From contig JALCQM010000016.1 of assembly GCA_022651245.1 (NCBI GenBank), positions 1 through 57,910 of the forward strand: a DNA stretch of 57,910 nucleotides, given 5' to 3'. The notes below the pieces were generated by a model, which was not told where the DNA came from, ran no database searches, and saw nothing but the letters and a program-made list of their open reading frames with translations. Both the position numbers and the translations under genes were made by a program. This DNA is from Lactobacillus sp. GTDB lineage: Bacteria > Bacillota > Bacilli > Lactobacillales > Lactobacillaceae. Below, piece by piece: positions 1 to 57,910 of the stretch; the first letter of the stretch is position 1; each line of letters opens with the position of its first letter.

Positions 1-47
1 GAAAGGTAGCAAAGCAATTGGGTGTTTCGTCGCCTTCAAAGAAAAAC

Positions 48-101
48 AAATGGATCAAGACTGGAAATCTTCGTGATTTCCGAGTCTTGATCCATTTTTT
101 A
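48..101 (-). terminator. Bidirectional terminator hairpin
   Basis: A long inverted repeat (arms 48-69 and 75-97, one mismatch, 5-nt loop) is followed by a T-run at 95-100 on the plus strand and a T-rich run on the minus strand. It can end both a gene entering from the left edge and the MarR gene on its right. Confidence 0.8.
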
Positions 102-140
102 TCGGGGTTTTGTCACAGCCCCTTTTTGCGTGTGCCGGTC

Positions 141-575
141 TCAATCGTCGAAGGTCGCCTCTGCCGTAATCCGCTTCAACAGCGCCAGCATGAGTTGCTT
201 TTCCTCGTCTGTCAGTGGGGTGCTAACCCGGGTTTCGAGGTCTATGAAGACGGCGTGGACGACCTGGACTAATTCTTGGCCTTCGGGGGTTAGGTAGAGT
301 TTCTTTTGGCGCTCGTTGTCGGCTGCCACGCGGCGCAAGATGAGTTGGCGAGATTCCAGGACCTTCAAGAGGTTGGTAGTGGTGGCTTCTTGTTTGCCTA
401 GGTACTGCGAGAGCGCTTTTTGAATCGCGGCAGGGTGTTGCGCGATGAAATTTAATGCCTGGGCTTGTAAAACGTTGAGCCCGTGCCGCTTCAATTGATG
501 TTGAACGAACTGTTGCTCTTCGCGCGTGAGGCGAAAAAGGTGTTCGACCAATTCGTTGTCCGTTCCGAGATTCAT
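141..575 (-). CDS. MarR family transcriptional regulator
   Basis: A 144-residue winged-helix protein of normal MarR length. A central helix-turn-helix (about residues 47-75, around LSQYLGKQEATTTNLLKVLE) is followed by a wing with the typical D-x-R-x-K-K-L-Y-L-T-x-x-G segment (about 84-101). The ATG start has a GGAGG site just upstream. The gene is divergent from the DUF2316 gene at 694, and the shared intergenic region contains two TTGTA/TACAA inverted repeats, so autoregulation and control of the neighbour are likely. The ligand is unknown. Confidence 0.9.
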   Translation of the reverse strand: MNLGTDNELVEHLFRLTREEQQFVQHQLKRHGLNVLQAQALNFIAQHPAAIQKALSQYLGKQEATTTNLLKVLESRQLILRRVAADNERQKKLYLTPEGQELVQVVHAVFIDLETRVSTPLTDEEKQLMLALLKRITAEATFDD

Positions 576-693
576 GCCGTGCCTCCGTTAACAAATTAGA
601 TTGATTTACAAGTATTGTAGATTGACAATTCTGTGAAGCAAGAATAATCTGTATGTTGTATTTACAAGTTAATCATAACATAGGGAGGCTGAC
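576..693. promoter_or_regulatory. Divergent promoter region with two TTGTA/TACAA operators
   Basis: The 118-bp region between marR and the DUF2316 gene carries two inverted repeats with the same half-site: TACAA-GTA-TTGTA at 607-619 and TTGTA-TT-TACAA at 656-667. Paired palindromes in a divergent region are the usual operator layout for a MarR repressor. The ribosome site of the right-hand gene is AGGGAGG at 682-688. The binding assignment is an inference from position and symmetry. Confidence 0.5.
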
Positions 694-993
694 ATGTCGC
701 TAACACCAGCACAGATGACCGCAACGCGGCAGGAATTTAAGGCAAATATTGAGCGTAGCGGCCTAAGCTTGGCAGAAATCGCCACGGCACTTGGCACGAC
801 GCCAGCCGTGATCGCGCAAAGCATTGACTTACACCCGCGACGGATCGACGACAACTGGATCATTCGCAACTATTTGCTCGATTATCTGTCCGCGCATCAT
901 ATCGAACCCGTCGCGTTTAGTGCGTTGGCGGGTGATTATCATCGTTATTGGTTTTTAGACGCTGATAGGATTACACGCGGCGTCATTGATTGA
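694..993 (+). CDS. DUF2316 family protein
   Basis: A 99-residue protein that I recognise as DUF2316. The N-terminal half has a helix-turn-helix-like segment (about 20-45, SLAEIATALGTTPAVIAQ), followed by the family's conserved blocks L-x-P-R-R-x-D-D-x-W-I-x-R-N-Y-L (about 46-63) and L-x-G-D-Y-H-R-Y-W-F-L (about 78-89). The function of the family is unknown; members often sit beside MarR or TetR regulators, as here. A strong AGGGAGG site precedes the ATG. Expression is probably governed by the divergent MarR gene. Confidence 0.85.
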   Translation: MSLTPAQMTATRQEFKANIERSGLSLAEIATALGTTPAVIAQSIDLHPRRIDDNWIIRNYLLDYLSAHHIEPVAFSALAGDYHRYWFLDADRITRGVID

Positions 994-1111
994 AAAGCGC
1001 ACGAAGACTGATCCGGATCGTCGTTGTCACTGCGCGTAAGCGGATACATGTGCCTTGCCTGCAAGGGGACTACCTCAATTGACGGAGTTATCGCGGCTGG
1101 CGTGAGGGAAT

Positions 1112-1147
1112 AAAAAAAGCTGACAAATCATTGCTTGTCAGCTTTTT
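1112..1147. terminator. Bidirectional terminator for DUF2316 gene and pdxT
   Basis: The hairpin AAAGCTGACAA...TTGTCAGCTTT has an A-run on the left and a T-run on the right, so it works in both directions. It lies between the convergent DUF2316 and pdxST transcripts. The 994-1111 stretch to its left has no gene I can support. Confidence 0.85.
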
Positions 1148-1163
1148 GTTTCACGTGGAAACA
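1147..1163. other. parS-like 17-mer
   Basis: The sequence tgtttcacgtggaaaca has a CACGTG core flanked by TGTTT and G-AAACA. It is one base longer than the 16-bp parS consensus of Firmicutes (TGTTTCACGTGAAACA). The identical 17-mer recurs at 39307-39323. Binding by ParB/Spo0J is an inference only. Confidence 0.45.
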
Positions 1164-1170
1164 GTATAGG

Positions 1171-1725
1171 CTACTTTCCCGTCACCATCTCCAAAAATAG
1201 TTGGTGGAAGCGGGTGTCTTCAGTCAACTCTGGGTGAAAGGCAGTGACGAGCAAATGCTGATAGCGTGCAGCTACGATGCGATCGTCGTTAACGGTGGCG
1301 AGCACCGTGACTGAAGGGTCCACCGCCGAGTAGTAAGGGGCACGAATAAAGACACCGTGATAAAGGGTTTCGAACCCAGTCACGGCAAGTTCTGCCTCGA
1401 AGCTTTCGCGTTGGCGGCCGAAGCCATTACGCTGTATCGTGGCGGGTAACGCGTTGAGGCTTTCTGGTTGGGCCAATAAGACCATACCGGCACAAGTGCC
1501 GAAAACGGGCAGCCCAGACGCTACGAGTTTGCGCAGTGGCGTTAACATGCCGACGCGATCGAGGAGTTTGCGCATCGTCGTGCTTTCGCCGCCTGGTAAG
1601 ACGAGCCCATCCAGTTCGGCAAGCTCTTGCGGCTCGCGGAGCTCGCGAACCGTGGCCCCTAACGTTTGCAGTAAGGTGACGTGTTCTGAAACGGCACCTT
1701 GTAAGGCTAAAACACCGATCACCAT
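1171..1725 (-). CDS. pdxT: PLP synthase glutaminase subunit PdxT
   Basis: Class I glutamine amidotransferase of 184 residues, the usual PdxT length. It releases ammonia from glutamine and channels it to PdxS for pyridoxal 5'-phosphate synthesis. The N-terminus MVIGVLALQGAVSEH, the oxyanion segment PGGEST (about 44-49), the nucleophile Cys78 in FGTCAG and the C-terminal HPEL catalytic His/Glu (about 164) are all present. It follows pdxS with a 3-nt gap on the same strand, so the two are translationally coupled. The operon ends at the hairpin at 1112-1147. Confidence 0.97.
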   Translation of the reverse strand: MVIGVLALQGAVSEHVTLLQTLGATVRELREPQELAELDGLVLPGGESTTMRKLLDRVGMLTPLRKLVASGLPVFGTCAGMVLLAQPESLNALPATIQRNGFGRQRESFEAELAVTGFETLYHGVFIRAPYYSAVDPSVTVLATVNDDRIVAARYQHLLVTAFHPELTEDTRFHQLFLEMVTGK

Positions 1726-1728
1726 AGG

Positions 1729-2613
1729 CTAGATCCCCCGTTGTGACATTTTCTGGTCATCGCTTAACGTTGATAGCTCGATGCCGCGCATTGCGGCGCC
1801 TAAGTTTTTGGAGGCTTCGGCGATCAAGGCGTAATCGGTGGGGTGGGCAGTGGCGGTGACGATCGCTTTGGCGAACTTTTCGGGATTATCGGACTTGAAG
1901 ATCCCGGAGCCGACAAAAATGCCGTCAGCGCCGAGGTTCATCATCAAGGCCGCATCTGCTGGCGTGGCCACGCCACCGGCGGCGAAGTTGACGACAGGCA
2001 GTTTGCCGGTATCGTGGACGTCGCGTAATAGGTCTAAAGGAACACGGAAGTCGCGCGCCAGGGTCACGAGCTGGTTGTCATCGGCGGCATGGACGTGGGC
2101 GATGTCTTGGTTGACTTTTTCCATGTGGCGGACGGCTTCGACAATGTTGCCGGTGCCGGGTTCGCCTTTTGTCCGTAACATTGAGGCACCTTCTGCAATT
2201 CGCCGCAGCGCCTCGCCGAGGTCCCGACAGCCGCAGACAAACGGCACGGTGTAGTCGCGCTTGTCGATGTGGTAGTTGTCGTCGGCGGGGGTCAGGACTT
2301 CACTTTCGTCAATGTAATCGACACCGATCGCTTCGAGGATCCGCGCCTCGGCGATGTGGCCGATACGCGCTTTCGCCATGACCGGAATCGATACAGCGGC
2401 CATGATGGCCTCGATCATCGCCGGGTCTGACATCCGCGCAACGCCACCAGCGGCCCGGATGTCAGACGGTACGCGTTCCAATGCCATGACTGCGACCGCC
2501 CCAGCGGCTTCTGCGATTTTTGCTTGTTCAACATTCGCGACGTCCATGATCACGCCGCCTTTTTGCATCTGCGCCATACCGCGCTTAACTAAAGTTGTCC
2601 CTGTTTCTGTCAT
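1729..2613 (-). CDS. pdxS: PLP synthase lyase subunit PdxS
   Basis: A 294-residue (beta/alpha)8 synthase, full length for the family. It combines ribose 5-phosphate, glyceraldehyde 3-phosphate and ammonia from PdxT into PLP. Visible signatures are GGVIMDV (about 19-25), the Schiff-base lysine in [10 protein letters not shown] (about 77-86), the second lysine in [11 protein letters not shown] (about 146-156), and the C-terminal [12 protein letters not shown] phosphate-binding loop. A GAGGTGA ribosome site precedes the ATG. First gene of the pdxST operon, divergent from a MocR-type regulator at 3040. Confidence 0.97.
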
Positions 2614-2756
2614 TCCAAGTCACCTCATCTTGTAAGTTGGTATTAGCATATGGTAGGCTGTGGTCGACGCCAACCACCAATTGGATGGCAAAAAAGCCAC
2701 CCAATTTAGCAGAGCGTGAGGACACACGGGCTTACACGCCGCGCCGTTGTGTGCCC

Positions 2757-3014
2757 GAGCGCGTTTAGAGCAAAGCGCGATCCTCGGCGGTTCTAGGCAA
2801 GTCTATAAGGCAGCATGACGTGGTGGGGCGATAGCCACGCCATGGCGTGATGACTTATAGGCATTGCCGTTGCCGAAGAGAGCGCGTTTAGAGCAGAGCG
2901 TGATCCCCGGTGGTTCTAGGCAAGTCTATAAGGCAGCATGACGTGGTGGGGCGATAGCCACGCCATGGCGTGATGACTTATAGGCATTGCCGTTGCCGAA
3001 AAGAGCGCGTTTAG
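2757..3014 (+). repeat. Tandem 123-bp intergenic repeat, locus A
   Basis: Two complete 123-bp direct repeats (2757-2879 and 2880-3002) are followed by the first 12 bases of a third. Each unit holds an imperfect palindrome running from TATAAGGCAGC to GATGACTTATA. The same core recurs in inverse orientation at 41832-41954 and twice in 54508-54862. The repeats fill most of the 426-bp space between the divergent pdxS and MocR genes. The left remainder (2636-2756) has only a degenerate fragment of similar sequence and no gene. Confidence 0.85.
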
Positions 3015-3039
3015 ACACCCCACAATAAGGAGGCCCTTC

Positions 3040-4473
3040 ATGGATTGGCAATTACCCCAGACGCACCAACCCGCATACTTGCGCGTGATCACGTTGATCA
3101 CGACCGCCATCGAAACAGGTGAGTTGCTACCCGGCGCGCGGCTTCCCGCCGAGCGTTGGCTGGCACAGACCTTGGGCGTTAACCGGTCGACAGTGCAACG
3201 GGCGTTAGGTGAATTGGTCAGTCAAGGACTACTGGCGCGGCGCGTGGGTAGCGGGACTTGGGTCAATCCGGATAAGTGGGGCGTGGCCCAGCCGACGCGG
3301 TGGCACGACTATTTGTCGACGAATCGGCTGAGCGGCCCGGATCCTTTTTCCTTGCGTCTGGCCAAGTTGCGGCGTGAGCCGGGAATGATTGACCTGGCGG
3401 ATTCAACGATCGCCGCGGACTTAGCGGTTCCGCTGGCGCCTAGTGGTTTGTCGCTGGCAGAGCTGTACGTCCAGGAACGACAAATGGACATCACAGGGGA
3501 TGCCGAACTCAAGCGGGCGGTCGTGACGCACTTGCGCCCTTTGTTAGGCGCAGTTTCGCCTGAGCAGGTTCTGATTACGTCTGGGGCGCAACAGGCGTAC
3601 TATCTGCTGTCACAGGGGCTGCTCAGCGACGGGGACGCGATCGCGGTTGAAGCCCCGTCGTATTTTTACCAATTGACTTTGTTTCAGGCCGCCGGCGTGC
3701 GGATCTACGGGGTGCCGCTGCGTGACGATGGGCTGGACCTAGCGGCGCTGACGCGGGTCTATCACCAACACCACGTGCGGTTCTTATTCGTCAATCCGAC
3801 GGGGCAGAATCCGACAGGGGCCACGATGAGCTTGGCTGCTCGGCAAAAATTGCTGACACATTGTCGGGCGCTACACCTGCCGCTAGTCGAGGATGATCTG
3901 TTAGGCGTTGTCAGTGCTTTGCAGAAAAAGGCTCAGCCACCACTACGACAATTAGATTCAGACAATGTGTTGTATATTGGTTCACTATCGCCTCTGTTAG
4001 GCCCACATACACGTATCGGTTGGCTGATCGCACCGCCGGGAGTGGTACAGCGATTGGCCCAGATTCGCCAACAAATGGAAGCGGAGATCAGTGTCTTTCC
4101 GCAGGTGGTTGCGGCCCAATTACTCATGCAACCAGACCTTTCTCGGATGGTGGCGACGCAACAAGCGCGCCTGGCACAACGCCGGGAGACCTTGGTCGCG
4201 GCGCTGTCGCCGTTAGTGGCGGCTGGGTGGCTCAGCTACCAGTCAGCGGCGGCGAACAACCACTTTTGGGTGACGCTGCATCGTACCCAACAATTAAGCG
4301 CAGTGGAATACGGAGCGTTTTTACAAGCGGGGTTATTGGTGCGACCAGACTTCCTGTTCGGCAGTCACCACAACCAGGTGCGCCTGAGTTATGCGCGGTT
4401 ACTGCCGAGCCAAGCCGCGGCGCTACAGGCGCGGTTGGCACAAGTCGTGCAGACGATAGGTGACCACAAGTGA
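3040..4473 (+). CDS. pdxR: MocR/PdxR-type regulator (GntR HTH + aminotransferase domain) lacking the PLP lysine
   Basis: A 477-residue fusion: an N-terminal GntR winged helix (about 10-75, with PGARLPAERWLAQTLGVNRS) joined to a fold-type I aminotransferase domain (about 100-470). Divergence from pdxST matches PdxR regulators, which sense PLP and control pdxST. Conserved pieces include SGAQQAYYLL, NPTGQNPTG and the Arg-rich C-terminal substrate segment. The lysine that normally forms the PLP aldimine, in S-F-S-K-x-L-x-P-G-x-R, is replaced: here the block reads SLSPLLGPHTRIGW with Pro318 at that place. The protein may bind PLP non-covalently, respond to another ligand, or be constitutive. The pdxR symbol rests on context. 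Confidence 0.8.
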   Translation: MDWQLPQTHQPAYLRVITLITTAIETGELLPGARLPAERWLAQTLGVNRSTVQRALGELVSQGLLARRVGSGTWVNPDKWGVAQPTRWHDYLSTNRLSGPDPFSLRLAKLRREPGMIDLADSTIAADLAVPLAPSGLSLAELYVQERQMDITGDAELKRAVVTHLRPLLGAVSPEQVLITSGAQQAYYLLSQGLLSDGDAIAVEAPSYFYQLTLFQAAGVRIYGVPLRDDGLDLAALTRVYHQHHVRFLFVNPTGQNPTGATMSLAARQKLLTHCRALHLPLVEDDLLGVVSALQKKAQPPLRQLDSDNVLYIGSLSPLLGPHTRIGWLIAPPGVVQRLAQIRQQMEAEISVFPQVVAAQLLMQPDLSRMVATQQARLAQRRETLVAALSPLVAAGWLSYQSAAANNHFWVTLHRTQQLSAVEYGAFLQAGLLVRPDFLFGSHHNQVRLSYARLLPSQAAALQARLAQVVQTIGDHK

Positions 4474-4536
4474 GACGATATTGTATTACGGCGGAGAATG
4501 CGCGATACTAGGACAAAATGTCATGGAGGATAGCGG

Positions 4537-5004
4537 ATGAGTTATCAAGTGGATTTTAAAGCAGTGTCGACGCAAGGATTGGAATCGTCACCGGTAGCGT
4601 CAGCTTTGGCCGGGTTACGAGCAAATGAGGCGCGGTATTTTTGGAACAAGTATAAGGTGCATTTTGTCACCGAACCGGCAAGTGAGCGGCCGGAGCTACT
4701 GGACTATGTTGAGCGGGTCTTAGCCGAACGCGACTTGCATTTTGCCGCCAAGCCGCTGGAAGTGAGCCAATTAGAAGTCGACGGGATCCGGTGGACACAT
4801 GTTTTCTATGAAGACGGGCTTGGGATCAACATTTTATACACGTTGGCCGAAGGTGGCAAGCGTGCCGTGGGGCTCAAACTTAGCGACGGGATGGCGGTGC
4901 CGGCAGAACTAGAAGGGAAATTCAAGTTCGCGCGCCAAAAATCGAAGCTGGCAGGCACCATCCGCGGTAGTTATTTCGTGATCAAAGGGGAATATGACGA
5001 CTAA
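4537..5004 (+). CDS. Hypothetical protein, 155 aa
   Basis: I do not recognise a family. The protein is soluble-looking, with no signal peptide or membrane segment, mixed charge, and a predicted alpha/beta make-up; the C-terminal third has a glycine-containing beta-rich stretch ending GSYFVIKGEYDD. A GGAGG site lies 12 bases before the ATG and the codon use matches its neighbours, so it is probably a real gene. It sits 63 bp after the MocR gene and before a YxeA-family gene, in the same direction. Confidence 0.7.
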   Translation: MSYQVDFKAVSTQGLESSPVASALAGLRANEARYFWNKYKVHFVTEPASERPELLDYVERVLAERDLHFAAKPLEVSQLEVDGIRWTHVFYEDGLGINILYTLAEGGKRAVGLKLSDGMAVPAELEGKFKFARQKSKLAGTIRGSYFVIKGEYDD

Positions 5005-5084
5005 GTGACGATTTTGTTCGTGGTCAATGGGGCTGGCAGATGCGATAATCGAATCAATCAAACGAGTTAAGGAGCGATCACATT

Positions 5085-5483
5085 ATGCGCAAAGCCATCA
5101 TCGGGATCATCGTCTTAGTCATTGTGGCCTTCGGCGGTTACAAGGCTTACAGTTATTGGAATACCACCTATAATGGTGAAACGGCTTATGCTGTGGTGCC
5201 AACGGCGGTCAAGCACAAATCGAAAACCAACAGTGGTGCCGACTACAAGAAAAATGGACAACAAGTCTACTATTATGACTACGACTTCACCTGGGCAAAC
5301 GCGAAAGGTGATATCAAACACGTTGGCTGGGAAAGTGAAGAAAGTACGAACCCAACGCCGTTGCCAAAAGGTGATTATGTCACCGCAAAGGTTTCCGCTA
5401 AACGGGTCATTGAAGGTCCACGGAACATTGCGGTAACGCAGGTCCCAGATAAGGCCGCGGCGGCGTTGAAGGATCAAAAGTAA
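5085..5483 (+). CDS. YxeA family secreted/membrane-anchored protein
   Basis: A 132-residue protein with an N-terminal hydrophobic helix (residues 3-20) acting as signal or anchor, followed by an extracytoplasmic domain. The layout (Y-x-Y-x-W after the helix, a central YYYDYDF block at about 62-68 and a P-L-P-K-G-D-Y-V segment at about 92-100) matches the YxeA family (formerly DUF1093). Its role is not established. AAGGAG precedes the ATG and a terminator follows directly, so it is likely a short independent unit or the end of the upstream run. Confidence 0.8.
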   Translation: MRKAIIGIIVLVIVAFGGYKAYSYWNTTYNGETAYAVVPTAVKHKSKTNSGADYKKNGQQVYYYDYDFTWANAKGDIKHVGWESEESTNPTPLPKGDYVTAKVSAKRVIEGPRNIAVTQVPDKAAAALKDQK

Positions 5484-5489
5484 AAATGA

Positions 5490-5523
5490 AACCGCCTCTG
5501 CAATTTAGGGGCGGTTTTTTTGT
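5490..5523 (+). terminator. Rho-independent terminator after YxeA gene
   Basis: The stem AACCGCC...GGCGGTT is followed by seven T residues. It lies 7 bases after the stop codon of the YxeA-family gene. Confidence 0.9.
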
Positions 5524-5653
5524 GTGGTGTGACAGTATCGTTATGTAGCGTACAGCTTTGGATAGGCTTATTGTTAGGCAGGACTAGGTTTTGTACTTGC
5601 CGTGATGAAAAAAAACGTGGTTAAAATATAAAGTGTTCTTCGCGCAGAGTACA

Positions 5654-5765
5654 AGAGGCGCCTCCTGTGAGGCCTCATTTTGAGGTTTTAAGGAGGTGCC
5701 TCTCATGACTTCGGGGCCCGTATTATGCTGGAATAATCGTGTGGCAATCATCAACTCTGATTATT
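5654..5765. repeat. Complex hairpin element, copy 1
   Basis: A 13-bp stem (5654-5666 with 5691-5703, one mismatch) encloses an inner hairpin (CCTCATTTTGAGG). A tail of about 35 bases starts with CTGGAATAATCGT. The tail matches 25605-25640 at about three quarters of positions, where it also follows a two-tier hairpin. Both copies lie 3' of a minus-strand gene. The rest of 5524-5803 has no gene that I can support. Confidence 0.55.
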
Positions 5766-5803
5766 TTTTAACGCCATCTTTTGTCTTGTGAAGGAACTAC
5801 TGA

Positions 5804-6412
5804 TTACAATGTCTGGCCTTGCAGAAGCTTTTGGCCTAAGGCACCGCCTGGGTGAAAACCGGCAAAATCGGTTTTGGTGAATCCCTTGAGGCGAGAAACT
5901 GTGCAAGCTAAAGCATCACCTACCATCAGGGCCGCAGTAGAACTGTTAGTTGGGGCGAGGCCAAGGTCGTCGGCTTCATCTGCTACTGGAATCGTCAACA
6001 CGGCGTCGCAGGACCGAGCGAGGCTAGATTGTGCCTTGCCTGTGAAAGCTACTGTGTAGGCACCAATGTGATGCAGTGCCGGTAAAGGGGCGAGAGTTTC
6101 TTTCGTCTCCCCAGAATTGGAAATCAAAATCACCATGTCTGCTTTAGTAATCATACCCATATCACCATGCATGGACTCGGTGGCGTGAACGAAGAAGCTG
6201 GGTGTCCCCAGACTAGCGAAGGTCGCGGCGAGCTTGGCGCCGATGTGACCAGTTTTGCCGACACCCATAAAGATCAGGTGACCGTGTAGGCATTGAATGC
6301 GGTCGACTAAGCCCGTGTATTGTGCACGGTCGGTATGAGCTTCAATATATTGCATCGCCGAAATTTCTCGTTGCATGTACTTGTGAATTAATGTATTAGT
6401 ATTTTCAGTCAA
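5804..6412 (-). CDS. SIS domain sugar-phosphate isomerase (KpsF/GutQ-like, no CBS domains)
   Basis: A 202-residue protein consisting of one SIS domain. The segments GVGKTGHIGAKLAATFASLG (about 51-70), F-x-H-A-T-E-S-x-H-G-D (about 75-85) and ISNSGET (about 98-104) match D-arabinose-5-phosphate isomerases of the KpsF/GutQ group. The C-terminal CBS pair of those enzymes is missing, as in short catabolic versions. The start is TTG: an AAGGAGGA site lies 8 bases before it and no ATG is well placed. It is divergent from the PTS/aldolase operon at 6691, suggesting that it isomerises an aldose phosphate made by that pathway. Confidence 0.85.
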   Translation of the reverse strand: MTENTNTLIHKYMQREISAMQYIEAHTDRAQYTGLVDRIQCLHGHLIFMGVGKTGHIGAKLAATFASLGTPSFFVHATESMHGDMGMITKADMVILISNSGETKETLAPLPALHHIGAYTVAFTGKAQSSLARSCDAVLTIPVADEADDLGLAPTNSSTAALMVGDALACTVSRLKGFTKTDFAGFHPGGALGQKLLQGQTL

Positions 6413-6690
6413 TGAAATCGTCCTCCTTATCTATCACTATTGTTGCGGCTGTTCAGGGGAGGCTCAAGAGTGGTTGCTAGTCAATTTTGTTTTTCCCCGT
6501 GCATAAATGAAATGCCGATTTAGTGAAATTAGTTACAATCGGCTATATGAATCGATTTCATCTGATTTTCATAAGTTGAATTCGTAAAAATTGTGGAGCG
6601 AACCAACAAGGACGACAAGCAAAGAGACTTGAAGCATCATATAGATACCGCTTACATTAGACTTGTACCAAGCAAACAGGTGGTGAAAGT
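6413..6690. promoter_or_regulatory. Divergent control region of the SIS gene and PTS operon
   Basis: A 278-bp AT-rich region without a supportable ORF. It contains an imperfect palindrome ATGAATCGATTTCAT (6547-6561), a plausible operator or activator site for the PRD regulator at 10597, and the strong ribosome sites of the two flanking genes. No catabolite-response element was seen. Confidence 0.4.
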
Positions 6691-7152
6691 ATGATTGAGA
6701 AAATGATGAATCCGGCTTTGACTCAGCTTAAGGTGACAGCGAAGGATTGGCAAGAAGCCGTTCACCTCGCCGGCGCGCCGTTAGTTGAAGCAAGGGCAGT
6801 AAGCCAGCACTACGTGGAAGAGATTATCCGTTCCGTTGAAAAGTACGGCCCTTATTTTGTAATTACGCCGCATGTAGCGTTGGCTCATGCCCCCAGTGAC
6901 GCAGGCGCACACCAACTGGCAATGGGCATTACGACCCTTGAGCCGGCCGTGGCTTTCAACAATCCAGATAATGATCCGGTGAAGTACATTTTTACGCTTA
7001 GCGCGCCAGATTCCAATTCGCACTTGCAGGCGATGCAGGAACTTGTCGAGTTGTTGTCGGAGGATGCGTTCTACCAGACCTTGGATCAGGCTCAATCACC
7101 TGACGAAATTATGCAGTACGTTCAAGCAAACGTTGCTGCAAAAAAGGAGTGA
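6691..7152 (+). CDS. PTS EIIA component (mannitol/fructose/ascorbate type)
   Basis: A 153-residue phosphocarrier of the EIIA-2 fold. The phosphorylated histidine is His66 in PHVALAHAPSDAG; the later FIFTLSAPDSNSHL-like block (about 98-113) is also typical. It accepts phosphate from HPr and passes it to the EIIB encoded next. The ATG at 6691 is preceded by GGTGG. The stop overlaps the ribosome site of the EIIB gene, so translation is coupled. The combination with an ascorbate-type EIIC points to a sugar acid or similar substrate. Confidence 0.92.
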   Translation: MIEKMMNPALTQLKVTAKDWQEAVHLAGAPLVEARAVSQHYVEEIIRSVEKYGPYFVITPHVALAHAPSDAGAHQLAMGITTLEPAVAFNNPDNDPVKYIFTLSAPDSNSHLQAMQELVELLSEDAFYQTLDQAQSPDEIMQYVQANVAAKKE

Positions 7153-7157
7153 TTTTT

Positions 7158-7448
7158 ATGGTTAAGGCGTTAGTTGCATGTCGGGCTGGTGTTGGATCGA
7201 GTTTGATGCTGAAAATCAAGCTTAATCAGGTGATTGATGAACAACACTGGGACATGGAAGTTGAACATTCGTCGTTGGATGAGCTTGAGAGTTTCGATGG
7301 TCCAATCATTGTGACGCTAAGTGATGTCGCTGCTGATCTCAAGAGCGAAGGGGTTAAAAAGGAGATCGTTGGTATCACCAATATTTTGGATAAAAATGAA
7401 ATTCAAACAAAAGTGGGGGCTGCACTGGAAAAAATTGGTGACCAATAG
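7158..7448 (+). CDS. PTS EIIB component (ascorbate/SgaB type)
   Basis: A 96-residue EIIB with the phosphocysteine loop near the N-terminus, LVACRAGVGSSLML (Cys8). The ATG at 7158 is chosen over an in-frame start 9 bases earlier because the AAGGAG site (7144-7149) sits correctly for 7158. It transfers phosphate from EIIA to the sugar carried by the EIIC that follows after 25 bases. The family assignment to the ascorbate group rests on the C-x-x-G-x-G-S-S loop and the adjacent EIIC. Confidence 0.9.
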   Translation: MVKALVACRAGVGSSLMLKIKLNQVIDEQHWDMEVEHSSLDELESFDGPIIVTLSDVAADLKSEGVKKEIVGITNILDKNEIQTKVGAALEKIGDQ

Positions 7449-7473
7449 CGACGACTCACAGGGGGGATAGATA

Positions 7474-8733
7474 ATGAAGTTTTTAGTTAGCTTGCTCTCT
7501 ACGCCGGCCATTTTGCTGGCGTTGGTATCATTCGTAGGCCTGGTGTCGCAAAAAAAGAGTGCCACTCAGGTATTCACTGGGACCGCTAAGACGGCCATCG
7601 GTTTCTTGATCTTTGGGATCGGGGCTTCTACTATGACCACTGCGCTGCAGAACTTCAATGCGATGTTCACGGCAGGCTTTCATATCAATGGGGTCATTGC
7701 TTCTCCTGAGGCTGCGACGGCTTTAGCGCAAAGTAAATTCGGCTTTGCCGTGTCGATGACGCTGATCATTGGTTTCATCATGAACTTAGTTTTCGCCCGC
7801 ATCACGCCGTTCAAAAACGTGTTCTTCACTGGCGGTCATAGTTTGTTCTTCGCCTGCGTATTGGCCCTGGTTATGAAGGCACATGGCTTCGATAATACCT
7901 GGACCATCATCATTGGCGGGATGATCTTAGGCTTTTGCTCCGCTGCATTGCCACAACTGTGCCAACCGTTTATGCGTAAAATCACAGGCGGTGATTTCCA
8001 GGCCATCGGTCATTTCAATATGATTGGGTACGCTTTGTCTGGGGTATTGGGTAATCTGTTCAAGAAGCATGTCGATGATTCCACTGAAAATATTAAGTTC
8101 CCTAAGTGGTTGAGTTTCTTCAAGGATTTCCTGATGGGCTTTGCCTTCGTCATGTTGATTCTGTTCTATGTTTCCGCGATTGCAGCAGGTAAGACGGCTG
8201 TCATGAAGATTTCTGCCGGCGTTGACTGGCTGGTCTTCCCGCTGATTCAAGCGTTAACTTGTACCGCCGGGATAAGCGTGTTGATGACTGGTGTTCGGAT
8301 GTTCTTAGCAGAAATTACGGCTGCTTTTACCGCTTTTTCCGAAAAGTTCATTCCTGGTTCTCGGCCAGCTCTAGATGTTCCAACCATCTTCCCATATGCA
8401 CCAACTGCTGTCCTGGTTGGCTTTCTATGCTCTTACGCCGCCGGTTTGATCGCTGTTGGGGTGATGGTGATGTTGCACTTCTCTATGGTAATCATTCCTG
8501 CCGCCCACATTTGTTTCTTCTCGGGTGGGACTGCCGCTGTGTTTGGTAACTCAACCGGTGGCTGGCGCGGTGCTGTCTTTGGTTCCTTTGTGGTCGGATT
8601 GTTGCTGGCGTTTTTGCCAGTCCTGTTGTATCCCGCATTCTCTCACTTGGGCATTACCACCGCGATGTTCCCGAACGTCGACTACAACGTGGTTGGTACC
8701 GCCCTCAACTGGATTTTGGGTTTGTTCCACTAG
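7474..8733 (+). CDS. PTS EIIC permease, ascorbate (UlaA/SgaT) family
   Basis: A 419-residue integral membrane protein with about ten to eleven hydrophobic segments. The N-terminal TPAILLALVSFVGL segment, the GFLIFGIGA loop and the FFTGGHSLFFACV and FFSGGTAAVFGNSTGGWRGA blocks are typical of the UlaA/SgaT permeases, which carry acidic sugars. It is somewhat shorter than E. coli UlaA. Preceded by a GGGGGG-rich ribosome site, and followed by a terminator-like hairpin at 8750. The real substrate is unknown. Confidence 0.9.
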   Translation: MKFLVSLLSTPAILLALVSFVGLVSQKKSATQVFTGTAKTAIGFLIFGIGASTMTTALQNFNAMFTAGFHINGVIASPEAATALAQSKFGFAVSMTLIIGFIMNLVFARITPFKNVFFTGGHSLFFACVLALVMKAHGFDNTWTIIIGGMILGFCSAALPQLCQPFMRKITGGDFQAIGHFNMIGYALSGVLGNLFKKHVDDSTENIKFPKWLSFFKDFLMGFAFVMLILFYVSAIAAGKTAVMKISAGVDWLVFPLIQALTCTAGISVLMTGVRMFLAEITAAFTAFSEKFIPGSRPALDVPTIFPYAPTAVLVGFLCSYAAGLIAVGVMVMLHFSMVIIPAAHICFFSGGTAAVFGNSTGGWRGAVFGSFVVGLLLAFLPVLLYPAFSHLGITTAMFPNVDYNVVGTALNWILGLFH

Positions 8734-8749
8734 TTAGATGGTTGGCTGG

Positions 8750-8786
8750 GCGAGGGAGGGAAACCGCCCTCGCTTCTTGTTTTTTA
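8750..8786 (+). terminator. Intra-operon terminator-like hairpin
   Basis: The stem GCGAGGG...CCCTCGC is followed by a T-rich run (TTCTTGTTTTTT). It lies between the EIIC gene and the aldolase gene and may give partial termination, so that transporter genes are made at a higher level than the enzymes. Confidence 0.65.
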
Positions 8787-8817
8787 GCAGATAAATCTGC
8801 TTAGAAAGGAAACTCTA

Positions 8818-9717
8818 ATGACGCCATTTTCTGGAATTCTTGTTGCGATGGTAACGCCGTTTGCTGATGATGAATCTGTTAGCACTGAGCGCACCGCAAA
8901 GTTAATCGATTACTTGCTAGCAGCGAAACCAACAGGACTGTTCATTCTCGGAACCAATGGTGAAGCCTATGCCATGACAGAAGATGAAAAATATGATTTT
9001 GCTAAGTTTGTCATCGAGTACGTCGCTGGCCGGGCGAAGGTAATTGTCGGTACTGGGTTGAATAGTACCCGCGAAACCATCGCGTTTTCACAACGGATAG
9101 CGGGCTTACATCCAGACGCTGTTTCGTTGGTGGCCCCATCATTCGTCGCACCAACACAAGCAGAGTTAGTCGCGCATTACCAATCTGTGGCGGATGCCGT
9201 ACCGGTGCCTTGTGTACTGTACAATATGCCTGGTAAAACTGGAATCAACATCGAGCCGGAATCGGTGCGTCTTCTGTCTCAGCACCCAAACATCATCGGA
9301 TTGAAGGATTCGTCGGGCGATTGGAAGAACTTCGACGGTTACATTGCCAACCGGTCTAGTAATGATTTCACTTTGATTATGGGCTCTGATGGGCGCATTC
9401 TCGAATCCTTGAAACATGGGGGAGATGCTGCAATTGCTGGCACCGGAAATTTGCTGGTGGCCAACGTCGTCAAACTGTATGATGCCTATCGAACTGGGAA
9501 TCTCAAGGCGGCTCAGTACTATCAAGATGCTATCCAACCGCTGCGTACGGTGTTACATGAGGCCACCACGCCGGTCTCGTTGAAGGCGGCAGTGACGGCC
9601 AGTGGCGTAAATGTCGGTCCGGCTCGACGACCTGCGTTGATGCCGGCGGCCGGTAGTCAGCTCGATAAAGACATTCAAAAGGTCGTGGCCGATTATAAGG
9701 CACGGGGTGTTATCTAG
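8818..9717 (+). CDS. DapA/NanA family 2-keto-acid aldolase
   Basis: A 299-residue (beta/alpha)8 class I aldolase. Lys163 in GLKDSSGD is the Schiff-base residue, Tyr135 in LYNMPGKTG the catalytic base, and GTNGEAY (45-51) the carboxylate-binding loop. In true dihydrodipicolinate synthases the position after N-x-P-x is the substrate-binding Arg; here it is Lys, and the gene lies in a PTS operon, so a catabolic aldolase giving pyruvate plus an aldehyde or aldose phosphate is more likely than lysine synthesis. AGAAAGGA precedes the ATG. Confidence 0.88.
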   Translation: MTPFSGILVAMVTPFADDESVSTERTAKLIDYLLAAKPTGLFILGTNGEAYAMTEDEKYDFAKFVIEYVAGRAKVIVGTGLNSTRETIAFSQRIAGLHPDAVSLVAPSFVAPTQAELVAHYQSVADAVPVPCVLYNMPGKTGINIEPESVRLLSQHPNIIGLKDSSGDWKNFDGYIANRSSNDFTLIMGSDGRILESLKHGGDAAIAGTGNLLVANVVKLYDAYRTGNLKAAQYYQDAIQPLRTVLHEATTPVSLKAAVTASGVNVGPARRPALMPAAGSQLDKDIQKVVADYKARGVI

Positions 9718-9730
9718 AAAGGAAATTCAC

Positions 9731-10357
9731 ATGAAGAAGTTTGAGTTAACGAAGAAAATTCTTGATAGCGGGGCGTTGGCGGTGGTCCGCGCCACCCCGT
9801 CACGCGTGTTGGAAATTGCCAAGGGTATTGTTGATGGCGGTATTCCAGTGATGGAAATCAGCTATACTAATTCCGATGCGCCTGAGGCCATCGATTTGGT
9901 GCATCAGAAACTTGGTGACTGTATTTTAGTTGGCGCCGGTACTGTGAACAACGGCGCCACCGCCAAGGATGCGATTGCGCATGGGGCCGGGTTCTTGTAC
10001 TCACCAATGTTTGACCCGGAAGTAATGAGCTTGGCTAATGAATATCAAATTCCTTACGCGCCTGGCTGCACCACGGTGACCGAGGCAATGACCGCCTTGC
10101 GCGCTGGCGCCACCTTTATCAAATACTTCCCTTATGGTGGTATCCTCGGCCCCGAAGTGATTAAAACCATCAAAACGCCAATTCCCGATATGCCAATGCT
10201 GGAGTCTGGTGGCGTCAATGCCGACAACGTGGCAGATTGGTTTGCTGCAGGCGTCGAAGTTGTCGGTATTGGTGGTGCACTATCTAAAGGTAGCATTGCT
10301 GATATTGCCGAAAGTGCAAAGAAAATCAGAGCAGCAATCGACACATATCGCAGTTAG
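9731..10357 (+). CDS. KDPG/KHG-type aldolase (Eda family)
   Basis: A 208-residue class I aldolase of the Eda family. Glu42 in VMEISYTN and the Schiff-base Lys131 in FIKYFP are present, as are the phosphate-binding blocks LVGAGTV (67-72) and the ESGGV loop near 160. The ATG at 9731 is used because AGAAAGGA lies just upstream; an earlier in-frame start overlaps the previous gene without a ribosome site. Having two pyruvate-forming aldolase families in one operon is unusual. No kinase or dehydratase is encoded nearby, consistent with phosphorylation by the PTS. Confidence 0.9.
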   Translation: MKKFELTKKILDSGALAVVRATPSRVLEIAKGIVDGGIPVMEISYTNSDAPEAIDLVHQKLGDCILVGAGTVNNGATAKDAIAHGAGFLYSPMFDPEVMSLANEYQIPYAPGCTTVTEAMTALRAGATFIKYFPYGGILGPEVIKTIKTPIPDMPMLESGGVNADNVADWFAAGVEVVGIGGALSKGSIADIAESAKKIRAAIDTYRS

Positions 10358-10596
10358 GAACAGTCTAGCGCAAGAGTCTGTATCAACTTTCACTGAGCCA
10401 TCAACTAGCATACTCGCAGTCGTTGCCCAGGTGGCGAATCTCTTTCGTGTACTTCTCGCGGTCTCACGCCACATAAGTTGCGCTCAAATTTGTTTTCTTC
10501 TTCGGATCGGCACATGCTTGTCTAATGGTTCGAGCGTCAGGGTGCCGACAACGATTGTTGCCGGTAGCCATGACGCTAGTGATCAAGGAGGTTACT
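10358..10596. other. Intergenic 239 bp, no gene seen
   Basis: No convincing reading frame, promoter or terminator is visible between the Eda-type aldolase and the PRD regulator. A strong AAGGAGG site (10582-10588) at its right end fixes the start of the regulator. Its relatively high GC and length hint at an untranslated leader or a decayed gene. Confidence 0.4.
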
Positions 10597-12654
10597 ATGC
10601 TTGATATCAAACAGCTTCAAATTATCGATACCATCATTCAAAATCCGATCCTGACCAAGAGCAGAATGACTGATCAACTTGGGCTAACCAGTCGCCAAGT
10701 TGACTATGCGATCGAAAAGCTCAACCAACACCTTGCCGATCATCAACAACCTCCAATTGATACCGAAGGGGCCTATGTTGTTGTACCTAATGATGCCTAT
10801 GACTATTTGTTGACGCTTCGGGCCAGTGAGAATCTGACGGCCCTGAACCACTACACTTTAAGCACCAGTGAGCGGCAGTTGTTCATTTCGCTGTTGCTGT
10901 CGTGTCATGACGGATATTTGTCGCTGATTCACCTGCAGGATTACTTGCAAGTTAGTCAATCGACGATTTCAAAGGACTTGAAGGCCTTGGAGTCACTATT
11001 GTTGCCGTATCAACTCCATATTCATTATGATCGCCAAAATGGGTATCGGCTGGACGGTCATGAAAATCGATTGCGCATGTATTTGATTCGCACACTTAGC
11101 ACAGAGTTATCTAAAACCAATGGTGGCCTGCTCAGCACTTGTGCTGATTTAATTCAGCATGTCAACACGCAAACGGTATTTGCCAAAATCACACGCTTGA
11201 CCAAAAAATATCACATTGACTTTGTCGAAAACCGTTTGTTGGAATTTGGGTATATTTATGTGTTCATGACCAGTCGGTTGCGAATTCGTCCGGAGTATTT
11301 GCCGAGTGCGGCCCGACGCATTGACGTCAGTGAAACGAATGAATACGTCTTCGCTCAGGCGTTGCTGGCTGAAGACGGGGTGACTAGTAGCACTGCCGCT
11401 GAGTACTTGGCGACGATTGTGTTATGCCTGAGTATTGGTGGCCTGGAGCACCTATCGCTGAACCGGTATATTTATGATATTACAGCTCAGGTGGTACAGC
11501 GGTTCTCCGATATTTCCGGAATCGTTTTTTCCGATCAGAATAAAGTGGCCGCTCAGCTCTTCACTCATTTTCGCTCGATGTACTATCGGCTACAGTTCAA
11601 CTATCCCATCACCAATCCGCTGACTGAGCAAGTAATTTCCGAATATGGCGAGATTTTTACATTGGTGTCGCGGGCATTGCAAAACTTTGTGACTGAAATG
11701 GGGCGAGTGCCTGACGAAGAAATCGCGTTTTTGACTATTCATCTAATCAGTTTTATTTATACTGCAGACGCCAAAAAAAGTGACAACATCACCGCCGCTA
11801 TTGTCTGCCCTAATGGTATCGGTAATTCGGCTCTAGCGTACTTGCAATTGACCAACTTATTTCCGAACATTAAATTCCTGACACCGTTTCGCTACGTTGA
11901 CCTTGATGCCCACTTGGCTGAAATCGATTTGATTTTTTCGACCTTTTACCGTAGTGATTTATTTACTAAGGATCGGCCGTGTTTCATTATTAATCCGATT
12001 ATGACTACCGATGAAAAGTACAATCTGATTCAAAAGGTTAATTCGGCGCTGGCCGGGTCCGCCTTTGCGATGCCGACCTTAAGTTCAGTCATGACCATCG
12101 TTGATCGTGTTGTAGCAGATCACGGTACTCGCAGTAAGATTCGACGCGAGCTGGCGAATAATGTGTTCAAGGTTAATAGCGTGGAATCCGACCCTCAACA
12201 ATTTCACCTTGCTGACGTGCTCAGTACCGATGAGATTCAGTTGCAACTTGTTGCCGATACGCCTCAGGCGGCCATGAAGCTGGCTGCGGCACCGCTATTG
12301 ACCAGGGGAGTGATAACTCAAGGTTATATCGAAAACATCATCGATTCAGCTGACAAGCGCTCACCAGATTCCTATATCATTGCGCCGAATGTCGCCTTGC
12401 CACATGCTGATCCTCGTACCGGAGCACAGCGCGTTGGCATGAGCATTGCTGTATTGGATCACCCGATGGCCTTTGACACGGCTGGCAAGCGACCGGTTCA
12501 GTTTATTTTCGTCTTAAGTGCTGTGAATGCTACTGACCATTTAACTGTGTTGCAAGATTTATTGGATCTGTTAGCTAAGCCGGCCTTTCTGACGGCCTTA
12601 GCGGACCCAAATCAAACTCCGGCAGGCGTTTTACATTTGATTGTCGGGAAATAA
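10597..12654 (+). CDS. PRD-containing transcriptional activator with EIIB-like and EIIA domains
   Basis: A 685-residue BglG/MtlR-type regulator. Order: two N-terminal helix-turn-helices (about 5-55 and 85-135, the latter with VSQSTISKDLKAL), two PTS regulation domains (about 190-390), an EIIB-like domain with its phosphocysteine Cys404 in VCPNGIGNSA, and an EIIA-2 domain with His603 in NVALPHAD. Such proteins activate their PTS operon when dephosphorylated by the cognate EIIB. The ATG at 10597 is chosen because AAGGAGG is directly upstream; the longer frame starting at 10525 has no ribosome site. Confidence 0.93.
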   Translation: MLDIKQLQIIDTIIQNPILTKSRMTDQLGLTSRQVDYAIEKLNQHLADHQQPPIDTEGAYVVVPNDAYDYLLTLRASENLTALNHYTLSTSERQLFISLLLSCHDGYLSLIHLQDYLQVSQSTISKDLKALESLLLPYQLHIHYDRQNGYRLDGHENRLRMYLIRTLSTELSKTNGGLLSTCADLIQHVNTQTVFAKITRLTKKYHIDFVENRLLEFGYIYVFMTSRLRIRPEYLPSAARRIDVSETNEYVFAQALLAEDGVTSSTAAEYLATIVLCLSIGGLEHLSLNRYIYDITAQVVQRFSDISGIVFSDQNKVAAQLFTHFRSMYYRLQFNYPITNPLTEQVISEYGEIFTLVSRALQNFVTEMGRVPDEEIAFLTIHLISFIYTADAKKSDNITAAIVCPNGIGNSALAYLQLTNLFPNIKFLTPFRYVDLDAHLAEIDLIFSTFYRSDLFTKDRPCFIINPIMTTDEKYNLIQKVNSALAGSAFAMPTLSSVMTIVDRVVADHGTRSKIRRELANNVFKVNSVESDPQQFHLADVLSTDEIQLQLVADTPQAAMKLAAAPLLTRGVITQGYIENIIDSADKRSPDSYIIAPNVALPHADPRTGAQRVGMSIAVLDHPMAFDTAGKRPVQFIFVLSAVNATDHLTVLQDLLDLLAKPAFLTALADPNQTPAGVLHLIVGK

Positions 12655-12676
12655 GAGTAGCTGTTCGTCCCAATAG

Positions 12677-12716
12677 AATAGTCAGGTTGCAACGATTACT
12701 GCGGCCTGACTATTTT
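12677..12716 (+). terminator. Terminator of the PTS/aldolase operon
   Basis: A 10-bp stem AATAGTCAGG...CCTGACTATT followed by TT. It lies 22 bases after the stop of the PRD regulator. Confidence 0.8.
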
Positions 12717-12783
12717 GCGTTCGAAGGTTCGACCTCGCTTTGGTTCCTAACTGGTACAGAATTAGCAGATAAGCAACGCCCAC

Positions 12784-12812
12784 AAAAAAACGCCTTCCTG
12801 CGCTGGAAGGCG
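12784..12812 (-). terminator. Terminator of the metallophosphoesterase gene
   Basis: Perfect 8-bp stem CGCCTTCC...GGAAGGCG followed, on the minus strand, by seven T residues. Confidence 0.9.
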
Positions 12813-12904
12813 AAAAGATAGAAAGCGCTTTGTGGCTATCTATATTGTTAGCATAACACGTTCAAAAAACGCGAACAGCCTATTTGCAGTGCCTTAGGTA
12901 ATTC

Positions 12905-14233
12905 TTAATCTAGCTTAAGGGATAGGTGGTGATCGGGGAGGTTATGGTCTTGCAGCATGGCCTGGGCGCGCTGGCGCAATTGTGAGTTGCCCATGACGGC
13001 GGCGTATCCTGGCATGCGTTTGAGTTGGGCTAAGCCGGTGCTGTCATTGCCGCTGAAGAAGCGCCAATTCAATTCGGCCAAAAAGGCGCTGGCAGCGGTC
13101 AGTTGTTGCCTTTTCAAGCCCGCCTCTTTGGCTTGCTGGTAGACGATCGGCATAGCCTGGGTCTGCTTGAACATGGTGGCTAAATAGCGCTGGTAGTGGC
13201 CAAGATGGCCAGCTTTTTGCTTGGGGGTCAAAACCGGTGTCAGGTCTTGTGCCTGGGTGTGGTAATTGAAGGTCGTGGGCGTCAGCTTGACGACGCCATA
13301 AATCCCAGGCGTTTCGGTGAAGCTGGCGGAGACGATCTCCTTGGTTGGCGCTTTACCGGCAGGATCGGCGGCGATATCTTGGGCGTGGATGTGCCCGGAA
13401 AAAAGGACCGGCACCTGGTAGGCGGTCAAAAGTTTGCGCAAGGCGGCTGCGTTATTGAGCACCCAGCCAGACGAATGGCTGGCGTGCGCGTATAGATTGT
13501 GGTGCATGAAGACCAAAGGGTGCTGACCGCGCGCCTGAGCTTCTTTGAGCTGTTGTTTCAGCCAAGCTAGTGTGGCGGTACTCAGCTTGCCGCCTGTTTT
13601 CGGTGCGAGGTTGGACGGTTGGATGGTGTAGATGTTCGAGTCGAGCATTAAGAGGCGGTAGTCGCGGTTGAGGTTGACGGCGTAGCTAAGACTATTGGCG
13701 TCAACGCTTGCCGCGTGGTCATAGCCGTCGTGAAAAAGGGTGCGCCACTGCTCGGGGCCGATCTGGGCGACTTTGGTTTGGTGCTTGCCGTGATAAGCGC
13801 GTGCCCAGCCATCATAGATATCGTGATTGCCTGGAACGACTAAGACGTGGATCCCGGCTTTTTGTAGCGGCGACAGCCGGTTGGCGATGCTTTTGGCGGA
13901 AGCGAGTGCACCGTTGAAGGTGACGTCTCCCGTGATGATCACGGCGGTGGGATGGGCCTGCAAGGCGGCGTGGACGAAGGCCTGAAGCGCAACGGGTTGG
14001 TCGTTCATATCCTTGCCGGCGGCACTACCGGTGATCCACTGCCAAGCGGTCTTGTGATCGTGCAGGCTAGGCGCGATGAAGTGGGTATCGCTGGTCACCC
14101 ATAGCGTGGGGCGGTTGGTGGTGGTGAGTTGTGGTTCGCGTTGGGCCGGCTGCGGGTAAAAATGCGCGAGACTCGCAGCAAAAAGGCCCATCGCCAATAA
14201 GGCGCCGAGCGCGGCTAGGATTTTGTGTGACAT
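12905..14233 (-). CDS. Membrane-anchored/secreted calcineurin-like metallophosphoesterase
   Basis: A 442-residue protein with an N-terminal signal or anchor helix (residues 5-24). The metallophosphoesterase motifs appear in order: SDTHF (about 48-52), GDVTFNG (about 101-107), PGNHD (about 134-138), FMHHN (about 244-248) and SGHIHA (about 279-284). The C-terminal ~130 residues after the catalytic core are helical and specific to a lactobacillar secreted subgroup. It acts outside the membrane on a phosphate ester or nucleotide that cannot be named from sequence. Monocistronic: flanked by terminators on both sides. Confidence 0.9.
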   Translation of the reverse strand: MSHKILAALGALLAMGLFAASLAHFYPQPAQREPQLTTTNRPTLWVTSDTHFIAPSLHDHKTAWQWITGSAAGKDMNDQPVALQAFVHAALQAHPTAVIITGDVTFNGALASAKSIANRLSPLQKAGIHVLVVPGNHDIYDGWARAYHGKHQTKVAQIGPEQWRTLFHDGYDHAASVDANSLSYAVNLNRDYRLLMLDSNIYTIQPSNLAPKTGGKLSTATLAWLKQQLKEAQARGQHPLVFMHHNLYAHASHSSGWVLNNAAALRKLLTAYQVPVLFSGHIHAQDIAADPAGKAPTKEIVSASFTETPGIYGVVKLTPTTFNYHTQAQDLTPVLTPKQKAGHLGHYQRYLATMFKQTQAMPIVYQQAKEAGLKRQQLTAASAFLAELNWRFFSGNDSTGLAQLKRMPGYAAVMGNSQLRQRAQAMLQDHNLPDHHLSLKLD

Positions 14234-14310
14234 AAGCTACCCCTCAATTCTATTTGCCACTATAGTGTAGCGCAAAAGACGGCGACAAAAAACGATACCT
14301 TCAAACAGAC

Positions 14311-14361
14311 AAAAGCTCCCGCACCACGATCCATGAAGCGAATCGCGGTGCGGGAGCTTTG
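14311..14361 (-). terminator. Terminator of the LPXTG protein gene
   Basis: The 20-bp arms AAAGCTCCCGCACC... and ...GGTGCGGGAGCTTT form a very stable hairpin, followed by a T-rich run on the minus strand. Located 75 bp after the stop of the surface protein gene. Confidence 0.85.
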
Positions 14362-14435
14362 GGTTAGCGGGAGCGCCCACTAATTAGGAAGCTTGTTGGA
14401 AGCGTCTGACATGGAGAAGAGATGTCAGCAAAAGA

Positions 14436-16670
14436 CTAAGCGCGCTTCTTCAAAGACGTGCCGGCTAAGCCGAACAAGGTACCCATCACAGCCAAGACAC
14501 CAACTGCGGTAGTCGCGGTGTTCGCATCGTCACCGGTGGTTGGCAATGCGGCAGCGGTCGTGCTCTTAGCCGCTTGCGTCAACGTTGTGGCAGCAGGCGT
14601 TGCTTTGGCAACGGTCGCCGCGGTCTTAACGGTGGCAGCCGGTGTGGTGGTCTTGGTGTCAGCCTTCGTGTCTGTCGTGGTGGCAGGCTTGCTTGGTGTC
14701 GTGGTGGTTGTTTGCTTTTCAGCAGCAGCCTTCTTAGCCGCCGCTAAGCCATCAGCGTAAGCTTGGTCGATCTTCTTGTAGTCGGTGTAGTCTTGGCCCT
14801 TCTTGTGGCTGTCCAAAACTTCTTGAGCATGCTTAGCCCGGGCAGCTGCCAGCTTTTGCGCGCGGGTCGCAGCACCGGCATCGAAGCCTTTAGCGAAGTT
14901 GTTCTTGTAGTTGGTGGACTTGTCCGCCAAGTCAGGCAAGATCGCACCGGTTTCACCGTAACGCTGGCCATCGATGAAGGCCTGGTTGGCTTCAGCTTTT
15001 TGGGCGGTCAGCTTCAAGGCACGGGTCGCAGCACCAGCATCGAAGCCTTGGGCGAAGTTGTCTTTGTAGTTGGCGGACTTGCCGGCTAAGTCAGGCAAGA
15101 TCGCGCCAGTTTCGCCATAGCGTTGGCCATCGCGGAAAGCGGTGTTGGCTTCGTCTGCTTTGGAAGCCGCGTCAATGGTGTCTTGAGTAGGCGTGGTGGC
15201 TTGGCCCATGTGGTTGGCTTGGTTCTCAGCGTTGGCCTTGTCCTTTGCAGCAGCTAACTTCTGCGCACGGGTGGCGGCACCGGCATCGAAGCCTTGGGCG
15301 AAGTTATCTTTGTAGTTGGTGGACTTGTTTGCTAAGTCAGGCAAGACGGCGCCGGTTTCACCATAACGTTGACCATCGCGGAAAGCGGTGTTGGCTTCGT
15401 CTGCCTTGGAAGCGGCGTCGATGGTGTCTTGCGTCGGTGTGGTGGCTTGGCCCATGTGGTTGGCTTGGTTTTCAGCGTTGGCCTTGTCCTTAGCGGCAGC
15501 TAACTTCTGCGCGCGAGTGGCGGCACCGGCATTGAAGCCTTGGGCGAAGTTGTCTTTGTAGTTGGTGGACTTGTCGGCTAAGTCAGGCAAGACGGCGCCG
15601 GTTTCACCATAACGTTGACCATCGCGGAAAGCGGTGTTGGCTTCGTCTGCTTTGGAAGCGGCGTCGATGGTGTCCTGAGCAGGTGTGGTGGCCTGGCCCA
15701 TATGGTTAGCTTCGTTTTCAGCAGTGGCCTTGTCTTTAGCAGCGGCCAACTTCTGCGCACGAGTGGCGGCACCGGCATCGAAGCCTTGGGCGAAGTTGTC
15801 TTTGTAGTTGGTGGACTTGTTTGCTAAGTCAGGCAAGACAGCACCAGTTTCACCATAGCGTTGGCCATCAATGAAGGCTTGGTTAGCTTCGGCTTTCTTT
15901 TCTGCAGCTAAGCGGTCGTTGAATTGAACATGCCCAGCGGTCACGCCTGCCAAGAAGGCCTCTTTATCACCAGCGGACATCCCGTCGAGATAAGACGATT
16001 GAATGGCGGCAACCCCTTTACGCCCTAACTGCAAGCCCTTCGCGTAGGCTGCTAATTCGTCAGCGGTCTTGCCGGTTTGGTTGGCATTGTTTTGGTTGGA
16101 CTGATCAGTAGGCGTTGGGGTTTCGTTGGTCGTGGTGCGACCAGCGCCAGCTTGATCCGCGTTGTTTTGGTTGGACTTGTCAGTAGGCGTTGGGGTTTCG
16201 TTGGTTGTCGTGCGGCCAGCACCAGCTTGGTCCGCGTTATTTTGGTTGGACTTGTCAGTAGGCGTTGGGGTTTCGTTGGTCGTGGTACGGCCAGCGCCAG
16301 CTTGGTCCGCGTTGTTTTGGTTGGACTGGTCGGTCGTTGGCTTCGTGTTCACTTTCTCGCTCCAAGCGGCATGGCCAGCGTTATAGCCGGCGGTGTAGCC
16401 TTGCGAGTAGGCGTCAGAAACATACTTGATTGCAGGTGGGTTGGCACCGAGTGCGCCTACTTTTTGGCCAGCCGCATAACCGGCATCGTATTGGCCCTTG
16501 TCGACTTGGGCTTGGTTGATGCTGGAGACACTACCTGGTTCGTTGGTATCAGCGCTGACGGTTTGGCCGCCGAAGGCTTGCACGCTAAAAAGGGATGCGG
16601 CTGCGATTCCTGCAGCGATCCACGTCTTATGTGCTTTATATAGTTTCTTTGCTCCCCGTTGTTCTGTCAT
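14436..16670 (-). CDS. LPXTG-anchored repeat protein with KxYKxGKxW-type signal peptide
   Basis: A 744-residue surface protein. The start at 16670 is preceded by GGAGGAG; an in-frame extension of 27 residues upstream lacks a ribosome site. Residues 8-45 form a KxYKxGKxW-like signal peptide (KKLYKAHKTW then a hydrophobic core, cut near VSADT). Next come a Y-x-x-G-Y-x-x-G region (about 60-105), three 25-residue Asn/Thr/Pro-rich repeats (TTTNETPTPTDKSNQNNADQ-like), three near-identical 82-residue repeats plus two shorter ones (each with DGQRYGETGA and NFAQGFDAGAATRA), a Thr/Ala-rich wall-spanning tract and the sorting signal LPTTGD, membrane helix and KKRA tail. Sortase A attaches it to peptidoglycan. 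Probably an adhesin or glycoprotein. Confidence 0.93.
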   Translation of the reverse strand: MTEQRGAKKLYKAHKTWIAAGIAAASLFSVQAFGGQTVSADTNEPGSVSSINQAQVDKGQYDAGYAAGQKVGALGANPPAIKYVSDAYSQGYTAGYNAGHAAWSEKVNTKPTTDQSNQNNADQAGAGRTTTNETPTPTDKSNQNNADQAGAGRTTTNETPTPTDKSNQNNADQAGAGRTTTNETPTPTDQSNQNNANQTGKTADELAAYAKGLQLGRKGVAAIQSSYLDGMSAGDKEAFLAGVTAGHVQFNDRLAAEKKAEANQAFIDGQRYGETGAVLPDLANKSTNYKDNFAQGFDAGAATRAQKLAAAKDKATAENEANHMGQATTPAQDTIDAASKADEANTAFRDGQRYGETGAVLPDLADKSTNYKDNFAQGFNAGAATRAQKLAAAKDKANAENQANHMGQATTPTQDTIDAASKADEANTAFRDGQRYGETGAVLPDLANKSTNYKDNFAQGFDAGAATRAQKLAAAKDKANAENQANHMGQATTPTQDTIDAASKADEANTAFRDGQRYGETGAILPDLAGKSANYKDNFAQGFDAGAATRALKLTAQKAEANQAFIDGQRYGETGAILPDLADKSTNYKNNFAKGFDAGAATRAQKLAAARAKHAQEVLDSHKKGQDYTDYKKIDQAYADGLAAAKKAAAEKQTTTTTPSKPATTTDTKADTKTTTPAATVKTAATVAKATPAATTLTQAAKSTTAAALPTTGDDANTATTAVGVLAVMGTLFGLAGTSLKKRA
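15127..15864 (-). repeat. Three tandem 246-bp in-frame repeats
   Basis: Three units with an exact 246-bp (82-codon) period, at 15127-15372, 15373-15618 and 15619-15864, differ at few bases. Two shorter related units follow at about 14880-15126. They encode the helical G-Q-R-Y-G-E-T-G repeats of the LPXTG protein and are likely to expand or contract by recombination. Confidence 0.9.
16089..16313 (-). repeat. Three tandem 75-bp in-frame repeats
   Basis: An exact 75-bp period (starts at 16089, 16164 and 16239, with a partial fourth at 16314) encodes a 25-residue Asn/Gln/Thr/Pro-rich spacer in the LPXTG protein. Confidence 0.9.
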
Positions 16671-16755
16671 GGTTCTCCTCCTATGTGACACTTTAATTTG
16701 AATGTGGTGGGTGAAGGCGCACATGCGCACGCCTCCTGCACCTGAAAACATTTAA

Positions 16756-16784
16756 ATTATAATATGGTCATATTGTTTAGTCTA
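16756..16784 (-). promoter_or_regulatory. Promoter of the LPXTG protein gene
   Basis: On the minus strand TAGACT (16784-16779) and TATAAT (16761-16756) are separated by 17 bases. The start codon is about 80 bases further on. A short palindrome AATATG-GT-CATATT overlaps the spacer, and the -35 box lies inside one arm of the inverted repeat at 16779-16849. Confidence 0.7.
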
Positions 16785-16849
16785 CCGAATGAATCATAAA
16801 AAAGAACTTTATTTCCAATATAAAGATAATTTGAATCATTCGTTAGACT
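16779..16849. promoter_or_regulatory. Long inverted repeat between the LPXTG gene and Mga-like gene 1
   Basis: Two 20-bp arms (16779-16798 and 16830-16849) are reverse complements at 17 of 20 positions and are separated by 31 AT-rich bases. The left arm contains the -35 box of the LPXTG promoter. Its place between a surface-protein gene and a divergent Mga-like regulator fits an operator or activator site, but this is an inference. The surrounding 16785-17050 is AT-rich and without a gene. Confidence 0.55.
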
Positions 16850-16960
16850 TTATAGATGGGATGTAGATAATCTAAGATCTTATTCAAAAATAGTTAATAT
16901 CCGTCTGCGAAAGCTGTTATTTCCGTTAATAATCAAGTAATAATTAGGATAGCACTAGTT

Positions 16961-16988
16961 TTGACACACTTTTCACTATGAATATACT
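16961..16988 (+). promoter_or_regulatory. Promoter of Mga-like gene 1
   Basis: TTGACA (16961-16966) and TATACT (16983-16988) are separated by 16 bases, close to the sigma-A consensus. The leader to the GTG start at 17155 would be about 160 nt. Confidence 0.7.
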
Positions 16989-17154
16989 TGATAAATAAAA
17001 ACTGGATTCGAACGATTCCTCTAAAAAAATATACATATTCATCCTATTTGATGCGATTTATGGAAACGTGGGAATGGGTCGCGTTATGGTATCTCCGGGA
17101 GACAGGCCATTCTTCCTAATTGTGGGGGATGGCATCGGAATCAGGAGGGGTACT

Positions 17155-18672
17155 GTGAAGGAAATCAAGGAAGACCTGTTTTTAACGAAACAGTCACAGG
17201 AAAAATTAGCGTTGTTTCGTAAGATCATTCAGACGAAGCAACAAGAAAATAGTTTAGATGATCAGCAAGTGGGGAAACCGTCGGCGCCACTTCAAATCGA
17301 AGACTTGAACTTGCATACTGTGGCGACGTTGATGCATAAGAATTATGGCACGCTTTACTACGCGTATTTGCGGCTGGTCGCAGACTTGCAGATGATCGTT
17401 GGGGACCCACAGGCATCTAGGGCCAAGTTGTTTGCAGTGAGCGAAGGGCAACTGCGGCTGGCGTTGGTGCGACAAGGGGTCCCGTTTGCTTTTTTACAAC
17501 ATTTGATCGCCGAGGATCTGCCGAACTTTGAGGCGTTCATCCAAGCCGTGGGGTATTCGCGCGTGACTTGCCTGCGCTATTTGCGGCCGTTGCGCGATAT
17601 GGCCAAGAATCTAGGGCTGCGCATCGTCTATGAGAACTTGCACATCATCGGGGATGAAGAAAACATCCGGATTTTTTTGACGCTGGCGTATTGGCTGGCG
17701 ACGGATGGCGTTGAGTGGCCCTTTTCGACTTGTTCGCGCAGTCAGGCGCTGACGTTGGCGCACCAGATTGATCAAGGATTCAAGCTGGCCTACCATAGTC
17801 CGGTGATGAAGGAGGTCTTGGCTTATTTTGCGGCGGTCACCCGGGTGCGATTAGCGCACGGACACCGATTTTCGGAACTGGTGACGATGATCGCCGATCC
17901 GGTTCCAAACTTGTTCAAAAAGCAGTCGGCGCTGACCTGGCCTGAACAAATCAGCGAGTCCCAACACCTGTATTTGGTCAGCTTCTTGTTACCCATGTAC
18001 TATGCGCCAGGCGATCCGCAGATCCGGGTGATGATTCAGCGCTTCGAGCATTTTAGCCCCAAAGCCTTCGCGCTGGCACAGACGATTCTGGGGGAGTTGC
18101 AGCCGCAAGTGTCGCTGATCGCGCACATGAGTGGGGCGTTTGCCGATGTGATCATGGCCAGCATGTTGGCGATCATTGTCGGGGTGATGACTTTGGGGTT
18201 TGATCTCGGGACGACGATCGCGTATGCGTTCAAACCGTATATGAATGAAGCCCAGCCAGACAAAAAGTTGCAGCGACTGGTCACGCAAGCGACCGCCAAA
18301 GCCCTAGCACAAGTCCACATCGATGTGCAAGGGGATCTGCTGCCAGATCTAAGCACCGCGCTGTATGCGAATTTGTTACAGTTGCAGCGGATCATGCAAC
18401 CGACGGAACGGGTCAAAGTGGCCTTAATGCTGGAACCAGTCGCCTTGGGCTTTTTGGACCTGGTGGTGTTCTTGCACCAACAGCCTGCCGTGGAGTTTTT
18501 GCATCATCATTACGAAGAAGCAGACCTGATCATCAAAGACTCGTCGGTCCCACTGGTCTTCGAACATGCCCAGCACCCGGTCGTGTTCAAATGGAACCTG
18601 AATGCGACTGGAGATTTATTTGGCGAGCTGACCACGGTGATCAAAACGCTGCAGCAACAAAAGAATGGTTAG
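17155..18672 (+). CDS. Mga-like transcriptional regulator 1
   Basis: A 505-residue regulator of the Mga/PRD type. It has two N-terminal helix-turn-helices (about 45-75, HTVATLMHKNYGTLYYAYL; and about 115-150, YSRVTCLRYLRPLRDMAKNL followed by I-x-G-D-E-E-N-I-R), then helical PRD-like domains and a C-terminal EIIB-like region ending F-x-W-N-L-N-A-T. The start is taken as GTG at 17155 because AGGAGGGG precedes it and the protein then aligns from its start (DLFLTKQSQEKLALF) with the paralogue at 19017 (DLFLTSKAKEKLELF). It is divergent from the LPXTG gene and probably controls surface-protein expression. Confidence 0.85.
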   Translation: MKEIKEDLFLTKQSQEKLALFRKIIQTKQQENSLDDQQVGKPSAPLQIEDLNLHTVATLMHKNYGTLYYAYLRLVADLQMIVGDPQASRAKLFAVSEGQLRLALVRQGVPFAFLQHLIAEDLPNFEAFIQAVGYSRVTCLRYLRPLRDMAKNLGLRIVYENLHIIGDEENIRIFLTLAYWLATDGVEWPFSTCSRSQALTLAHQIDQGFKLAYHSPVMKEVLAYFAAVTRVRLAHGHRFSELVTMIADPVPNLFKKQSALTWPEQISESQHLYLVSFLLPMYYAPGDPQIRVMIQRFEHFSPKAFALAQTILGELQPQVSLIAHMSGAFADVIMASMLAIIVGVMTLGFDLGTTIAYAFKPYMNEAQPDKKLQRLVTQATAKALAQVHIDVQGDLLPDLSTALYANLLQLQRIMQPTERVKVALMLEPVALGFLDLVVFLHQQPAVEFLHHHYEEADLIIKDSSVPLVFEHAQHPVVFKWNLNATGDLFGELTTVIKTLQQQKNG

Positions 18673-18945
18673 GCAAAGTTGTGGCTTGACGTGAGGCAAA
18701 ACAGGTACGGCACTTTAGGGGGTTAATAATAGGGTAGCGGCGTTTAATTAATATATTAATAAAACTTAGCGGGAAGTTTGCGCTTAAAGATGGGTAACAT
18801 AAGCCGGTGCTTACCGCTAAATTACTATCTGGCTAAATATTTTTTAAATTAACTGGATATATCGCTTAAGAAAAATAAATTTAGTAGTTTTTATGTATCC
18901 GATAAGCTATAGTTAGCGGTGCGGGCATTAAGCCTGGCAAATATC

Positions 18946-18984
18946 GGGGTCGTGTGGGCGCCAACAACCTCGCGACCCCTTTTT
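18946..18984 (+). terminator. Terminator or attenuator before Mga-like gene 2
   Basis: The stem GGGGTCG...CGACCCC is followed by five T residues and ends only 32 bases before the next start codon. It ends transcription of Mga-like gene 1, or, if gene 2 is transcribed from the AT-rich 18690-18930 stretch, acts as an attenuator in its leader. That stretch also holds the palindrome TTAATATATTAA and no gene. Confidence 0.75.
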
Positions 18985-19016
18985 AAATGACCAAATCTGC
19001 GAAGTGAGGGTATACG

Positions 19017-20528
19017 ATGCCGGCTGATTTATTTTTAACATCTAAGGCGAAAGAAAAGTTGGAATTATTTCAAAAAATTGTGCATACCAAGCAGTGGGAA
19101 CTACCGGTTGCGGAACAAGTTAAACAAACCCGCGAAGGCACGGCTGGAATTGAAAAAGTGAATTTACGCCGTATCGCGACCCTGCTTAATCGAAATTATG
19201 GCACAATTTATTACACCTATTTACAATTACTAGAAGATCTCAGGGGGATCGTCGGCGATGCCGATGCCCCGTTGAGTCAATTGTTCAAAGTCAAAGATGG
19301 CACGCTACGGATGGCTTTAGTCCGCCAAAGTGTCCCGTTTATCTTTTTGCAACACTTGCTGGCTGAAGATCAGACCAGCTTTGCGACGTTCATTGATTCC
19401 GTCGGCGTTTCGCGCGTGACGTGTTTGCGTTACTTGCGGCCGATGCGGGATATGGGGAAGCAACTAGAAGTCCGGATCGTGTATGAAAATATGCAGATCC
19501 GTGGGGACGAAACGCGCCTGCGCGTGTTTTTGACCCTGGTTTACTGGCTGGCAACAGATGGGGCAGAATGGCCATTCGCCGCGTGTTCACAACAACAAAC
19601 TAAAGCGGTCGTCACCCGGTTGATGCACGAGTTCGACTTGAATTACCGCAGTCCAGTGCTGCGAGAAGTTTTAGGTTACTACATTGCGGTCACCAGAACT
19701 CGGATCGGGCGTGGTCACCGGTTACATTCCCCGGTGCAGTTGGCCTTGGGGAAGGTGCCGAACCTGTTTGCCGATGATGGCGCGTTGACGCATCAAGAAC
19801 AGGTCAGCGAATCGCAGCACTTGTACTTGATCAACTTTTTATTGCCGTTACCGTATGCGGTGAATGATCCAGAGATCCAACCGATGATCAGTAAGTTCCG
19901 CTCGTTCAGCCCAGATAGCTACGCGTTCGCTAAGCGGTTCTTACAGAACTTACCGAACGCTGTGTTGACGCCGGAACAGCTGGCAGGACCCCTTGGCGCG
20001 TTGTTGGAATTAAGCCTGTTGGCCGTCGTCATGAGTGTGTCTGCCTTAGGGTTTGATCTCGGGAGTCAAATTGCTTACGGTTTCAATCAGCAAGTGATGA
20101 AGGCGCCTAAAGATGGTGAGTTACAACTACTGATTCAACGGACGGTCAAAACGACGATGCAAACCGTTTTGACCAAGCCGCTGTCTTCGTTGACCGCACC
20201 GTTGACCCGGGCGATTTACGCGAACTTTTCGCAGTTACGCCGGTATATGAACCCGGCTAAGGTCGTGCGGGTCGCCTTGCTGATCGAACCGGTCGCCTTG
20301 GGCTTTATTGATCTGGTGACGTTCATCGAACAATTGCCCTTCGTTGAGGTGCTGTATGACCATTACGAAGAGGCCGACTTGATCATCGAGGATTCGTCGC
20401 TGGAGCTAGAATTACCGGCAAGCGCGGCGCCACTAATTTTTCGGTGGGACATGAACGCGTCGAGTGATCTATTCGGCGAACTATTCAGCGTAATCCACAG
20501 CTTGCAGCAAGAGAAATTTAGTGAGTAA
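19017..20528 (+). CDS. Mga-like transcriptional regulator 2
   Basis: A 503-residue paralogue of the protein at 17155, similar over its whole length. The same helix-turn-helix blocks occur (about 45-75 and about 115-150, VSRVTCLRYLRPMRDMGKQL), as do the central SESQHLYLINFLLP and GFDLGSQIAY segments and the C-terminal F-x-W-D-M-N-A-S-S-D-L-F-G-E-L. A tandem duplication followed by divergence is the simplest origin. A hypothetical gene follows after 25 bases in the same direction and may be co-transcribed. Targets are probably nearby surface genes, but no direct evidence is in the sequence. Confidence 0.85.
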   Translation: MPADLFLTSKAKEKLELFQKIVHTKQWELPVAEQVKQTREGTAGIEKVNLRRIATLLNRNYGTIYYTYLQLLEDLRGIVGDADAPLSQLFKVKDGTLRMALVRQSVPFIFLQHLLAEDQTSFATFIDSVGVSRVTCLRYLRPMRDMGKQLEVRIVYENMQIRGDETRLRVFLTLVYWLATDGAEWPFAACSQQQTKAVVTRLMHEFDLNYRSPVLREVLGYYIAVTRTRIGRGHRLHSPVQLALGKVPNLFADDGALTHQEQVSESQHLYLINFLLPLPYAVNDPEIQPMISKFRSFSPDSYAFAKRFLQNLPNAVLTPEQLAGPLGALLELSLLAVVMSVSALGFDLGSQIAYGFNQQVMKAPKDGELQLLIQRTVKTTMQTVLTKPLSSLTAPLTRAIYANFSQLRRYMNPAKVVRVALLIEPVALGFIDLVTFIEQLPFVEVLYDHYEEADLIIEDSSLELELPASAAPLIFRWDMNASSDLFGELFSVIHSLQQEKFSE

Positions 20529-20553
20529 GGGCAAAATGGGGAGATGACGGGTC

Positions 20554-21027
20554 ATGAACCAGGCGCAGACACGGATGTACTATAATACGATGGCGATCGT
20601 CGATGATGGCGTGGGCTTTATCGTGGGGTTGTTAGCTGAGGCGGTAGCCGGTGAAAAGACGCAGTTGCGCCGTCAGCGGATGTTGCTGTCTTATTTTCCT
20701 GACTGGCAAGTCCACAGTCAGGTGTATCCCGTCGCGTCAACGACTTTAGCCGTGATGACGCGCAAGGACTGCTTGGCGGCACCGGACAAGGTGCCATTTG
20801 CCATGACAGAGTGGTTCCGGCGCTATCCGATGATTACAACGGTGACCTATTTTGAAACCGAGATGCATGACCAAGCCCCGCTGTTGCACTTGTTGCCAGG
20901 CGACCGCTGGCGGACGCCGATCCAACTCGCGCAAGAACAGTTGGCGCGGGATTGTCAGTTGTTTGCCTCGGGCAAGAAAACCAGCCTGAAGCTGATCCAA
21001 CCTGATCTCACTCGGTTGGGTTACTGA
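20554..21027 (+). CDS. Hypothetical protein, 157 aa
   Basis: I do not recognise the family. The protein is soluble, without signal peptide or membrane helix, and has alternating hydrophobic strands and helices (for example VTYFETEMHD at about 98-107). GGGGAG lies before the ATG and the base composition matches its neighbours. It begins 25 bp after Mga-like gene 2, so it is probably translated from the same message, and it ends at the terminator at 21038. Confidence 0.65.
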   Translation: MNQAQTRMYYNTMAIVDDGVGFIVGLLAEAVAGEKTQLRRQRMLLSYFPDWQVHSQVYPVASTTLAVMTRKDCLAAPDKVPFAMTEWFRRYPMITTVTYFETEMHDQAPLLHLLPGDRWRTPIQLAQEQLARDCQLFASGKKTSLKLIQPDLTRLGY

Positions 21028-21037
21028 AACAATAAAT

Positions 21038-21092
21038 AAAAGAAGCACGACGTTCTCGCGAACTGAATCGCGGGACCTTCGTGCTTCTTTTG
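21038..21092. terminator. Bidirectional terminator
   Basis: Arms AAAAGAAGCACGA (21038-21050) and TCGTGCTTCTTTT (21079-21091) are perfect complements with A/T runs at both ends. It separates the convergent Mga-like and WxL transcripts. Confidence 0.9.
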
Positions 21093-21098
21093 GTGCGC

Positions 21099-23210
21099 TT
21101 ATTGTGTTGGGCCGGCGCTCAAGGTCCAAGTAATACTGCCTTGGTAGCTGGCGCTGGTGCCAGTGGTCTTAGGCAGATCCGCGTGGGTCATCGCCAGCTT
21201 GAAGTTGCCTAGTGCCGCGGCCTTAGAAACATCAATGGTGCCTTTGGTCGCTCCGGTGCTTTGATACAGCGCGGTGGCTGTGGTCGACAGGGTTTTGCCG
21301 CCTAGCGTCAGGCGCCCGGGCAAACTGTCTTGCCCAGTCGTCAGCTGCGCGCTCAAGGTCCAAGGCGTCGTTGTGGCCAGGGAGTCTTGCACGCTGACCG
21401 CCGGGGCGGTGGTACTAGAGAAGGTAGCAGGTAACTCACTAAAATGGTGCTGCCCGAAGTCGATCGTCGTTGGCGTCGACAGCGTTAGGCTGGCCGGCTG
21501 AACGGTGATGGTGTTGGTCGGCGTCGTCGCTGCGATGACAGGAAGATCCGGCGTGTTCGGGAACGTGAATTGCGCGTTGAACTTCGCCGCCGGCGTGGTG
21601 ATCGTGCCTGTCGGGGTATCGGCGGTGAGCTGATACTGGTAGGACACAGCCAATTGATCACCATTTTGGGCTAAGCCGAGCTGATATTGGCTGAGCGGAA
21701 TGGCCAAGCCGCTGTTGTTAACGTCACCGGTGATCGCCTTGCCGTTGATACTGAGCGAGCCCGGGACGTACGTGGCGTGCGCAGGCAGGCTCGTGGTGAT
21801 CGTGGTGTTCGTCAAGCCGCCGTTGGTGACCAGATCGGCCAAACTGAAGGTCTGGTAAGCCGTGATCGTGTTGCCTGCGGTGGCGGTGATGGTTTTCCCT
21901 GCTGGGCCGTTAAGCGTCGTGTTTTGCAACATGGCGTCGCCGGTCACAGTCGGTGACGCCACCGCCGCGCGCTTGATGGTCAAGGAAACTGGCGACAACG
22001 GCGTGCCATCGGCGGCCGTGCCGTAGTACAGGATCGTTTTGCTTTGACCAGCCGCGAGTCCCGCTTGTTTGACCCCGGCTTCGTCTAAACTAGGGTTATT
22101 TTTGTCCGTGTAGTGGACGGTCGCGCCGGTTGTGGCGTTCGTCTTCTTAAAGAAGTCCACGACCCGGATGAAGCGCGCCGGATCGAACGTTTCGTTGCTG
22201 CCGAGCGTGACGGTGCGCTGGTTGACACTGCCCGGTAGGTTCGCGGCGCTGCCATCGACCACTTCTTGCGTATCTTGTTTGGTGTTGGCGGTGCCTTGTG
22301 TGTCCCAAGGGGAGAGGTAGTCGCTCCAGCTCGAATAGGCGGTGTTCGCCCGGTTAGAGGCGTAGCTACCCGTGCTATCCGGTTGTCCGTACAAAATGTC
22401 CGTGCCGCCGATAACGACGCCTAAAAGCATGCTGGCGCCTTCTTTGACCCGGTCTTGCCCGTAAAAGTCGACGCTAAGGGGCGATTGGTGCGGGGCGGCG
22501 ACAGGCTGTAGAAGCCCGGCCGTCAAGATTTTATTCGGCGAGGTGTCGGTACTGTCGCCAGCCGCGGCCATTTTGGCGACATCCACATCGATGTCGTAGG
22601 TGATTGGGATCTTGCTCATGCTGATGCCCTGTTTGTTCAAGGCGGTGAGGATGTCTAAGATCGCCGAAAATGACCCTTTGGCGGTGTTGGTCGAGCGCAT
22701 GGTGAGCCGCAGTGTGTGGTCATCGACGGCGACCAGAGATTTCGTGGTCAACGCCACCGTCGTCCCAGCCACTTGCAGTTGTGGCGAGGTGCCACTCGTA
22801 ATCAAACCAGATAAGATCTCGTTGCTGGTGACTTGCGGTGGCAGATTGATATACGCGGTAAACACCAAGCCACTGAAGATATCGGTGGTGATGGTGAGCC
22901 AGTTGATACTAGCCGACACGGTGTCGGCGTAGTGGATATGCATCGTGCCACCGCGCCAAGGATCATAGGCCTTGCTGGTCTTATCGGTGGCTGCTGGCGT
23001 GTACGTGGCAGTGACGGTCGGTGTGACGCCAGCCACTTGGGAGACTTTGATGCCGTTAGGGGCGTTGGGTAAAGTGTTGTAGTTGCCATTCGTCGGTTTC
23101 CAGCCGTTATCGCCGTAATCAGCCGCCTGGCTGGATTGCGCCGGCAGCTGCCACAAACTGAAAAGAACGGCGATGAGGCCTAACAATAGAAAGCGAAATT
23201 TAGTGTGCAT
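21099..23210 (-). CDS. Large WxL domain surface protein
   Basis: A 703-residue secreted protein: signal peptide (about 1-30, cut near SQAAD), a long beta-rich N-terminal region, isopeptide/adhesin-like beta domains (about 400-560) and a C-terminal WxL domain. The two WxL signatures are TPWTLSAQL (about 622-630) and the terminal Y-x-G-S-I-T-W-T-L. WxL domains bind peptidoglycan non-covalently and work together with DUF916 proteins encoded in the same cluster. The ATG is preceded by AAGGAGG and overlaps the 3' end of the small sorting-signal gene by 11 bases. Probable role: adhesion or polymer binding. Confidence 0.92.
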   Translation of the reverse strand: MHTKFRFLLLGLIAVLFSLWQLPAQSSQAADYGDNGWKPTNGNYNTLPNAPNGIKVSQVAGVTPTVTATYTPAATDKTSKAYDPWRGGTMHIHYADTVSASINWLTITTDIFSGLVFTAYINLPPQVTSNEILSGLITSGTSPQLQVAGTTVALTTKSLVAVDDHTLRLTMRSTNTAKGSFSAILDILTALNKQGISMSKIPITYDIDVDVAKMAAAGDSTDTSPNKILTAGLLQPVAAPHQSPLSVDFYGQDRVKEGASMLLGVVIGGTDILYGQPDSTGSYASNRANTAYSSWSDYLSPWDTQGTANTKQDTQEVVDGSAANLPGSVNQRTVTLGSNETFDPARFIRVVDFFKKTNATTGATVHYTDKNNPSLDEAGVKQAGLAAGQSKTILYYGTAADGTPLSPVSLTIKRAAVASPTVTGDAMLQNTTLNGPAGKTITATAGNTITAYQTFSLADLVTNGGLTNTTITTSLPAHATYVPGSLSINGKAITGDVNNSGLAIPLSQYQLGLAQNGDQLAVSYQYQLTADTPTGTITTPAAKFNAQFTFPNTPDLPVIAATTPTNTITVQPASLTLSTPTTIDFGQHHFSELPATFSSTTAPAVSVQDSLATTTPWTLSAQLTTGQDSLPGRLTLGGKTLSTTATALYQSTGATKGTIDVSKAAALGNFKLAMTHADLPKTTGTSASYQGSITWTLSAGPTQ

Positions 23211-23478
23211 CGTCGGCCTCCTTTTTGACCACCAGGCACGCCGTGATCAAGGCCAAGCCGGCGAGCGGTAGGCCCCAAGACGTGGCGTCGCTGGTGGCCG
23301 GAAATCGTCCCGTCGCCTTTTTGGCTGGCTTTGGGGCCGCCGGGGCTTGGGGGTGGGCTGTCTTTGGTGGCGCGACGAACGTAATGCCCGCTTGGCTGGT
23401 CATCGCAGTGGCCGCCTGGACGGGTTGCGCAGGTGCGGTAAAGCAATTAAGGAAAAGGAACACAATCAGTTGGCTCAT
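23200..23478 (-). CDS. Small WxL-cluster protein with a degenerate LPXTG-like sorting signal
   Basis: A 92-residue protein with an N-terminal signal peptide (MSQLIVFLFLNCF, cut after VQAA), a Pro/Ala/Lys-rich spacer (about 38-58), and a C-terminal sorting-signal layout: FPATSD where LPXTGD is expected, then a hydrophobic helix and the tail KKEADDAH. Small LPXTG proteins are common members of WxL clusters. The altered motif may be read by a different sortase or the protein may just remain in the membrane. The start at 23478 has AAGGAGGG upstream; it follows the DUF916 gene after 14 bases. Confidence 0.75.
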   Translation of the reverse strand: MSQLIVFLFLNCFTAPAQPVQAATAMTSQAGITFVAPPKTAHPQAPAAPKPAKKATGRFPATSDATSWGLPLAGLALITACLVVKKEADDAH

Positions 23479-23492
23479 CGAGAACCCTCCTT

Positions 23493-24503
23493 TTAATGGT
23501 GAGTGTGCCGCTGGCGCCACCATAAAGCTGCGAATACTAGCGTCAAAATGACGGCGACGATGGCAGCAATCATCCAGTAATTCGGTCCACTCGCTTTAAC
23601 GACCGTATTGCGGTTGATCGCATCGGCTTGCGGACGGGTAACGGTGAATTGTGAGCGGAAGTGGCGCTTGAAAAATTTGCCAGAGCTAGCCGTGGTCTCA
23701 ACGGTATACTTGCCAGGCCGCAACGGCTGACCATTCAGGTCTAAGTTGAGGTGGAAGCTAGAGTTAGGGGCCACTTGGTAATCGCTACTGGTGTGTTTCA
23801 GGTACGTTTTTTGTTGGCGCGTAACGCGGGTCTGCAAGGTCAGACCGGGGATGATCGTGGCTGCCGGGTTATGAAACGTCAGCTGGATCGTCGGCCAGTG
23901 ATTGACCGCTTTCGGGCGGGCTTTGCCGCCTGTGAGTTGCGGGGCGACCGGTTCGCGGCTTTGCTGCAAAACGACGGCAAGGCTGTAGCCGACCTTGTTG
24001 CGGATCACCGTGTTGCCACTCGTGGTGGTTGCGGCGCCTTTGCCGACTTGAACCACGTTGAGCGCCCCGAGAACGCGCCCGCGAAACTGCTTGTTCGGCA
24101 GCTTCAAGGTGAGGGGGATCGCCACGTGGCTGTTGGCGCCAACGGTGTAAACGTGTTGTGGCAGCGTGGCGATCTGCCGAAAGGCCAAAGGCGCGCCTGC
24201 GTCCGCATTGCGGTGGCGTTGACTGTAGTCGATCGCCCCGTTATCAGACGTGAGCCCCGGATTGGCCCAGACTTGGAACTTACCAGGCTGATCACTGCTG
24301 TTGGTCAATTGAACCGTGAGCGTTTGGGTTTGGCCTGGCTTGACGAGTAAATCGAAGTACCCGCTCGTCTTCGGGTTTTGGTTACTGGGGAGTTGCGGGG
24401 TGAGCGTGAACTGCCCTGGCTCCTCTGCGGCATTGACCGGCGCTAACCCGGTCAAACCGATGGCCATCGCCAGCATGACGACAAAATTGCGCAAGTGTTT
24501 CAT
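23493..24503 (-). CDS. DUF916/DUF3324 WxL-interacting surface protein
   Basis: A 336-residue membrane-anchored protein: signal peptide (1-25, cut after VNA), DUF916 domain (about 30-155; F-x-L-x-P-x-L...Y-F-D-L-x-V-x-P-G-Q), DUF3324 domain (about 165-290) and a C-terminal transmembrane helix (about 308-327) followed by a basic tail WRQRHTHH. Family members bind peptidoglycan and WxL proteins and form the anchor of the WxL surface complex. Same strand and close spacing with the small LPXTG-like gene and the large WxL gene indicate one operon. Confidence 0.92.
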   Translation of the reverse strand: MKHLRNFVVMLAMAIGLTGLAPVNAAEEPGQFTLTPQLPSNQNPKTSGYFDLLVKPGQTQTLTVQLTNSSDQPGKFQVWANPGLTSDNGAIDYSQRHRNADAGAPLAFRQIATLPQHVYTVGANSHVAIPLTLKLPNKQFRGRVLGALNVVQVGKGAATTTSGNTVIRNKVGYSLAVVLQQSREPVAPQLTGGKARPKAVNHWPTIQLTFHNPAATIIPGLTLQTRVTRQQKTYLKHTSSDYQVAPNSSFHLNLDLNGQPLRPGKYTVETTASSGKFFKRHFRSQFTVTRPQADAINRNTVVKASGPNYWMIAAIVAVILTLVFAALWWRQRHTHH

Positions 24504-24542
24504 GAAAATCTCCTTGGATAAACGTCAAAACGACCGACGAAT

Positions 24543-24595
24543 AAAGGCTGGGAACACCAATTCCCTTTTTTGGGACATTGGCACCCCCAGCCTTT
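24543..24595 (-). terminator. Hairpin between the WxL gene and the DUF916 gene
   Basis: Arms AAAGGCTGGG and CCCAGCCTTT enclose an inner CCCTTTTTTGGG-type stem. There is no strong T-run on the minus side, so it may be a partial terminator that keeps the small WxL protein mRNA abundant relative to the downstream genes, or a processing site. Confidence 0.55.
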
Positions 24596-24686
24596 ACACG
24601 TATGGCTTCAGCATGTGGCCTGTGGATTGAACTATCGTTAACCCACCAGCCTAGCTGGGGGCGTCATGCGCCGGCTGGCCTGCGAG

Positions 24687-25349
24687 TTATTTTGCTGGAC
24701 CGTCGTTGATCGTCCAGGTAATGGTTGCCGTGTAGGTATCAGCAGCTTGGGAAGTGACTGGCACATCCAACTTGAACGCGTCAGCGTCGTATTGTGCCTG
24801 CCAAGTCCCGGCACTCTTATCGGCATCACCACTGAAGATGTTCGCCGCACCTGAGGCAGAATCTAGGTCGGTAACTGCCAAGGAATGCACACCGGTCGTT
24901 GCGATCGTCGGATCAAGGGCGCCATTGACCGCTCCTTGAACTGTCCCGGCACCGGCGCTCAGCTTGGCGCCAGTCAAGGTGCTGTTGGTTGCTGCGCCTT
25001 TAAAATCGCTAATTTGGGCCGTAACGTTCCAGCCCGTGTTGTTTGAACGGCCATCGGTCACCTGGATCTTATGGGTGTCCCCATCGGTGAAGGTGTTTTC
25101 TTGCTTCGTGAGATGGCTACCGAAGTCTAAACCAGGGACCAAATCCAGGGACAGTGGGCCCTTCATGTCGGTTGGCTTGTCTTTGTCTCCGGGCTCGATT
25201 GGGGTGGTTTTATCTTCATTTTCCGTGAATTTAATCGTGGCGTTTGACGTTGCCGTATCCCCTGTCGCTGCTGCCACTGGCAGACTCCCCAGTCCGCCTA
25301 AAATTGTTGCAGCCGCAAGCGTGGTAAATAATAATGACTTTTTCATCAT
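24687..25349 (-). CDS. WxL domain surface protein
   Basis: A 220-residue protein that fits the short, almost pure WxL type. A signal peptide (1-28, cut after AAA) is followed by a short Thr/Asp-rich linker and the WxL domain, with GWNVTAQI (about 107-114) and the terminal ITWTINDGP. A block L-x-L-x-x-V-P-G-L-D-F-G (about 69-80) is also typical. It is probably the most abundant cell-wall-associated partner of the DUF916 protein. Two consecutive ATG codons follow GGGAGGAG; the first is annotated. Confidence 0.92.
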   Translation of the reverse strand: MMKKSLLFTTLAAATILGGLGSLPVAAATGDTATSNATIKFTENEDKTTPIEPGDKDKPTDMKGPLSLDLVPGLDFGSHLTKQENTFTDGDTHKIQVTDGRSNNTGWNVTAQISDFKGAATNSTLTGAKLSAGAGTVQGAVNGALDPTIATTGVHSLAVTDLDSASGAANIFSGDADKSAGTWQAQYDADAFKLDVPVTSQAADTYTATITWTINDGPAK

Positions 25350-25380
25350 GTAAAACTCCTCCCTTTAACAGTGTGGCGTT

Positions 25381-25405
25381 ATGCTTACGGCCTAATAGTA
25401 AGCAT
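25381..25405. promoter_or_regulatory. 8-bp inverted repeat upstream of the WxL gene
   Basis: ATGCTTAC and GTAAGCAT are perfect complements separated by 9 bases, 32 bp upstream of the WxL start. It is either an operator or a 5' leader hairpin. Confidence 0.4.
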
Positions 25406-25529
25406 TCTCAAGACGTTGGGGAAGAGGGAGAATATTATTTAACCATTATGGCTATTTTTTTGTTTATTTATTTAAGTACAAGTGATTTTATGAGAGGCGG
25501 CGATAACAATCGGTTGCCGTCCAGAAGAC

Positions 25530-25640
25530 AAGCGGGCGACCCTTGTAAAACCCAATTTGGGGTTTTGCAAGGGTCGCCCGCTTACACGTCTGATCGTCCG
25601 ATTGTTGGAATAGTCGTATCGCGATCATAAACTTTGAATG
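25530..25640. repeat. Complex hairpin element, copy 2
   Basis: Perfect 16-bp arms (25530-25545 and 25568-25583) enclose an inner AAAACCC/GGGGTTTT stem, giving one long hairpin. The tail at 25605-25640 resembles the tail at 5730-5765. It lies downstream of the hydroxyacid dehydrogenase gene on the minus strand and may end or stabilise that operon's message. No T-run follows. The remaining 25406-25529 is AT-rich without a gene. Confidence 0.6.
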
Positions 25641-25667
25641 CTGTCACGGTTTGCCGGGGGGGTGCGA

Positions 25668-26618
25668 CTATTGGTTGACCCAGTTCTTCGGTTGGCCGTC
25701 GATCAAGAACGACCGCAGATTCTCGGTGGCTTCGATCGCGGTGGCGGTGCGAGATTCGTTGGTGCCAGTCCCGGCGTGCGGGGTCATGATGATGTTGTCC
25801 AAAGCGTAAAAGTCGGACGGGACCCCAGGTTCATTGGCGAAGACGTCGACGCCAGCGCCGGCGATATCGTGGTTGCGCAACGCGGCGATCAAGTCCGCTT
25901 GGTTAACGAGTGCGCCGCGAGCGGCGTTGATGAAGTAGGCCGTCGGCTTCATTTGCTTGAACACGTGGGCGTTAAAGGCCTCGTGGGTACTTGGCAGCGC
26001 CGGGGCGTGCAGCGTGATCACATCGGCGGTCGTCACCAGCTCGTCAAATGAGACGAAGCGGACGCCTAAGGTGTCTTCTTGTGTGCGGTCGAGCCGGTAT
26101 TGATCGAAATAGATCACCTTCATCCCGATGGCTTGCGCGAATTGGGTCACGGTTTTACCGATCCGACCCATGCCGAAGACGCCGAGCGTCTTATCTTGCA
26201 AGCTCATGCCCATGTTGACCGGCTCTGAGACGTCGATCCATTGGCCTTCGCGAATCGTATGATCGTAATAGTGTAGCCGCCGTACCGTGGCTAACAGTAA
26301 GGCAATCGTCATTTCGGCGGTGGCCATGCGCACGCTGGTGGGGCAGTTTGAAACCACGATGCCTTTTTCCTTAGCGTAAGCCACATCGATGTGATCATAG
26401 CCGACACCATTGGCGACGATGATCTTCAAGTTAGGGCCAGCATCGATCAATTCTTTGTCAGCTTGAATGTCTTTGATATAAAAGGCGTCGTAATCGGCAA
26501 GGTGGGCTAAGACCCAGTCACGATCGGCGTCAACGTGCGTGACAGCAAACAACTGCTTGAGTTCGGTTAAGCCACCTTCTGGGATAACACCGGTGACTAA
26601 TACTTTGGCTTTAGCCAT
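25668..26618 (-). CDS. D-isomer-specific 2-hydroxyacid dehydrogenase
   Basis: A 316-residue NAD(P)-dependent oxidoreductase. The Rossmann segment is LGVFGMGRIGKTV (about 143-155); the catalytic Arg (NAARGALV, about 229-236), Glu (around EPGV) and His (TPHAGTGTNES) triad is visible. The start at 26618 is used because AAGGAG lies 8 bases before it. It is the last gene of the DeoR-GntP operon. It probably oxidises or reduces a hydroxy acid of the pathway served by the kinase and PdxA2. The exact substrate cannot be told from sequence. Confidence 0.9.
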   Translation of the reverse strand: MAKAKVLVTGVIPEGGLTELKQLFAVTHVDADRDWVLAHLADYDAFYIKDIQADKELIDAGPNLKIIVANGVGYDHIDVAYAKEKGIVVSNCPTSVRMATAEMTIALLLATVRRLHYYDHTIREGQWIDVSEPVNMGMSLQDKTLGVFGMGRIGKTVTQFAQAIGMKVIYFDQYRLDRTQEDTLGVRFVSFDELVTTADVITLHAPALPSTHEAFNAHVFKQMKPTAYFINAARGALVNQADLIAALRNHDIAGAGVDVFANEPGVPSDFYALDNIIMTPHAGTGTNESRTATAIEATENLRSFLIDGQPKNWVNQ

Positions 26619-26635
26619 GTTCAATTCTCCTTTAG

Positions 26636-27955
26636 TTAAACGAATAAGCTTAGCAAGACGATTTCAATGCCTCCGATCGCCCAAAAAACGGTCGTCGGGA
26701 TGGACCAGTGGAGGATCATATCTTTAGCGGTGGTCACGCCGATGGATTCGTTGATAGTCCAGAAGTAGCTGTCATTGTAGTAGGCGAAAAACATCGCGCC
26801 CACACAGGCGGCCAACGTCGCCAAAACGGGATCGGCGTGCAGCGTCTGCATGATCGGGGCCGTGATCGAGGCAGTGGTCATGATTGCGACCGCCCCGGAG
26901 CCTTGAATGATTCGCAGCAAGGTCGCGATGATGAACGGGATCAAAATGGCAGGGAGGCCCGCTTTGACGACACTTTCGGCAATGACTTGGCCGACGCCGC
27001 TTTCGTTCACGACGTTGCCTAGCGCACCGCCAGCAGCGATCAGTACGAAGACGTTCGCGCCGCCGCGAATCCCGGTATCAAGGGCGCCAGCGACATCTTT
27101 GCGCGGTACGCCACGCAGGAGTGTATAAACGCCGGTCAATAAGCCAATCCCCATGGCGACAACAGGCGCGCCGAGGGTACTGAGGATGAGTTTGGTGGTC
27201 CCGCTGGTGACGCCGCTGGTCGCACTCGCGGTCAAGATCAAAACCACGGGGAGTGCGATCGGTAAGACGGACAAGAAAGCAGATGGCCGCTGAGTGGTGG
27301 TGGTTTCTGTGCCTTCATCGTCTTCTGCGGCAAGCGCCGGGTACTTTTTACCCAGCCACTTGGTGTAAAACAACAAGAAGATCATCATCGGCACCCCGAC
27401 TAAGAACCCATACAGCATCATTTTGGCGATGTCGGCGTGGAAAATGCCGGCGCCACCGATCGGGCCAGTCGCCGGTGGCACTAGCTCGTGGCTCCACAGT
27501 AGGCCGCCAGCCAATGCGATCCCTAAGGCGCTGATGCTGGTGTGGGTGCGGCGAGAAATCGCCTTGGCTAGCGGGAAGAGCATGATGAATGCAGGGACGC
27601 AGAAAATCGCGAGTGAGGTCACGAACCCCGTTAAGATCATGGCGATGATCTCATGCCCTTCGCCCATGATGCGCACGAAGGCTTCGCCGAGGGATTGGGT
27701 GGCACCAGAAACTTCGAGGACTTTACCGATCATAACGCCTAATAAGATCAAGATCCCCAGGTTGGCCATAGTATTCCCGAAACCGGTCTTGACGGCATCA
27801 ACCACCTTTAGTGGGGACATCCCCCCGAGGACGCCGGTGAGGATCGCGCCAATGACTAAGGCGAGGAATGGGTTAAGTTTAGAGCGAACGAGCATATACA
27901 CTAACAGGATCAACGAGATCCCTAAGCCGAGCAACATTTGCGTGGTTGCGCCCAT
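26636..27955 (-). CDS. GntP family proton-coupled sugar-acid permease
   Basis: A 439-residue integral membrane protein with about 12-14 hydrophobic helices. Blocks such as ALVIGAILTGVLGG, GLLWSHELVPPATGPIGGAGI (pre-substrate loop, about 142-162) and TASITAPIM are typical of GntP gluconate-type permeases. The ATG shares one base with the TGA stop of the upstream kinase (TGATG), so translation is coupled. It probably imports a four-carbon sugar acid such as threonate for the kinase and PdxA2. Confidence 0.92.
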   Translation of the reverse strand: MGATTQMLLGLGISLILLVYMLVRSKLNPFLALVIGAILTGVLGGMSPLKVVDAVKTGFGNTMANLGILILLGVMIGKVLEVSGATQSLGEAFVRIMGEGHEIIAMILTGFVTSLAIFCVPAFIMLFPLAKAISRRTHTSISALGIALAGGLLWSHELVPPATGPIGGAGIFHADIAKMMLYGFLVGVPMMIFLLFYTKWLGKKYPALAAEDDEGTETTTTQRPSAFLSVLPIALPVVLILTASATSGVTSGTTKLILSTLGAPVVAMGIGLLTGVYTLLRGVPRKDVAGALDTGIRGGANVFVLIAAGGALGNVVNESGVGQVIAESVVKAGLPAILIPFIIATLLRIIQGSGAVAIMTTASITAPIMQTLHADPVLATLAACVGAMFFAYYNDSYFWTINESIGVTTAKDMILHWSIPTTVFWAIGGIEIVLLSLFV

Positions 27956-29274
27956 CACGATACCTTCTCTCCGTAGAATGCATCCGAGATCTTGGTGGCC
28001 AGATACGTCGCACATTGCGTGATCGTGTACCGGTCGCCGACGAGGCCGCCTTTAGTCACGATCGCCTTACCGGCCAAGGTGCCACCGATCACGCGCCCGT
28101 AGACGGCCAAGGGGATGATCTCGTCTTTGATCTCGACGCCGCTGGCTTGGGTCTGCGCCAAAAAGGCTTTGGTGACATCACCGCCAGAGGTATAGAGACC
28201 GCCGATCTCAGAATTGATGGCTTGAGAAATTTGGTAGCCGATTTCGGCCACACCGTGCACGATTCGTTCCGAGGCGTCGTGCACCGCCAAACCTACCTGT
28301 GCGGCGACGGCAGGAAGGTCGATTTTGTCGGTGCGTTCGATCATGGTCGCCACCGCCAGGATCTGGTAATCCGCCAGGTGGGCAATGATATCGTCGACGA
28401 CGCGTTTGGTCTCAGTGGCCGCGGTTTGGTCTTCCAGTAGTGCGACTGGGTCGATTTTGGCGATATAAGGCGCCAAGGTGGCCTTGAGGTCGGCGAGTTG
28501 GTCGACAACGATGCCGCTGACGGTGCCGATGATGAAGAGTTGCTTTTGCTTGATCAGCGTGTTGTCAGGTGGGGTCAGTGCCGCCACTAAGGCGTTCGTG
28601 AACGGCCCGGGATCGACGGCGATAAACGGCAAGCGGGTTTTTAAAACTGCGGTGGCGATCGCGGCAATATCAGCGTCGGTGGTCGCATCGAACAAAATGA
28701 TCTGGGCGCCATTTGCGACCAAGACGTCGATGGTAGCTTGGATCTCGTCGGGGCCGTTCAAAATGGTTTCCATCGACACGACGCCTTGTGACCGCTGACT
28801 TTGCTGCCGGATGATGGTGCTCACGCGGGAGCTGTGAACCGGCGACGTCGGATCGTTACGGACATCGGTATTTTCTAGTGGTGTGCCGTTCACCAGCATA
28901 TAATTGCCGATCACAATCTTATCGCCACTCGGAAATGCCGGTACGACCATGGCGACGGTGTCAGCAGGGAGTGCATCGAGCATCCCGTCGATTTCGGCGC
29001 CAACATTGCCGCGCAAGGTAGAGTCGATGCGTTTGTTAAAGAAGCTAGTCGTCACATGCTCTTGGGCCTGACTGGTCACATCATGCACGATGGTTTTTGC
29101 CGCCTCAGCTGATAAGCCGCGGCTGTCGGTGTACAGCCCTAAGGCATCGAATTCGGAATAATCGGCGCTCGGGTCGAGCTCGTCCAAGGAACCGACCCGG
29201 AAGCCGTTTTTAGCTAAAAGGGAATTGGAAACATTCGCACCAGTCAAATCGTCAGCAACAATAACGGTTTTCAT
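27955..29274 (-). CDS. Four-carbon acid sugar kinase (DUF1537, DtnK/OtnK-like)
   Basis: A 439-residue two-domain kinase. The N-terminus TVIVADDLTGAN is the family signature (substrate domain); the C-terminal nucleotide domain has the G-G-D-V-T and I-x-G-G segments (about 360-410). With PdxA2 as neighbour, the likely reaction is ATP-dependent phosphorylation of D-threonate (or a stereoisomer) at O4. ATG at 29274 is preceded by GGAGGA. The neighbour set rather than the sequence decides between threonate and erythronate, so the substrate is an inference. Confidence 0.9.
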   Translation of the reverse strand: MKTVIVADDLTGANVSNSLLAKNGFRVGSLDELDPSADYSEFDALGLYTDSRGLSAEAAKTIVHDVTSQAQEHVTTSFFNKRIDSTLRGNVGAEIDGMLDALPADTVAMVVPAFPSGDKIVIGNYMLVNGTPLENTDVRNDPTSPVHSSRVSTIIRQQSQRSQGVVSMETILNGPDEIQATIDVLVANGAQIILFDATTDADIAAIATAVLKTRLPFIAVDPGPFTNALVAALTPPDNTLIKQKQLFIIGTVSGIVVDQLADLKATLAPYIAKIDPVALLEDQTAATETKRVVDDIIAHLADYQILAVATMIERTDKIDLPAVAAQVGLAVHDASERIVHGVAEIGYQISQAINSEIGGLYTSGGDVTKAFLAQTQASGVEIKDEIIPLAVYGRVIGGTLAGKAIVTKGGLVGDRYTITQCATYLATKISDAFYGEKVS

Positions 29275-29320
29275 AGAAAGTCCTCCAATAATGACCAAAG
29301 CTGTTGATATGGTTTGTGAA

Positions 29321-29334
29321 ATAAAGCGCTTACA
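29321..29334 (-). promoter_or_regulatory. Catabolite-response element (cre) upstream of the DUF1537 kinase gene
   Basis: On the minus strand TGTAAGCGCTTTAT matches the consensus TGWAANCGNTNWCA at all but the last two positions. It is 47 bases upstream of the kinase start in the gap between pdxA2 and the kinase gene. CcpA repression is expected in the presence of glucose. Confidence 0.6.
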
Positions 29335-29447
29335 TATCGGCGAAAAGAAAGTGAGGCTAAGCCATGATCGGGAAGATTAAGGCGTGCTTAGTGTTTGTTG
29401 AAGGCACCTCAAAATACGCCCGGTGATGGCTGGACCTCACGGTGGGA

Positions 29448-30452
29448 CTAGTGATTTTGTTTGAATGCAGGAGCGTATTTTGCGCCTAAGCGAACGGCTT
29501 CATCTAAACTGACTTCGCGAGCGATGCCCTTACCAGCGATGTCAAAAGCAGTCCCGTGGTCCACTGACGTGCGCAAGTAAGGCAAGTTGTGGGTGAAAGA
29601 AACGGTCAAGTCAGGATCGACCGTCTTCGTGGCGATGTGGCCTTGGTCGTGGTATAAGGACAAGACGCCATCGTATTTACCGCGCAGTGCCTGGTAGAAG
29701 ACGGAATCAGCGCCGATCGGGCCATCAACATTGATCCCTTCAGCCTTGAGTTCTTCGATTGCCGGGGTAATATATTTGACTTCTTCGTCACCGAACAAAC
29801 CGTGTTCCCCAGAGTGCGGGTTCAAGCCGGCCACCGCCACGTGTGGCGCGTCCACGCCGAGTGTATGCAAAGCCTTGATCATCGCGTAGACGAAATCTTT
29901 GATCCCTTGTTTCGTGATCAAGTCGCAAGCTTGGCGTAAAGAAACATGCTTAGAATAGAAGAACACGCGCAATTGGTGAACTTGGAACATCGTGAGTGGG
30001 TCCTTGACCCCGGTCAACGCGGAGAGGATATCCGTGTGGCCTAAAGTCGTGATCCCTGCCGCGCGCAGGGCTTCTTTGTTGATCGTGGTGGTGGTCATGG
30101 CCGCCACGCCGCCTTCGACGCACAAACGGTTGGCTTCTTTGATATAGTCGTAGGCAGCTTGGCCACATTGGGCCTGGACCTTGCCGTATTCGAAAGTGTC
30201 GAGGTCGATATTGTGCAAATCGATCAGGTTGATGATACCGGGACGGTAATCGCCGTCTGCAGGTTCGGTGATCACGTTGATTTTGACGTCGAGCTGGTCA
30301 ACTTTAGCCGCCATTTCTAAGATCTGTTTATCACCGACCACGATCGGGTTGGCGTCTTGATAAACGTTGGCTTTGGCGAGGGACTTCACCGTGATCTCGG
30401 GGCCGATGCCTGCTGGATCGCCCATCGGAATGACAATATACTCTTTTTGCAT
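29448..30452 (-). CDS. PdxA2-type 4-phospho-threonate dehydrogenase
   Basis: A 334-residue metal- and NAD-dependent dehydrogenase of the PdxA family. PMGDPAGIGPE (6-16) and the metal-binding histidine segments GHTDIL (about 136-141) and YHDQGH (about 265-270) are present. In DUF1537 operons PdxA2 oxidises 4-phospho-threonate, giving dihydroxyacetone phosphate and CO2. Location next to the DUF1537 kinase, and away from pyridoxine genes, supports the catabolic role. Its ribosome site AGGAGG lies inside the last codons of the regulator gene. Confidence 0.92.
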   Translation of the reverse strand: MQKEYIVIPMGDPAGIGPEITVKSLAKANVYQDANPIVVGDKQILEMAAKVDQLDVKINVITEPADGDYRPGIINLIDLHNIDLDTFEYGKVQAQCGQAAYDYIKEANRLCVEGGVAAMTTTTINKEALRAAGITTLGHTDILSALTGVKDPLTMFQVHQLRVFFYSKHVSLRQACDLITKQGIKDFVYAMIKALHTLGVDAPHVAVAGLNPHSGEHGLFGDEEVKYITPAIEELKAEGINVDGPIGADSVFYQALRGKYDGVLSLYHDQGHIATKTVDPDLTVSFTHNLPYLRTSVDHGTAFDIAGKGIAREVSLDEAVRLGAKYAPAFKQNH

Positions 30453-30453
30453 G

Positions 30454-31215
30454 CTAAGATCCTCCTATGATTACCTTATCTTGGACACATTCGGGTAGCG
30501 CTGCTGCAGCATGATTGAGCATTGGATCGGACACGAGGTAGCTGACCTCGGATAATGTCGCGAAGTTACGCAAGCTATGCGTGTTGAACTTCGATGCGTC
30601 AGCCAAAACGATCGCCAGTGACGCCGAGTGGATCGCGGCCGCCTTGAGTGCGGCTTTGACCTCGGTATCAGTTTCGAGGGTGGTAAAGTCGAACGCATCA
30701 CAACCAATAAACGCGAGGTCAAAGTGAAACTGCTCGATCTGCGCGATGGTATCGATACTGTTCGTGGCTTTAGACTTATTCGAAAGCTGGCCACCGACAA
30801 CGTAAACCTCGACGTTTTCCTGTTCACTCAAGGCCAACGCGATGTGCAAGTCAACGGTCACTACTGTTAGGTGCCGGCCGGTCAGGGCTTGTGCCAATTC
30901 GGCGGTCGTCGTCCCGGCGTCGATGAAGATCGTCATCTCATCGGCGATGAATTGGACGGCCCGCTGGCCGATGCTCTGCTTGGCGGCGAGCTGTTGCGTC
31001 CGCTTGACGGCATAAGGTTCGGCGTGTTTGACCGTGGTCAGACTGACGGCACCGCCGAAAGTCCGCTTCAATAAGCCATCGCGCTCCATCTCGGCGAGGT
31101 CGCGACGAATCGTCACCTCTGACACGTGCAAGGTCTGGGACAGCGCGCTCACTTGGACGCGGTCTTGTGCGGTAATTTGGTCGGCAATAAAACGCTTACG
31201 TTCTTCGCTATACAT
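30454..31215 (-). CDS. DeoR/GlpR family transcriptional regulator
   Basis: A 253-residue repressor with an N-terminal DeoR winged helix (about 6-58, SALSQTLHVSEVTIRRDLAE) and a C-terminal sugar-phosphate sensor domain with the IFIDAGTTTAELA segment (about 95-107). It is the first gene of the operon and its stop lies one base before the PdxA2 start. Probably represses its own operon until a phosphorylated intermediate appears. Confidence 0.92.
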   Translation of the reverse strand: MYSEERKRFIADQITAQDRVQVSALSQTLHVSEVTIRRDLAEMERDGLLKRTFGGAVSLTTVKHAEPYAVKRTQQLAAKQSIGQRAVQFIADEMTIFIDAGTTTAELAQALTGRHLTVVTVDLHIALALSEQENVEVYVVGGQLSNKSKATNSIDTIAQIEQFHFDLAFIGCDAFDFTTLETDTEVKAALKAAAIHSASLAIVLADASKFNTHSLRNFATLSEVSYLVSDPMLNHAAAALPECVQDKVIIGGS

Positions 31216-32042
31216 TATTTAGGATCCTTTCGTTCATGAACAAAGAGAGCATATCATCTTCGAATTGAGATTTCAAGTATTTACGTTTATTTTCGATAAA
31301 GTTCTTTTTAGGCCTTATTTTCCACTATTAAAGGCTAATTTCGTTTTCTACGTTTCTGGAGCGTCGCAAACGATCACAATCGAAAGATTGGGCAATTTCT
31401 TTTTGCAATGGAGAAGCGGGTGCCCTGACTGGCGAGAATGCGCGCGATATGGACGGCGGTCGCTGGGCTAGCGTTAGTATAGCATGTGCGAGAAATTGGG
31501 GGAGGCGATGATAATCCTGACGATGGGACTACTGTCACGCTAAATGTTCTAAAACAGTCGCCTCGGATCTGATCGCGAGGGTGTTTTTTGAGTGCACCAA
31601 AAAACGGGCGCCTCAAATGTGGTGCCCGCCTAGCTTGTTTGTGGCAAGTTAGGTTTATAACAATCTAATAGTTAACTTCAATTGAGAAAAATAAATACCG
31701 TATCGATAATGATATTCTTTTTGGAAATCTGTCATCGAGATGTCAGCCGAATATTGATACAGGACATGATAATTGTACTTAACTTAACAGGACAGAAGCG
31801 TCGCACCTACTAGCATTACTTGTTATGCTAGTAGGTATGTATTTAGTGATGATTTAAAAACTGTATTATAACAATTGTACTTGAAAGGATATTAGTGGTG
31901 CTACTAATTAGCCAGCGTGGCTTCAACAACTATTACCGTTACGATACGGTAAAAGGAAAAGCTCAGAGCATAACATATCCTCGGTATACTAAGCCTTGTA
32001 AGATCTTACCGGAACCCATTCCTCAAAATAAAGGAGGTACTT
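31216..32042. promoter_or_regulatory. 827-bp intergenic control region of two divergent sugar operons
   Basis: No reading frame here looks like a gene. From left to right: the AT-rich promoter side of deoR (31216-31345), overlapping terminator-like hairpins at about 31556-31611, a perfect 12-bp palindrome ACCTACTAGCAT/ATGCTAGTAGGT (31805-31836), two AATTGTACTT repeats (about 31768 and 31873) around it, a TATAAC box near 31866, and a small hairpin at 31933-31952 in the leader of the PTS operon. The palindrome is the best candidate for binding of the PRD regulator at 34424. Confidence 0.45.
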
Positions 32043-32363
32043 ATGATGAAGATCGTTGGGATTACTGCTTGTGTAGCTGGCATTGCGCACACGTATATTG
32101 CGAAAGAAAAAATCGAAAAGGCGGCAATCAAGCTAGGCGACGAAGTTAAAATTGAAACGCAAGGCTCTATTGGCCCTGAAAATGTTTTAACGCCGGAAGA
32201 AATTGAAAGCGCTGACGTCGTTTTATTGGCAACCGATATTGGGGTTGATAAATCCCGCTTCAAAGGGAAAAAGGTCGTGGCCATTCCCATCAGTATGGTG
32301 ATGAAATCACCAGCCAGTGTGATTAAAAAAATTCATGAGAAAATTGGTGACCCGGTCCACTGA
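32043..32363 (+). CDS. PTS EIIB component, fructose family
   Basis: A 106-residue EIIB-Fru domain. The N-terminal loop ITACVAGIAHTY contains the phosphocysteine (Cys10) followed by G-I-A-H-T, diagnostic of the fructose family; the L-L-A-T-D-I block at about 60-65 is also typical. AAGGAGG precedes two consecutive ATG codons. It overlaps the downstream EIIC frame region, is translated together with it and receives phosphate from the EIIA encoded at 36408. Confidence 0.93.
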   Translation: MMKIVGITACVAGIAHTYIAKEKIEKAAIKLGDEVKIETQGSIGPENVLTPEEIESADVVLLATDIGVDKSRFKGKKVVAIPISMVMKSPASVIKKIHEKIGDPVH

Positions 32364-32374
32364 TGGGGGGAAAG

Positions 32375-33490
32375 ATGATGAGTAAGGGAAATTTCCAGGT
32401 GAAGAAGCATATTATGACCGGGATCTCCTATATGATTCCAGTCGTCGTTGCAGGGGGGATTTTGCCAGCTTTAGCTAAGGCTTTTGGTGGCTACGACATC
32501 GCGGATAAAATTAAACCCGGCGCAACACCATGGTCCAATCTCGATGCATTTTCGTGGACAGGCTTTTGGTGGGGGGTAAACCAGATCGGGACCTACGCCA
32601 TGATGTTTGCGGTAGCAGTCGTGGCGGCAGGGACCGCGTACTCAATTGCCGGTCGCCCGGGGATCGCGCCGGGGTTGGCATTAGGATACGTTGCGAGTGA
32701 TACGAAAGCCGGATTTATCGGTGGTTTGATTTTGGCTTTTGCGGTCGGCTATTTCGTTAATTGGATGAAGAAGTGGAAGGTGCCGTCTTGGATGGCGGGA
32801 CTGATGCCGGTTTTGATTATTCCTGTGGTGACGTCGTTGGTGGTCGGCATGCTCTTCATTGTTTTCTTGTCTAAACCATTAGCATTTATTATGACGGCAT
32901 TCCAAAACTGGATCATTAGCTTAAATGGTGGGTCGAAGGCCATCATGGGCGGTGTCATCGGTGCCTGCATGGGCTTTGATCTAGGCGGACCGTTGAACAA
33001 AACGGCTTCATTGGCCGCTAATGCTTTAGGGGCAGATGGCATTTTTGCACCATGGGCAGCGAAAATTATTGGTGGGATGACACCACCAATTGGCGCGTTT
33101 ATTGCCGTGATGTTAGCAAAGAAGAAGTTTAGCCCAGAATTGCGTGAAACCGCAAAGACCGCATTACCAATGGGTCTCTGCTTTATTACGGAAGGGAGCT
33201 TACCGTTTGCTGCTGCCGATCCACTTCAGTTCATCGTTAGCTCGGTGTGTGGTTCTGCAACGGCTGGCGCGATTGCTTTGGGACTTGGATGTGAGTCGGT
33301 TGCAGCCCACGGCGGGGTCTTTGTGATTCCGATGATGACGCATCCGCTGTGGTTCATCGTTGCCTTGATCATCGGTTCGTTGATTACCGGCGTGATGTAT
33401 GCCGTTTTGAAGCGGCCCGACGTGGTGGTCGAAGAAGACGAGACTGAAGAAGACGAAGCCAATATTGATTTTGATATTGAAGTGCAATAA
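32375..33490 (+). CDS. PTS EIIC permease, fructose family
   Basis: A 371-residue membrane protein with about nine to ten hydrophobic helices. It starts with KKHIMTGISYMIPVVVAGGI, the N-terminal helix of EIIC-Fru, and contains the GGVIGACMGFDLGGPLNKTA and FITEGSLPFAAADP blocks that line the sugar site. The end is an acidic cytoplasmic tail. Several ATG codons compete (32363, 32375, 32378); 32375 is chosen because of the G-rich run before it. As in operons with separated domains, EIIA and EIIB are on other genes. Confidence 0.92.
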   Translation: MMSKGNFQVKKHIMTGISYMIPVVVAGGILPALAKAFGGYDIADKIKPGATPWSNLDAFSWTGFWWGVNQIGTYAMMFAVAVVAAGTAYSIAGRPGIAPGLALGYVASDTKAGFIGGLILAFAVGYFVNWMKKWKVPSWMAGLMPVLIIPVVTSLVVGMLFIVFLSKPLAFIMTAFQNWIISLNGGSKAIMGGVIGACMGFDLGGPLNKTASLAANALGADGIFAPWAAKIIGGMTPPIGAFIAVMLAKKKFSPELRETAKTALPMGLCFITEGSLPFAAADPLQFIVSSVCGSATAGAIALGLGCESVAAHGGVFVIPMMTHPLWFIVALIIGSLITGVMYAVLKRPDVVVEEDETEEDEANIDFDIEVQ

Positions 33491-33510
33491 AGAAATGAGA
33501 GGTTAAGGTT

Positions 33511-34398
33511 ATGTTAGTCAATATGAAGTCGATCCTAGATGAAGCGAATCGGATGAACTATGGCGTTATGGCGATGAACAGTGTCAATATGGAAATGGTT
33601 CGTGCAGGGATCATGGCAGCTGAAGAAGAGCGGTCGCCGCTAATTATTCAAATTGGACCAGGACAAATGGCGAACTTAGGACATAAGGAAGAGATTGTTC
33701 CTCTGGTTAAAGAGCTGGCCGATCGCGTACGGGTGCCGATTGCTTTGAATCTTGATCATACCGGAGATTTTGATGTGATTATGGATTGTATTCGTGCAGG
33801 TTTCACGAACGTGATGTTTGATGGCTCAAGTTTGCCTTACGCTGAGAATCTAAAGAAAACAGCATTGGTCGTTGCCTATGCCCATGCACATGGTTGCTCA
33901 GTTGAGGCCGAGTTAGGACACGTCGGGCAGGCTGTAGATGATGACGACTACAAGCTGGATTTGTACACAGACCCTGATCAAGCGGCAGAATTTGTTGCTG
34001 CAACGGGCGTGGATGCTTTGGCAGTGGCAATTGGGACAGCGCATGGCAATTATCCCAAAGGCCGCGTCCCGAAGATCGATTTTGAGCGATTACAAGCGCT
34101 TAAGGCACGATTGCAAATGCCATTGGTTTTGCATGGTGGCTCTGGCTCCGGTGAAGCGAATGTGCACAAGGCGGTTGAATATGGTATCAACAAGATCAAT
34201 GTGGCAACGGATGCCTTTGCCTATGCCAAGCAATCGATGCTAAAAGCACTTGGGGATGATGAGTCGCTTGATTATGTGCACATGTGTAAGGCGGCAGAAG
34301 CAGGTGTCAAAGAATTTGTGAAGGCATATATTCACAACATCGACTCGAATGATCGGTATGTTTTCACCGAGAAAGCTTTCGTTAAAAGCAACGAGTAG
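33511..34398 (+). CDS. Class II ketose-bisphosphate aldolase
   Basis: A 295-residue zinc-dependent aldolase. The zinc and catalytic positions are in LNLDHTGD (about 78-85), AELGHVGQ (about 133-140), AIGTAHGNY (about 172-180) and VLHGGSGS (about 206-213); INVATD near 230 is the phosphate loop. It probably cleaves a ketose 1,6-bisphosphate such as fructose or tagatose bisphosphate to dihydroxyacetone phosphate and an aldehyde. Lies between the EIIC and the PRD regulator gene, with 20- and 25-base gaps. Confidence 0.92.
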   Translation: MLVNMKSILDEANRMNYGVMAMNSVNMEMVRAGIMAAEEERSPLIIQIGPGQMANLGHKEEIVPLVKELADRVRVPIALNLDHTGDFDVIMDCIRAGFTNVMFDGSSLPYAENLKKTALVVAYAHAHGCSVEAELGHVGQAVDDDDYKLDLYTDPDQAAEFVAATGVDALAVAIGTAHGNYPKGRVPKIDFERLQALKARLQMPLVLHGGSGSGEANVHKAVEYGINKINVATDAFAYAKQSMLKALGDDESLDYVHMCKAAEAGVKEFVKAYIHNIDSNDRYVFTEKAFVKSNE

Positions 34399-34423
34399 TC
34401 GCTAAATTAATGGGGGAAGACGG

Positions 34424-36391
34424 ATGAAGCTAGATAAAAAGAAAGAGTTCCAAGGGTTGATTATTCGGCGATTATTAACTGTTTCGAATACATCGCTCGC
34501 TAAACTAGCGACGTCCGTTGGCCTCTCTGAAAAGACAACGCGGACGTACACAAATGAATTAAATGATGCGTTAAAAGCGCAACGTTTGGGCGAAATTCAG
34601 AAGAAACGTGGTGTCGGGGTCTGCTTAGTGGCAGATACTGGTCAGCGTAAAGAGTTAGCGACGATCTATGCGCTAGCAGGGGAGCAATTATCGCCAGATC
34701 AGTTTGAAGTCCGCGAACTTACGCGGCGGTTGCTGTTACTTGATGACAATCACTATGTGACGAAGACGAAATTAGCCGAAGCGGTGTATGAAAGCGTACC
34801 AACGTTGTCTCGCTCATTGGACAAACTCAAAGTTTGGTTTGAGCGCTTTGATCTGAGCATTCAGGCGCAGCCTAGTAAGGGCATCACTTTGGTTGGTAAT
34901 GAATTTTCTCGCCGTCAAGCAATCAAGTCGTTCATTGTTTCGCAGGGAACTGATAGTTTTAGTCACTTGATGACGGTTTTTGCGCCAAATATCAACGTGA
35001 CACAGGTCTCTGCGACCATCAAAGATGCAGAGCATAAGTGGCGCATTCAGTTCACTGATCATTCTTTTAATGTCATTTGCGTCATGGTTAGTTTGTGCTT
35101 GGCGCGGGCGCGGCGGCCAATTATCGATATGGATCAGATTTTAAATAGAACTGAATTTTATAATGAATACAATTTTTCTGACACCATTTTCCAGTTATTA
35201 AGGGCGCAAGGCATCGATCATCGTGATAACAATGATGTTAGGCTGATTGCCTTGGAGATCATTACGGCCAACAAGATCAAGTGGAACCACTCGCCCAATG
35301 TCAATTCGGCGGGAATTTTGCAACAAACGGCATTTGATGAAGCCCTTAAGACTTTCGTGTCCAAGTTGATCCAGTCGATATCAGAAATCTTGGGAACGGA
35401 TCTGACTGTAGATAGTCAACTGTACGAAGGCTTAGTCCAGCATTTGCGATCGGCGATTTTTCGCATGAAGTATGGCCAGAGTACGCGTAATCTTAGTGAT
35501 TCCGAAATTAAAAACAAGTATAAAGAAGTCTATTTAAGCGTCCTAGCGACGAGTCCATTATTTGAAAAATACTATAGTGTGCAAATCACAGAGACGGAGC
35601 TTAATTATATTGTCTTGTATATTGAAGCGGCCCTGTTGCGCAAACAGCAGCAAGTCGAAGTGGTGCTTGTAACGGACCTAGGGCGGGCACAGCGACTTTT
35701 GGCCGTGGAGATGATCAAGCATTATGTTCCTCAAATTAGTGCTGTGAATATCTTCTCACAAAAAACGTACCTCGAAGCACCGGAGAGGGAGACCAAGAGT
35801 TTCGTTTTGACCACTGAGCGACTACCAGAAAATGAAGCTGCCATTACGATTCATAATCTGCCGGATAGTCAGGATCTAGATAGAATTAAAAATAAGATCA
35901 ATGAGATCAAGTTGCCGGACCAACATGATCGCATCTTTTCTAAAGATAGTCAGTCGTTTTTCGATGTGAATTTGATCGATGTGCGTGTTCCGGTCGACAG
36001 TAAAAAAGCATTATTGAAACGAATGGCCGATAAAATGGTGCTTTCTGGTAAGGTAAAGCCGCAATTTTTCGATTCGGTTTGGTCTAGAGAAAAGGCAACG
36101 ACAACGAGTATTGGCAATCAGGTTGCGCTGCCCCATGGTGATATGGATCTCGTGAATGAACCGTGCGTGTTTATTGCCACGCTAGCAAAGCCGGTTATCT
36201 GGTTTGATGGCGAAGCTGAGCGAGTACAAACGGTGATTGTCTTGGCCACCAAAATGAACAATCGCTTTGAAGTGAATCGAACGAAACATTTTTTTCAAGA
36301 CCTGATTGCTTTTACTGAAGATTCTCGACGTCAGGAACAGTTGCTTCAAATGACCGACAAGAGTCAAGTGTACAATTTCTTATTTAGTTGA
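34424..36391 (+). CDS. PRD-containing transcriptional regulator with EIIA domain
   Basis: A 655-residue BglG/LicR-type activator. Two helix-turn-helices (about 10-55, LAKLATSVGLSEKTTRTYTN; and about 95-145), two PRDs (about 190-400), an EIIB-like domain and a C-terminal EIIA-2 domain with phospho-His571 in VALPHGD. The EIIB-like domain reads VVLVTDLGRAQ where C-P-x-G-x-G-x-S is expected, so its phosphocysteine is lost. It is encoded in the middle of the PTS operon it probably controls, through phosphorylation by HPr and the operon's own PTS proteins. Confidence 0.9.
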   Translation: MKLDKKKEFQGLIIRRLLTVSNTSLAKLATSVGLSEKTTRTYTNELNDALKAQRLGEIQKKRGVGVCLVADTGQRKELATIYALAGEQLSPDQFEVRELTRRLLLLDDNHYVTKTKLAEAVYESVPTLSRSLDKLKVWFERFDLSIQAQPSKGITLVGNEFSRRQAIKSFIVSQGTDSFSHLMTVFAPNINVTQVSATIKDAEHKWRIQFTDHSFNVICVMVSLCLARARRPIIDMDQILNRTEFYNEYNFSDTIFQLLRAQGIDHRDNNDVRLIALEIITANKIKWNHSPNVNSAGILQQTAFDEALKTFVSKLIQSISEILGTDLTVDSQLYEGLVQHLRSAIFRMKYGQSTRNLSDSEIKNKYKEVYLSVLATSPLFEKYYSVQITETELNYIVLYIEAALLRKQQQVEVVLVTDLGRAQRLLAVEMIKHYVPQISAVNIFSQKTYLEAPERETKSFVLTTERLPENEAAITIHNLPDSQDLDRIKNKINEIKLPDQHDRIFSKDSQSFFDVNLIDVRVPVDSKKALLKRMADKMVLSGKVKPQFFDSVWSREKATTTSIGNQVALPHGDMDLVNEPCVFIATLAKPVIWFDGEAERVQTVIVLATKMNNRFEVNRTKHFFQDLIAFTEDSRRQEQLLQMTDKSQVYNFLFS

Positions 36392-36407
36392 AGAAGGTGA
36401 TGTGACT

Positions 36408-36869
36408 ATGGAGGCAACGGTTGAGGCGTTGTTTGATCCACAAATTATAGATTTGGATATTGATGAGGAAACCAAAGATGGCGTCATTTCGCATTTGGCG
36501 ACGTTATTGGCGCAAGCTGGGTATGTGACCGATACGACAGCATATATCCAAGATATCTACTTTCGGGAAAGTGAAGGCATTACAGGCATGGGAGATAACG
36601 TTGCGATCCCACACGGCAAATCAGCTGCCGTCGTTAAACCGGGGTTAGCAATTGGGCATACACGCCATATGATCCCATGGGAATCTTATGATGATGAGCC
36701 GGTCAACGTCATCTTTCTATTTGCGGTTGCTGATGAGCCGACAGGTAGCCAAACACATCTCAGATTGCTGGCCGATGTCGCGGGACGATTAGGAAACGAG
36801 GATATTTTAGCGGCAGTCAAGGCGGCTAAAACCCCCGATGAGCTAAAGCAAGCATTGTTTCAGAAGTGA
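36408..36869 (+). CDS. PTS EIIA component, fructose family
   Basis: A 153-residue EIIA-Fru protein. The phosphohistidine lies in DNVAIPHGKS (about 64-73) and the VIFLFAVADEPTGSQTHL block follows at about 104-121. The ATG at 36408 is used because AAGGTGA is well spaced for it; a GTG 6 bases earlier is also possible. It supplies phosphate to the EIIB at 32043. Confidence 0.92.
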   Translation: MEATVEALFDPQIIDLDIDEETKDGVISHLATLLAQAGYVTDTTAYIQDIYFRESEGITGMGDNVAIPHGKSAAVVKPGLAIGHTRHMIPWESYDDEPVNVIFLFAVADEPTGSQTHLRLLADVAGRLGNEDILAAVKAAKTPDELKQALFQK

Positions 36870-36899
36870 GTTTAGAATTCCTTGAAGGAGATCGAGCAT

Positions 36900-37571
36900 A
36901 TGAAAATCGCATTATTAAATGAATTTAGTCAAGCCCCTAAGAATGATTTGATTTTTAAGACGTTAAAGGACACTGTAACGCCGTTGGGCCATACCGTGTT
37001 TAATGCCGCAATGAGCAAACCGCTACAGGATAATGATGTGCCAGAGGCGTATACCAAGGATAATCCACGATTAACGTACTTACATTTAGGGATTCAAGCA
37101 GCTTTATTGCTCAATGCTAAGGCGGTTGATTTTATTATTGCAGGGTGTGGCACCGGTCAAGGCGCCTTGATGTCGCTAAATGCTTATCCGGGCGTTGTTT
37201 GTGGCTATTGTATCGAACCTGCGGATGCCTACTTGTACTTACAGATCAATAACGGCAATGCCTTGTCGATTCCCTTTGCCAAGGGCTTTGGCTGGGGAGC
37301 AGAAGTTAATTTACACAATATCTTCCAAAGTGCCTTTTCTTCGCCAAGTGGCTTAGGCTATCCGAAGGAGCGCAAAGAGTCGCAAAATAAAAATGCTGAA
37401 CTGTTGTTGGATGTTAAAGGGCGAATTGCTAAGCCGTTACTAACCGCATTAGCCGATTTGGATCCCGCAATGGTTAAGGAAGCAATGACGCCAAACTTCT
37501 TGAACTGTTTCTACGCTGGTTACCAAGATGAGGCAATCAAACAATACGTCGATCAGGTGGTGGCATCATAG
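36900..37571 (+). CDS. RpiB/LacA/LacB family sugar-phosphate isomerase
   Basis: A 223-residue protein that is longer than typical RpiB (about 150). The active-site loop AGCGTGQGA includes Cys83, as in RpiB and LacAB, and GYCIEP (about 104-109) follows. A C-terminal extension of about 70 residues is characteristic of a catabolic subgroup whose substrate is unclear. The ATG at 36900 is supported by AAGGAG. With the PTS and the class II aldolase it probably converts an imported sugar phosphate between aldose and ketose forms. No sugar-phosphate kinase is encoded in the operon. Confidence 0.85.
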   Translation: MKIALLNEFSQAPKNDLIFKTLKDTVTPLGHTVFNAAMSKPLQDNDVPEAYTKDNPRLTYLHLGIQAALLLNAKAVDFIIAGCGTGQGALMSLNAYPGVVCGYCIEPADAYLYLQINNGNALSIPFAKGFGWGAEVNLHNIFQSAFSSPSGLGYPKERKESQNKNAELLLDVKGRIAKPLLTALADLDPAMVKEAMTPNFLNCFYAGYQDEAIKQYVDQVVAS

Positions 37572-37672
37572 TTCGACGTGCGAGAAGGTAGGGTAAAGGA
37601 CAACTTTGTGTCTGGCGGGTACCGACTTTAATTGCTGGCCAGACAGATAGCAGTTGAAGACTAGTTAAATAC

Positions 37673-37722
37673 AGGCGCCAGTCTATCGCGATTGATTCTT
37701 GATTCGCGGTAAACTGGCGCCT
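37673..37722. terminator. Hairpin between the PTS operon and the alkD pseudogene
   Basis: Perfect 10-bp arms AGGCGCCAGT and ACTGGCGCCT with an inner CGCG pair. It separates two convergent transcripts and is only followed by weak T-rich sequence. A smaller hairpin GTCTGGC...GCCAGAC lies at 37610-37644. Confidence 0.7.
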
Positions 37723-37728
37723 ATTTGC

Positions 37729-38357
37729 TTACAAATACTTACCACCTTCGCGCACGGCCAACTTCGTCATTTGTGGCCTTGCCGCGATAAAGCGGTGCAC
37801 CCAGGCGGCATCGGTCTTGCTGTACTGGCACAAGGCCCAGCCGATCGCTTTTTGAATGAAAAACTCGGGCGTGGTGAGGTCGGCATCGATCGCCTGCGTC
37901 AACAAAGCGCGGTCGGTGTCGGCTTTAGCTTGCAGTTGGAGCGTGATGGCAAAAATCCGGTTGGCCGTCAAACCACGCCCACACGGTGCTGTGATCGGTG
38001 GGGTGTTGGGTCCAGTAGTCCCAAAACAAGGGACGCCAGGAGTCAACGGTGTCCCACCAAGGCTTTTGCGTGACCAGGTCGGCAAAAAGGCGCAACGTCG
38101 GTAAATCATAGTCGCGGACATGGTACCGGGCTAAGGCGATGGCGACGTATTGGTACTCGCGTTCGTCGCGAGCGTAAAGCGCCTGCACCAGGTTGAGCGT
38201 CGTCGCCAACGGCCAGTCACGGCTGGCTTGTAAAAGGGGCTTGGCTTGCGCCTTGCGCTGCGGCGTTTTGAGCCCGAGAAACGGGAACTGATCGCGCATG
38301 TAGGCGGCCATGGCCGGTGCAAGGGTGGGGTCACCGTGAAGCGTAAAATTTTTCCAT
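37729..38357 (-). pseudogene. AlkD-like DNA alkylation repair gene, broken by two frameshifts
   Basis: An AlkD-type HEAT-repeat DNA glycosylase of about 208 residues can be rebuilt by two frame changes. (1) At about 38347-38353, one base in the A5T4 run separates the start MEKF from the rest (TLHGDPTLAPAMAAYMRDQF...). (2) At about 37955-37965, the N-terminal frame, which contains WWDTVDSW, must shift by one into the frame IFAITLQLQAKADTD...EFFIQKAIGWALCQYSKTD...REGGKYL. The conserved W-x-R-R segment expected at the second junction is not complete, which argues for a true lesion there. The ribosome site AAGGAG is present. It follows the fructosamine kinase-like gene directly. Confidence 0.8.
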
Positions 38358-38367
38358 CATGGTCTCC

Positions 38368-39222
38368 TTAGCTTAAAATCGCGTCTAGTTCCGCCTGTAC
38401 GCTCCGAGCGTAGCCGCTGCCGAATTTGTCCAAGTGAACCATCAAGTAATATAGCCGGTAGAAGTGTTCGCGCTGACGAAATCCCGCAACAAGGGGATGA
38501 GCGGCTTGATACGCTTGGTAAAAGGCGGCAGTGAACCCGCCGAATACCGTGGTGATCGCTAAGTCGAATTCGGCGTCGCCGTACCACGCCGCCGGGTCGA
38601 TCAAGGACGGCCCCGCTGCGGTGAACATGTAATTCCCCGACCACAAGTCCCCGTGCAAAAGGACGGGGCGACTGGCATGAGCGGCGAGTGCGCGAGTGAT
38701 GACAGCGCGCGCCTGCAGAAAGTCGGTGCGTTGGTGCGGTGCCCAGCGGTGTTTCGCAACTAAAGCGGCGTCGAGGACGTCGAGGCGCTGGTTGATGAAC
38801 AACTCGGCCCACGAATCGCTCCACGGATTGGCAAAGCTAACGCTGGTGCCAGCGTAGGGCTGGGAGAAGCCGAAGCGGCCGGTGGGGCTGGCGTAGGCGT
38901 GGAGCTTGGCGACTAAAGCACCGAGCTCGCTTTGGTCGCCAGTCGCGACGGGTTCTAGGTAGGACAAAATCAAATAGGCATCGCCGTAACTTTGACCATG
39001 GGCAACCACGCGCGGCGCCCGGATCTTGGCTTCGGCGAAGGCTTGCAGCCCGGCAATTTCCCCTGCATAAAAACTGGCGGGTTGGTGTGTCTGCACCAGC
39101 AAAAAGTAGTCGCCTTGGGTGGTGGTCACGTGGTAAGCGGCGTTGACATCGCCGCCGCCTACTGGGGTGACGGCAACGATTGGTGGTAAAGGTAGGTTAG
39201 CGAGCCATTTTGATGACAGCAT
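38368..39222 (-). CDS. Fructosamine kinase family protein
   Basis: A 284-residue kinase with the aminoglycoside/choline phosphotransferase-like fold. The Brenner-type loop LLHGDLWSGNYM (about 186-197) and the metal-binding IDPAAWYGDAEFDLA (about 205-219) are the marks of the fructosamine-3-kinase family. The likely reaction is phosphorylation of protein- or amino-acid-bound ketosamines, which lets glycation adducts fall apart. The start at 39222 is preceded by GGAGGTG; upstream in-frame codons lack a ribosome site. It is followed at once by the alkD pseudogene, so both formed a two-gene damage-repair operon. Confidence 0.9.
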   Translation of the reverse strand: MLSSKWLANLPLPPIVAVTPVGGGDVNAAYHVTTTQGDYFLLVQTHQPASFYAGEIAGLQAFAEAKIRAPRVVAHGQSYGDAYLILSYLEPVATGDQSELGALVAKLHAYASPTGRFGFSQPYAGTSVSFANPWSDSWAELFINQRLDVLDAALVAKHRWAPHQRTDFLQARAVITRALAAHASRPVLLHGDLWSGNYMFTAAGPSLIDPAAWYGDAEFDLAITTVFGGFTAAFYQAYQAAHPLVAGFRQREHFYRLYYLMVHLDKFGSGYARSVQAELDAILS

Positions 39223-39306
39223 ACGAGCACCTCCGACATGTGTTTGAGACAAGAATAGCGATTTTGGGGGTGAGATGCAAAGTGGTGACGTGTGAAGCAG
39301 GCGTAA

Positions 39307-39323
39307 TGTTTCACGTGGAAACA
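39307..39323. other. parS-like 17-mer, second copy
   Basis: Exactly the same 17 bases as at 1147-1163, again in intergenic sequence. See there for the relation to the parS consensus. Confidence 0.45.
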
Positions 39324-39341
39324 ATGTCTTTCACTGGTACT

Positions 39342-39376
39342 CAAAAAAGCGACCGCCTTGTTTCAAGCAGTCGCTG
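39342..39376 (-). terminator. Terminator of the 305-aa hypothetical gene
   Basis: The minus-strand hairpin AGCGACTGC...GCGGTCGCT is followed by six T residues, 12 bases after the stop codon of the gene at 39388. Confidence 0.8.
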
Positions 39377-39387
39377 AGTGGTGGACA

Positions 39388-40305
39388 CTAAAGTACTTGC
39401 CGCCGCGCTTGGGGCAAGGTGTTACCGTATAACCGTTCGATGTGCAGCATTTGCGTTTGCTGTCGCGGTAAATTGGCGATGGTATAAGCCACAAGGTGGG
39501 CGGCTTGCAAACCGAGGCTACGTTGGCGCTCAATATAGGCGAAGAGGGGGTGTGGCTGGTGGTTGCGGTCAGCTTGGGCGATGAGTAACTGGCGGGCGTG
39601 GCGATGGCGTGGCGGCGTGCGCAATGCAGCCGGGACATCGACGTAAATGTTCACGCGACCCAGTTGGGTTTGCAAGCGGTGTGTGATGGTCGCCAAATAC
39701 GGCCACCAGCCTAGCTGGTATTTGCCGGCATCTTTGAAGAATATGGCGGGTGCGGGTGGGTCTTGGCTGTAAACCAAGGAGCGTGTGAGCGGGGTCAGCA
39801 CCGTTTTAGGCAGTGTATCCGGCAACACCATACCGTGTTCTCGCCAATGTCGCGCATATAAGCGAGCGTTAAGGCGATTCAAGGTACGGTTGCCTGGCTG
39901 AATCGTGAGCGCCACCACAACTAAGTCGCCACCTGGGGTCGGGGCCGCACTGACGTAGATGATAGGGATGTCGGCAGGCACGACTAACGGGGCGTCGACA
40001 CGGCCAGTTGGCCAGTGATCCAGCGTGAACGGTGGGGTGTGCGGGCCATGGTGGTGCCGCGCACGTTGGTTAGCTTGTTGCCTCTTGAGGCGTTCCAAGC
40101 CAGCGACCACGGCGTCGTCAGCCATAGCTTTCATACGGCCCACTTTGCGCTGAATTTCGGTACTGGGCTTGAGGTGCGCTTGCAAGCGGGCGTAGTTTTG
40201 CCGGGAGACATGTAAGAAGCGCGCCTTGAGTGCGTCGTCATATGCGAGTCGCATATATTCACGTAACAGCATCATCAACAGCTCCAATCTCTTAATTCGT
40301 AACAT
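39388..40305 (-). CDS. Hypothetical basic protein behind a long structured leader, 305 aa
   Basis: I do not recognise this family with confidence. The protein is basic, with a helical N-terminus (about 1-85, rich in Leu/Arg/Lys), a His/Pro-rich linker (about 80-95) and an alpha/beta C-terminal half containing VNIYVDVPAAL and, near the end, GLQAAHLVAYTIAN, which faintly recalls the L-Q-x-A-D-L-x-A-Y block of DUF3800-like proteins. The ATG at 40305 is used because GAAGG lies just before it. Upstream, a terminator ends 17 bases before the start and an approximately 600-nt untranslated RNA precedes it, so expression may need read-through or antitermination. Confidence 0.65.
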   Translation of the reverse strand: MLRIKRLELLMMLLREYMRLAYDDALKARFLHVSRQNYARLQAHLKPSTEIQRKVGRMKAMADDAVVAGLERLKRQQANQRARHHHGPHTPPFTLDHWPTGRVDAPLVVPADIPIIYVSAAPTPGGDLVVVALTIQPGNRTLNRLNARLYARHWREHGMVLPDTLPKTVLTPLTRSLVYSQDPPAPAIFFKDAGKYQLGWWPYLATITHRLQTQLGRVNIYVDVPAALRTPPRHRHARQLLIAQADRNHQPHPLFAYIERQRSLGLQAAHLVAYTIANLPRQQTQMLHIERLYGNTLPQARRQVL

Positions 40306-40321
40306 GCGCCTTCGAGAATAT

Positions 40322-40369
40322 AAAAAGAATGCCGTGACACTGACGAAAGAATCGTGGTGTGACGGCATT
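40322..40369 (-). terminator. Terminator at the end of the structured RNA
   Basis: 13-bp arms with one mismatch (40328-40340 and 40357-40369; AATGCCGT...ACGGCATT), followed on the minus strand by CTTTTTATA. On the plus strand TTTTTAA also follows, so it can work both ways. Confidence 0.8.
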
Positions 40370-40938
40370 TTTAATGGCGGATTAAGGGTAGCAAACCGCG
40401 CTTAACTAAGGTGACCCCATCCCGAAAAATTGGGGGCCGAAGTCTATGTCCATTCACGCGGGTGAACGCCCCGCCTGCTAATCTTACAGTCGTTAGCAGT
40501 GCAGGTGATCGGTGGTCGTAAAGCGGTCGGGCCAGGTTCTTACCTCTGGCGTGCGGCGTCACCGTCAATGCGGAAAGCAGGGATTCTTATCGCCATCGAC
40601 GCTGAGGGCCTTCTCGCTGCCGGATTAAGGGCTAAGCGAACATCGGCGGTATGGCGTACTGGGCGCAATTGAAGCGTGCTATGGCACTGGGGTGAATCTA
40701 TGAGGACACGGTAGACAATGGAGTGGCAGCATTTCGGTGCGCCACTTCTACGGAGCCCGCGTGAGTCGAGAAGGCACATGTCCTAATCCTCGATCCCGAC
40801 GGGTACAACCCAGGAAATCCTGGGCGACTCAGCTAGTGTTTAGGCCCCCCCATGACTAACGTTGACACCAGCACCATGAGCAAACTCATGGCCCGACCTG
40901 AGTGCGGCGGTCGTCCAACTCGCCAACTTGTGATCGGT
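40322..40938 (-). ncRNA. Candidate large structured RNA or attenuator leader, about 600 nt
   Basis: About 570 bp of GC-rich sequence without a credible reading frame lies between a TATAAT box (40950-40945, minus strand) and the terminator at 40322-40369. Read on the minus strand it contains many short perfect hairpins: CCATGAG/CTCATGG, GCCCAGGA/TCCTGGGT, GTGGC-GCA/TGC-GCCAC, GCCAG/CTGGC, TGCTAA/TTAGCA, TTCAC/GTGAA and CCCCA/TGGGG. It lacks the motifs of RNase P RNA, tmRNA, SRP RNA, 6S RNA or T-box leaders that I know. It may be a free RNA or the control leader of the 305-aa gene. Confidence 0.55.
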
Positions 40939-40944
40939 AATTGT

Positions 40945-40972
40945 ATTATACCCCGATTTCTTGAAAGCGAAA
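40945..40972 (-). promoter_or_regulatory. Promoter of the structured RNA
   Basis: A perfect TATAAT on the minus strand (40950-40945) lies 16 bases from a weak -35-like TTTCGC (40972-40967). Transcription would start near 40938. Confidence 0.55.
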
Positions 40973-41146
40973 CCATTTTGCTCGTGAAAAATTTACTTCA
41001 ATGAATTGCCCTGAAATAGGCGGCAACTTGCGAAAATGTCAGTGGTTGACGAAGGATGATCGAAGCAATTGTTGGTCGATACGCAAGTTACAATCGTAAT
41101 CCGAACGAACGTTTGCTATACTAGAGGCAAATAGGGAGGTGTGGCC

Positions 41147-41641
41147 ATGCTACAGCAAGCGACATACGCGTCACCATTGGGCCCAATGGTGTTATTAGGA
41201 GACGAAGAGGCGTTGTGGGGCGTGTGGTTTGCCGATCAGCAGTATTTTGGGGCTAACTTTGCGCTCGACCAGGTGCCGGTTGGCGACAACGCGAGTTTGC
41301 AAGCTGCACAGGACTGGTTGACGGCGTATTTTGCTGGTGAGGAGCGGCCGCGGCCGGCCTTGCACTTCAGTGGCACACCGTATCGGCAAGCGGTGCAGCA
41401 GGCCTTGACCCAGATCCCGCGCGGCGCTACCGTCACTTACCAGCAACTGGCGGCTACCGTTGCCGCGACGCTCGGCCACAAAACGGCGGCGCGTGCGATC
41501 GGCGGGGCGGTGGGCCATAATCCGCTGAGCGTGATCGTGCCGTGCCACCGCGTTGTCGGCACCGATGGTAGCCTGACCGGTTACGCCGGTGGCCTGGCAC
41601 GCAAACAGGCACTGCTAGCGCTGGAAGGCGCCCGCGAGTAA
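41147..41641 (+). CDS. ogt: Methylated-DNA-protein-cysteine methyltransferase
   Basis: A 164-residue suicide repair protein that takes methyl groups from O6-methylguanine. The acceptor Cys133 lies in IVPCHRVVG, preceded by the helix-turn-helix PRGATVTYQQLAA and the 'arginine finger' region A-A-R-A-I-G, and followed by LTGYAGGLARKQALL. ATG at 41147 is well spaced to AGGGAGG; a GTG 6 bases earlier is too close. An extended -10 box TGC-TATACT is at 41114-41122. A strong terminator follows, so the gene is monocistronic. Confidence 0.95.
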   Translation: MLQQATYASPLGPMVLLGDEEALWGVWFADQQYFGANFALDQVPVGDNASLQAAQDWLTAYFAGEERPRPALHFSGTPYRQAVQQALTQIPRGATVTYQQLAATVAATLGHKTAARAIGGAVGHNPLSVIVPCHRVVGTDGSLTGYAGGLARKQALLALEGARE

Positions 41642-41644
41642 CGC

Positions 41645-41692
41645 AAAAAAAGCCTTTTGCCACCTTGTTTTGGGTAGCAGAAGGCTTTTTTT
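41645..41692. terminator. Bidirectional terminator after ogt
   Basis: AAAAAAAGCCTT...AAGGCTTTTTTT with a near-perfect stem; strong in both directions. Confidence 0.9.
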
Positions 41693-41707
41693 GCGCGCGG
41701 TTTTCTT

Positions 41708-42201
41708 AGTCGAGCTGCACAAGCCAACGCGATTGCGTGTAAGTCGCCTCGGTCACGCGATGGCGTTGCCATCACGCACCCAAGTCGCCTTACACACATC
41801 GCTAAACCCGGCTTGTTCCGCTCTGTTTCTTAGTCGAGCTGCACAAGCCAACGGGGTGGCGTATAAGTCATCGCGCCACGCTCCGGCTAACGCCGAACCG
41901 CGTCACGCTGCCTTATACACACCCCTAAACCCGGCTTGTTCCGCTCTGTTTTTTAGTCGAGCTGCGTGGCGCATGGGGGCGCGTTCTAACCGGTCTCGGC
42001 GGCGTGCGGCTGGCGCCACCCACCACCAAGCCCTGTTAGCCCGTTCTCCATAAGCGCGCCACTTCGCTCTGTTTTTTAGTCGAGCTGCACAAGCCAACGC
42101 GATTGCGTGTAAGTCGCCTCGGTCACGCGATGGCGTTGCCATCACGCACCCAAGCCGCCTTACACACATCGCTAAACCCGGCTTGTTCCGCTCTGTTTTT
42201 T
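41708..42201 (-). repeat. Four tandem ~123-bp intergenic repeats, locus C
   Basis: Units begin at 41708, 41832, 41955 and 42078 (periods 124, 123, 123, with the array closing at 42202). All share a linker of about 45 bp (on the minus strand GCAGCTCGACTAAAAAACAG and GCGG-AACAAGCCGGG). Units 1 and 4 have a palindromic core TGTAAG...CTTACA and are nearly identical; unit 2 has TATAAG...CTTATA; unit 3 has GCTAAC...GGTTAGAA. The array begins exactly at the stop codon of the M20 peptidase gene and fills the space up to the ogt terminator. Confidence 0.88.
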
Positions 42202-43342
42202 AGTCAAAAAACGCCCGGGCGACGCGTTCGTAAATCTTTTGTGCGTGGCGGTAGCGGTTGATGCTGACGTATTCGTCGACGCGGTGCCCCGTGGCGCCTT
42301 CGTCTGCGGTCGGGCCGTACCACACGATGTCGAAGTCATGGGCACTTTTGACGAAGGCCGAGGCGTCGGTGGCGCCTTGCGTGAAGTGCGGGGTGAAGTC
42401 CAACCCACGCTCAGCTTTGACTGCGGCGCGCAAGGCCGTCAGCAACTTGCCGTGGGGGTCGGACTCGACCGGGACGATGTTATGGATCAACTGGAATTCT
42501 AGGGTGCCTGGGCCTGCTTGGTTGAGGCGGTCGACGAGGCCCTGGAAGCGCGTGGTGACCTGGGCGTTGTCAAACGTTGGGGTCGGCCGCGCGTTACCGC
42601 GCAATTCGGCATAATCGGGGATGGTGTTGATCTGCTCGCCACCTTGCAAAACGGTCACCGAATGCACAAAGCGACCGATATACGGGTTGTCCGGGACATC
42701 AGCGAATAGGGTTTGTTCGGCGAGGTAAAATTGTGCCAGCTTACTTAAGGCGTTGACGCCTTTGTCAGGGTCCCCGCTGTGCGCGGCGCGGCCATGACTG
42801 CGCACGCGGTAATTGTAGGAGCCACCATGGCCCCATTTTAGACCGTTATCGCCGCCTTCGCCGACAATCAAGCCGGCCAGGTCGTCGACGTAACCGAGCT
42901 TGGTGAGCTGTTCGGCCCCGAGCAGCCCGTACTCTTCGCCGATCGTCGCCAGCAGGCGCACGTGATGTGGGAAGCCGGACTGCTTGAGCCGGATCAGCGT
43001 CAGGGTGAGCGCGGCTAATCCTGGCTTCATGTCTTCGGCGCCGCGGCCGTAGAGGCGATCGCCGTCGATCCACGGCTCAAAAGGCGGCCGGGTCCAATCT
43101 GCGGGATCGCCGGTATCGACTACGTCTTCGTGGCCGGTGAAGCCCAGCACCGGGCCAGGGGCGTCGGCGTTGATCTCGGCGACCAAGTTGTCCCGCCCGG
43201 GGGCATAAGGGATCAAGGTGCTGGGAATCCCGGCTGCCGCCAATTTGGCCTGTAAAATTTTGGCCACTCCGGTTTCGTTACCCGTGCTCGTCGATGAGTC
43301 GACGCGGATCAGCTCTTCTAATAAGGCAATATCTTCGTCCAT
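42200..43342 (-). CDS. M20 family metallopeptidase (ArgE/DapE-type)
   Basis: A 380-residue zinc amidohydrolase. Metal-binding motifs: TGHEDVVDTGD (His/Asp pair, about 69-79), GRGAEDMK (about 99-106, bridging Asp), EEYG (about 135-138, catalytic Glu), and a late H near ATGHRVDEYV (about 352-361); the dimerisation domain (about 175-280) is complete. It removes acyl groups from amino acids or cuts small peptides. ATG at 43342 lies two bases after the upstream S9 peptidase stop, with AAGGAG inside that gene's end, so both form an operon. The stop codon is the first base triplet of repeat array C. Confidence 0.9.
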   Translation of the reverse strand: MDEDIALLEELIRVDSSTSTGNETGVAKILQAKLAAAGIPSTLIPYAPGRDNLVAEINADAPGPVLGFTGHEDVVDTGDPADWTRPPFEPWIDGDRLYGRGAEDMKPGLAALTLTLIRLKQSGFPHHVRLLATIGEEYGLLGAEQLTKLGYVDDLAGLIVGEGGDNGLKWGHGGSYNYRVRSHGRAAHSGDPDKGVNALSKLAQFYLAEQTLFADVPDNPYIGRFVHSVTVLQGGEQINTIPDYAELRGNARPTPTFDNAQVTTRFQGLVDRLNQAGPGTLEFQLIHNIVPVESDPHGKLLTALRAAVKAERGLDFTPHFTQGATDASAFVKSAHDFDIVWYGPTADEGATGHRVDEYVSINRYRHAQKIYERVARAFFD

Positions 43343-43344
43343 GA

Positions 43345-45264
43345 TCAGTTCTCCTTCAAGTCGTGTTGGGCCAGCCACGCCAGCTCACTTTCCAGGCGTT
43401 CGACGCGTAAATTCGGTAACCCGGTCCGCGAAAGGTCGTGGTCGCTGGCAGGGAAGCGCAAGAAGTCGACCGGACTGCCGACGTGTTTCAAGGCGACGTA
43501 AAACTGTTCGGCTTGTTCGATTGGGACCCGGTAGTCGTTTTCACTGTGCACCAACAGCAAGGGCGTTTTCGCGTTTTGGACGTAGGCTAACGGGCTGTGG
43601 CGCCACCAGGTCGCGGCTTGGGACCAATCGGCGGCAAATTCGGCACGGTGTTCTCTGGGGGTGTAGTAGAAGCCGAGGTCGCTGGTGCCAAAGAAGCTGA
43701 CCCAGTTGGCGATTGCCCGCTCGGAGATGATGGCAGCGAAGCGGTCGGTGTGGGTCACCAGCCAGTTGGCCATGAAGCCGCCGTACGAGCCGCCGGTCGC
43801 AAATAAGCGCCGCGCGTTGATTTCCGGATGAGCAGCCAGCGCGGCGTCGACGCCGGCCATCAAGTCTTGGTAATCGGTACTGCCATAATGGCCGTAGATC
43901 GCCGTCAAAAAATGGTTGCCGTAGCTGGCACTGCCGCGGGGATTCAAGGCGATCACGCCGTAACCGGCACTGGTCTCGATTTGGAATTCTTGCATGTAGC
44001 TGTTGCCGTATGCCGAATGTGGCCCGCCATGGATCGACAAAAGCGCCGGGTGCCCGGCCGTTGCCGTGGCAGGTGGGTAGTAGAAGCCGTCAATGGTTTC
44101 GCCTTCGCGGGTGATCTGAAAAAGGCTGGGGGCGACCGGGTGCTTAGCCGCGACCCAGGCGGCATTGGGATCCACCACCAGATCGGTGGCGTGAAACAAC
44201 CGGCTAGGGTGCGTGTGTTGGCTCAAGACGTAAGCCAAGCCGTGTGGGCCCACCGCAAAGTCGGTGATGGTTCCCGGTTCGGTGGTGATGAGCTCAGGTT
44301 GCCCGTCGAGGGTGACGCGGAACAGGCGACTGGCGCCATGGTAGGTGGTGGTAAACACGATGGTGCGCGCATCTGCCCAGTATGCAGGAATACCAGAGCC
44401 GTTGAGCTGGGTATCGCTGATCACCGAATTGCCGATTTCAAGATCATGGTCTGTCAAAAGTTCCTGCGTTTGACCAGTTTGACGGTCATAAACATACAAG
44501 GTGTCCGTAAACCAATCAGGGGCGGTTTTGGGGTTGCCGACCAGAAGCACGTGAGCGTCATCTGGGGACAAGTCCAACACGCGAAATTGCCCGCGTGGTA
44601 AGCCGACATCTAAAGGCGTCTTAGTTTGGCTTTGTGGATCGAACCAAAAAGCCTCGGTATGCACAGTGTGGCCAGTTTCGGCCTCACGGGTCAAGAGCAG
44701 TTGCGCATCGCCGCTAGCGGCCGCAAGCGTGATATCTGCCGTGGTGGTATAGAGGCGCCGGTGGTTGGTAGGAGCGGTGCCTTGGTACCACAGCTCGTGG
44801 CGGACATTCTCCAAGCGCAACCCGTGCCCGTTGGCGCGATAATGCAGGCGCGTTAAATGTGCCGCGTGCGGCCAGTCAGCCGCCGCCGCGTCGGGCTGGG
44901 TCGTCTGTAGCCACCAGCCGTCGCCGGTGGCGTGCCACAAAAATCGCGTGACGCCATTGGTTAGCCAGGTGCGTTGCACGGCCGGACCGCCGTGCAACGG
45001 TTGGGTAAAGACTTGCGAGTGGCCGGCGGCATCACGGGAGAGAAAGGCGAGGGTCTCGTGGTCTGGACCGAGTTGTGGTGCGTTGTCATGGTGGTGGTCG
45101 TGGCCAAGCGCGGTGACGGTACCGTGCGCATGGTAGCTGATGGCGCTGTGGTAACTGTTACTGGCTTGGTCGAGCCAGTTGGTGACGATCACGATCCCAT
45201 CGGCGGTTACGACGGGGCGGGATAAGACGCGCAAGGCGAAAAGATCACTGGAATCGATCGACAT
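43345..45264 (-). CDS. S9 family peptidase (acyl-aminoacyl-peptidase/prolyl oligopeptidase type)
   Basis: A 639-residue serine peptidase: beta-propeller N-terminal region (about 1-370) with repeated W/Y-D-x-x-T segments and an alpha/beta-hydrolase C-terminal domain. The nucleophile is in GGSYGGFMANW (about 485-495), the acid in LVHSENDYRVP (about 571-581) and the base His in SDHDLSR (about 608-614). It cuts short peptides inside the cell and belongs with the neighbouring M20 peptidase and the divergent Opp operon to peptide use. ATG at 45264 has AGGAGGT upstream. Confidence 0.92.
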   Translation of the reverse strand: MSIDSSDLFALRVLSRPVVTADGIVIVTNWLDQASNSYHSAISYHAHGTVTALGHDHHHDNAPQLGPDHETLAFLSRDAAGHSQVFTQPLHGGPAVQRTWLTNGVTRFLWHATGDGWWLQTTQPDAAAADWPHAAHLTRLHYRANGHGLRLENVRHELWYQGTAPTNHRRLYTTTADITLAAASGDAQLLLTREAETGHTVHTEAFWFDPQSQTKTPLDVGLPRGQFRVLDLSPDDAHVLLVGNPKTAPDWFTDTLYVYDRQTGQTQELLTDHDLEIGNSVISDTQLNGSGIPAYWADARTIVFTTTYHGASRLFRVTLDGQPELITTEPGTITDFAVGPHGLAYVLSQHTHPSRLFHATDLVVDPNAAWVAAKHPVAPSLFQITREGETIDGFYYPPATATAGHPALLSIHGGPHSAYGNSYMQEFQIETSAGYGVIALNPRGSASYGNHFLTAIYGHYGSTDYQDLMAGVDAALAAHPEINARRLFATGGSYGGFMANWLVTHTDRFAAIISERAIANWVSFFGTSDLGFYYTPREHRAEFAADWSQAATWWRHSPLAYVQNAKTPLLLVHSENDYRVPIEQAEQFYVALKHVGSPVDFLRFPASDHDLSRTGLPNLRVERLESELAWLAQHDLKEN

Positions 45265-45424
45265 AGTCAACACCTCCTGAACTTGTTGGCGCTTATTTTA
45301 ATCGTTAGCTCATGAAAAACGCAAGGATTAAATTTTTCGGCGAAGAAGGCTTTTGTCGCGGCGTTTAATTTGTTGGAACATGAAAAAGTGATGAGGAGGG
45401 GATGAATTTTTTTGTGCAAAATAA

Positions 45425-45453
45425 TTGACAGTTGTCAGTGAATCACGTACACT
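45425..45453 (+). promoter_or_regulatory. Promoter of the opp leader
   Basis: TTGACA (45425-45430) and TACACT (45448-45453) with exactly 17 bases between. The -35 box is part of a near palindrome TGACA-GT-TGTCA (45426-45437). Confidence 0.8.
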
Positions 45454-45484
45454 AAGCCCAAATTCAAAAAGGAGGCGGGCTTCG

Positions 45485-45586
45485 ATGACACAAACAAACA
45501 ACATGATGATGTGCATGTGCATGTGTGACTGGTATGAAATTCATAGCAGCTCTTTTGTGCGTGTCCATCGATCCTCGCTAAATTAG
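45485..45586 (+). CDS. Met/Cys-rich leader peptide upstream of oppA, 33 aa
   Basis: A short frame with an AAAGGAGG site 7 to 14 bases upstream. It reads MTQTNN, then a run of three Met and three alternating Cys-Met pairs ending in Cys (residues 7-14), then DWYEIHSSSFVRVHR and a TAG stop. It lies between a consensus promoter and a terminator hairpin at 45603. The layout is that of a transcription attenuator that senses charged tRNA: stalling at the Met/Cys codons could prevent the terminator. The coding assignment rests on the ribosome site and the unusual codon run. Confidence 0.6.
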   Translation: MTQTNNMMMCMCMCDWYEIHSSSFVRVHRSSLN

Positions 45587-45588
45587 CG
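45575..45588 (+). promoter_or_regulatory. Anti-terminator-type hairpin at the leader stop codon
   Basis: TCGCTA-AAT-TAGCGA forms a 6-bp stem covering the leader stop codon. Its left arm CGCTAA can instead pair with TTAGCG at 45601-45606, which in turn is part of the terminator stem, so two exclusive structures are possible. Confidence 0.5.
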
Positions 45589-45602
45589 AAGAAGGATCAG
45601 TT

Positions 45603-45644
45603 AGCGGCGCTCCGGGAGCTTTCCGGGGTACCGCTTTTATTTTT
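45603..45644 (+). terminator. Attenuator terminator upstream of oppA
   Basis: The stem AGCGG...CCGCT with an inner CCGG/CCGG pair is followed by TTTTATTTTT. A further hairpin pairs CCTAACC (45647-45653) with GGTTAGG (45679-45685), covering part of the oppA ribosome site, so translation may be controlled too. Confidence 0.65.
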
Positions 45645-45696
45645 GCCCTAACCGGGAAGCATCGCGGTGTCGACTTAGGGTTAGGAGTGAAATTGA

Positions 45697-47370
45697 ATGG
45701 CAAAAGCACGATTATATGTGGCCGCAACAGCGGTCGTTGGCCTTGGCGCCGTGTTGGCCGCTTGTGGGAACAATAGCAGCGCCAGCAGCACCAAGCAGGA
45801 ATTGAACCTGGTGCAAAACCTCGATCCCACCACGCTAGACGTGAACGATGAACGCAACGTATCAGAAGTCGCCGTCATGAATGCGACACAAGAAGGCTTG
45901 TTCAGGACCGAATCACACAATGGCAAGGATAAGCTGGTTTTGGCCGGGGCGAAGTCCTACCACGTGTCTGCCGACGGGTTGACGTATACCTTCAAGCTGC
46001 GCGACAGCAAGTGGTCTGATGGCAAGGTGGTCACCGCGCAGCAGTACGTGGACTCGATTCTGCGGGAGCTTAACCCGAAGAACGCCTTCGCCCACGCGAG
46101 TTCCGCCTATGCGATCAAAGGCGCCGAAGCGTACAACACCGGCAAGGGCACCGCGGCCCAAGTGGGCGTGGCCGCACCAGACAGCAAAACGCTGACGATC
46201 ACGTTAGCGTACAAAGACAGCTACTTCACCCACGAGATCTCGAACGTCTATTTTTACCCCGTGCGGCTGGACTTGATCAAAAAAGTCGGCAATACCGCGT
46301 GGAAGACGGCCTACAAGAAGCAAGTGTCTAACGGCCCGTTCAAGTATTCAGCGTGGAAAAAGAACGACAAGCTGGTCTTAGTCAAGAACAACAAGTATTG
46401 GAACGCCAAGAAGGTGAAGTTACAAAAGGTGACCTACACCACGACGACGAAGGATTCAACGATCTTATCGCTGATGCAATCGGGGCAACTTGATGCGATC
46501 ACCGCGAGCGGCGCCCAGGCGAGTGACTTCGACCAACTGACGAAGAATAATAAGATCACCAAGATCACCCAACCAGGCGCCCGCATCGGCTTTGTGATCT
46601 TCAACCAGCATACCGGCGGCTTGTCTGGACTGTTGCAAAACACGAAGATCCGCCAAGCGTTGTCCTTGTCGATCAACCGCTCTGATTACAACAAGGCGAT
46701 CGCCGATGGGCAAGATAATCCGGCGACTAACTTCGTGCCGAAGAGCGTGACCGTGGGCAATACCAATTTCTACAAGTACACCGGGAACGTTTTGGCCAAG
46801 GCCCAAAAGCAATATAACAGTAAAGCCAAACTCCAAGCGCTGTTCCAAGAGGGGTTGAAAGAATTAGGCAAGTCCACCGACTTGAATGCCGTCACCTTGA
46901 CCTTCCTGTCGCCAGGCGAAGACACCGCCGATATCGGGCCGGTGATCAAGCAACAGCTGGAAAAGACCTTGGGGATTCACGTCACGGTGAAGATTCAACC
47001 TGATGCGGCCGCCTTTTCCGCCGCTCGTGACAAGAACGACTACGACTTGTTGGCCAATGGCTGGTCGGGCGGCTCCGATCCAAGCACGTTTTTGACCTTG
47101 TGGCAGTCGACCAACGGCTTCCAGCGCTACTTCGGCGGTTATAATTCCAAGACCTATGACGACCTGTATGCGCAACTGGAAAATGCCGACAGCAACGCTG
47201 ACCGCCTGAAGATCTTCGCCGCCTTGCAAGACCAATTGGTGGCGAAGGACTACGGGGTGGCCGCGACCACCAGCTCGAACTCCCGGATCTTTGTCTCCAA
47301 GAGCGTCAAGGACTTGCAGACCCCGGTTTTCGGCACACCGTTTAACTATAATTACGCCTATAAAAAGTAG
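45697..47370 (+). CDS. oppA: Oligopeptide ABC transporter substrate-binding lipoprotein
   Basis: A 557-residue extracytoplasmic binding protein. The signal peptide ends in the lipobox LAAC (Cys23), followed by a Ser/Asn-rich linker. SBP family 5 segments include N-L-D-P-T-T-L-D (about 43-50), TYTFKLRDSKWSDGKVVTAQ (about 93-112) and the IRQALSLSINR block (about 318-328). It captures peptides for the OppBCDF importer encoded next. First structural gene after the leader peptide and attenuator. Translation starts at the ATG after GGAG. Confidence 0.95.
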   Translation: MAKARLYVAATAVVGLGAVLAACGNNSSASSTKQELNLVQNLDPTTLDVNDERNVSEVAVMNATQEGLFRTESHNGKDKLVLAGAKSYHVSADGLTYTFKLRDSKWSDGKVVTAQQYVDSILRELNPKNAFAHASSAYAIKGAEAYNTGKGTAAQVGVAAPDSKTLTITLAYKDSYFTHEISNVYFYPVRLDLIKKVGNTAWKTAYKKQVSNGPFKYSAWKKNDKLVLVKNNKYWNAKKVKLQKVTYTTTTKDSTILSLMQSGQLDAITASGAQASDFDQLTKNNKITKITQPGARIGFVIFNQHTGGLSGLLQNTKIRQALSLSINRSDYNKAIADGQDNPATNFVPKSVTVGNTNFYKYTGNVLAKAQKQYNSKAKLQALFQEGLKELGKSTDLNAVTLTFLSPGEDTADIGPVIKQQLEKTLGIHVTVKIQPDAAAFSAARDKNDYDLLANGWSGGSDPSTFLTLWQSTNGFQRYFGGYNSKTYDDLYAQLENADSNADRLKIFAALQDQLVAKDYGVAATTSSNSRIFVSKSVKDLQTPVFGTPFNYNYAYKK

Positions 47371-47393
47371 TTGGCTGAGAAAGTGAGCACCAT

Positions 47394-48353
47394 ATGGTAA
47401 AAGTCATCGTGCGGCGCCTGGTTGAGTTGGCCGTCGCCTTATTCTTGATCACTAGCGCCACCTTTTTTCTCTTGGCGGCGATTCCGGGGGACGCTTTATC
47501 GGCGCAAACCGACAACCTACCAGAAGCCGCGCGCCAGCGAGTTTACGCGCAGTCGGGGTTGAACAAACCCGTGCTTGAGCGCTATGCAACCACGATGACC
47601 TCGATGCTGCACGGCAACTTCGGGGAGTCGATCGCCGATCCAGGCATGACCATGAGCAAGGTGGTGCACGAGAAGCTCCCAGTGTCTTTGCGCTTGGGCT
47701 TGCAGCAGGTGCTACTCGGGATTCCGTTAGGGTTGTTTTTTGGCATTCTGGCGGCGATCTATAAAAACACGTGGATCGATCATACCGTGACGGTGTTGAG
47801 TCTGTTGTTAATGTCGGTGCCAAGCCTCGTGTTGGGGTTGTTGCTGCAAAGCTACTTCGGTGGCAAGCTCGGCTGGTTCCCGATTCTAGGGTGGCCTGAA
47901 GGGTCGCAGCTGTGGTTTGGCGGCTGGGCGTTGACGATTTTGCCGACGGTGGCTGGGGCGCTGACGCACGTGGCCACCTACGCGCGGCTGTTGAAGAACT
48001 CGATGCTCGACATTTTAGGGTCCGATTACGTGCAAACCGCCCGGGCCAAAGGCGTGCCAGAGTACCGGGTGGTCACGCACCATATCGTGCGTAACGCTGC
48101 GATTCCCGTGATCACCCGCTTGCCGATGACCGTCGCCTTTTCCATTACCGGCTCTGTGTTCATCGAAAGCATCTTCGTGATCCCTGGGATCGGCCAATAC
48201 TTCGTGCAGGCGCTGAATAACCGCGATGTGCCGATCGTGATGGGCGAAACCGTGATGCTGGCGGCCTTATACATCGGGTCGTTGTTCCTCACCGACTTGC
48301 TGTACATGGCCGTCGATCCGCGTATCAAGTTATACGACCGAAAGGAGGGGTAA
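47394..48353 (+). CDS. oppB: Oligopeptide ABC transporter permease OppB
   Basis: A 319-residue membrane protein with six helices. The N-terminal helix I-V-R-R-L-V-E-L-A-V-A-L, the QSGLNKPVLERY periplasmic loop and the EAA loop (ARAKGVPEYRVVTHHIVRNA, about 216-235) that contacts the ATPases are all typical. Pairs with OppC to form the pore. It follows oppA by 23 bases and precedes oppC by one base. Confidence 0.95.
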   Translation: MVKVIVRRLVELAVALFLITSATFFLLAAIPGDALSAQTDNLPEAARQRVYAQSGLNKPVLERYATTMTSMLHGNFGESIADPGMTMSKVVHEKLPVSLRLGLQQVLLGIPLGLFFGILAAIYKNTWIDHTVTVLSLLLMSVPSLVLGLLLQSYFGGKLGWFPILGWPEGSQLWFGGWALTILPTVAGALTHVATYARLLKNSMLDILGSDYVQTARAKGVPEYRVVTHHIVRNAAIPVITRLPMTVAFSITGSVFIESIFVIPGIGQYFVQALNNRDVPIVMGETVMLAALYIGSLFLTDLLYMAVDPRIKLYDRKEG

Positions 48354-48354
48354 C

Positions 48355-49293
48355 ATGGCTTTACCAGATTTTGCTTTTGTGACCCCCGAGCAGCGACGCG
48401 CGCAAGCAGCAGCGACTCAAGTAGCGGCACCGCCCAGCATCGGTTTTTGGAAAACGGCTGGGCGCAAGCTCGTGCATGACCGCATGGCGTTGCTGTGGTT
48501 GGCCGTGTTAGCGCTGATCGTGGTGCTCGCCGTCGTCGGCCCGTGGCTTTCGGGGCAAAATGCTAACCAGATCCATGTGGACTTGCGCAACGCAGCTTCC
48601 AGCAGCGCCCACTGGTTCGGGACCGACCGCCTGGGCCGCGATTTGTTCACCCGGGTGTGCTTAGGCATTCGGATCAGTTTGCTGGTGGCGCTTTTGGCCA
48701 CGGCGATCGGGACGGTCATCGGCACGATTTACGGCATGTTGATGGCCTTCTTCGGTGGCTTGGTCGATGAACTACTGCTGCGCGTGCTGACCATTTTCAA
48801 TTCGCTGCCGTCGCTGTTGTTGACGATGATCATTATGGCGGTGCTCGGTAGCGGTGTCGGCACAATGTTGTTTGCTTTGGCGATTACTAGTTGGTCTTAC
48901 GCCGCCCGGCAGGCACGGGGGCTGGTCTTGCAGTTACGCCACAAGGATTACGTAACCGCCGCGTTGATGCTGGATACGCCGTTGTGGAAGCTGATGGTCC
49001 GGCATTTTGTCCCGAATATGGCCAGTATCTTGATCCTCGATATCGGTCAAAGTATTCCGGCGAATATTTTTGCCGAAGCGAGCTTGAGTTTCTTAGGTCT
49101 GGGTATTCAGGCCCCGCAGACGAGTTTGGGGATCTTGATCGCCGATGGCCAAGACCAGATGTTGCAACATCCCTTGGAGTTGTACATCCCAATCGCCTTT
49201 TTGGTTTTGATCGTGTTGGCGTTCAACATCTTCGGTGACAGCTTGCGCGATGCCTTGGATCCGCGCTATCAGGCCCAAGGTGGCCGGTCATGA
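48355..49293 (+). CDS. oppC: Oligopeptide ABC transporter permease OppC
   Basis: A 312-residue permease. The segment HWFGTDRLGRDLFTRVCLG (about 83-101) is the OppC signature, followed by the membrane helices, the EAA-type loop and the end PQTSLGILIADGQDQML...A-L-D-P-R. The gene ends with an ATGA overlap with a small downstream frame. Confidence 0.95.
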   Translation: MALPDFAFVTPEQRRAQAAATQVAAPPSIGFWKTAGRKLVHDRMALLWLAVLALIVVLAVVGPWLSGQNANQIHVDLRNAASSSAHWFGTDRLGRDLFTRVCLGIRISLLVALLATAIGTVIGTIYGMLMAFFGGLVDELLLRVLTIFNSLPSLLLTMIIMAVLGSGVGTMLFALAITSWSYAARQARGLVLQLRHKDYVTAALMLDTPLWKLMVRHFVPNMASILILDIGQSIPANIFAEASLSFLGLGIQAPQTSLGILIADGQDQMLQHPLELYIPIAFLVLIVLAFNIFGDSLRDALDPRYQAQGGRS

Positions 49294-49454
49294 GCGCCGG
49301 GCTGCATGCGCTCGCTTGGGTTGCAGTTGCCGGTGGGTTGCTGTTGGCGGCGATCAAGCTGCTGTGGCCGCACCGGCGCTTGCCGGCGTGGCGCTGGGCC
49401 GTGGTGCTCATCATCGGTGGCGCTATCGTCGGCACGCTCGTCGACGGGTGGTAA
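49290..49454 (+). CDS. Small membrane protein, 54 aa, in the opp operon
   Basis: A short frame starts in the ATGA overlap with the oppC stop and ends before oppD. It has two hydrophobic segments (about 6-26 and 36-52) separated by a basic WPHRRLPAWR loop, so it is probably a two-helix membrane protein. No family is recognised. The exact stop/start overlap and intact frame between oppC and oppD support translation. A role in assembling or regulating the transporter is possible but only inferred. Confidence 0.55.
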   Translation: MSAGLHALAWVAVAGGLLLAAIKLLWPHRRLPAWRWAVVLIIGGAIVGTLVDGW

Positions 49455-49491
49455 CCTGTCGCGTTAATTAGGAAAAAGGAGCCTAGCTTGT

Positions 49492-50541
49492 ATGGCTGAA
49501 GAAATCATTCGTATCCGTGACCTCCACGTCACCTTCACAGAAACCAGCGGGCACGTCTATGCGGTCCGCGGCGTGGATTTGACGCTTAATCACGGCGAGA
49601 CGCTGGCGATCGTCGGCGAATCGGGCTCGGGCAAATCCGTCACCACCAAGGCGTTGTTAGGCTTGTTGCCCACTAACGCCCGGGTGACCGCCGAGACGCT
49701 GAGTTATCAAGGCCAAGAACTGCAACAACTCCGGCGGCGTGACTACGATCAGCTGCGCGGTCGGGAGCTGGCCTTGATCTTCCAAGATCCGCTCAGTGCC
49801 TTGAACCCCACCATGCGGATCGGTAAGCAGCTAGGGGAGGTGTTGGTGGTCCACGAACACCTCAAAAAGGCCGCCTTGCAGGCACGGGTCGCGGCTGCAT
49901 TAACGTCAGTCGGGTTAGGCGATGCGCCGGAGTTGGCCCGCAAGTACCCCCATGAGTTGTCTGGCGGCCAGCGCCAGCGTGTCGTGATCGCCATGGCGCT
50001 GATCGCGCACCCGCAGGTGTTGGTGGCCGATGAGCCGACCACCGCGCTGGATGTGACGCTGCAGGCGCAGGTGTTGGCGCTGATCAAGGCGCAAAAAACG
50101 CAACAGGACCTGTCGATTTTGTTCATTACCCATGACCTCGGGGTGGTGGCCAACATCGCCGACCGGGTGGCAATCATGTATGCCGGGCAGATCGTGGAGT
50201 GTGGTACCGCCGAAGAAATTTTTTACCATCCCCAACATCCTTACACCTGGGCGTTGTTAGAGGCCGTTCCGGACGACAGTCGAGCCGACGAGACTTTATT
50301 TTCGCTGCCGGGGACGCCACCGGACTTGCACCAAGAACCGGTGGGGGATGCGTTTGCCCCGCGCAATCCGTATGCGTTGGGCATCGATTTCCGCGAGGCG
50401 CCACCGCGCACGCAACTCACGGCGACGCATTGGGTGCGCTCGTGGTTGCTTGATCCACAAGCACCCGCTTATGAGCCGCCGGCCGCGATCCAGGCGCGCT
50501 GGCACGAGTATGCGAAGATGAAGGAGGCCGCGCATGACTGA
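49492..50541 (+). CDS. oppD: Oligopeptide ABC transporter ATPase OppD
   Basis: A 349-residue ATPase with Walker A GESGSGKS (about 43-50), signature LSGGQRQRV (about 157-165), Walker B VLVADEPTTALD (about 178-189), the switch His in THDLG, and the C-terminal oligopeptide ABC extension (about 230-320, with YTWALLEAVPD). Energises import together with OppF. Its end overlaps the oppF start by 8 bases. AAAGGAG lies 15 to 10 bases before the ATG. Confidence 0.95.
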   Translation: MAEEIIRIRDLHVTFTETSGHVYAVRGVDLTLNHGETLAIVGESGSGKSVTTKALLGLLPTNARVTAETLSYQGQELQQLRRRDYDQLRGRELALIFQDPLSALNPTMRIGKQLGEVLVVHEHLKKAALQARVAAALTSVGLGDAPELARKYPHELSGGQRQRVVIAMALIAHPQVLVADEPTTALDVTLQAQVLALIKAQKTQQDLSILFITHDLGVVANIADRVAIMYAGQIVECGTAEEIFYHPQHPYTWALLEAVPDDSRADETLFSLPGTPPDLHQEPVGDAFAPRNPYALGIDFREAPPRTQLTATHWVRSWLLDPQAPAYEPPAAIQARWHEYAKMKEAAHD

Positions 50542-51406
50542 ACCAATCTACTCTGTCCGTGACCTCAGCGTCACCTTCAAGCGCGGCCATATCCAGGCCG
50601 TCGATCACGTGAGCTTCAGTGTACCGACCGGTAGTATCGTCGGGTTGGTCGGTGAATCGGGGTCGGGGAAAACCACCACAGCCCGCGCCATGGCCGGGAT
50701 CGGCCCGATTACGAGCGGCACCGTGCGCTTTGCCGGGCAGCCTTTGAACCACGTCAACCGTCACATTTTCCGCAAGGCGGTGCAGATGGTGTTCCAAGAC
50801 CCCTTCGAGTCTTTGAATCCGCGTGAAAAAGTGGGCGATATCATCGCTGAAGGCATCGATAATTACCACCTCGCCAAGGACGCTGCCGAGCGCCGCCAGC
50901 GTGTGATCGCGCTTTTGCAGGCGGTAGGGTTGACGGCCAACGCGCTCAACCGCTTCCCGCATGAGTTCTCTGGTGGTCAACGCCAGCGGATCGGGATCGC
51001 GCGGGCATTAGCGGTCGAGCCAGAGTTCTTATTTTTAGATGAACCGATCTCGGCGCTAGACGTGTCGATCCAGGCGCAGATCGTGAACTTGTTGAAGCGG
51101 CTCCAGCAAACACGGGCGCTGACGTACTTGTTTATCGCCCACGACTTGTCAATGGTGCGCTACTTGTGCGATTCGGTGTTAGTGATGTACCACGGCCGCA
51201 TCGTCGAGTCTGGCCCGACGGCGGCGGTTTACGGCGATCCGCGGCACCGCTACACCCAATCGCTGCTGTCGGCGGTACCCCACGCCGACCCCGTGTATGA
51301 AGCGCACAAACAGATCATCACGTTCGATTCACAGGTGATCAAGGAAGCGGACACGCTGGTCGATGTGGGCGGCGGGCACCTGGTTTTAGGAGGCACAAAT
51401 GGTTGA
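50534..51406 (+). CDS. oppF: Oligopeptide ABC transporter ATPase OppF
   Basis: A 290-residue ATPase. Walker A GESGSGKT (about 39-46), signature FSGGQRQRIGIA (about 144-155), Walker B FLFLDEPISALD (about 164-175) and the His switch AHDLSMV are complete. The C-terminal extension is shorter than in E. coli OppF. Its stop overlaps the next gene (51399) by 8 bases. Confidence 0.95.
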   Translation: MTEPIYSVRDLSVTFKRGHIQAVDHVSFSVPTGSIVGLVGESGSGKTTTARAMAGIGPITSGTVRFAGQPLNHVNRHIFRKAVQMVFQDPFESLNPREKVGDIIAEGIDNYHLAKDAAERRQRVIALLQAVGLTANALNRFPHEFSGGQRQRIGIARALAVEPEFLFLDEPISALDVSIQAQIVNLLKRLQQTRALTYLFIAHDLSMVRYLCDSVLVMYHGRIVESGPTAAVYGDPRHRYTQSLLSAVPHADPVYEAHKQIITFDSQVIKEADTLVDVGGGHLVLGGTNG

Positions 51407-51908
51407 AAAATTCACGTTAACGGCGGCCCAAGAAGCCGCCTTGTACCACCACCGCCGCGCGGACTTGATCGCTAGCGCCGCTGCGTTTCAAAGTGCTCCG
51501 GATACGACAAGGCTGGGGGCGGCGTTCGATCACTGGACTAAGCAAGCCATCACCTTTACGGACTTTGCGGCAATCTACCGCGCTGTCAGTGGGGAGTTGC
51601 CGCCACAAGACTACGACAGCACGCCGGAGCAAGGCTTTTTCGATGATTACCTGGGCTCAAGCCGCACCGCCACCGAAAAGGCGGTGGCCACGTTGATGGC
51701 GCTGTCCAAGAACAATGGCATGTACCGGCGCAATACCGCGGCGGCCTTGGTCGCAGCCAATGCGCTGTTAGTGGCGGCCAACGCCGGGTTGCTAGTGATC
51801 CCACCAGCCGAAGCCGAGCAGTATACCGACACGATCCGCCAGCATTACGTGCGCGATCACATGCAGATCACCCAAGATATTCGGACGCGCTTCGTGATCG
51901 GCGAATGA
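51399..51908 (+). CDS. Hypothetical protein, 169 aa, last gene of the opp operon
   Basis: The start overlaps the end of oppF and AGGAGG precedes it. The protein is helical and alanine-rich without signal or membrane segments. A block NNGMYRRNTAAALVAANALLVAA (about 109-131, quoted in two parts: NNGMYRRNTAAALV and AANALLVAA) followed by GLLVIP resembles the G-N-x-R-T helix and following hairpin of Fic/Doc proteins, but the catalytic H-P-F-x-x-G-N motif is not present, so the relation is unproven. Translational coupling suggests a job linked to peptide uptake. Confidence 0.6.
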   Translation: MVEKFTLTAAQEAALYHHRRADLIASAAAFQSAPDTTRLGAAFDHWTKQAITFTDFAAIYRAVSGELPPQDYDSTPEQGFFDDYLGSSRTATEKAVATLMALSKNNGMYRRNTAAALVAANALLVAANAGLLVIPPAEAEQYTDTIRQHYVRDHMQITQDIRTRFVIGE

Positions 51909-51915
51909 GGCAATG

Positions 51916-51952
51916 CAAAACCCCCGCGAAAAAATTTTTCGCGGGGGTTTTG
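51916..51952. terminator. Bidirectional terminator of the opp and flotillin operons
   Basis: A perfect palindrome, CAAAACCCCCGCGAAAAA paired with its complement, lies between the convergent opp and flotillin operons. Confidence 0.9.
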
Positions 51953-51954
51953 CG

Positions 51955-52413
51955 TTACTTAAGTGTTCGCCGTGGTGGCCGTAGCCGGGTAGCGGGTGGC
52001 CGCAATGGCTTGCGGTGCAAACGCGCATCGCGTTGCAAAGCAGACTCGTGGGCCGCCAACGTCGGTTTAGGCGTTTGGGCGGTCGCCGTGGACCGCTGCG
52101 GTTGGGCCTTGGGCGCCGGTTGCGGTTTGGCAGGGGTGGGCGTAGTGCGTCTAGCCGTCGGCGCCTGCTGTCGTGGCATTGTCTGTTTTCGCTTGGGCGC
52201 TTGCTTTAATTTAGCCGCCGCAGTGGTTTTTGCCGTCGACACCGGTTGGGCAGGCAAGTATTTGCGCTTGGCGGTGCGGGAGTTTTGGTGGTCAGCCTCT
52301 GCTTTGCGTTGTTGCCACTCTTTTTGTCGGCGTTTTTCAGCGCGGTCGACCGAAGAACGCAGTTGGCTCCAAATGCCGTAAATGATGACGGCAGCGATGA
52401 TCAGCTGAAACAT
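51955..52413 (-). CDS. Small membrane-anchored basic protein in the flotillin operon
   Basis: A 152-residue protein with one N-terminal membrane helix (about 2-16, MFQLIIAAVIIYGIW), a short charged helix (about 20-50) and a long Lys/Arg/Pro/Ala/Gln-rich disordered tail. No family is recognised. It follows the flotillin gene with a 3-base gap, so co-translation is certain enough. The tail could bind nucleic acid, teichoic acid or phospholipid head groups. Its arrangement suggests an accessory of the flotillin membrane scaffold. Confidence 0.65.
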   Translation of the reverse strand: MFQLIIAAVIIYGIWSQLRSSVDRAEKRRQKEWQQRKAEADHQNSRTAKRKYLPAQPVSTAKTTAAAKLKQAPKRKQTMPRQQAPTARRTTPTPAKPQPAPKAQPQRSTATAQTPKPTLAAHESALQRDARLHRKPLRPPATRLRPPRRTLK

Positions 52414-52416
52414 AAG

Positions 52417-53940
52417 CTACTCCTTGGTGTCGGCCTTGGCGTTTTCGAGCGCGGCGACGACCGGCTGGTTACCGGCTTGCTGGGTCAAGGCACCGTTGAG
52501 CATCCCGCGGATGTCGATGCCGGCGACTTCATTGAGCATGTCTAACTGTTTGACTAAGCTGCCATTGGTTTGGCCAGTCAAGTCGCCATCCCCATAGAGT
52601 TTGATCGAATCGACGTTGGCGTATGGGCTCATCGCGGCTTCGATGATCTTCGGCATTGCTTCGATGGTCATCTTGTAGCGACCGGATTCGTCCAGTTGCT
52701 TGGCGGCTTCGGCTTGCTTGGCAATAGCTTCCGCCTGTGCCAGCCCAACGGCCTTAGTCTTTTCCGCTTCGGCCTGCCCGGTCGCCGTGGTGGCGGCGGC
52801 TTGCGCTTGGCCGATTTTTTCGGTGCGTTCGGCTTCGGCACTAGCGGCTAATTTGACCTTGTTGGCCTCGGCTTCGGCGGCCAGTTCCACCTTCTTGGCG
52901 TCGGCGCTAGCAGCCAGTTCCACTTGCTTCGCCGAGGCTTCCGCCGAGGCGATTTGGGCCGCTTTTTGGGCGTCGGCGACACGTTGCGCCTTATACAAGT
53001 CGGCATCGGCCTGTTTGCGCACGGTGGCGTTCAGTTGTTGTTCTTGCAATTCGGCGTCGCGCTGGGCGAGTTCGATGTCTTTTTCCTTTTGGACCTGCTT
53101 AGCCTTCATCTGTTCGACGATGGCGGCTTGATCCGCTTGGGCTTGCGCGATTTCTTGTTGCTTCTTGAAGTCTGCGAGCTTCACTTGCTGTTCGCGTTCG
53201 GCGTCGGCCACTTGGGTCTGGCGCTCGATTTCTTGTTGCTTGGCTTCTTGATCGGCTTGCGCCTGCTGGATGCGAGTGTCGCGGTTGGCGGAAGCTTCGG
53301 CCATGGCGGCGTTTTTCTTCACCTCGGCGATTTGTTTCTTCCCGAGCGAATCCAAGTAGCCGTTCTTGTCGGCGATGTCTTTGATGGTGAAGGAGATGAT
53401 CTGCAAGCCCATTTTGGCCAAGTCAGAAGAGGCGACGTCTTGGACCTTTTCGGCGAAGGCGTCCCGGTTTTGGTAGGTGTCTTCGACAGTTAAGGTGCCT
53501 AAAATGGCGCGCAGGTGGCCTTCGAGGATCTCGGTGGCTTCGGAATTGATCTGTTCATCGTTCTTGCCTAAGAATTGTTCGGCGGCCGTCGCGACTTCTT
53601 CTTGGCTGGAGCCGATCTTCAAAATGACCGTGCCGTTGACAATGATCGGCACCCCTTGTTGGGTGTAGACCTCCGGCGTCGCCACTTCGATGGTGCGCGT
53701 GTTCAAGCTGAGCACATCCCAACGTTGCAGGATCGGCAAGATGAACGAACCGCCATTGGTGATCAACTTGACGCGGTTGCCATTGACATCGCGGAAGCTG
53801 TGCTTGCCGGAAATCAAGGCCCCGGAGATGATCAAGACCTCGTTAGGCAAGGCGGTCTTACGATGGGTGGCGAGGAAGATGAAGATCAAGATTAAAATGA
53901 CCACGGCGATCAGCCATGGGACGAGTGTGGAAAAGAACAT
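52417..53940 (-). CDS. floT: Flotillin family membrane scaffold protein (FloT/YuaG-like)
   Basis: A 507-residue protein: N-terminal membrane hairpin (about 5-27), SPFH/band 7 domain (about 30-200, with Q-R-W-D-V-L-S-L-N-T-R-T-I-E-V), a long Ala/Glu/Gln coiled coil (about 205-425) with EAE-type repeats and a C-terminal QTNGSLVKQLDMLNEVAG segment. Flotillins organise fluid or ordered membrane microdomains in Bacillus and relatives. The upstream NfeD gene and this gene form the usual yuaFG-type pair. The gene symbol follows B. subtilis usage. Confidence 0.92.
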   Translation of the reverse strand: MFFSTLVPWLIAVVILILIFIFLATHRKTALPNEVLIISGALISGKHSFRDVNGNRVKLITNGGSFILPILQRWDVLSLNTRTIEVATPEVYTQQGVPIIVNGTVILKIGSSQEEVATAAEQFLGKNDEQINSEATEILEGHLRAILGTLTVEDTYQNRDAFAEKVQDVASSDLAKMGLQIISFTIKDIADKNGYLDSLGKKQIAEVKKNAAMAEASANRDTRIQQAQADQEAKQQEIERQTQVADAEREQQVKLADFKKQQEIAQAQADQAAIVEQMKAKQVQKEKDIELAQRDAELQEQQLNATVRKQADADLYKAQRVADAQKAAQIASAEASAKQVELAASADAKKVELAAEAEANKVKLAASAEAERTEKIGQAQAAATTATGQAEAEKTKAVGLAQAEAIAKQAEAAKQLDESGRYKMTIEAMPKIIEAAMSPYANVDSIKLYGDGDLTGQTNGSLVKQLDMLNEVAGIDIRGMLNGALTQQAGNQPVVAALENAKADTKE

Positions 53941-53983
53941 TTGGTACCTCCTTATGTAAGCACGCGACGGTGTGGTCGCGGGG

Positions 53984-54382
53984 TTAATGTGAGTCTGATG
54001 TCAGCGCGGTGCGCAGTCGTTCGACGTAAGCGACGCCTTGTCGGAGTTCGACGACCACGACTTGTTCGCCTTGGGTCAATGCCGGCGCGTCGGCGGCCCA
54101 CAACTTCGCGGGGTAAGTCTGCCGCGCCCGGCCGCCACCGGTGATCATTACTTCGCCGGTGTGATCGGTCGCAACAGGTAGCGTCAGCGTCCCAGTGAGA
54201 TAATCGTTGTCGCTGATACTGGTCGAATTTTCTACCGGTGACAGTAGGCGTTGGATCAGCGCCAGTAGCGGTAGGAACAATAAGGTGATACCGGCCCATA
54301 AAATACCGAGCGCAATGATAATCGTGCCGGCGCCAACCGCCCATTGTAGCGGCCCGCTGAGTTGGGTAAACCAGGTGAGCAT
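53984..54382 (-). CDS. NfeD family membrane protein (YuaF-like)
   Basis: A 132-residue protein with two hydrophobic segments (about 8-47) and a soluble C-terminal OB-like domain (about 60-128; GTLTLPVATDHTGEVMITGGG...EQVVVVELRQGVAYVERL), the layout of the short NfeD1b/YuaF partners of flotillins. The start at 54382 is supported by AAGGAGGTG; an in-frame extension of 44 residues upstream has no ribosome site. Confidence 0.85.
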   Translation of the reverse strand: MLTWFTQLSGPLQWAVGAGTIIIALGILWAGITLLFLPLLALIQRLLSPVENSTSISDNDYLTGTLTLPVATDHTGEVMITGGGRARQTYPAKLWAADAPALTQGEQVVVVELRQGVAYVERLRTALTSDSH

Positions 54383-54507
54383 CGCCGCACCTCCTTTCAG
54401 ACTCGCTCGTGGCCAGATGCCACTTGTAATGATAGTAGCATGTTTGGCTAGATCTTCACATGCAACAAGTATAAAAATGACACCATTACGCGGAAGATTC
54501 TGGTTCG

Positions 54508-54862
54508 CGCTCATAACGCGCTTCCCTAGCGCAACGGGGTGGCGTATAAGTCATCGCGCCCTTGTCCGGCTGGTGCCGAACTGCGTCACGCTGCCTTATA
54601 CACCCCCCTAAACCCGCGCTGGCTCACGCTCATAACGCGCTCCCCAAGGCAACGGTGAGCGGTTCTAACCAGTCGCACCGTCAGCCGGCGGTGCCGGCTA
54701 ACGCCACGCCAGGTTAGCCCGTCACCTAAACCCGCCTTGACTCACGCTCATAACGCGTTCCCCAGCGCAACGGGGCAGCGTATAAGTCATCGCGCCCCTG
54801 TCCGGCTGGGGCCGAACCGTGTTACGCTGCCTTATCCACACCCCTAAGCCCGCGCTGGGTCA
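54508..54862 (-). repeat. Three tandem 118-119-bp intergenic repeats, locus D
   Basis: The linker CGCTCATAACGCG recurs at 54508, 54627, 54745 and (first half only) 54863. Units 1 and 3 have the TATAAG...CTTATA-type core, as at loci A and C unit 2; unit 2 has the GCTAAC...GGTTAGAA-type core, as in C unit 3. The array lies upstream of NfeD (minus strand) and of the GntR operon. The 54383-54507 stretch holds the NfeD promoter side and no gene. Confidence 0.85.
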
Positions 54863-54871
54863 CGCTCACTA

Positions 54872-54900
54872 TTGACAGCTGTCAATCGTGGGCGTATTTT
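54872..54900 (+). promoter_or_regulatory. Promoter of the GntR-ABC operon
   Basis: TTGACA (54872-54877) and TATTTT (54895-54900) are separated by 17 bases. The -35 box lies in the perfect palindrome ATTGACAGCTGTCAAT (54871-54886). Confidence 0.65.
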
Positions 54901-54910
54901 TAAGTTAACG

Positions 54911-54932
54911 GTTAGTTGGTTGAGTAACTAAC
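54911..54932. promoter_or_regulatory. Likely GntR operator
   Basis: GTTAGTT and AACTAAC are perfect complements separated by 8 bases, directly downstream of the promoter. The position suits autorepression by the YtrA-type regulator that follows. Confidence 0.55.
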
Positions 54933-54956
54933 CAAACAACGGGGGGGGGTGAGTCG

Positions 54957-55334
54957 ATGCATTTCGAAGCCGATAGTGTGGTGCCGCTGTATCAACAGAT
55001 CGCTACGCAGTTTGAGGCCGGGATTCTGAGTGGCGCGTTTGCCGAAGGGGAGCAGATCCCGTCAACGACGATGGTGGCGCATAATTACCAGCTCAACCCG
55101 GCGACGGTGTTGAAGGGGATGAATCTGTTGGTCGATGCAGGGTTGATCGAGAAGCGGCGCGGGATCGGGATGTTCGTCCGGGCCGGCGCGCAGGCACAAT
55201 TGCAGCAACAGGCACAGGCCGATTTTTATCAGCAGAGAGTCGTTGCGCTGGTGCAAGCGGCCAAGCAACTGGGCATGACGCAAGCGGACTTACAAGCCGC
55301 GATCGAGAAGGGGTGGGGACATGTTGGAGATTAA
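54957..55334 (+). CDS. GntR family regulator, YtrA subfamily
   Basis: A 125-residue repressor: winged helix (about 9-75, PLYQQIATQFEAGILSG then EQIPSTTMVAHNYQLNPATV) and the short helical C-terminus of the YtrA group. The start codon follows a run of nine G residues (54941-54949) that also forms the ribosome site. It overlaps the ATPase gene by 14 bases and probably represses the operon until a cell-envelope stress signal is present. Confidence 0.9.
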   Translation: MHFEADSVVPLYQQIATQFEAGILSGAFAEGEQIPSTTMVAHNYQLNPATVLKGMNLLVDAGLIEKRRGIGMFVRAGAQAQLQQQAQADFYQQRVVALVQAAKQLGMTQADLQAAIEKGWGHVGD

Positions 55335-56190
55335 GGGAATCGAGAAAAAGTATCGCTTCAAGCCGGTGCTGACCGGCGTCGAGATGACGATTCAGCCACA
55401 GCGCATCTACGGGTTGTTGGGACGTAACGGCGTGGGGAAAAGTACGCTGTTGAAGGTGATCACCAACCGTGCCCGCCCGGCTGCTGGCACGATCACGCTG
55501 GATGGTGAGTCGGTATTTGAAAATGAACACGCGCAAAATCGGCTGTACTTGATGAGCGACGCCCGGCTATTCAACCAAGATACGAAACTGAAGGTGTTGA
55601 TCAAGTGGGTCGATCAGCTGTACGGCGGGTTTGATTATGCTTTGGCTGAGAAGTTGGCCCACCAGTTTAAACTTGACTTGAAGAAATCGAAGTTGCGGAA
55701 ACTGTCGACGGGCTATCAAACCATCGCAAACGTCATTATCGCCTTGTGCGTGCCGTGCGATTATATTTTCCTCGATGAGCCGGTGTTGGGGCTAGACGCC
55801 AACCACCGCGAAATGTTCTATCAGGCGCTGCTGGCGACATATGCCATGCGGCCGCGGACCTTTGTGATTGCGACGCACTTGATTGAAGAAGTGGCCGGCT
55901 TGTTAAACGACGTGTTTGTGTTGGAACATGGCCGGGTGGCGTTGGCCGAAAATGTGGAGCAATTGCAGCAACGCGGCCGGGTCGTATCTGGGCCAGCCGC
56001 GTTGGTAGAGGATTACTTGCAAGGCATCGAGACGTTGCGGACCGTGCGCTTAGGTGGGATGTTGACGGCCTACACGCTGGATACGCCGCTAGAACGGCCA
56101 CTGCCGAGCGGCGTCAGCCTCGACGGAATGAACTTACAACAGCTGTTCATCGAGTTTACCCGGGAGGAGGGTGAAGGCGATGAAGTTTAA
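55321..56190 (+). CDS. ABC transporter ATP-binding protein
   Basis: A 289-residue ATPase with Walker A LLGRNGVGKSTLL (about 31-43), signature around KLSTGYQTI (about 126-134; STGYQ instead of the usual SGGQ), Walker B DYIFLDEPVLGLD (about 147-159) and a switch His in ATHLIEEV (about 180-187). The C-terminal 60 residues are an extension. The group is the YtrB-like exporters of the envelope-stress type. The partners are the two membrane proteins that follow. Confidence 0.9.
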   Translation: MLEIKGIEKKYRFKPVLTGVEMTIQPQRIYGLLGRNGVGKSTLLKVITNRARPAAGTITLDGESVFENEHAQNRLYLMSDARLFNQDTKLKVLIKWVDQLYGGFDYALAEKLAHQFKLDLKKSKLRKLSTGYQTIANVIIALCVPCDYIFLDEPVLGLDANHREMFYQALLATYAMRPRTFVIATHLIEEVAGLLNDVFVLEHGRVALAENVEQLQQRGRVVSGPAALVEDYLQGIETLRTVRLGGMLTAYTLDTPLERPLPSGVSLDGMNLQQLFIEFTREEGEGDEV

Positions 56191-56905
56191 GGCGATGTTA
56201 AAGCTGATGGTGCGCTGGATCGCGGTTGTCGATGTGCTAACGATCGGTGCGTTGTTCCTGATCGAAGTGCTCGCCCCTTTGCTGAGTGGTAGCCATACGG
56301 CCACGAATGACTGGTCTTTCATGAGTATTATTATCGGCTTTATGGGCGGCGTTATGTTGGTGAGCACGTATATCGGGGCTGGGTTCCAGTTGGGGGTCAG
56401 CCGGCACACAATGGTTCGTGCTTATGCTGCCGCGTTGTTGTTCCAATCAGTATTGCAAGCGACCATCGCGTTGGTGCTGAACCAGATCGCCTTGGCGATA
56501 GGCGTGCAGACGCAAGCAATCGGGGCTGTTTTTACGGGTTTCAGCGGTCAAGGCCTGGCATTAGTCTTGATCGGTTGGGCCTATGTTGCCGTTTTGACGA
56601 TGGCCGGTGGTGGTGTCGGGTTGCTTTTCGGTTTGATGATCTGCTATACGACGCGCCGGCCCATCATTATTTTGACGATCATATTGTGTGGGTTGCTGCC
56701 GATGGTGACAATGCTCGGCTCGATGTTGGCGTGGTGGGGCGTGACCTCACTGTGGCCGGCAGCGAAGTCGTGGCCAGAGTACCTGAATCAACATGCTTGG
56801 TTGATCGTCGGTTTGGTCGGGCTGTTGGCGTGTGCGGTGTTGTTGATCGTACGCACGCTCTACTTACGGCTGGACGCACCGAAGCAAGTGGGGTGGCGCG
56901 GATGA
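56180..56905 (+). CDS. ABC transporter permease, 241 aa
   Basis: A 241-residue membrane protein with about six helices (for example about 14-35, 52-72, 95-115, 128-160, 170-195, 205-228). It follows the ATPase with a 11-base overlap; the ATG at 56180 is preceded by GGAGGAGG. No name can be given beyond ABC-2-type permease. It pairs with the next gene. Confidence 0.85.
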   Translation: MKFKAMLKLMVRWIAVVDVLTIGALFLIEVLAPLLSGSHTATNDWSFMSIIIGFMGGVMLVSTYIGAGFQLGVSRHTMVRAYAAALLFQSVLQATIALVLNQIALAIGVQTQAIGAVFTGFSGQGLALVLIGWAYVAVLTMAGGGVGLLFGLMICYTTRRPIIILTIILCGLLPMVTMLGSMLAWWGVTSLWPAAKSWPEYLNQHAWLIVGLVGLLACAVLLIVRTLYLRLDAPKQVGWRG

Positions 56906-57594
56906 AAATGAAGTGGTTGGTCAAACGGCAATGTCAGCGAATCTTGTTGTCAGTAGTACTGGTCTGGTTGGTGTTTGCCGCATTTGGACTGGCAATTTAC
57001 TGGCTGGGAAAGCTGTTAGATGCAAACTTTTCGATCAGCGGGAACCCAATCGGTTTATTCTTCATCGTCTGCGTTGTGACGGGCTATACTGAATTTCTCA
57101 AGGAATTCAACATCGCCATGCAAACCGGGACAAGCCGTCGACACATTTTACTCAGTACGCTCAGCGTCTGGGGTGTGACGTCGCTGGTCACGACTGTCGG
57201 AATACTCGTGTATGAGCAGATGGTCCCGCATACCCCGGCTTTTCTGCAAGAGCTGGGCTATCTAGGCCGCTGGGATGGTCGCGCACAGATCAGTGAGGTG
57301 CTGTTAGTTTTTGCCGCCTTCAGCTTTGCGGCCTTGCTCGGCTTATCGCTGCAACTATTGATGTTGTGGGTGCCTAGTGGCTGGCGAGCGTTGATCTTCT
57401 TGCTACCGCTGGCGATCGTCCTGTGGTTGGCAATGGGAAAATCGGCTGGGCCAACGACGCGCCTACTCGCTAATGGGTTCCAAACCGGCGCGGCCGCGAT
57501 CCCATATCTCTGGCCGGCGATCATGGTCGTCTTGTGCCTGGGCTTGATCGGCCTTGATGCGCGTATGATGCGGGTAGTCGAGCCGCAAGTCTGA
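56902..57594 (+). CDS. ABC transporter permease, 230 aa
   Basis: A 230-residue membrane protein with about six helices. The start is the ATG in the ATGA overlap with the preceding stop; frames that begin further upstream are overlaps with the previous gene. Together with the gene at 56180 and the ATPase it forms a heterodimeric exporter, perhaps for an antimicrobial peptide or lipid II-targeting antibiotic; substrate unknown. Confidence 0.85.
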   Translation: MKMKWLVKRQCQRILLSVVLVWLVFAAFGLAIYWLGKLLDANFSISGNPIGLFFIVCVVTGYTEFLKEFNIAMQTGTSRRHILLSTLSVWGVTSLVTTVGILVYEQMVPHTPAFLQELGYLGRWDGRAQISEVLLVFAAFSFAALLGLSLQLLMLWVPSGWRALIFLLPLAIVLWLAMGKSAGPTTRLLANGFQTGAAAIPYLWPAIMVVLCLGLIGLDARMMRVVEPQV

Positions 57595-57605
57595 TCGAAA
57601 ATAGC

Positions 57606-57650
57606 AAAAAAACACGGATGCACTGCAGGAGCGGTGATCCGTGTTTTTTT
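57606..57650. terminator. Terminator of the GntR-ABC operon
   Basis: Perfect 14-bp arms AAAAAAACACGGAT and ATCCGTGTTTTTTT; effective in both directions. Confidence 0.92.
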
Positions 57651-57910
57651 GTCGGCAGCGTTATTGCTGTTCTGCACAACTGGGATAGTTACGCACAAGT
57701 TTCTGAAAATTCTCACGCATGGACACCTTTTTCCCCCACCGGTATGCTGGAAGGTACTGTTTTTGAGAGGACGGAAGAATTGAGTCAACCACCGGCGAAT
57801 AAATTCGCAGGCTTGTAAGTGCCTCAGCCCTCGTAACCTCTGAGGCGATCACAATTTATTTGGATAGTCTGAGACAAAAGCCACTATGCATACTGACTAG
57901 CCGCTTCCAA
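57651..57910. other. Right-edge intergenic sequence
   Basis: 260 bp without a supported gene. A 63-codon minus-strand frame (57661-57852, GTG start, ending in a Lys/Arg-rich segment with RWGKKVSMRENFQ) is preceded by a stop codon and lacks a ribosome site. It could be the decayed end of a mobile-element gene that continues outside the window, but nothing proves that. Confidence 0.3.

Follow-up and report, generated by a model that had tools for sequence, protein, structure and literature searches.

Genomic context of the repeat unit

The window, meaning the whole stretch of 57,910 nucleotides that was analysed, holds a 693-bp unit between ogt (41141-41641) and a gene without a known family, which is followed by a fructosamine kinase gene. 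This unit, copy A of a dispersed repeat, lies on the minus strand. The features of the locus are:

40286..40978, minus strand, repeat unit copy A, 693 bp, with promoter and terminator inside the unit
40967..40972, minus strand, weak -35-like hexamer TTTCGC, spacer 16, from the copy alignment
40945..40950, minus strand, -10 box TATAAT, read in the sequence
40322..40938, minus strand, predicted transcript of ~617 nt, deduced from the -10 box and the terminator
40851..40898, minus strand, 5' arm of the long-range closing stem, predicted from duplex energy
40525..40569, minus strand, 3' arm of the long-range closing stem, predicted from duplex energy
40470..40505, minus strand, 3' hairpin 1 (CTGCTAA...TTAGCAG), predicted fold
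40451..40468, minus strand, 3' hairpin 2 (GTTCAC CCGC GTGAAT), predicted fold
40370..40403, minus strand, most variable segment, directly before the terminator, from the copy alignment
40328..40369, minus strand, intrinsic terminator hairpin, then TTTTT, with the T-run reaching 40322
40286..40321, minus strand, conserved repeat tail past the T-run, 36 bases, ending in GCATGTTACRAATTAAGAGWTT
39388..40275, minus strand, downstream gene of no known family, 295 aa, outside the repeat

A sequence-only reading of this DNA had described a TATAAT box, some 570 bp without a credible open reading frame, a strong terminator and, 17 bases later, the start of a 305-aa protein. The TATAAT box was confirmed at 40950-40945 on the minus strand. 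The -35 hexamer of copy B is TTGCGC, compared with TTTCGC in copy A. A consensus scan for promoters and terminators listed neither element of copy A; for the promoter this is explained by the weak -35. In these points the anatomy is weaker than claimed. The terminator exists as a hairpin at 40369-40328 with its TTTTT. Across the five copies described below, hairpin energies were -19.7 (A), -24.0 (B), -20.3 (C), -32.5 (D) and -27.7 kcal/mol (E). The stem contains mismatches in A, B, C and E, and the T-run is kept in all five. The lack of a credible frame also held, the inner frames being short and not kept between copies. An ATG does lie at 40305, 17 bases past 40322, but it falls inside the repeat. 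The probable start is the ATG at 40275 with the putative ribosome-binding site GGAG at 40285-40282, so that the protein would have 295 instead of 305 residues. This probable ribosome-binding site begins one base outside the repeat.

The downstream gene has a paralog on contig C13 (L055 3390-4307) and two relatives in one other genome of the genus (2/30 genomes). The downstream protein and its paralog comprise ~300 aa each and showed no convincing Pfam or PHROG family.

The immediate neighbour of ogt in L. porcinae (L074) and L. manihotivorans (L061) is the fructosamine kinase gene, so the present locus carries an additional stretch that contains both the unit and the downstream gene. This comparison covers the 2 of 18 fetched kinase loci in which ogt was present, and their ogt/kinase junction offered no clean empty site for the unit. 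The nearest kinase found, with 88% identity, was that of L. baoqingensis, where a different gene lies upstream of it. The nearest locus included, 14 of the 18 fetched kinase loci belonged to Lacticaseibacillus, and we infer that this is the host genus. Direct repeats with a spacing of ~75 to 250 bases were also noted in the window at 14842-15896, 16071-16340 and 2757-3015, possibly in surface-protein-like genes.

Copies of the unit in the genome

Five copies of the unit turned up when the own genome (2.77 Mb, 73 contigs) was searched at the DNA level. A and B are whole, and C, D and E are partial:

C1:38387-39080, copy B, whole
C21, contig end, copy C, cut by the contig end
C32, contig end, copy D, cut by the contig end
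C5, contig start, copy E, cut by the contig end

Where they overlap, the copies are pairwise 90 to 96% identical. Because three contigs stop within the unit, five is a lower bound, and more copies probably exist. The 23-nt stretch around the -10 box is identical in A and B and was found only twice in the genome, which means that the assembly lacks the promoters of C, D and E. The 5' halves of these three copies lie outside the assembled sequence. The right end of the unit falls at the identical position in 5/5 copies, and the left end is visible in A and B only. The right-end motif GCATGTTACRAATTAAGAGWTT occurred without mismatch at five genome sites, all of them at the five copies. It was found nowhere else in the own genome, even with up to three mismatches allowed.

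Past the right end the copies diverge, with the exception of C and E, which share another repeat. Copy B sits after a major facilitator transporter gene, and copy D is found past a phosphoesterase-like gene. Copy C, past a response-regulator gene, is separated from it by the other repeat; after copy E come this repeat again and an ABC transporter gene. In this second dispersed family the unit measures ~123 bases (CGCTCTGTTTYTTAGTCGAGCTGC), and tandem arrangements are frequent. The family was located in the window at 41695-42212 and 54505-54868, and elsewhere at L052 9802-10320, L054 371-899, L053 8046-8414 and L051 11100-11236. On contig C1, near copy B, a 185-bp stretch carrying the start of a Mur-ligase-like frame is duplicated with 97% identity (L051 1371-1555 and 5864-6048, the second copy truncated). 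The fragment showed no Pfam match, and the Mur name is our own reading.

Surroundings thus differ between the copies, and no single gene or kind of gene stands behind the unit. This bears on a second suggestion of the sequence-only reading, that the locus is a very long attenuator deciding whether the gene at 40275-39388 is expressed. The gene does run in the same direction, no obvious promoter of its own was seen between the terminator and 40275, and read-through could feed it. However, the same unit, promoter and terminator included, recurs in other surroundings without that gene, and for this reason the attenuator was rejected. The paralog on C13 has none of the five copies beside it, and the probable ribosome-binding site of the gene belongs to the sequence outside the repeat. 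We consider an attenuator very improbable at this locus. The constant right end amid different surroundings argues that the unit is no dedicated leader of the next gene, and the idea that the downstream protein is the partner of the RNA fails on the same recurrence of the unit without the gene and of the paralog without the unit. A leader-like RNA before a gene can thus be a scattered repeat that landed there, and a natural misreading is corrected.

The fixed right end and the scattered sites also favour an explanation as a non-autonomous mobile element, that is, DNA moved by a transposase or recombinase, in which promoter, fold and terminator would be incidental or would serve the element. 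That the unit and the downstream gene sit together in additional sequence between ogt and the kinase gene points the same way. So does the 36-bp tail, which is conserved past the T-run and is needless for an RNA gene; it speaks for some role at the DNA level. Against a mobile element, neither terminal inverted repeats nor target duplications were seen by eye at both ends of the two whole copies, A and B. No autonomous partner was found in the own genome, either by the right end or, in a DNA search with E up to 10, by other parts of the unit. A mobile element of this kind is possible but on the whole rather improbable as the full explanation, and it may be true at the same time as an RNA gene.

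Informative columns grouped copies A, B, C and D in mutually incompatible ways, AD with BC in 11 columns, AC with BD in 3 and AB with CD in 2. The AD/BC columns were concentrated in the variable linker. The incompatible groupings indicate recombination between copies. Such mosaic variants suggest recombination in the genome itself, with mosaics of the assembly being less likely.

Search for relatives

No Rfam match reached the gathering score in the window. This covers the known large RNAs, a search that the sequence-only reading had suggested. With E up to 10, the region 40200-41150 gave a single hit, a chance match on the opposite strand to a viral stem-loop model that is unrelated, with 13.8 bits against a cut-off of 44. 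Neither tRNA nor tmRNA was present in the window. Plasmids and phages gave no match to the unit in a distant-mode search, and viral contigs contained none of three exact patterns taken from it. One exact 20-base pattern was absent from genome contigs, a search that diverged relatives would escape.

Two models were built, R1 for the 3' part from five copies and R2 for the 5' part from two copies. R1 matched 4 of 30 genus genomes with E up to 1, namely the own genome and three weak hits (E 0.024, 0.64 and 0.84). Its best foreign match, L033, sits where a coding-looking stretch ends and resembles an ordinary terminator. R2 matched three of the 30 genus genomes, the own genome and two weak hits (E 0.26 and 0.57). 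Among 397 family genomes, R2 matched the own genome and G146 (E 5.8e-4); the latter is taken as chance because it lies inside a 201-aa reading frame.

DNA searches matched 2/100, 3/397, 2/395 and 3/398 genomes, the own genome included in each count. The three larger sets represent the family (397), the order (395) and the phylum (398); they overlap and include the own genome, and these wide searches scored the two best candidates per genome. The genomes covered are one per species. The foreign matches measured 22-46 bases, and reading frames cover the ones in G013, G379, G902 and G927. The match in G572 (L056) spans 46 bases with 80% identity, half of it outside the unit, with no frame over 90 aa there. 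Altogether, no convincing relative was found in 29 other genus genomes or in the samples of about 400 genomes each from family, order and phylum. The unit looks lineage-specific in these sequence searches, being seen in one genome, and in the literature searched no listing shows this repeat.

Coding signal and substitution pattern

The alignment of A and B contains 52 substitutions in 693 columns, of which 39 are transitions. Their distribution over the three codon phases (18, 17 and 17) shows no codon periodicity, and a long conserved protein frame across the region, named beforehand as the finding that would speak against an RNA, was not found. Substitutions are unevenly spread, with 4 in columns 51-200 of the 5' core versus 16 in columns 601-650 before the terminator, where small indels misread as substitutions may account for some of the 16.

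The remains of a decayed and multiplied protein gene were considered because 14 residues of a single minus-strand frame resemble glycerol kinase with a score of 47. The comparison was prompted by a 32-bp DNA match in the relative G013, picked from 100 genomes. At least 2 of 200 shuffles scored 47 or more (top ten 43 to 51), and the resemblance was dismissed. The other weak DNA matches lie in unrelated genes, and together with the missing periodicity they make a decayed gene very improbable.

Predicted RNA structure

Overall folding of the unit is not exceptional. Whole-RNA folding gave z-scores of -2.81 for copy A and -1.65 for copy B. Twenty-three random stretches of the window ranged from +0.63 to -3.37, and one of them was lower than copy A. 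The many perfect hairpins emphasised in the sequence-only reading proved not to be unusual in a shuffle test of copy A. Stems of at least 6 bp formed three perfect hairpins versus a shuffle mean of 1.16, a number reached by 21/200 shuffles; stems of at least 7 bp formed two, reached by 7/200.

A single long-range stem is unusual. In a windowed test with coarse steps, the duplex reached -59.5 kcal/mol in copy A and -62.0 kcal/mol in copy B. Eighty shuffles of copy A had a mean of -44.7 and a lowest value of -53.5 kcal/mol, so that 0/80 reached the copy, and 2 of 100 GC-matched genomic stretches were at or below -59.5. The antisense duplexes were weaker, with -51.6 and -51.3 versus -59.5 and -62.0 kcal/mol in sense. 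A large-segment duplex test was unremarkable (239/300 and 232/300 shuffles as low or lower); it measures total complementarity between the unit ends and not the one stem, and its result counts against structure.

Copies A and B shared 125 high-confidence pairs, versus a mean of 90.5 under simulated substitutions (n=200, the null also used for the in-pair counts), and 4/200 simulations reached this number. On the structure of copy A, 14 substitutions fell in pairs where 20.5 were expected (3/200 reached this). On the structure of copy B pairs were not avoided, with 23 in-pair substitutions versus 20.0 expected, a count that 152/200 simulations equalled or undercut. One double change (355/394) occurs; 69/200 simulations matched or beat it, and it is not significant. 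Seven in-pair substitutions were all compatible with pairing, a candidate line of evidence that was set aside: with pairs chosen as common to both copies, the simulation yielded zero incompatible changes as well.

In 3' hairpin 1, one pair is G-C in A, D and E and G-U in B and C. Hairpin 2 is invariant in 5/5 copies and therefore offers no covariation. The variable segment at 40370..40403 occurs in two allele types, one in A and D and the other in B, C and E. Since no homologue was found, there is no independent covariation. Altogether, the evidence that the predicted fold is conserved between copies A and B is moderate. The uneven substitutions and the excess of shared pairs favour a role as RNA and thus weigh against the non-autonomous mobile element.

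Interpretation

We consider it about an even bet (probability roughly 0.5) that the 693-bp sequence is a lineage-specific, multicopy large RNA gene, dispersed as a defined unit and comparable in kind to the supermotifs of Lactobacillus plantarum (LPSMs). The free-standing RNA that had been proposed from the sequence is compatible with the data once it is taken as multicopy, dispersed and apparently lineage-specific.

As such a gene, each 693-bp dispersed unit would encode a large noncoding RNA of ~617 nt, on the minus strand at copy A. Transcription would start at the promoter and end at the intrinsic terminator, both inside the unit. The predicted RNA would have a core closed by the long-range stem, whose arms would lie at ~nt 40-88 and nt 370-414 of this RNA. 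The core would be followed by the two 3' hairpins, the variable linker and the terminator. Each copy would have spread whole, between fixed ends, and the copies would exchange sequence by recombination. The structured RNA would act, if at all, in trans, with a dose set by copy number; its role would presumably not lie in control of the next gene.

A further, tentative and rather unlikely version is that the RNA gene family is itself mobile, a large structured RNA in a 693-bp element with its own promoter, terminator and fixed ends, which recombination would have multiplied and homogenised in one Lacticaseibacillus lineage. Taken together with the LPSMs, such a mobile family would suggest that giant multicopy RNAs have arisen in lactobacilli more than once, each time anew. 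If transcribed, the unit is an unrelated-looking addition to the few multicopy large RNAs of lactobacilli. One genome offers several almost identical copies that vary naturally, so that the importance of individual parts of the RNA can be tested directly.

Comparison with known systems

Like MITE-like and IS200/605-derived elements, the unit is defined, dispersed and without coding capacity. It differs from a DDE-type MITE in lacking visible terminal inverted repeats and target duplications (by eye, A and B), and from non-autonomous mobile elements in having no partner with the same right end in the own genome. With GOLLD, ROOL, OLE and HEARO the predicted RNA shares the size range and the general architecture, being large, folded and noncoding. 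It is unlike them in having neither an Rfam match nor a single partner gene.

Two systems from lactobacilli are closer. A Lactobacillus salivarius lncRNA of 520 nt is described in PMC5643018 as megaplasmid-encoded, very abundant and specific to that species. As far as that description goes, the unit resembles it in encoding a large noncoding RNA (predicted here) of similar size that is specific to a lactobacillus species. It differs in occurring in five copies and on contigs with chromosomal-looking genes.

LPSMs, in the account given by PMC5643018 citing Wels et al. 2009 (J Bacteriol), are intergenic, transcribed and stable, with 800-1000 nt. They have a cruciform structure and many copies, and they are specific to one lactobacillus species (PMC5643018). 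By this account the unit is shorter (693 bp, with a predicted RNA of ~617 nt), has fewer known copies (five) and belongs to another genus. It is like the LPSMs in being intergenic and multicopy, with five dispersed copies in the own genome, and in its lineage specificity, one genome carrying it among those sampled. A possible counterpart of the cruciform is the long-range stem closing the predicted core, which is stronger than in 80/80 shuffles and was equalled by 2/100 genomic stretches. The unit is accordingly filed, by the resemblance of these descriptions and not by sequence homology, as a candidate of the LPSM kind.
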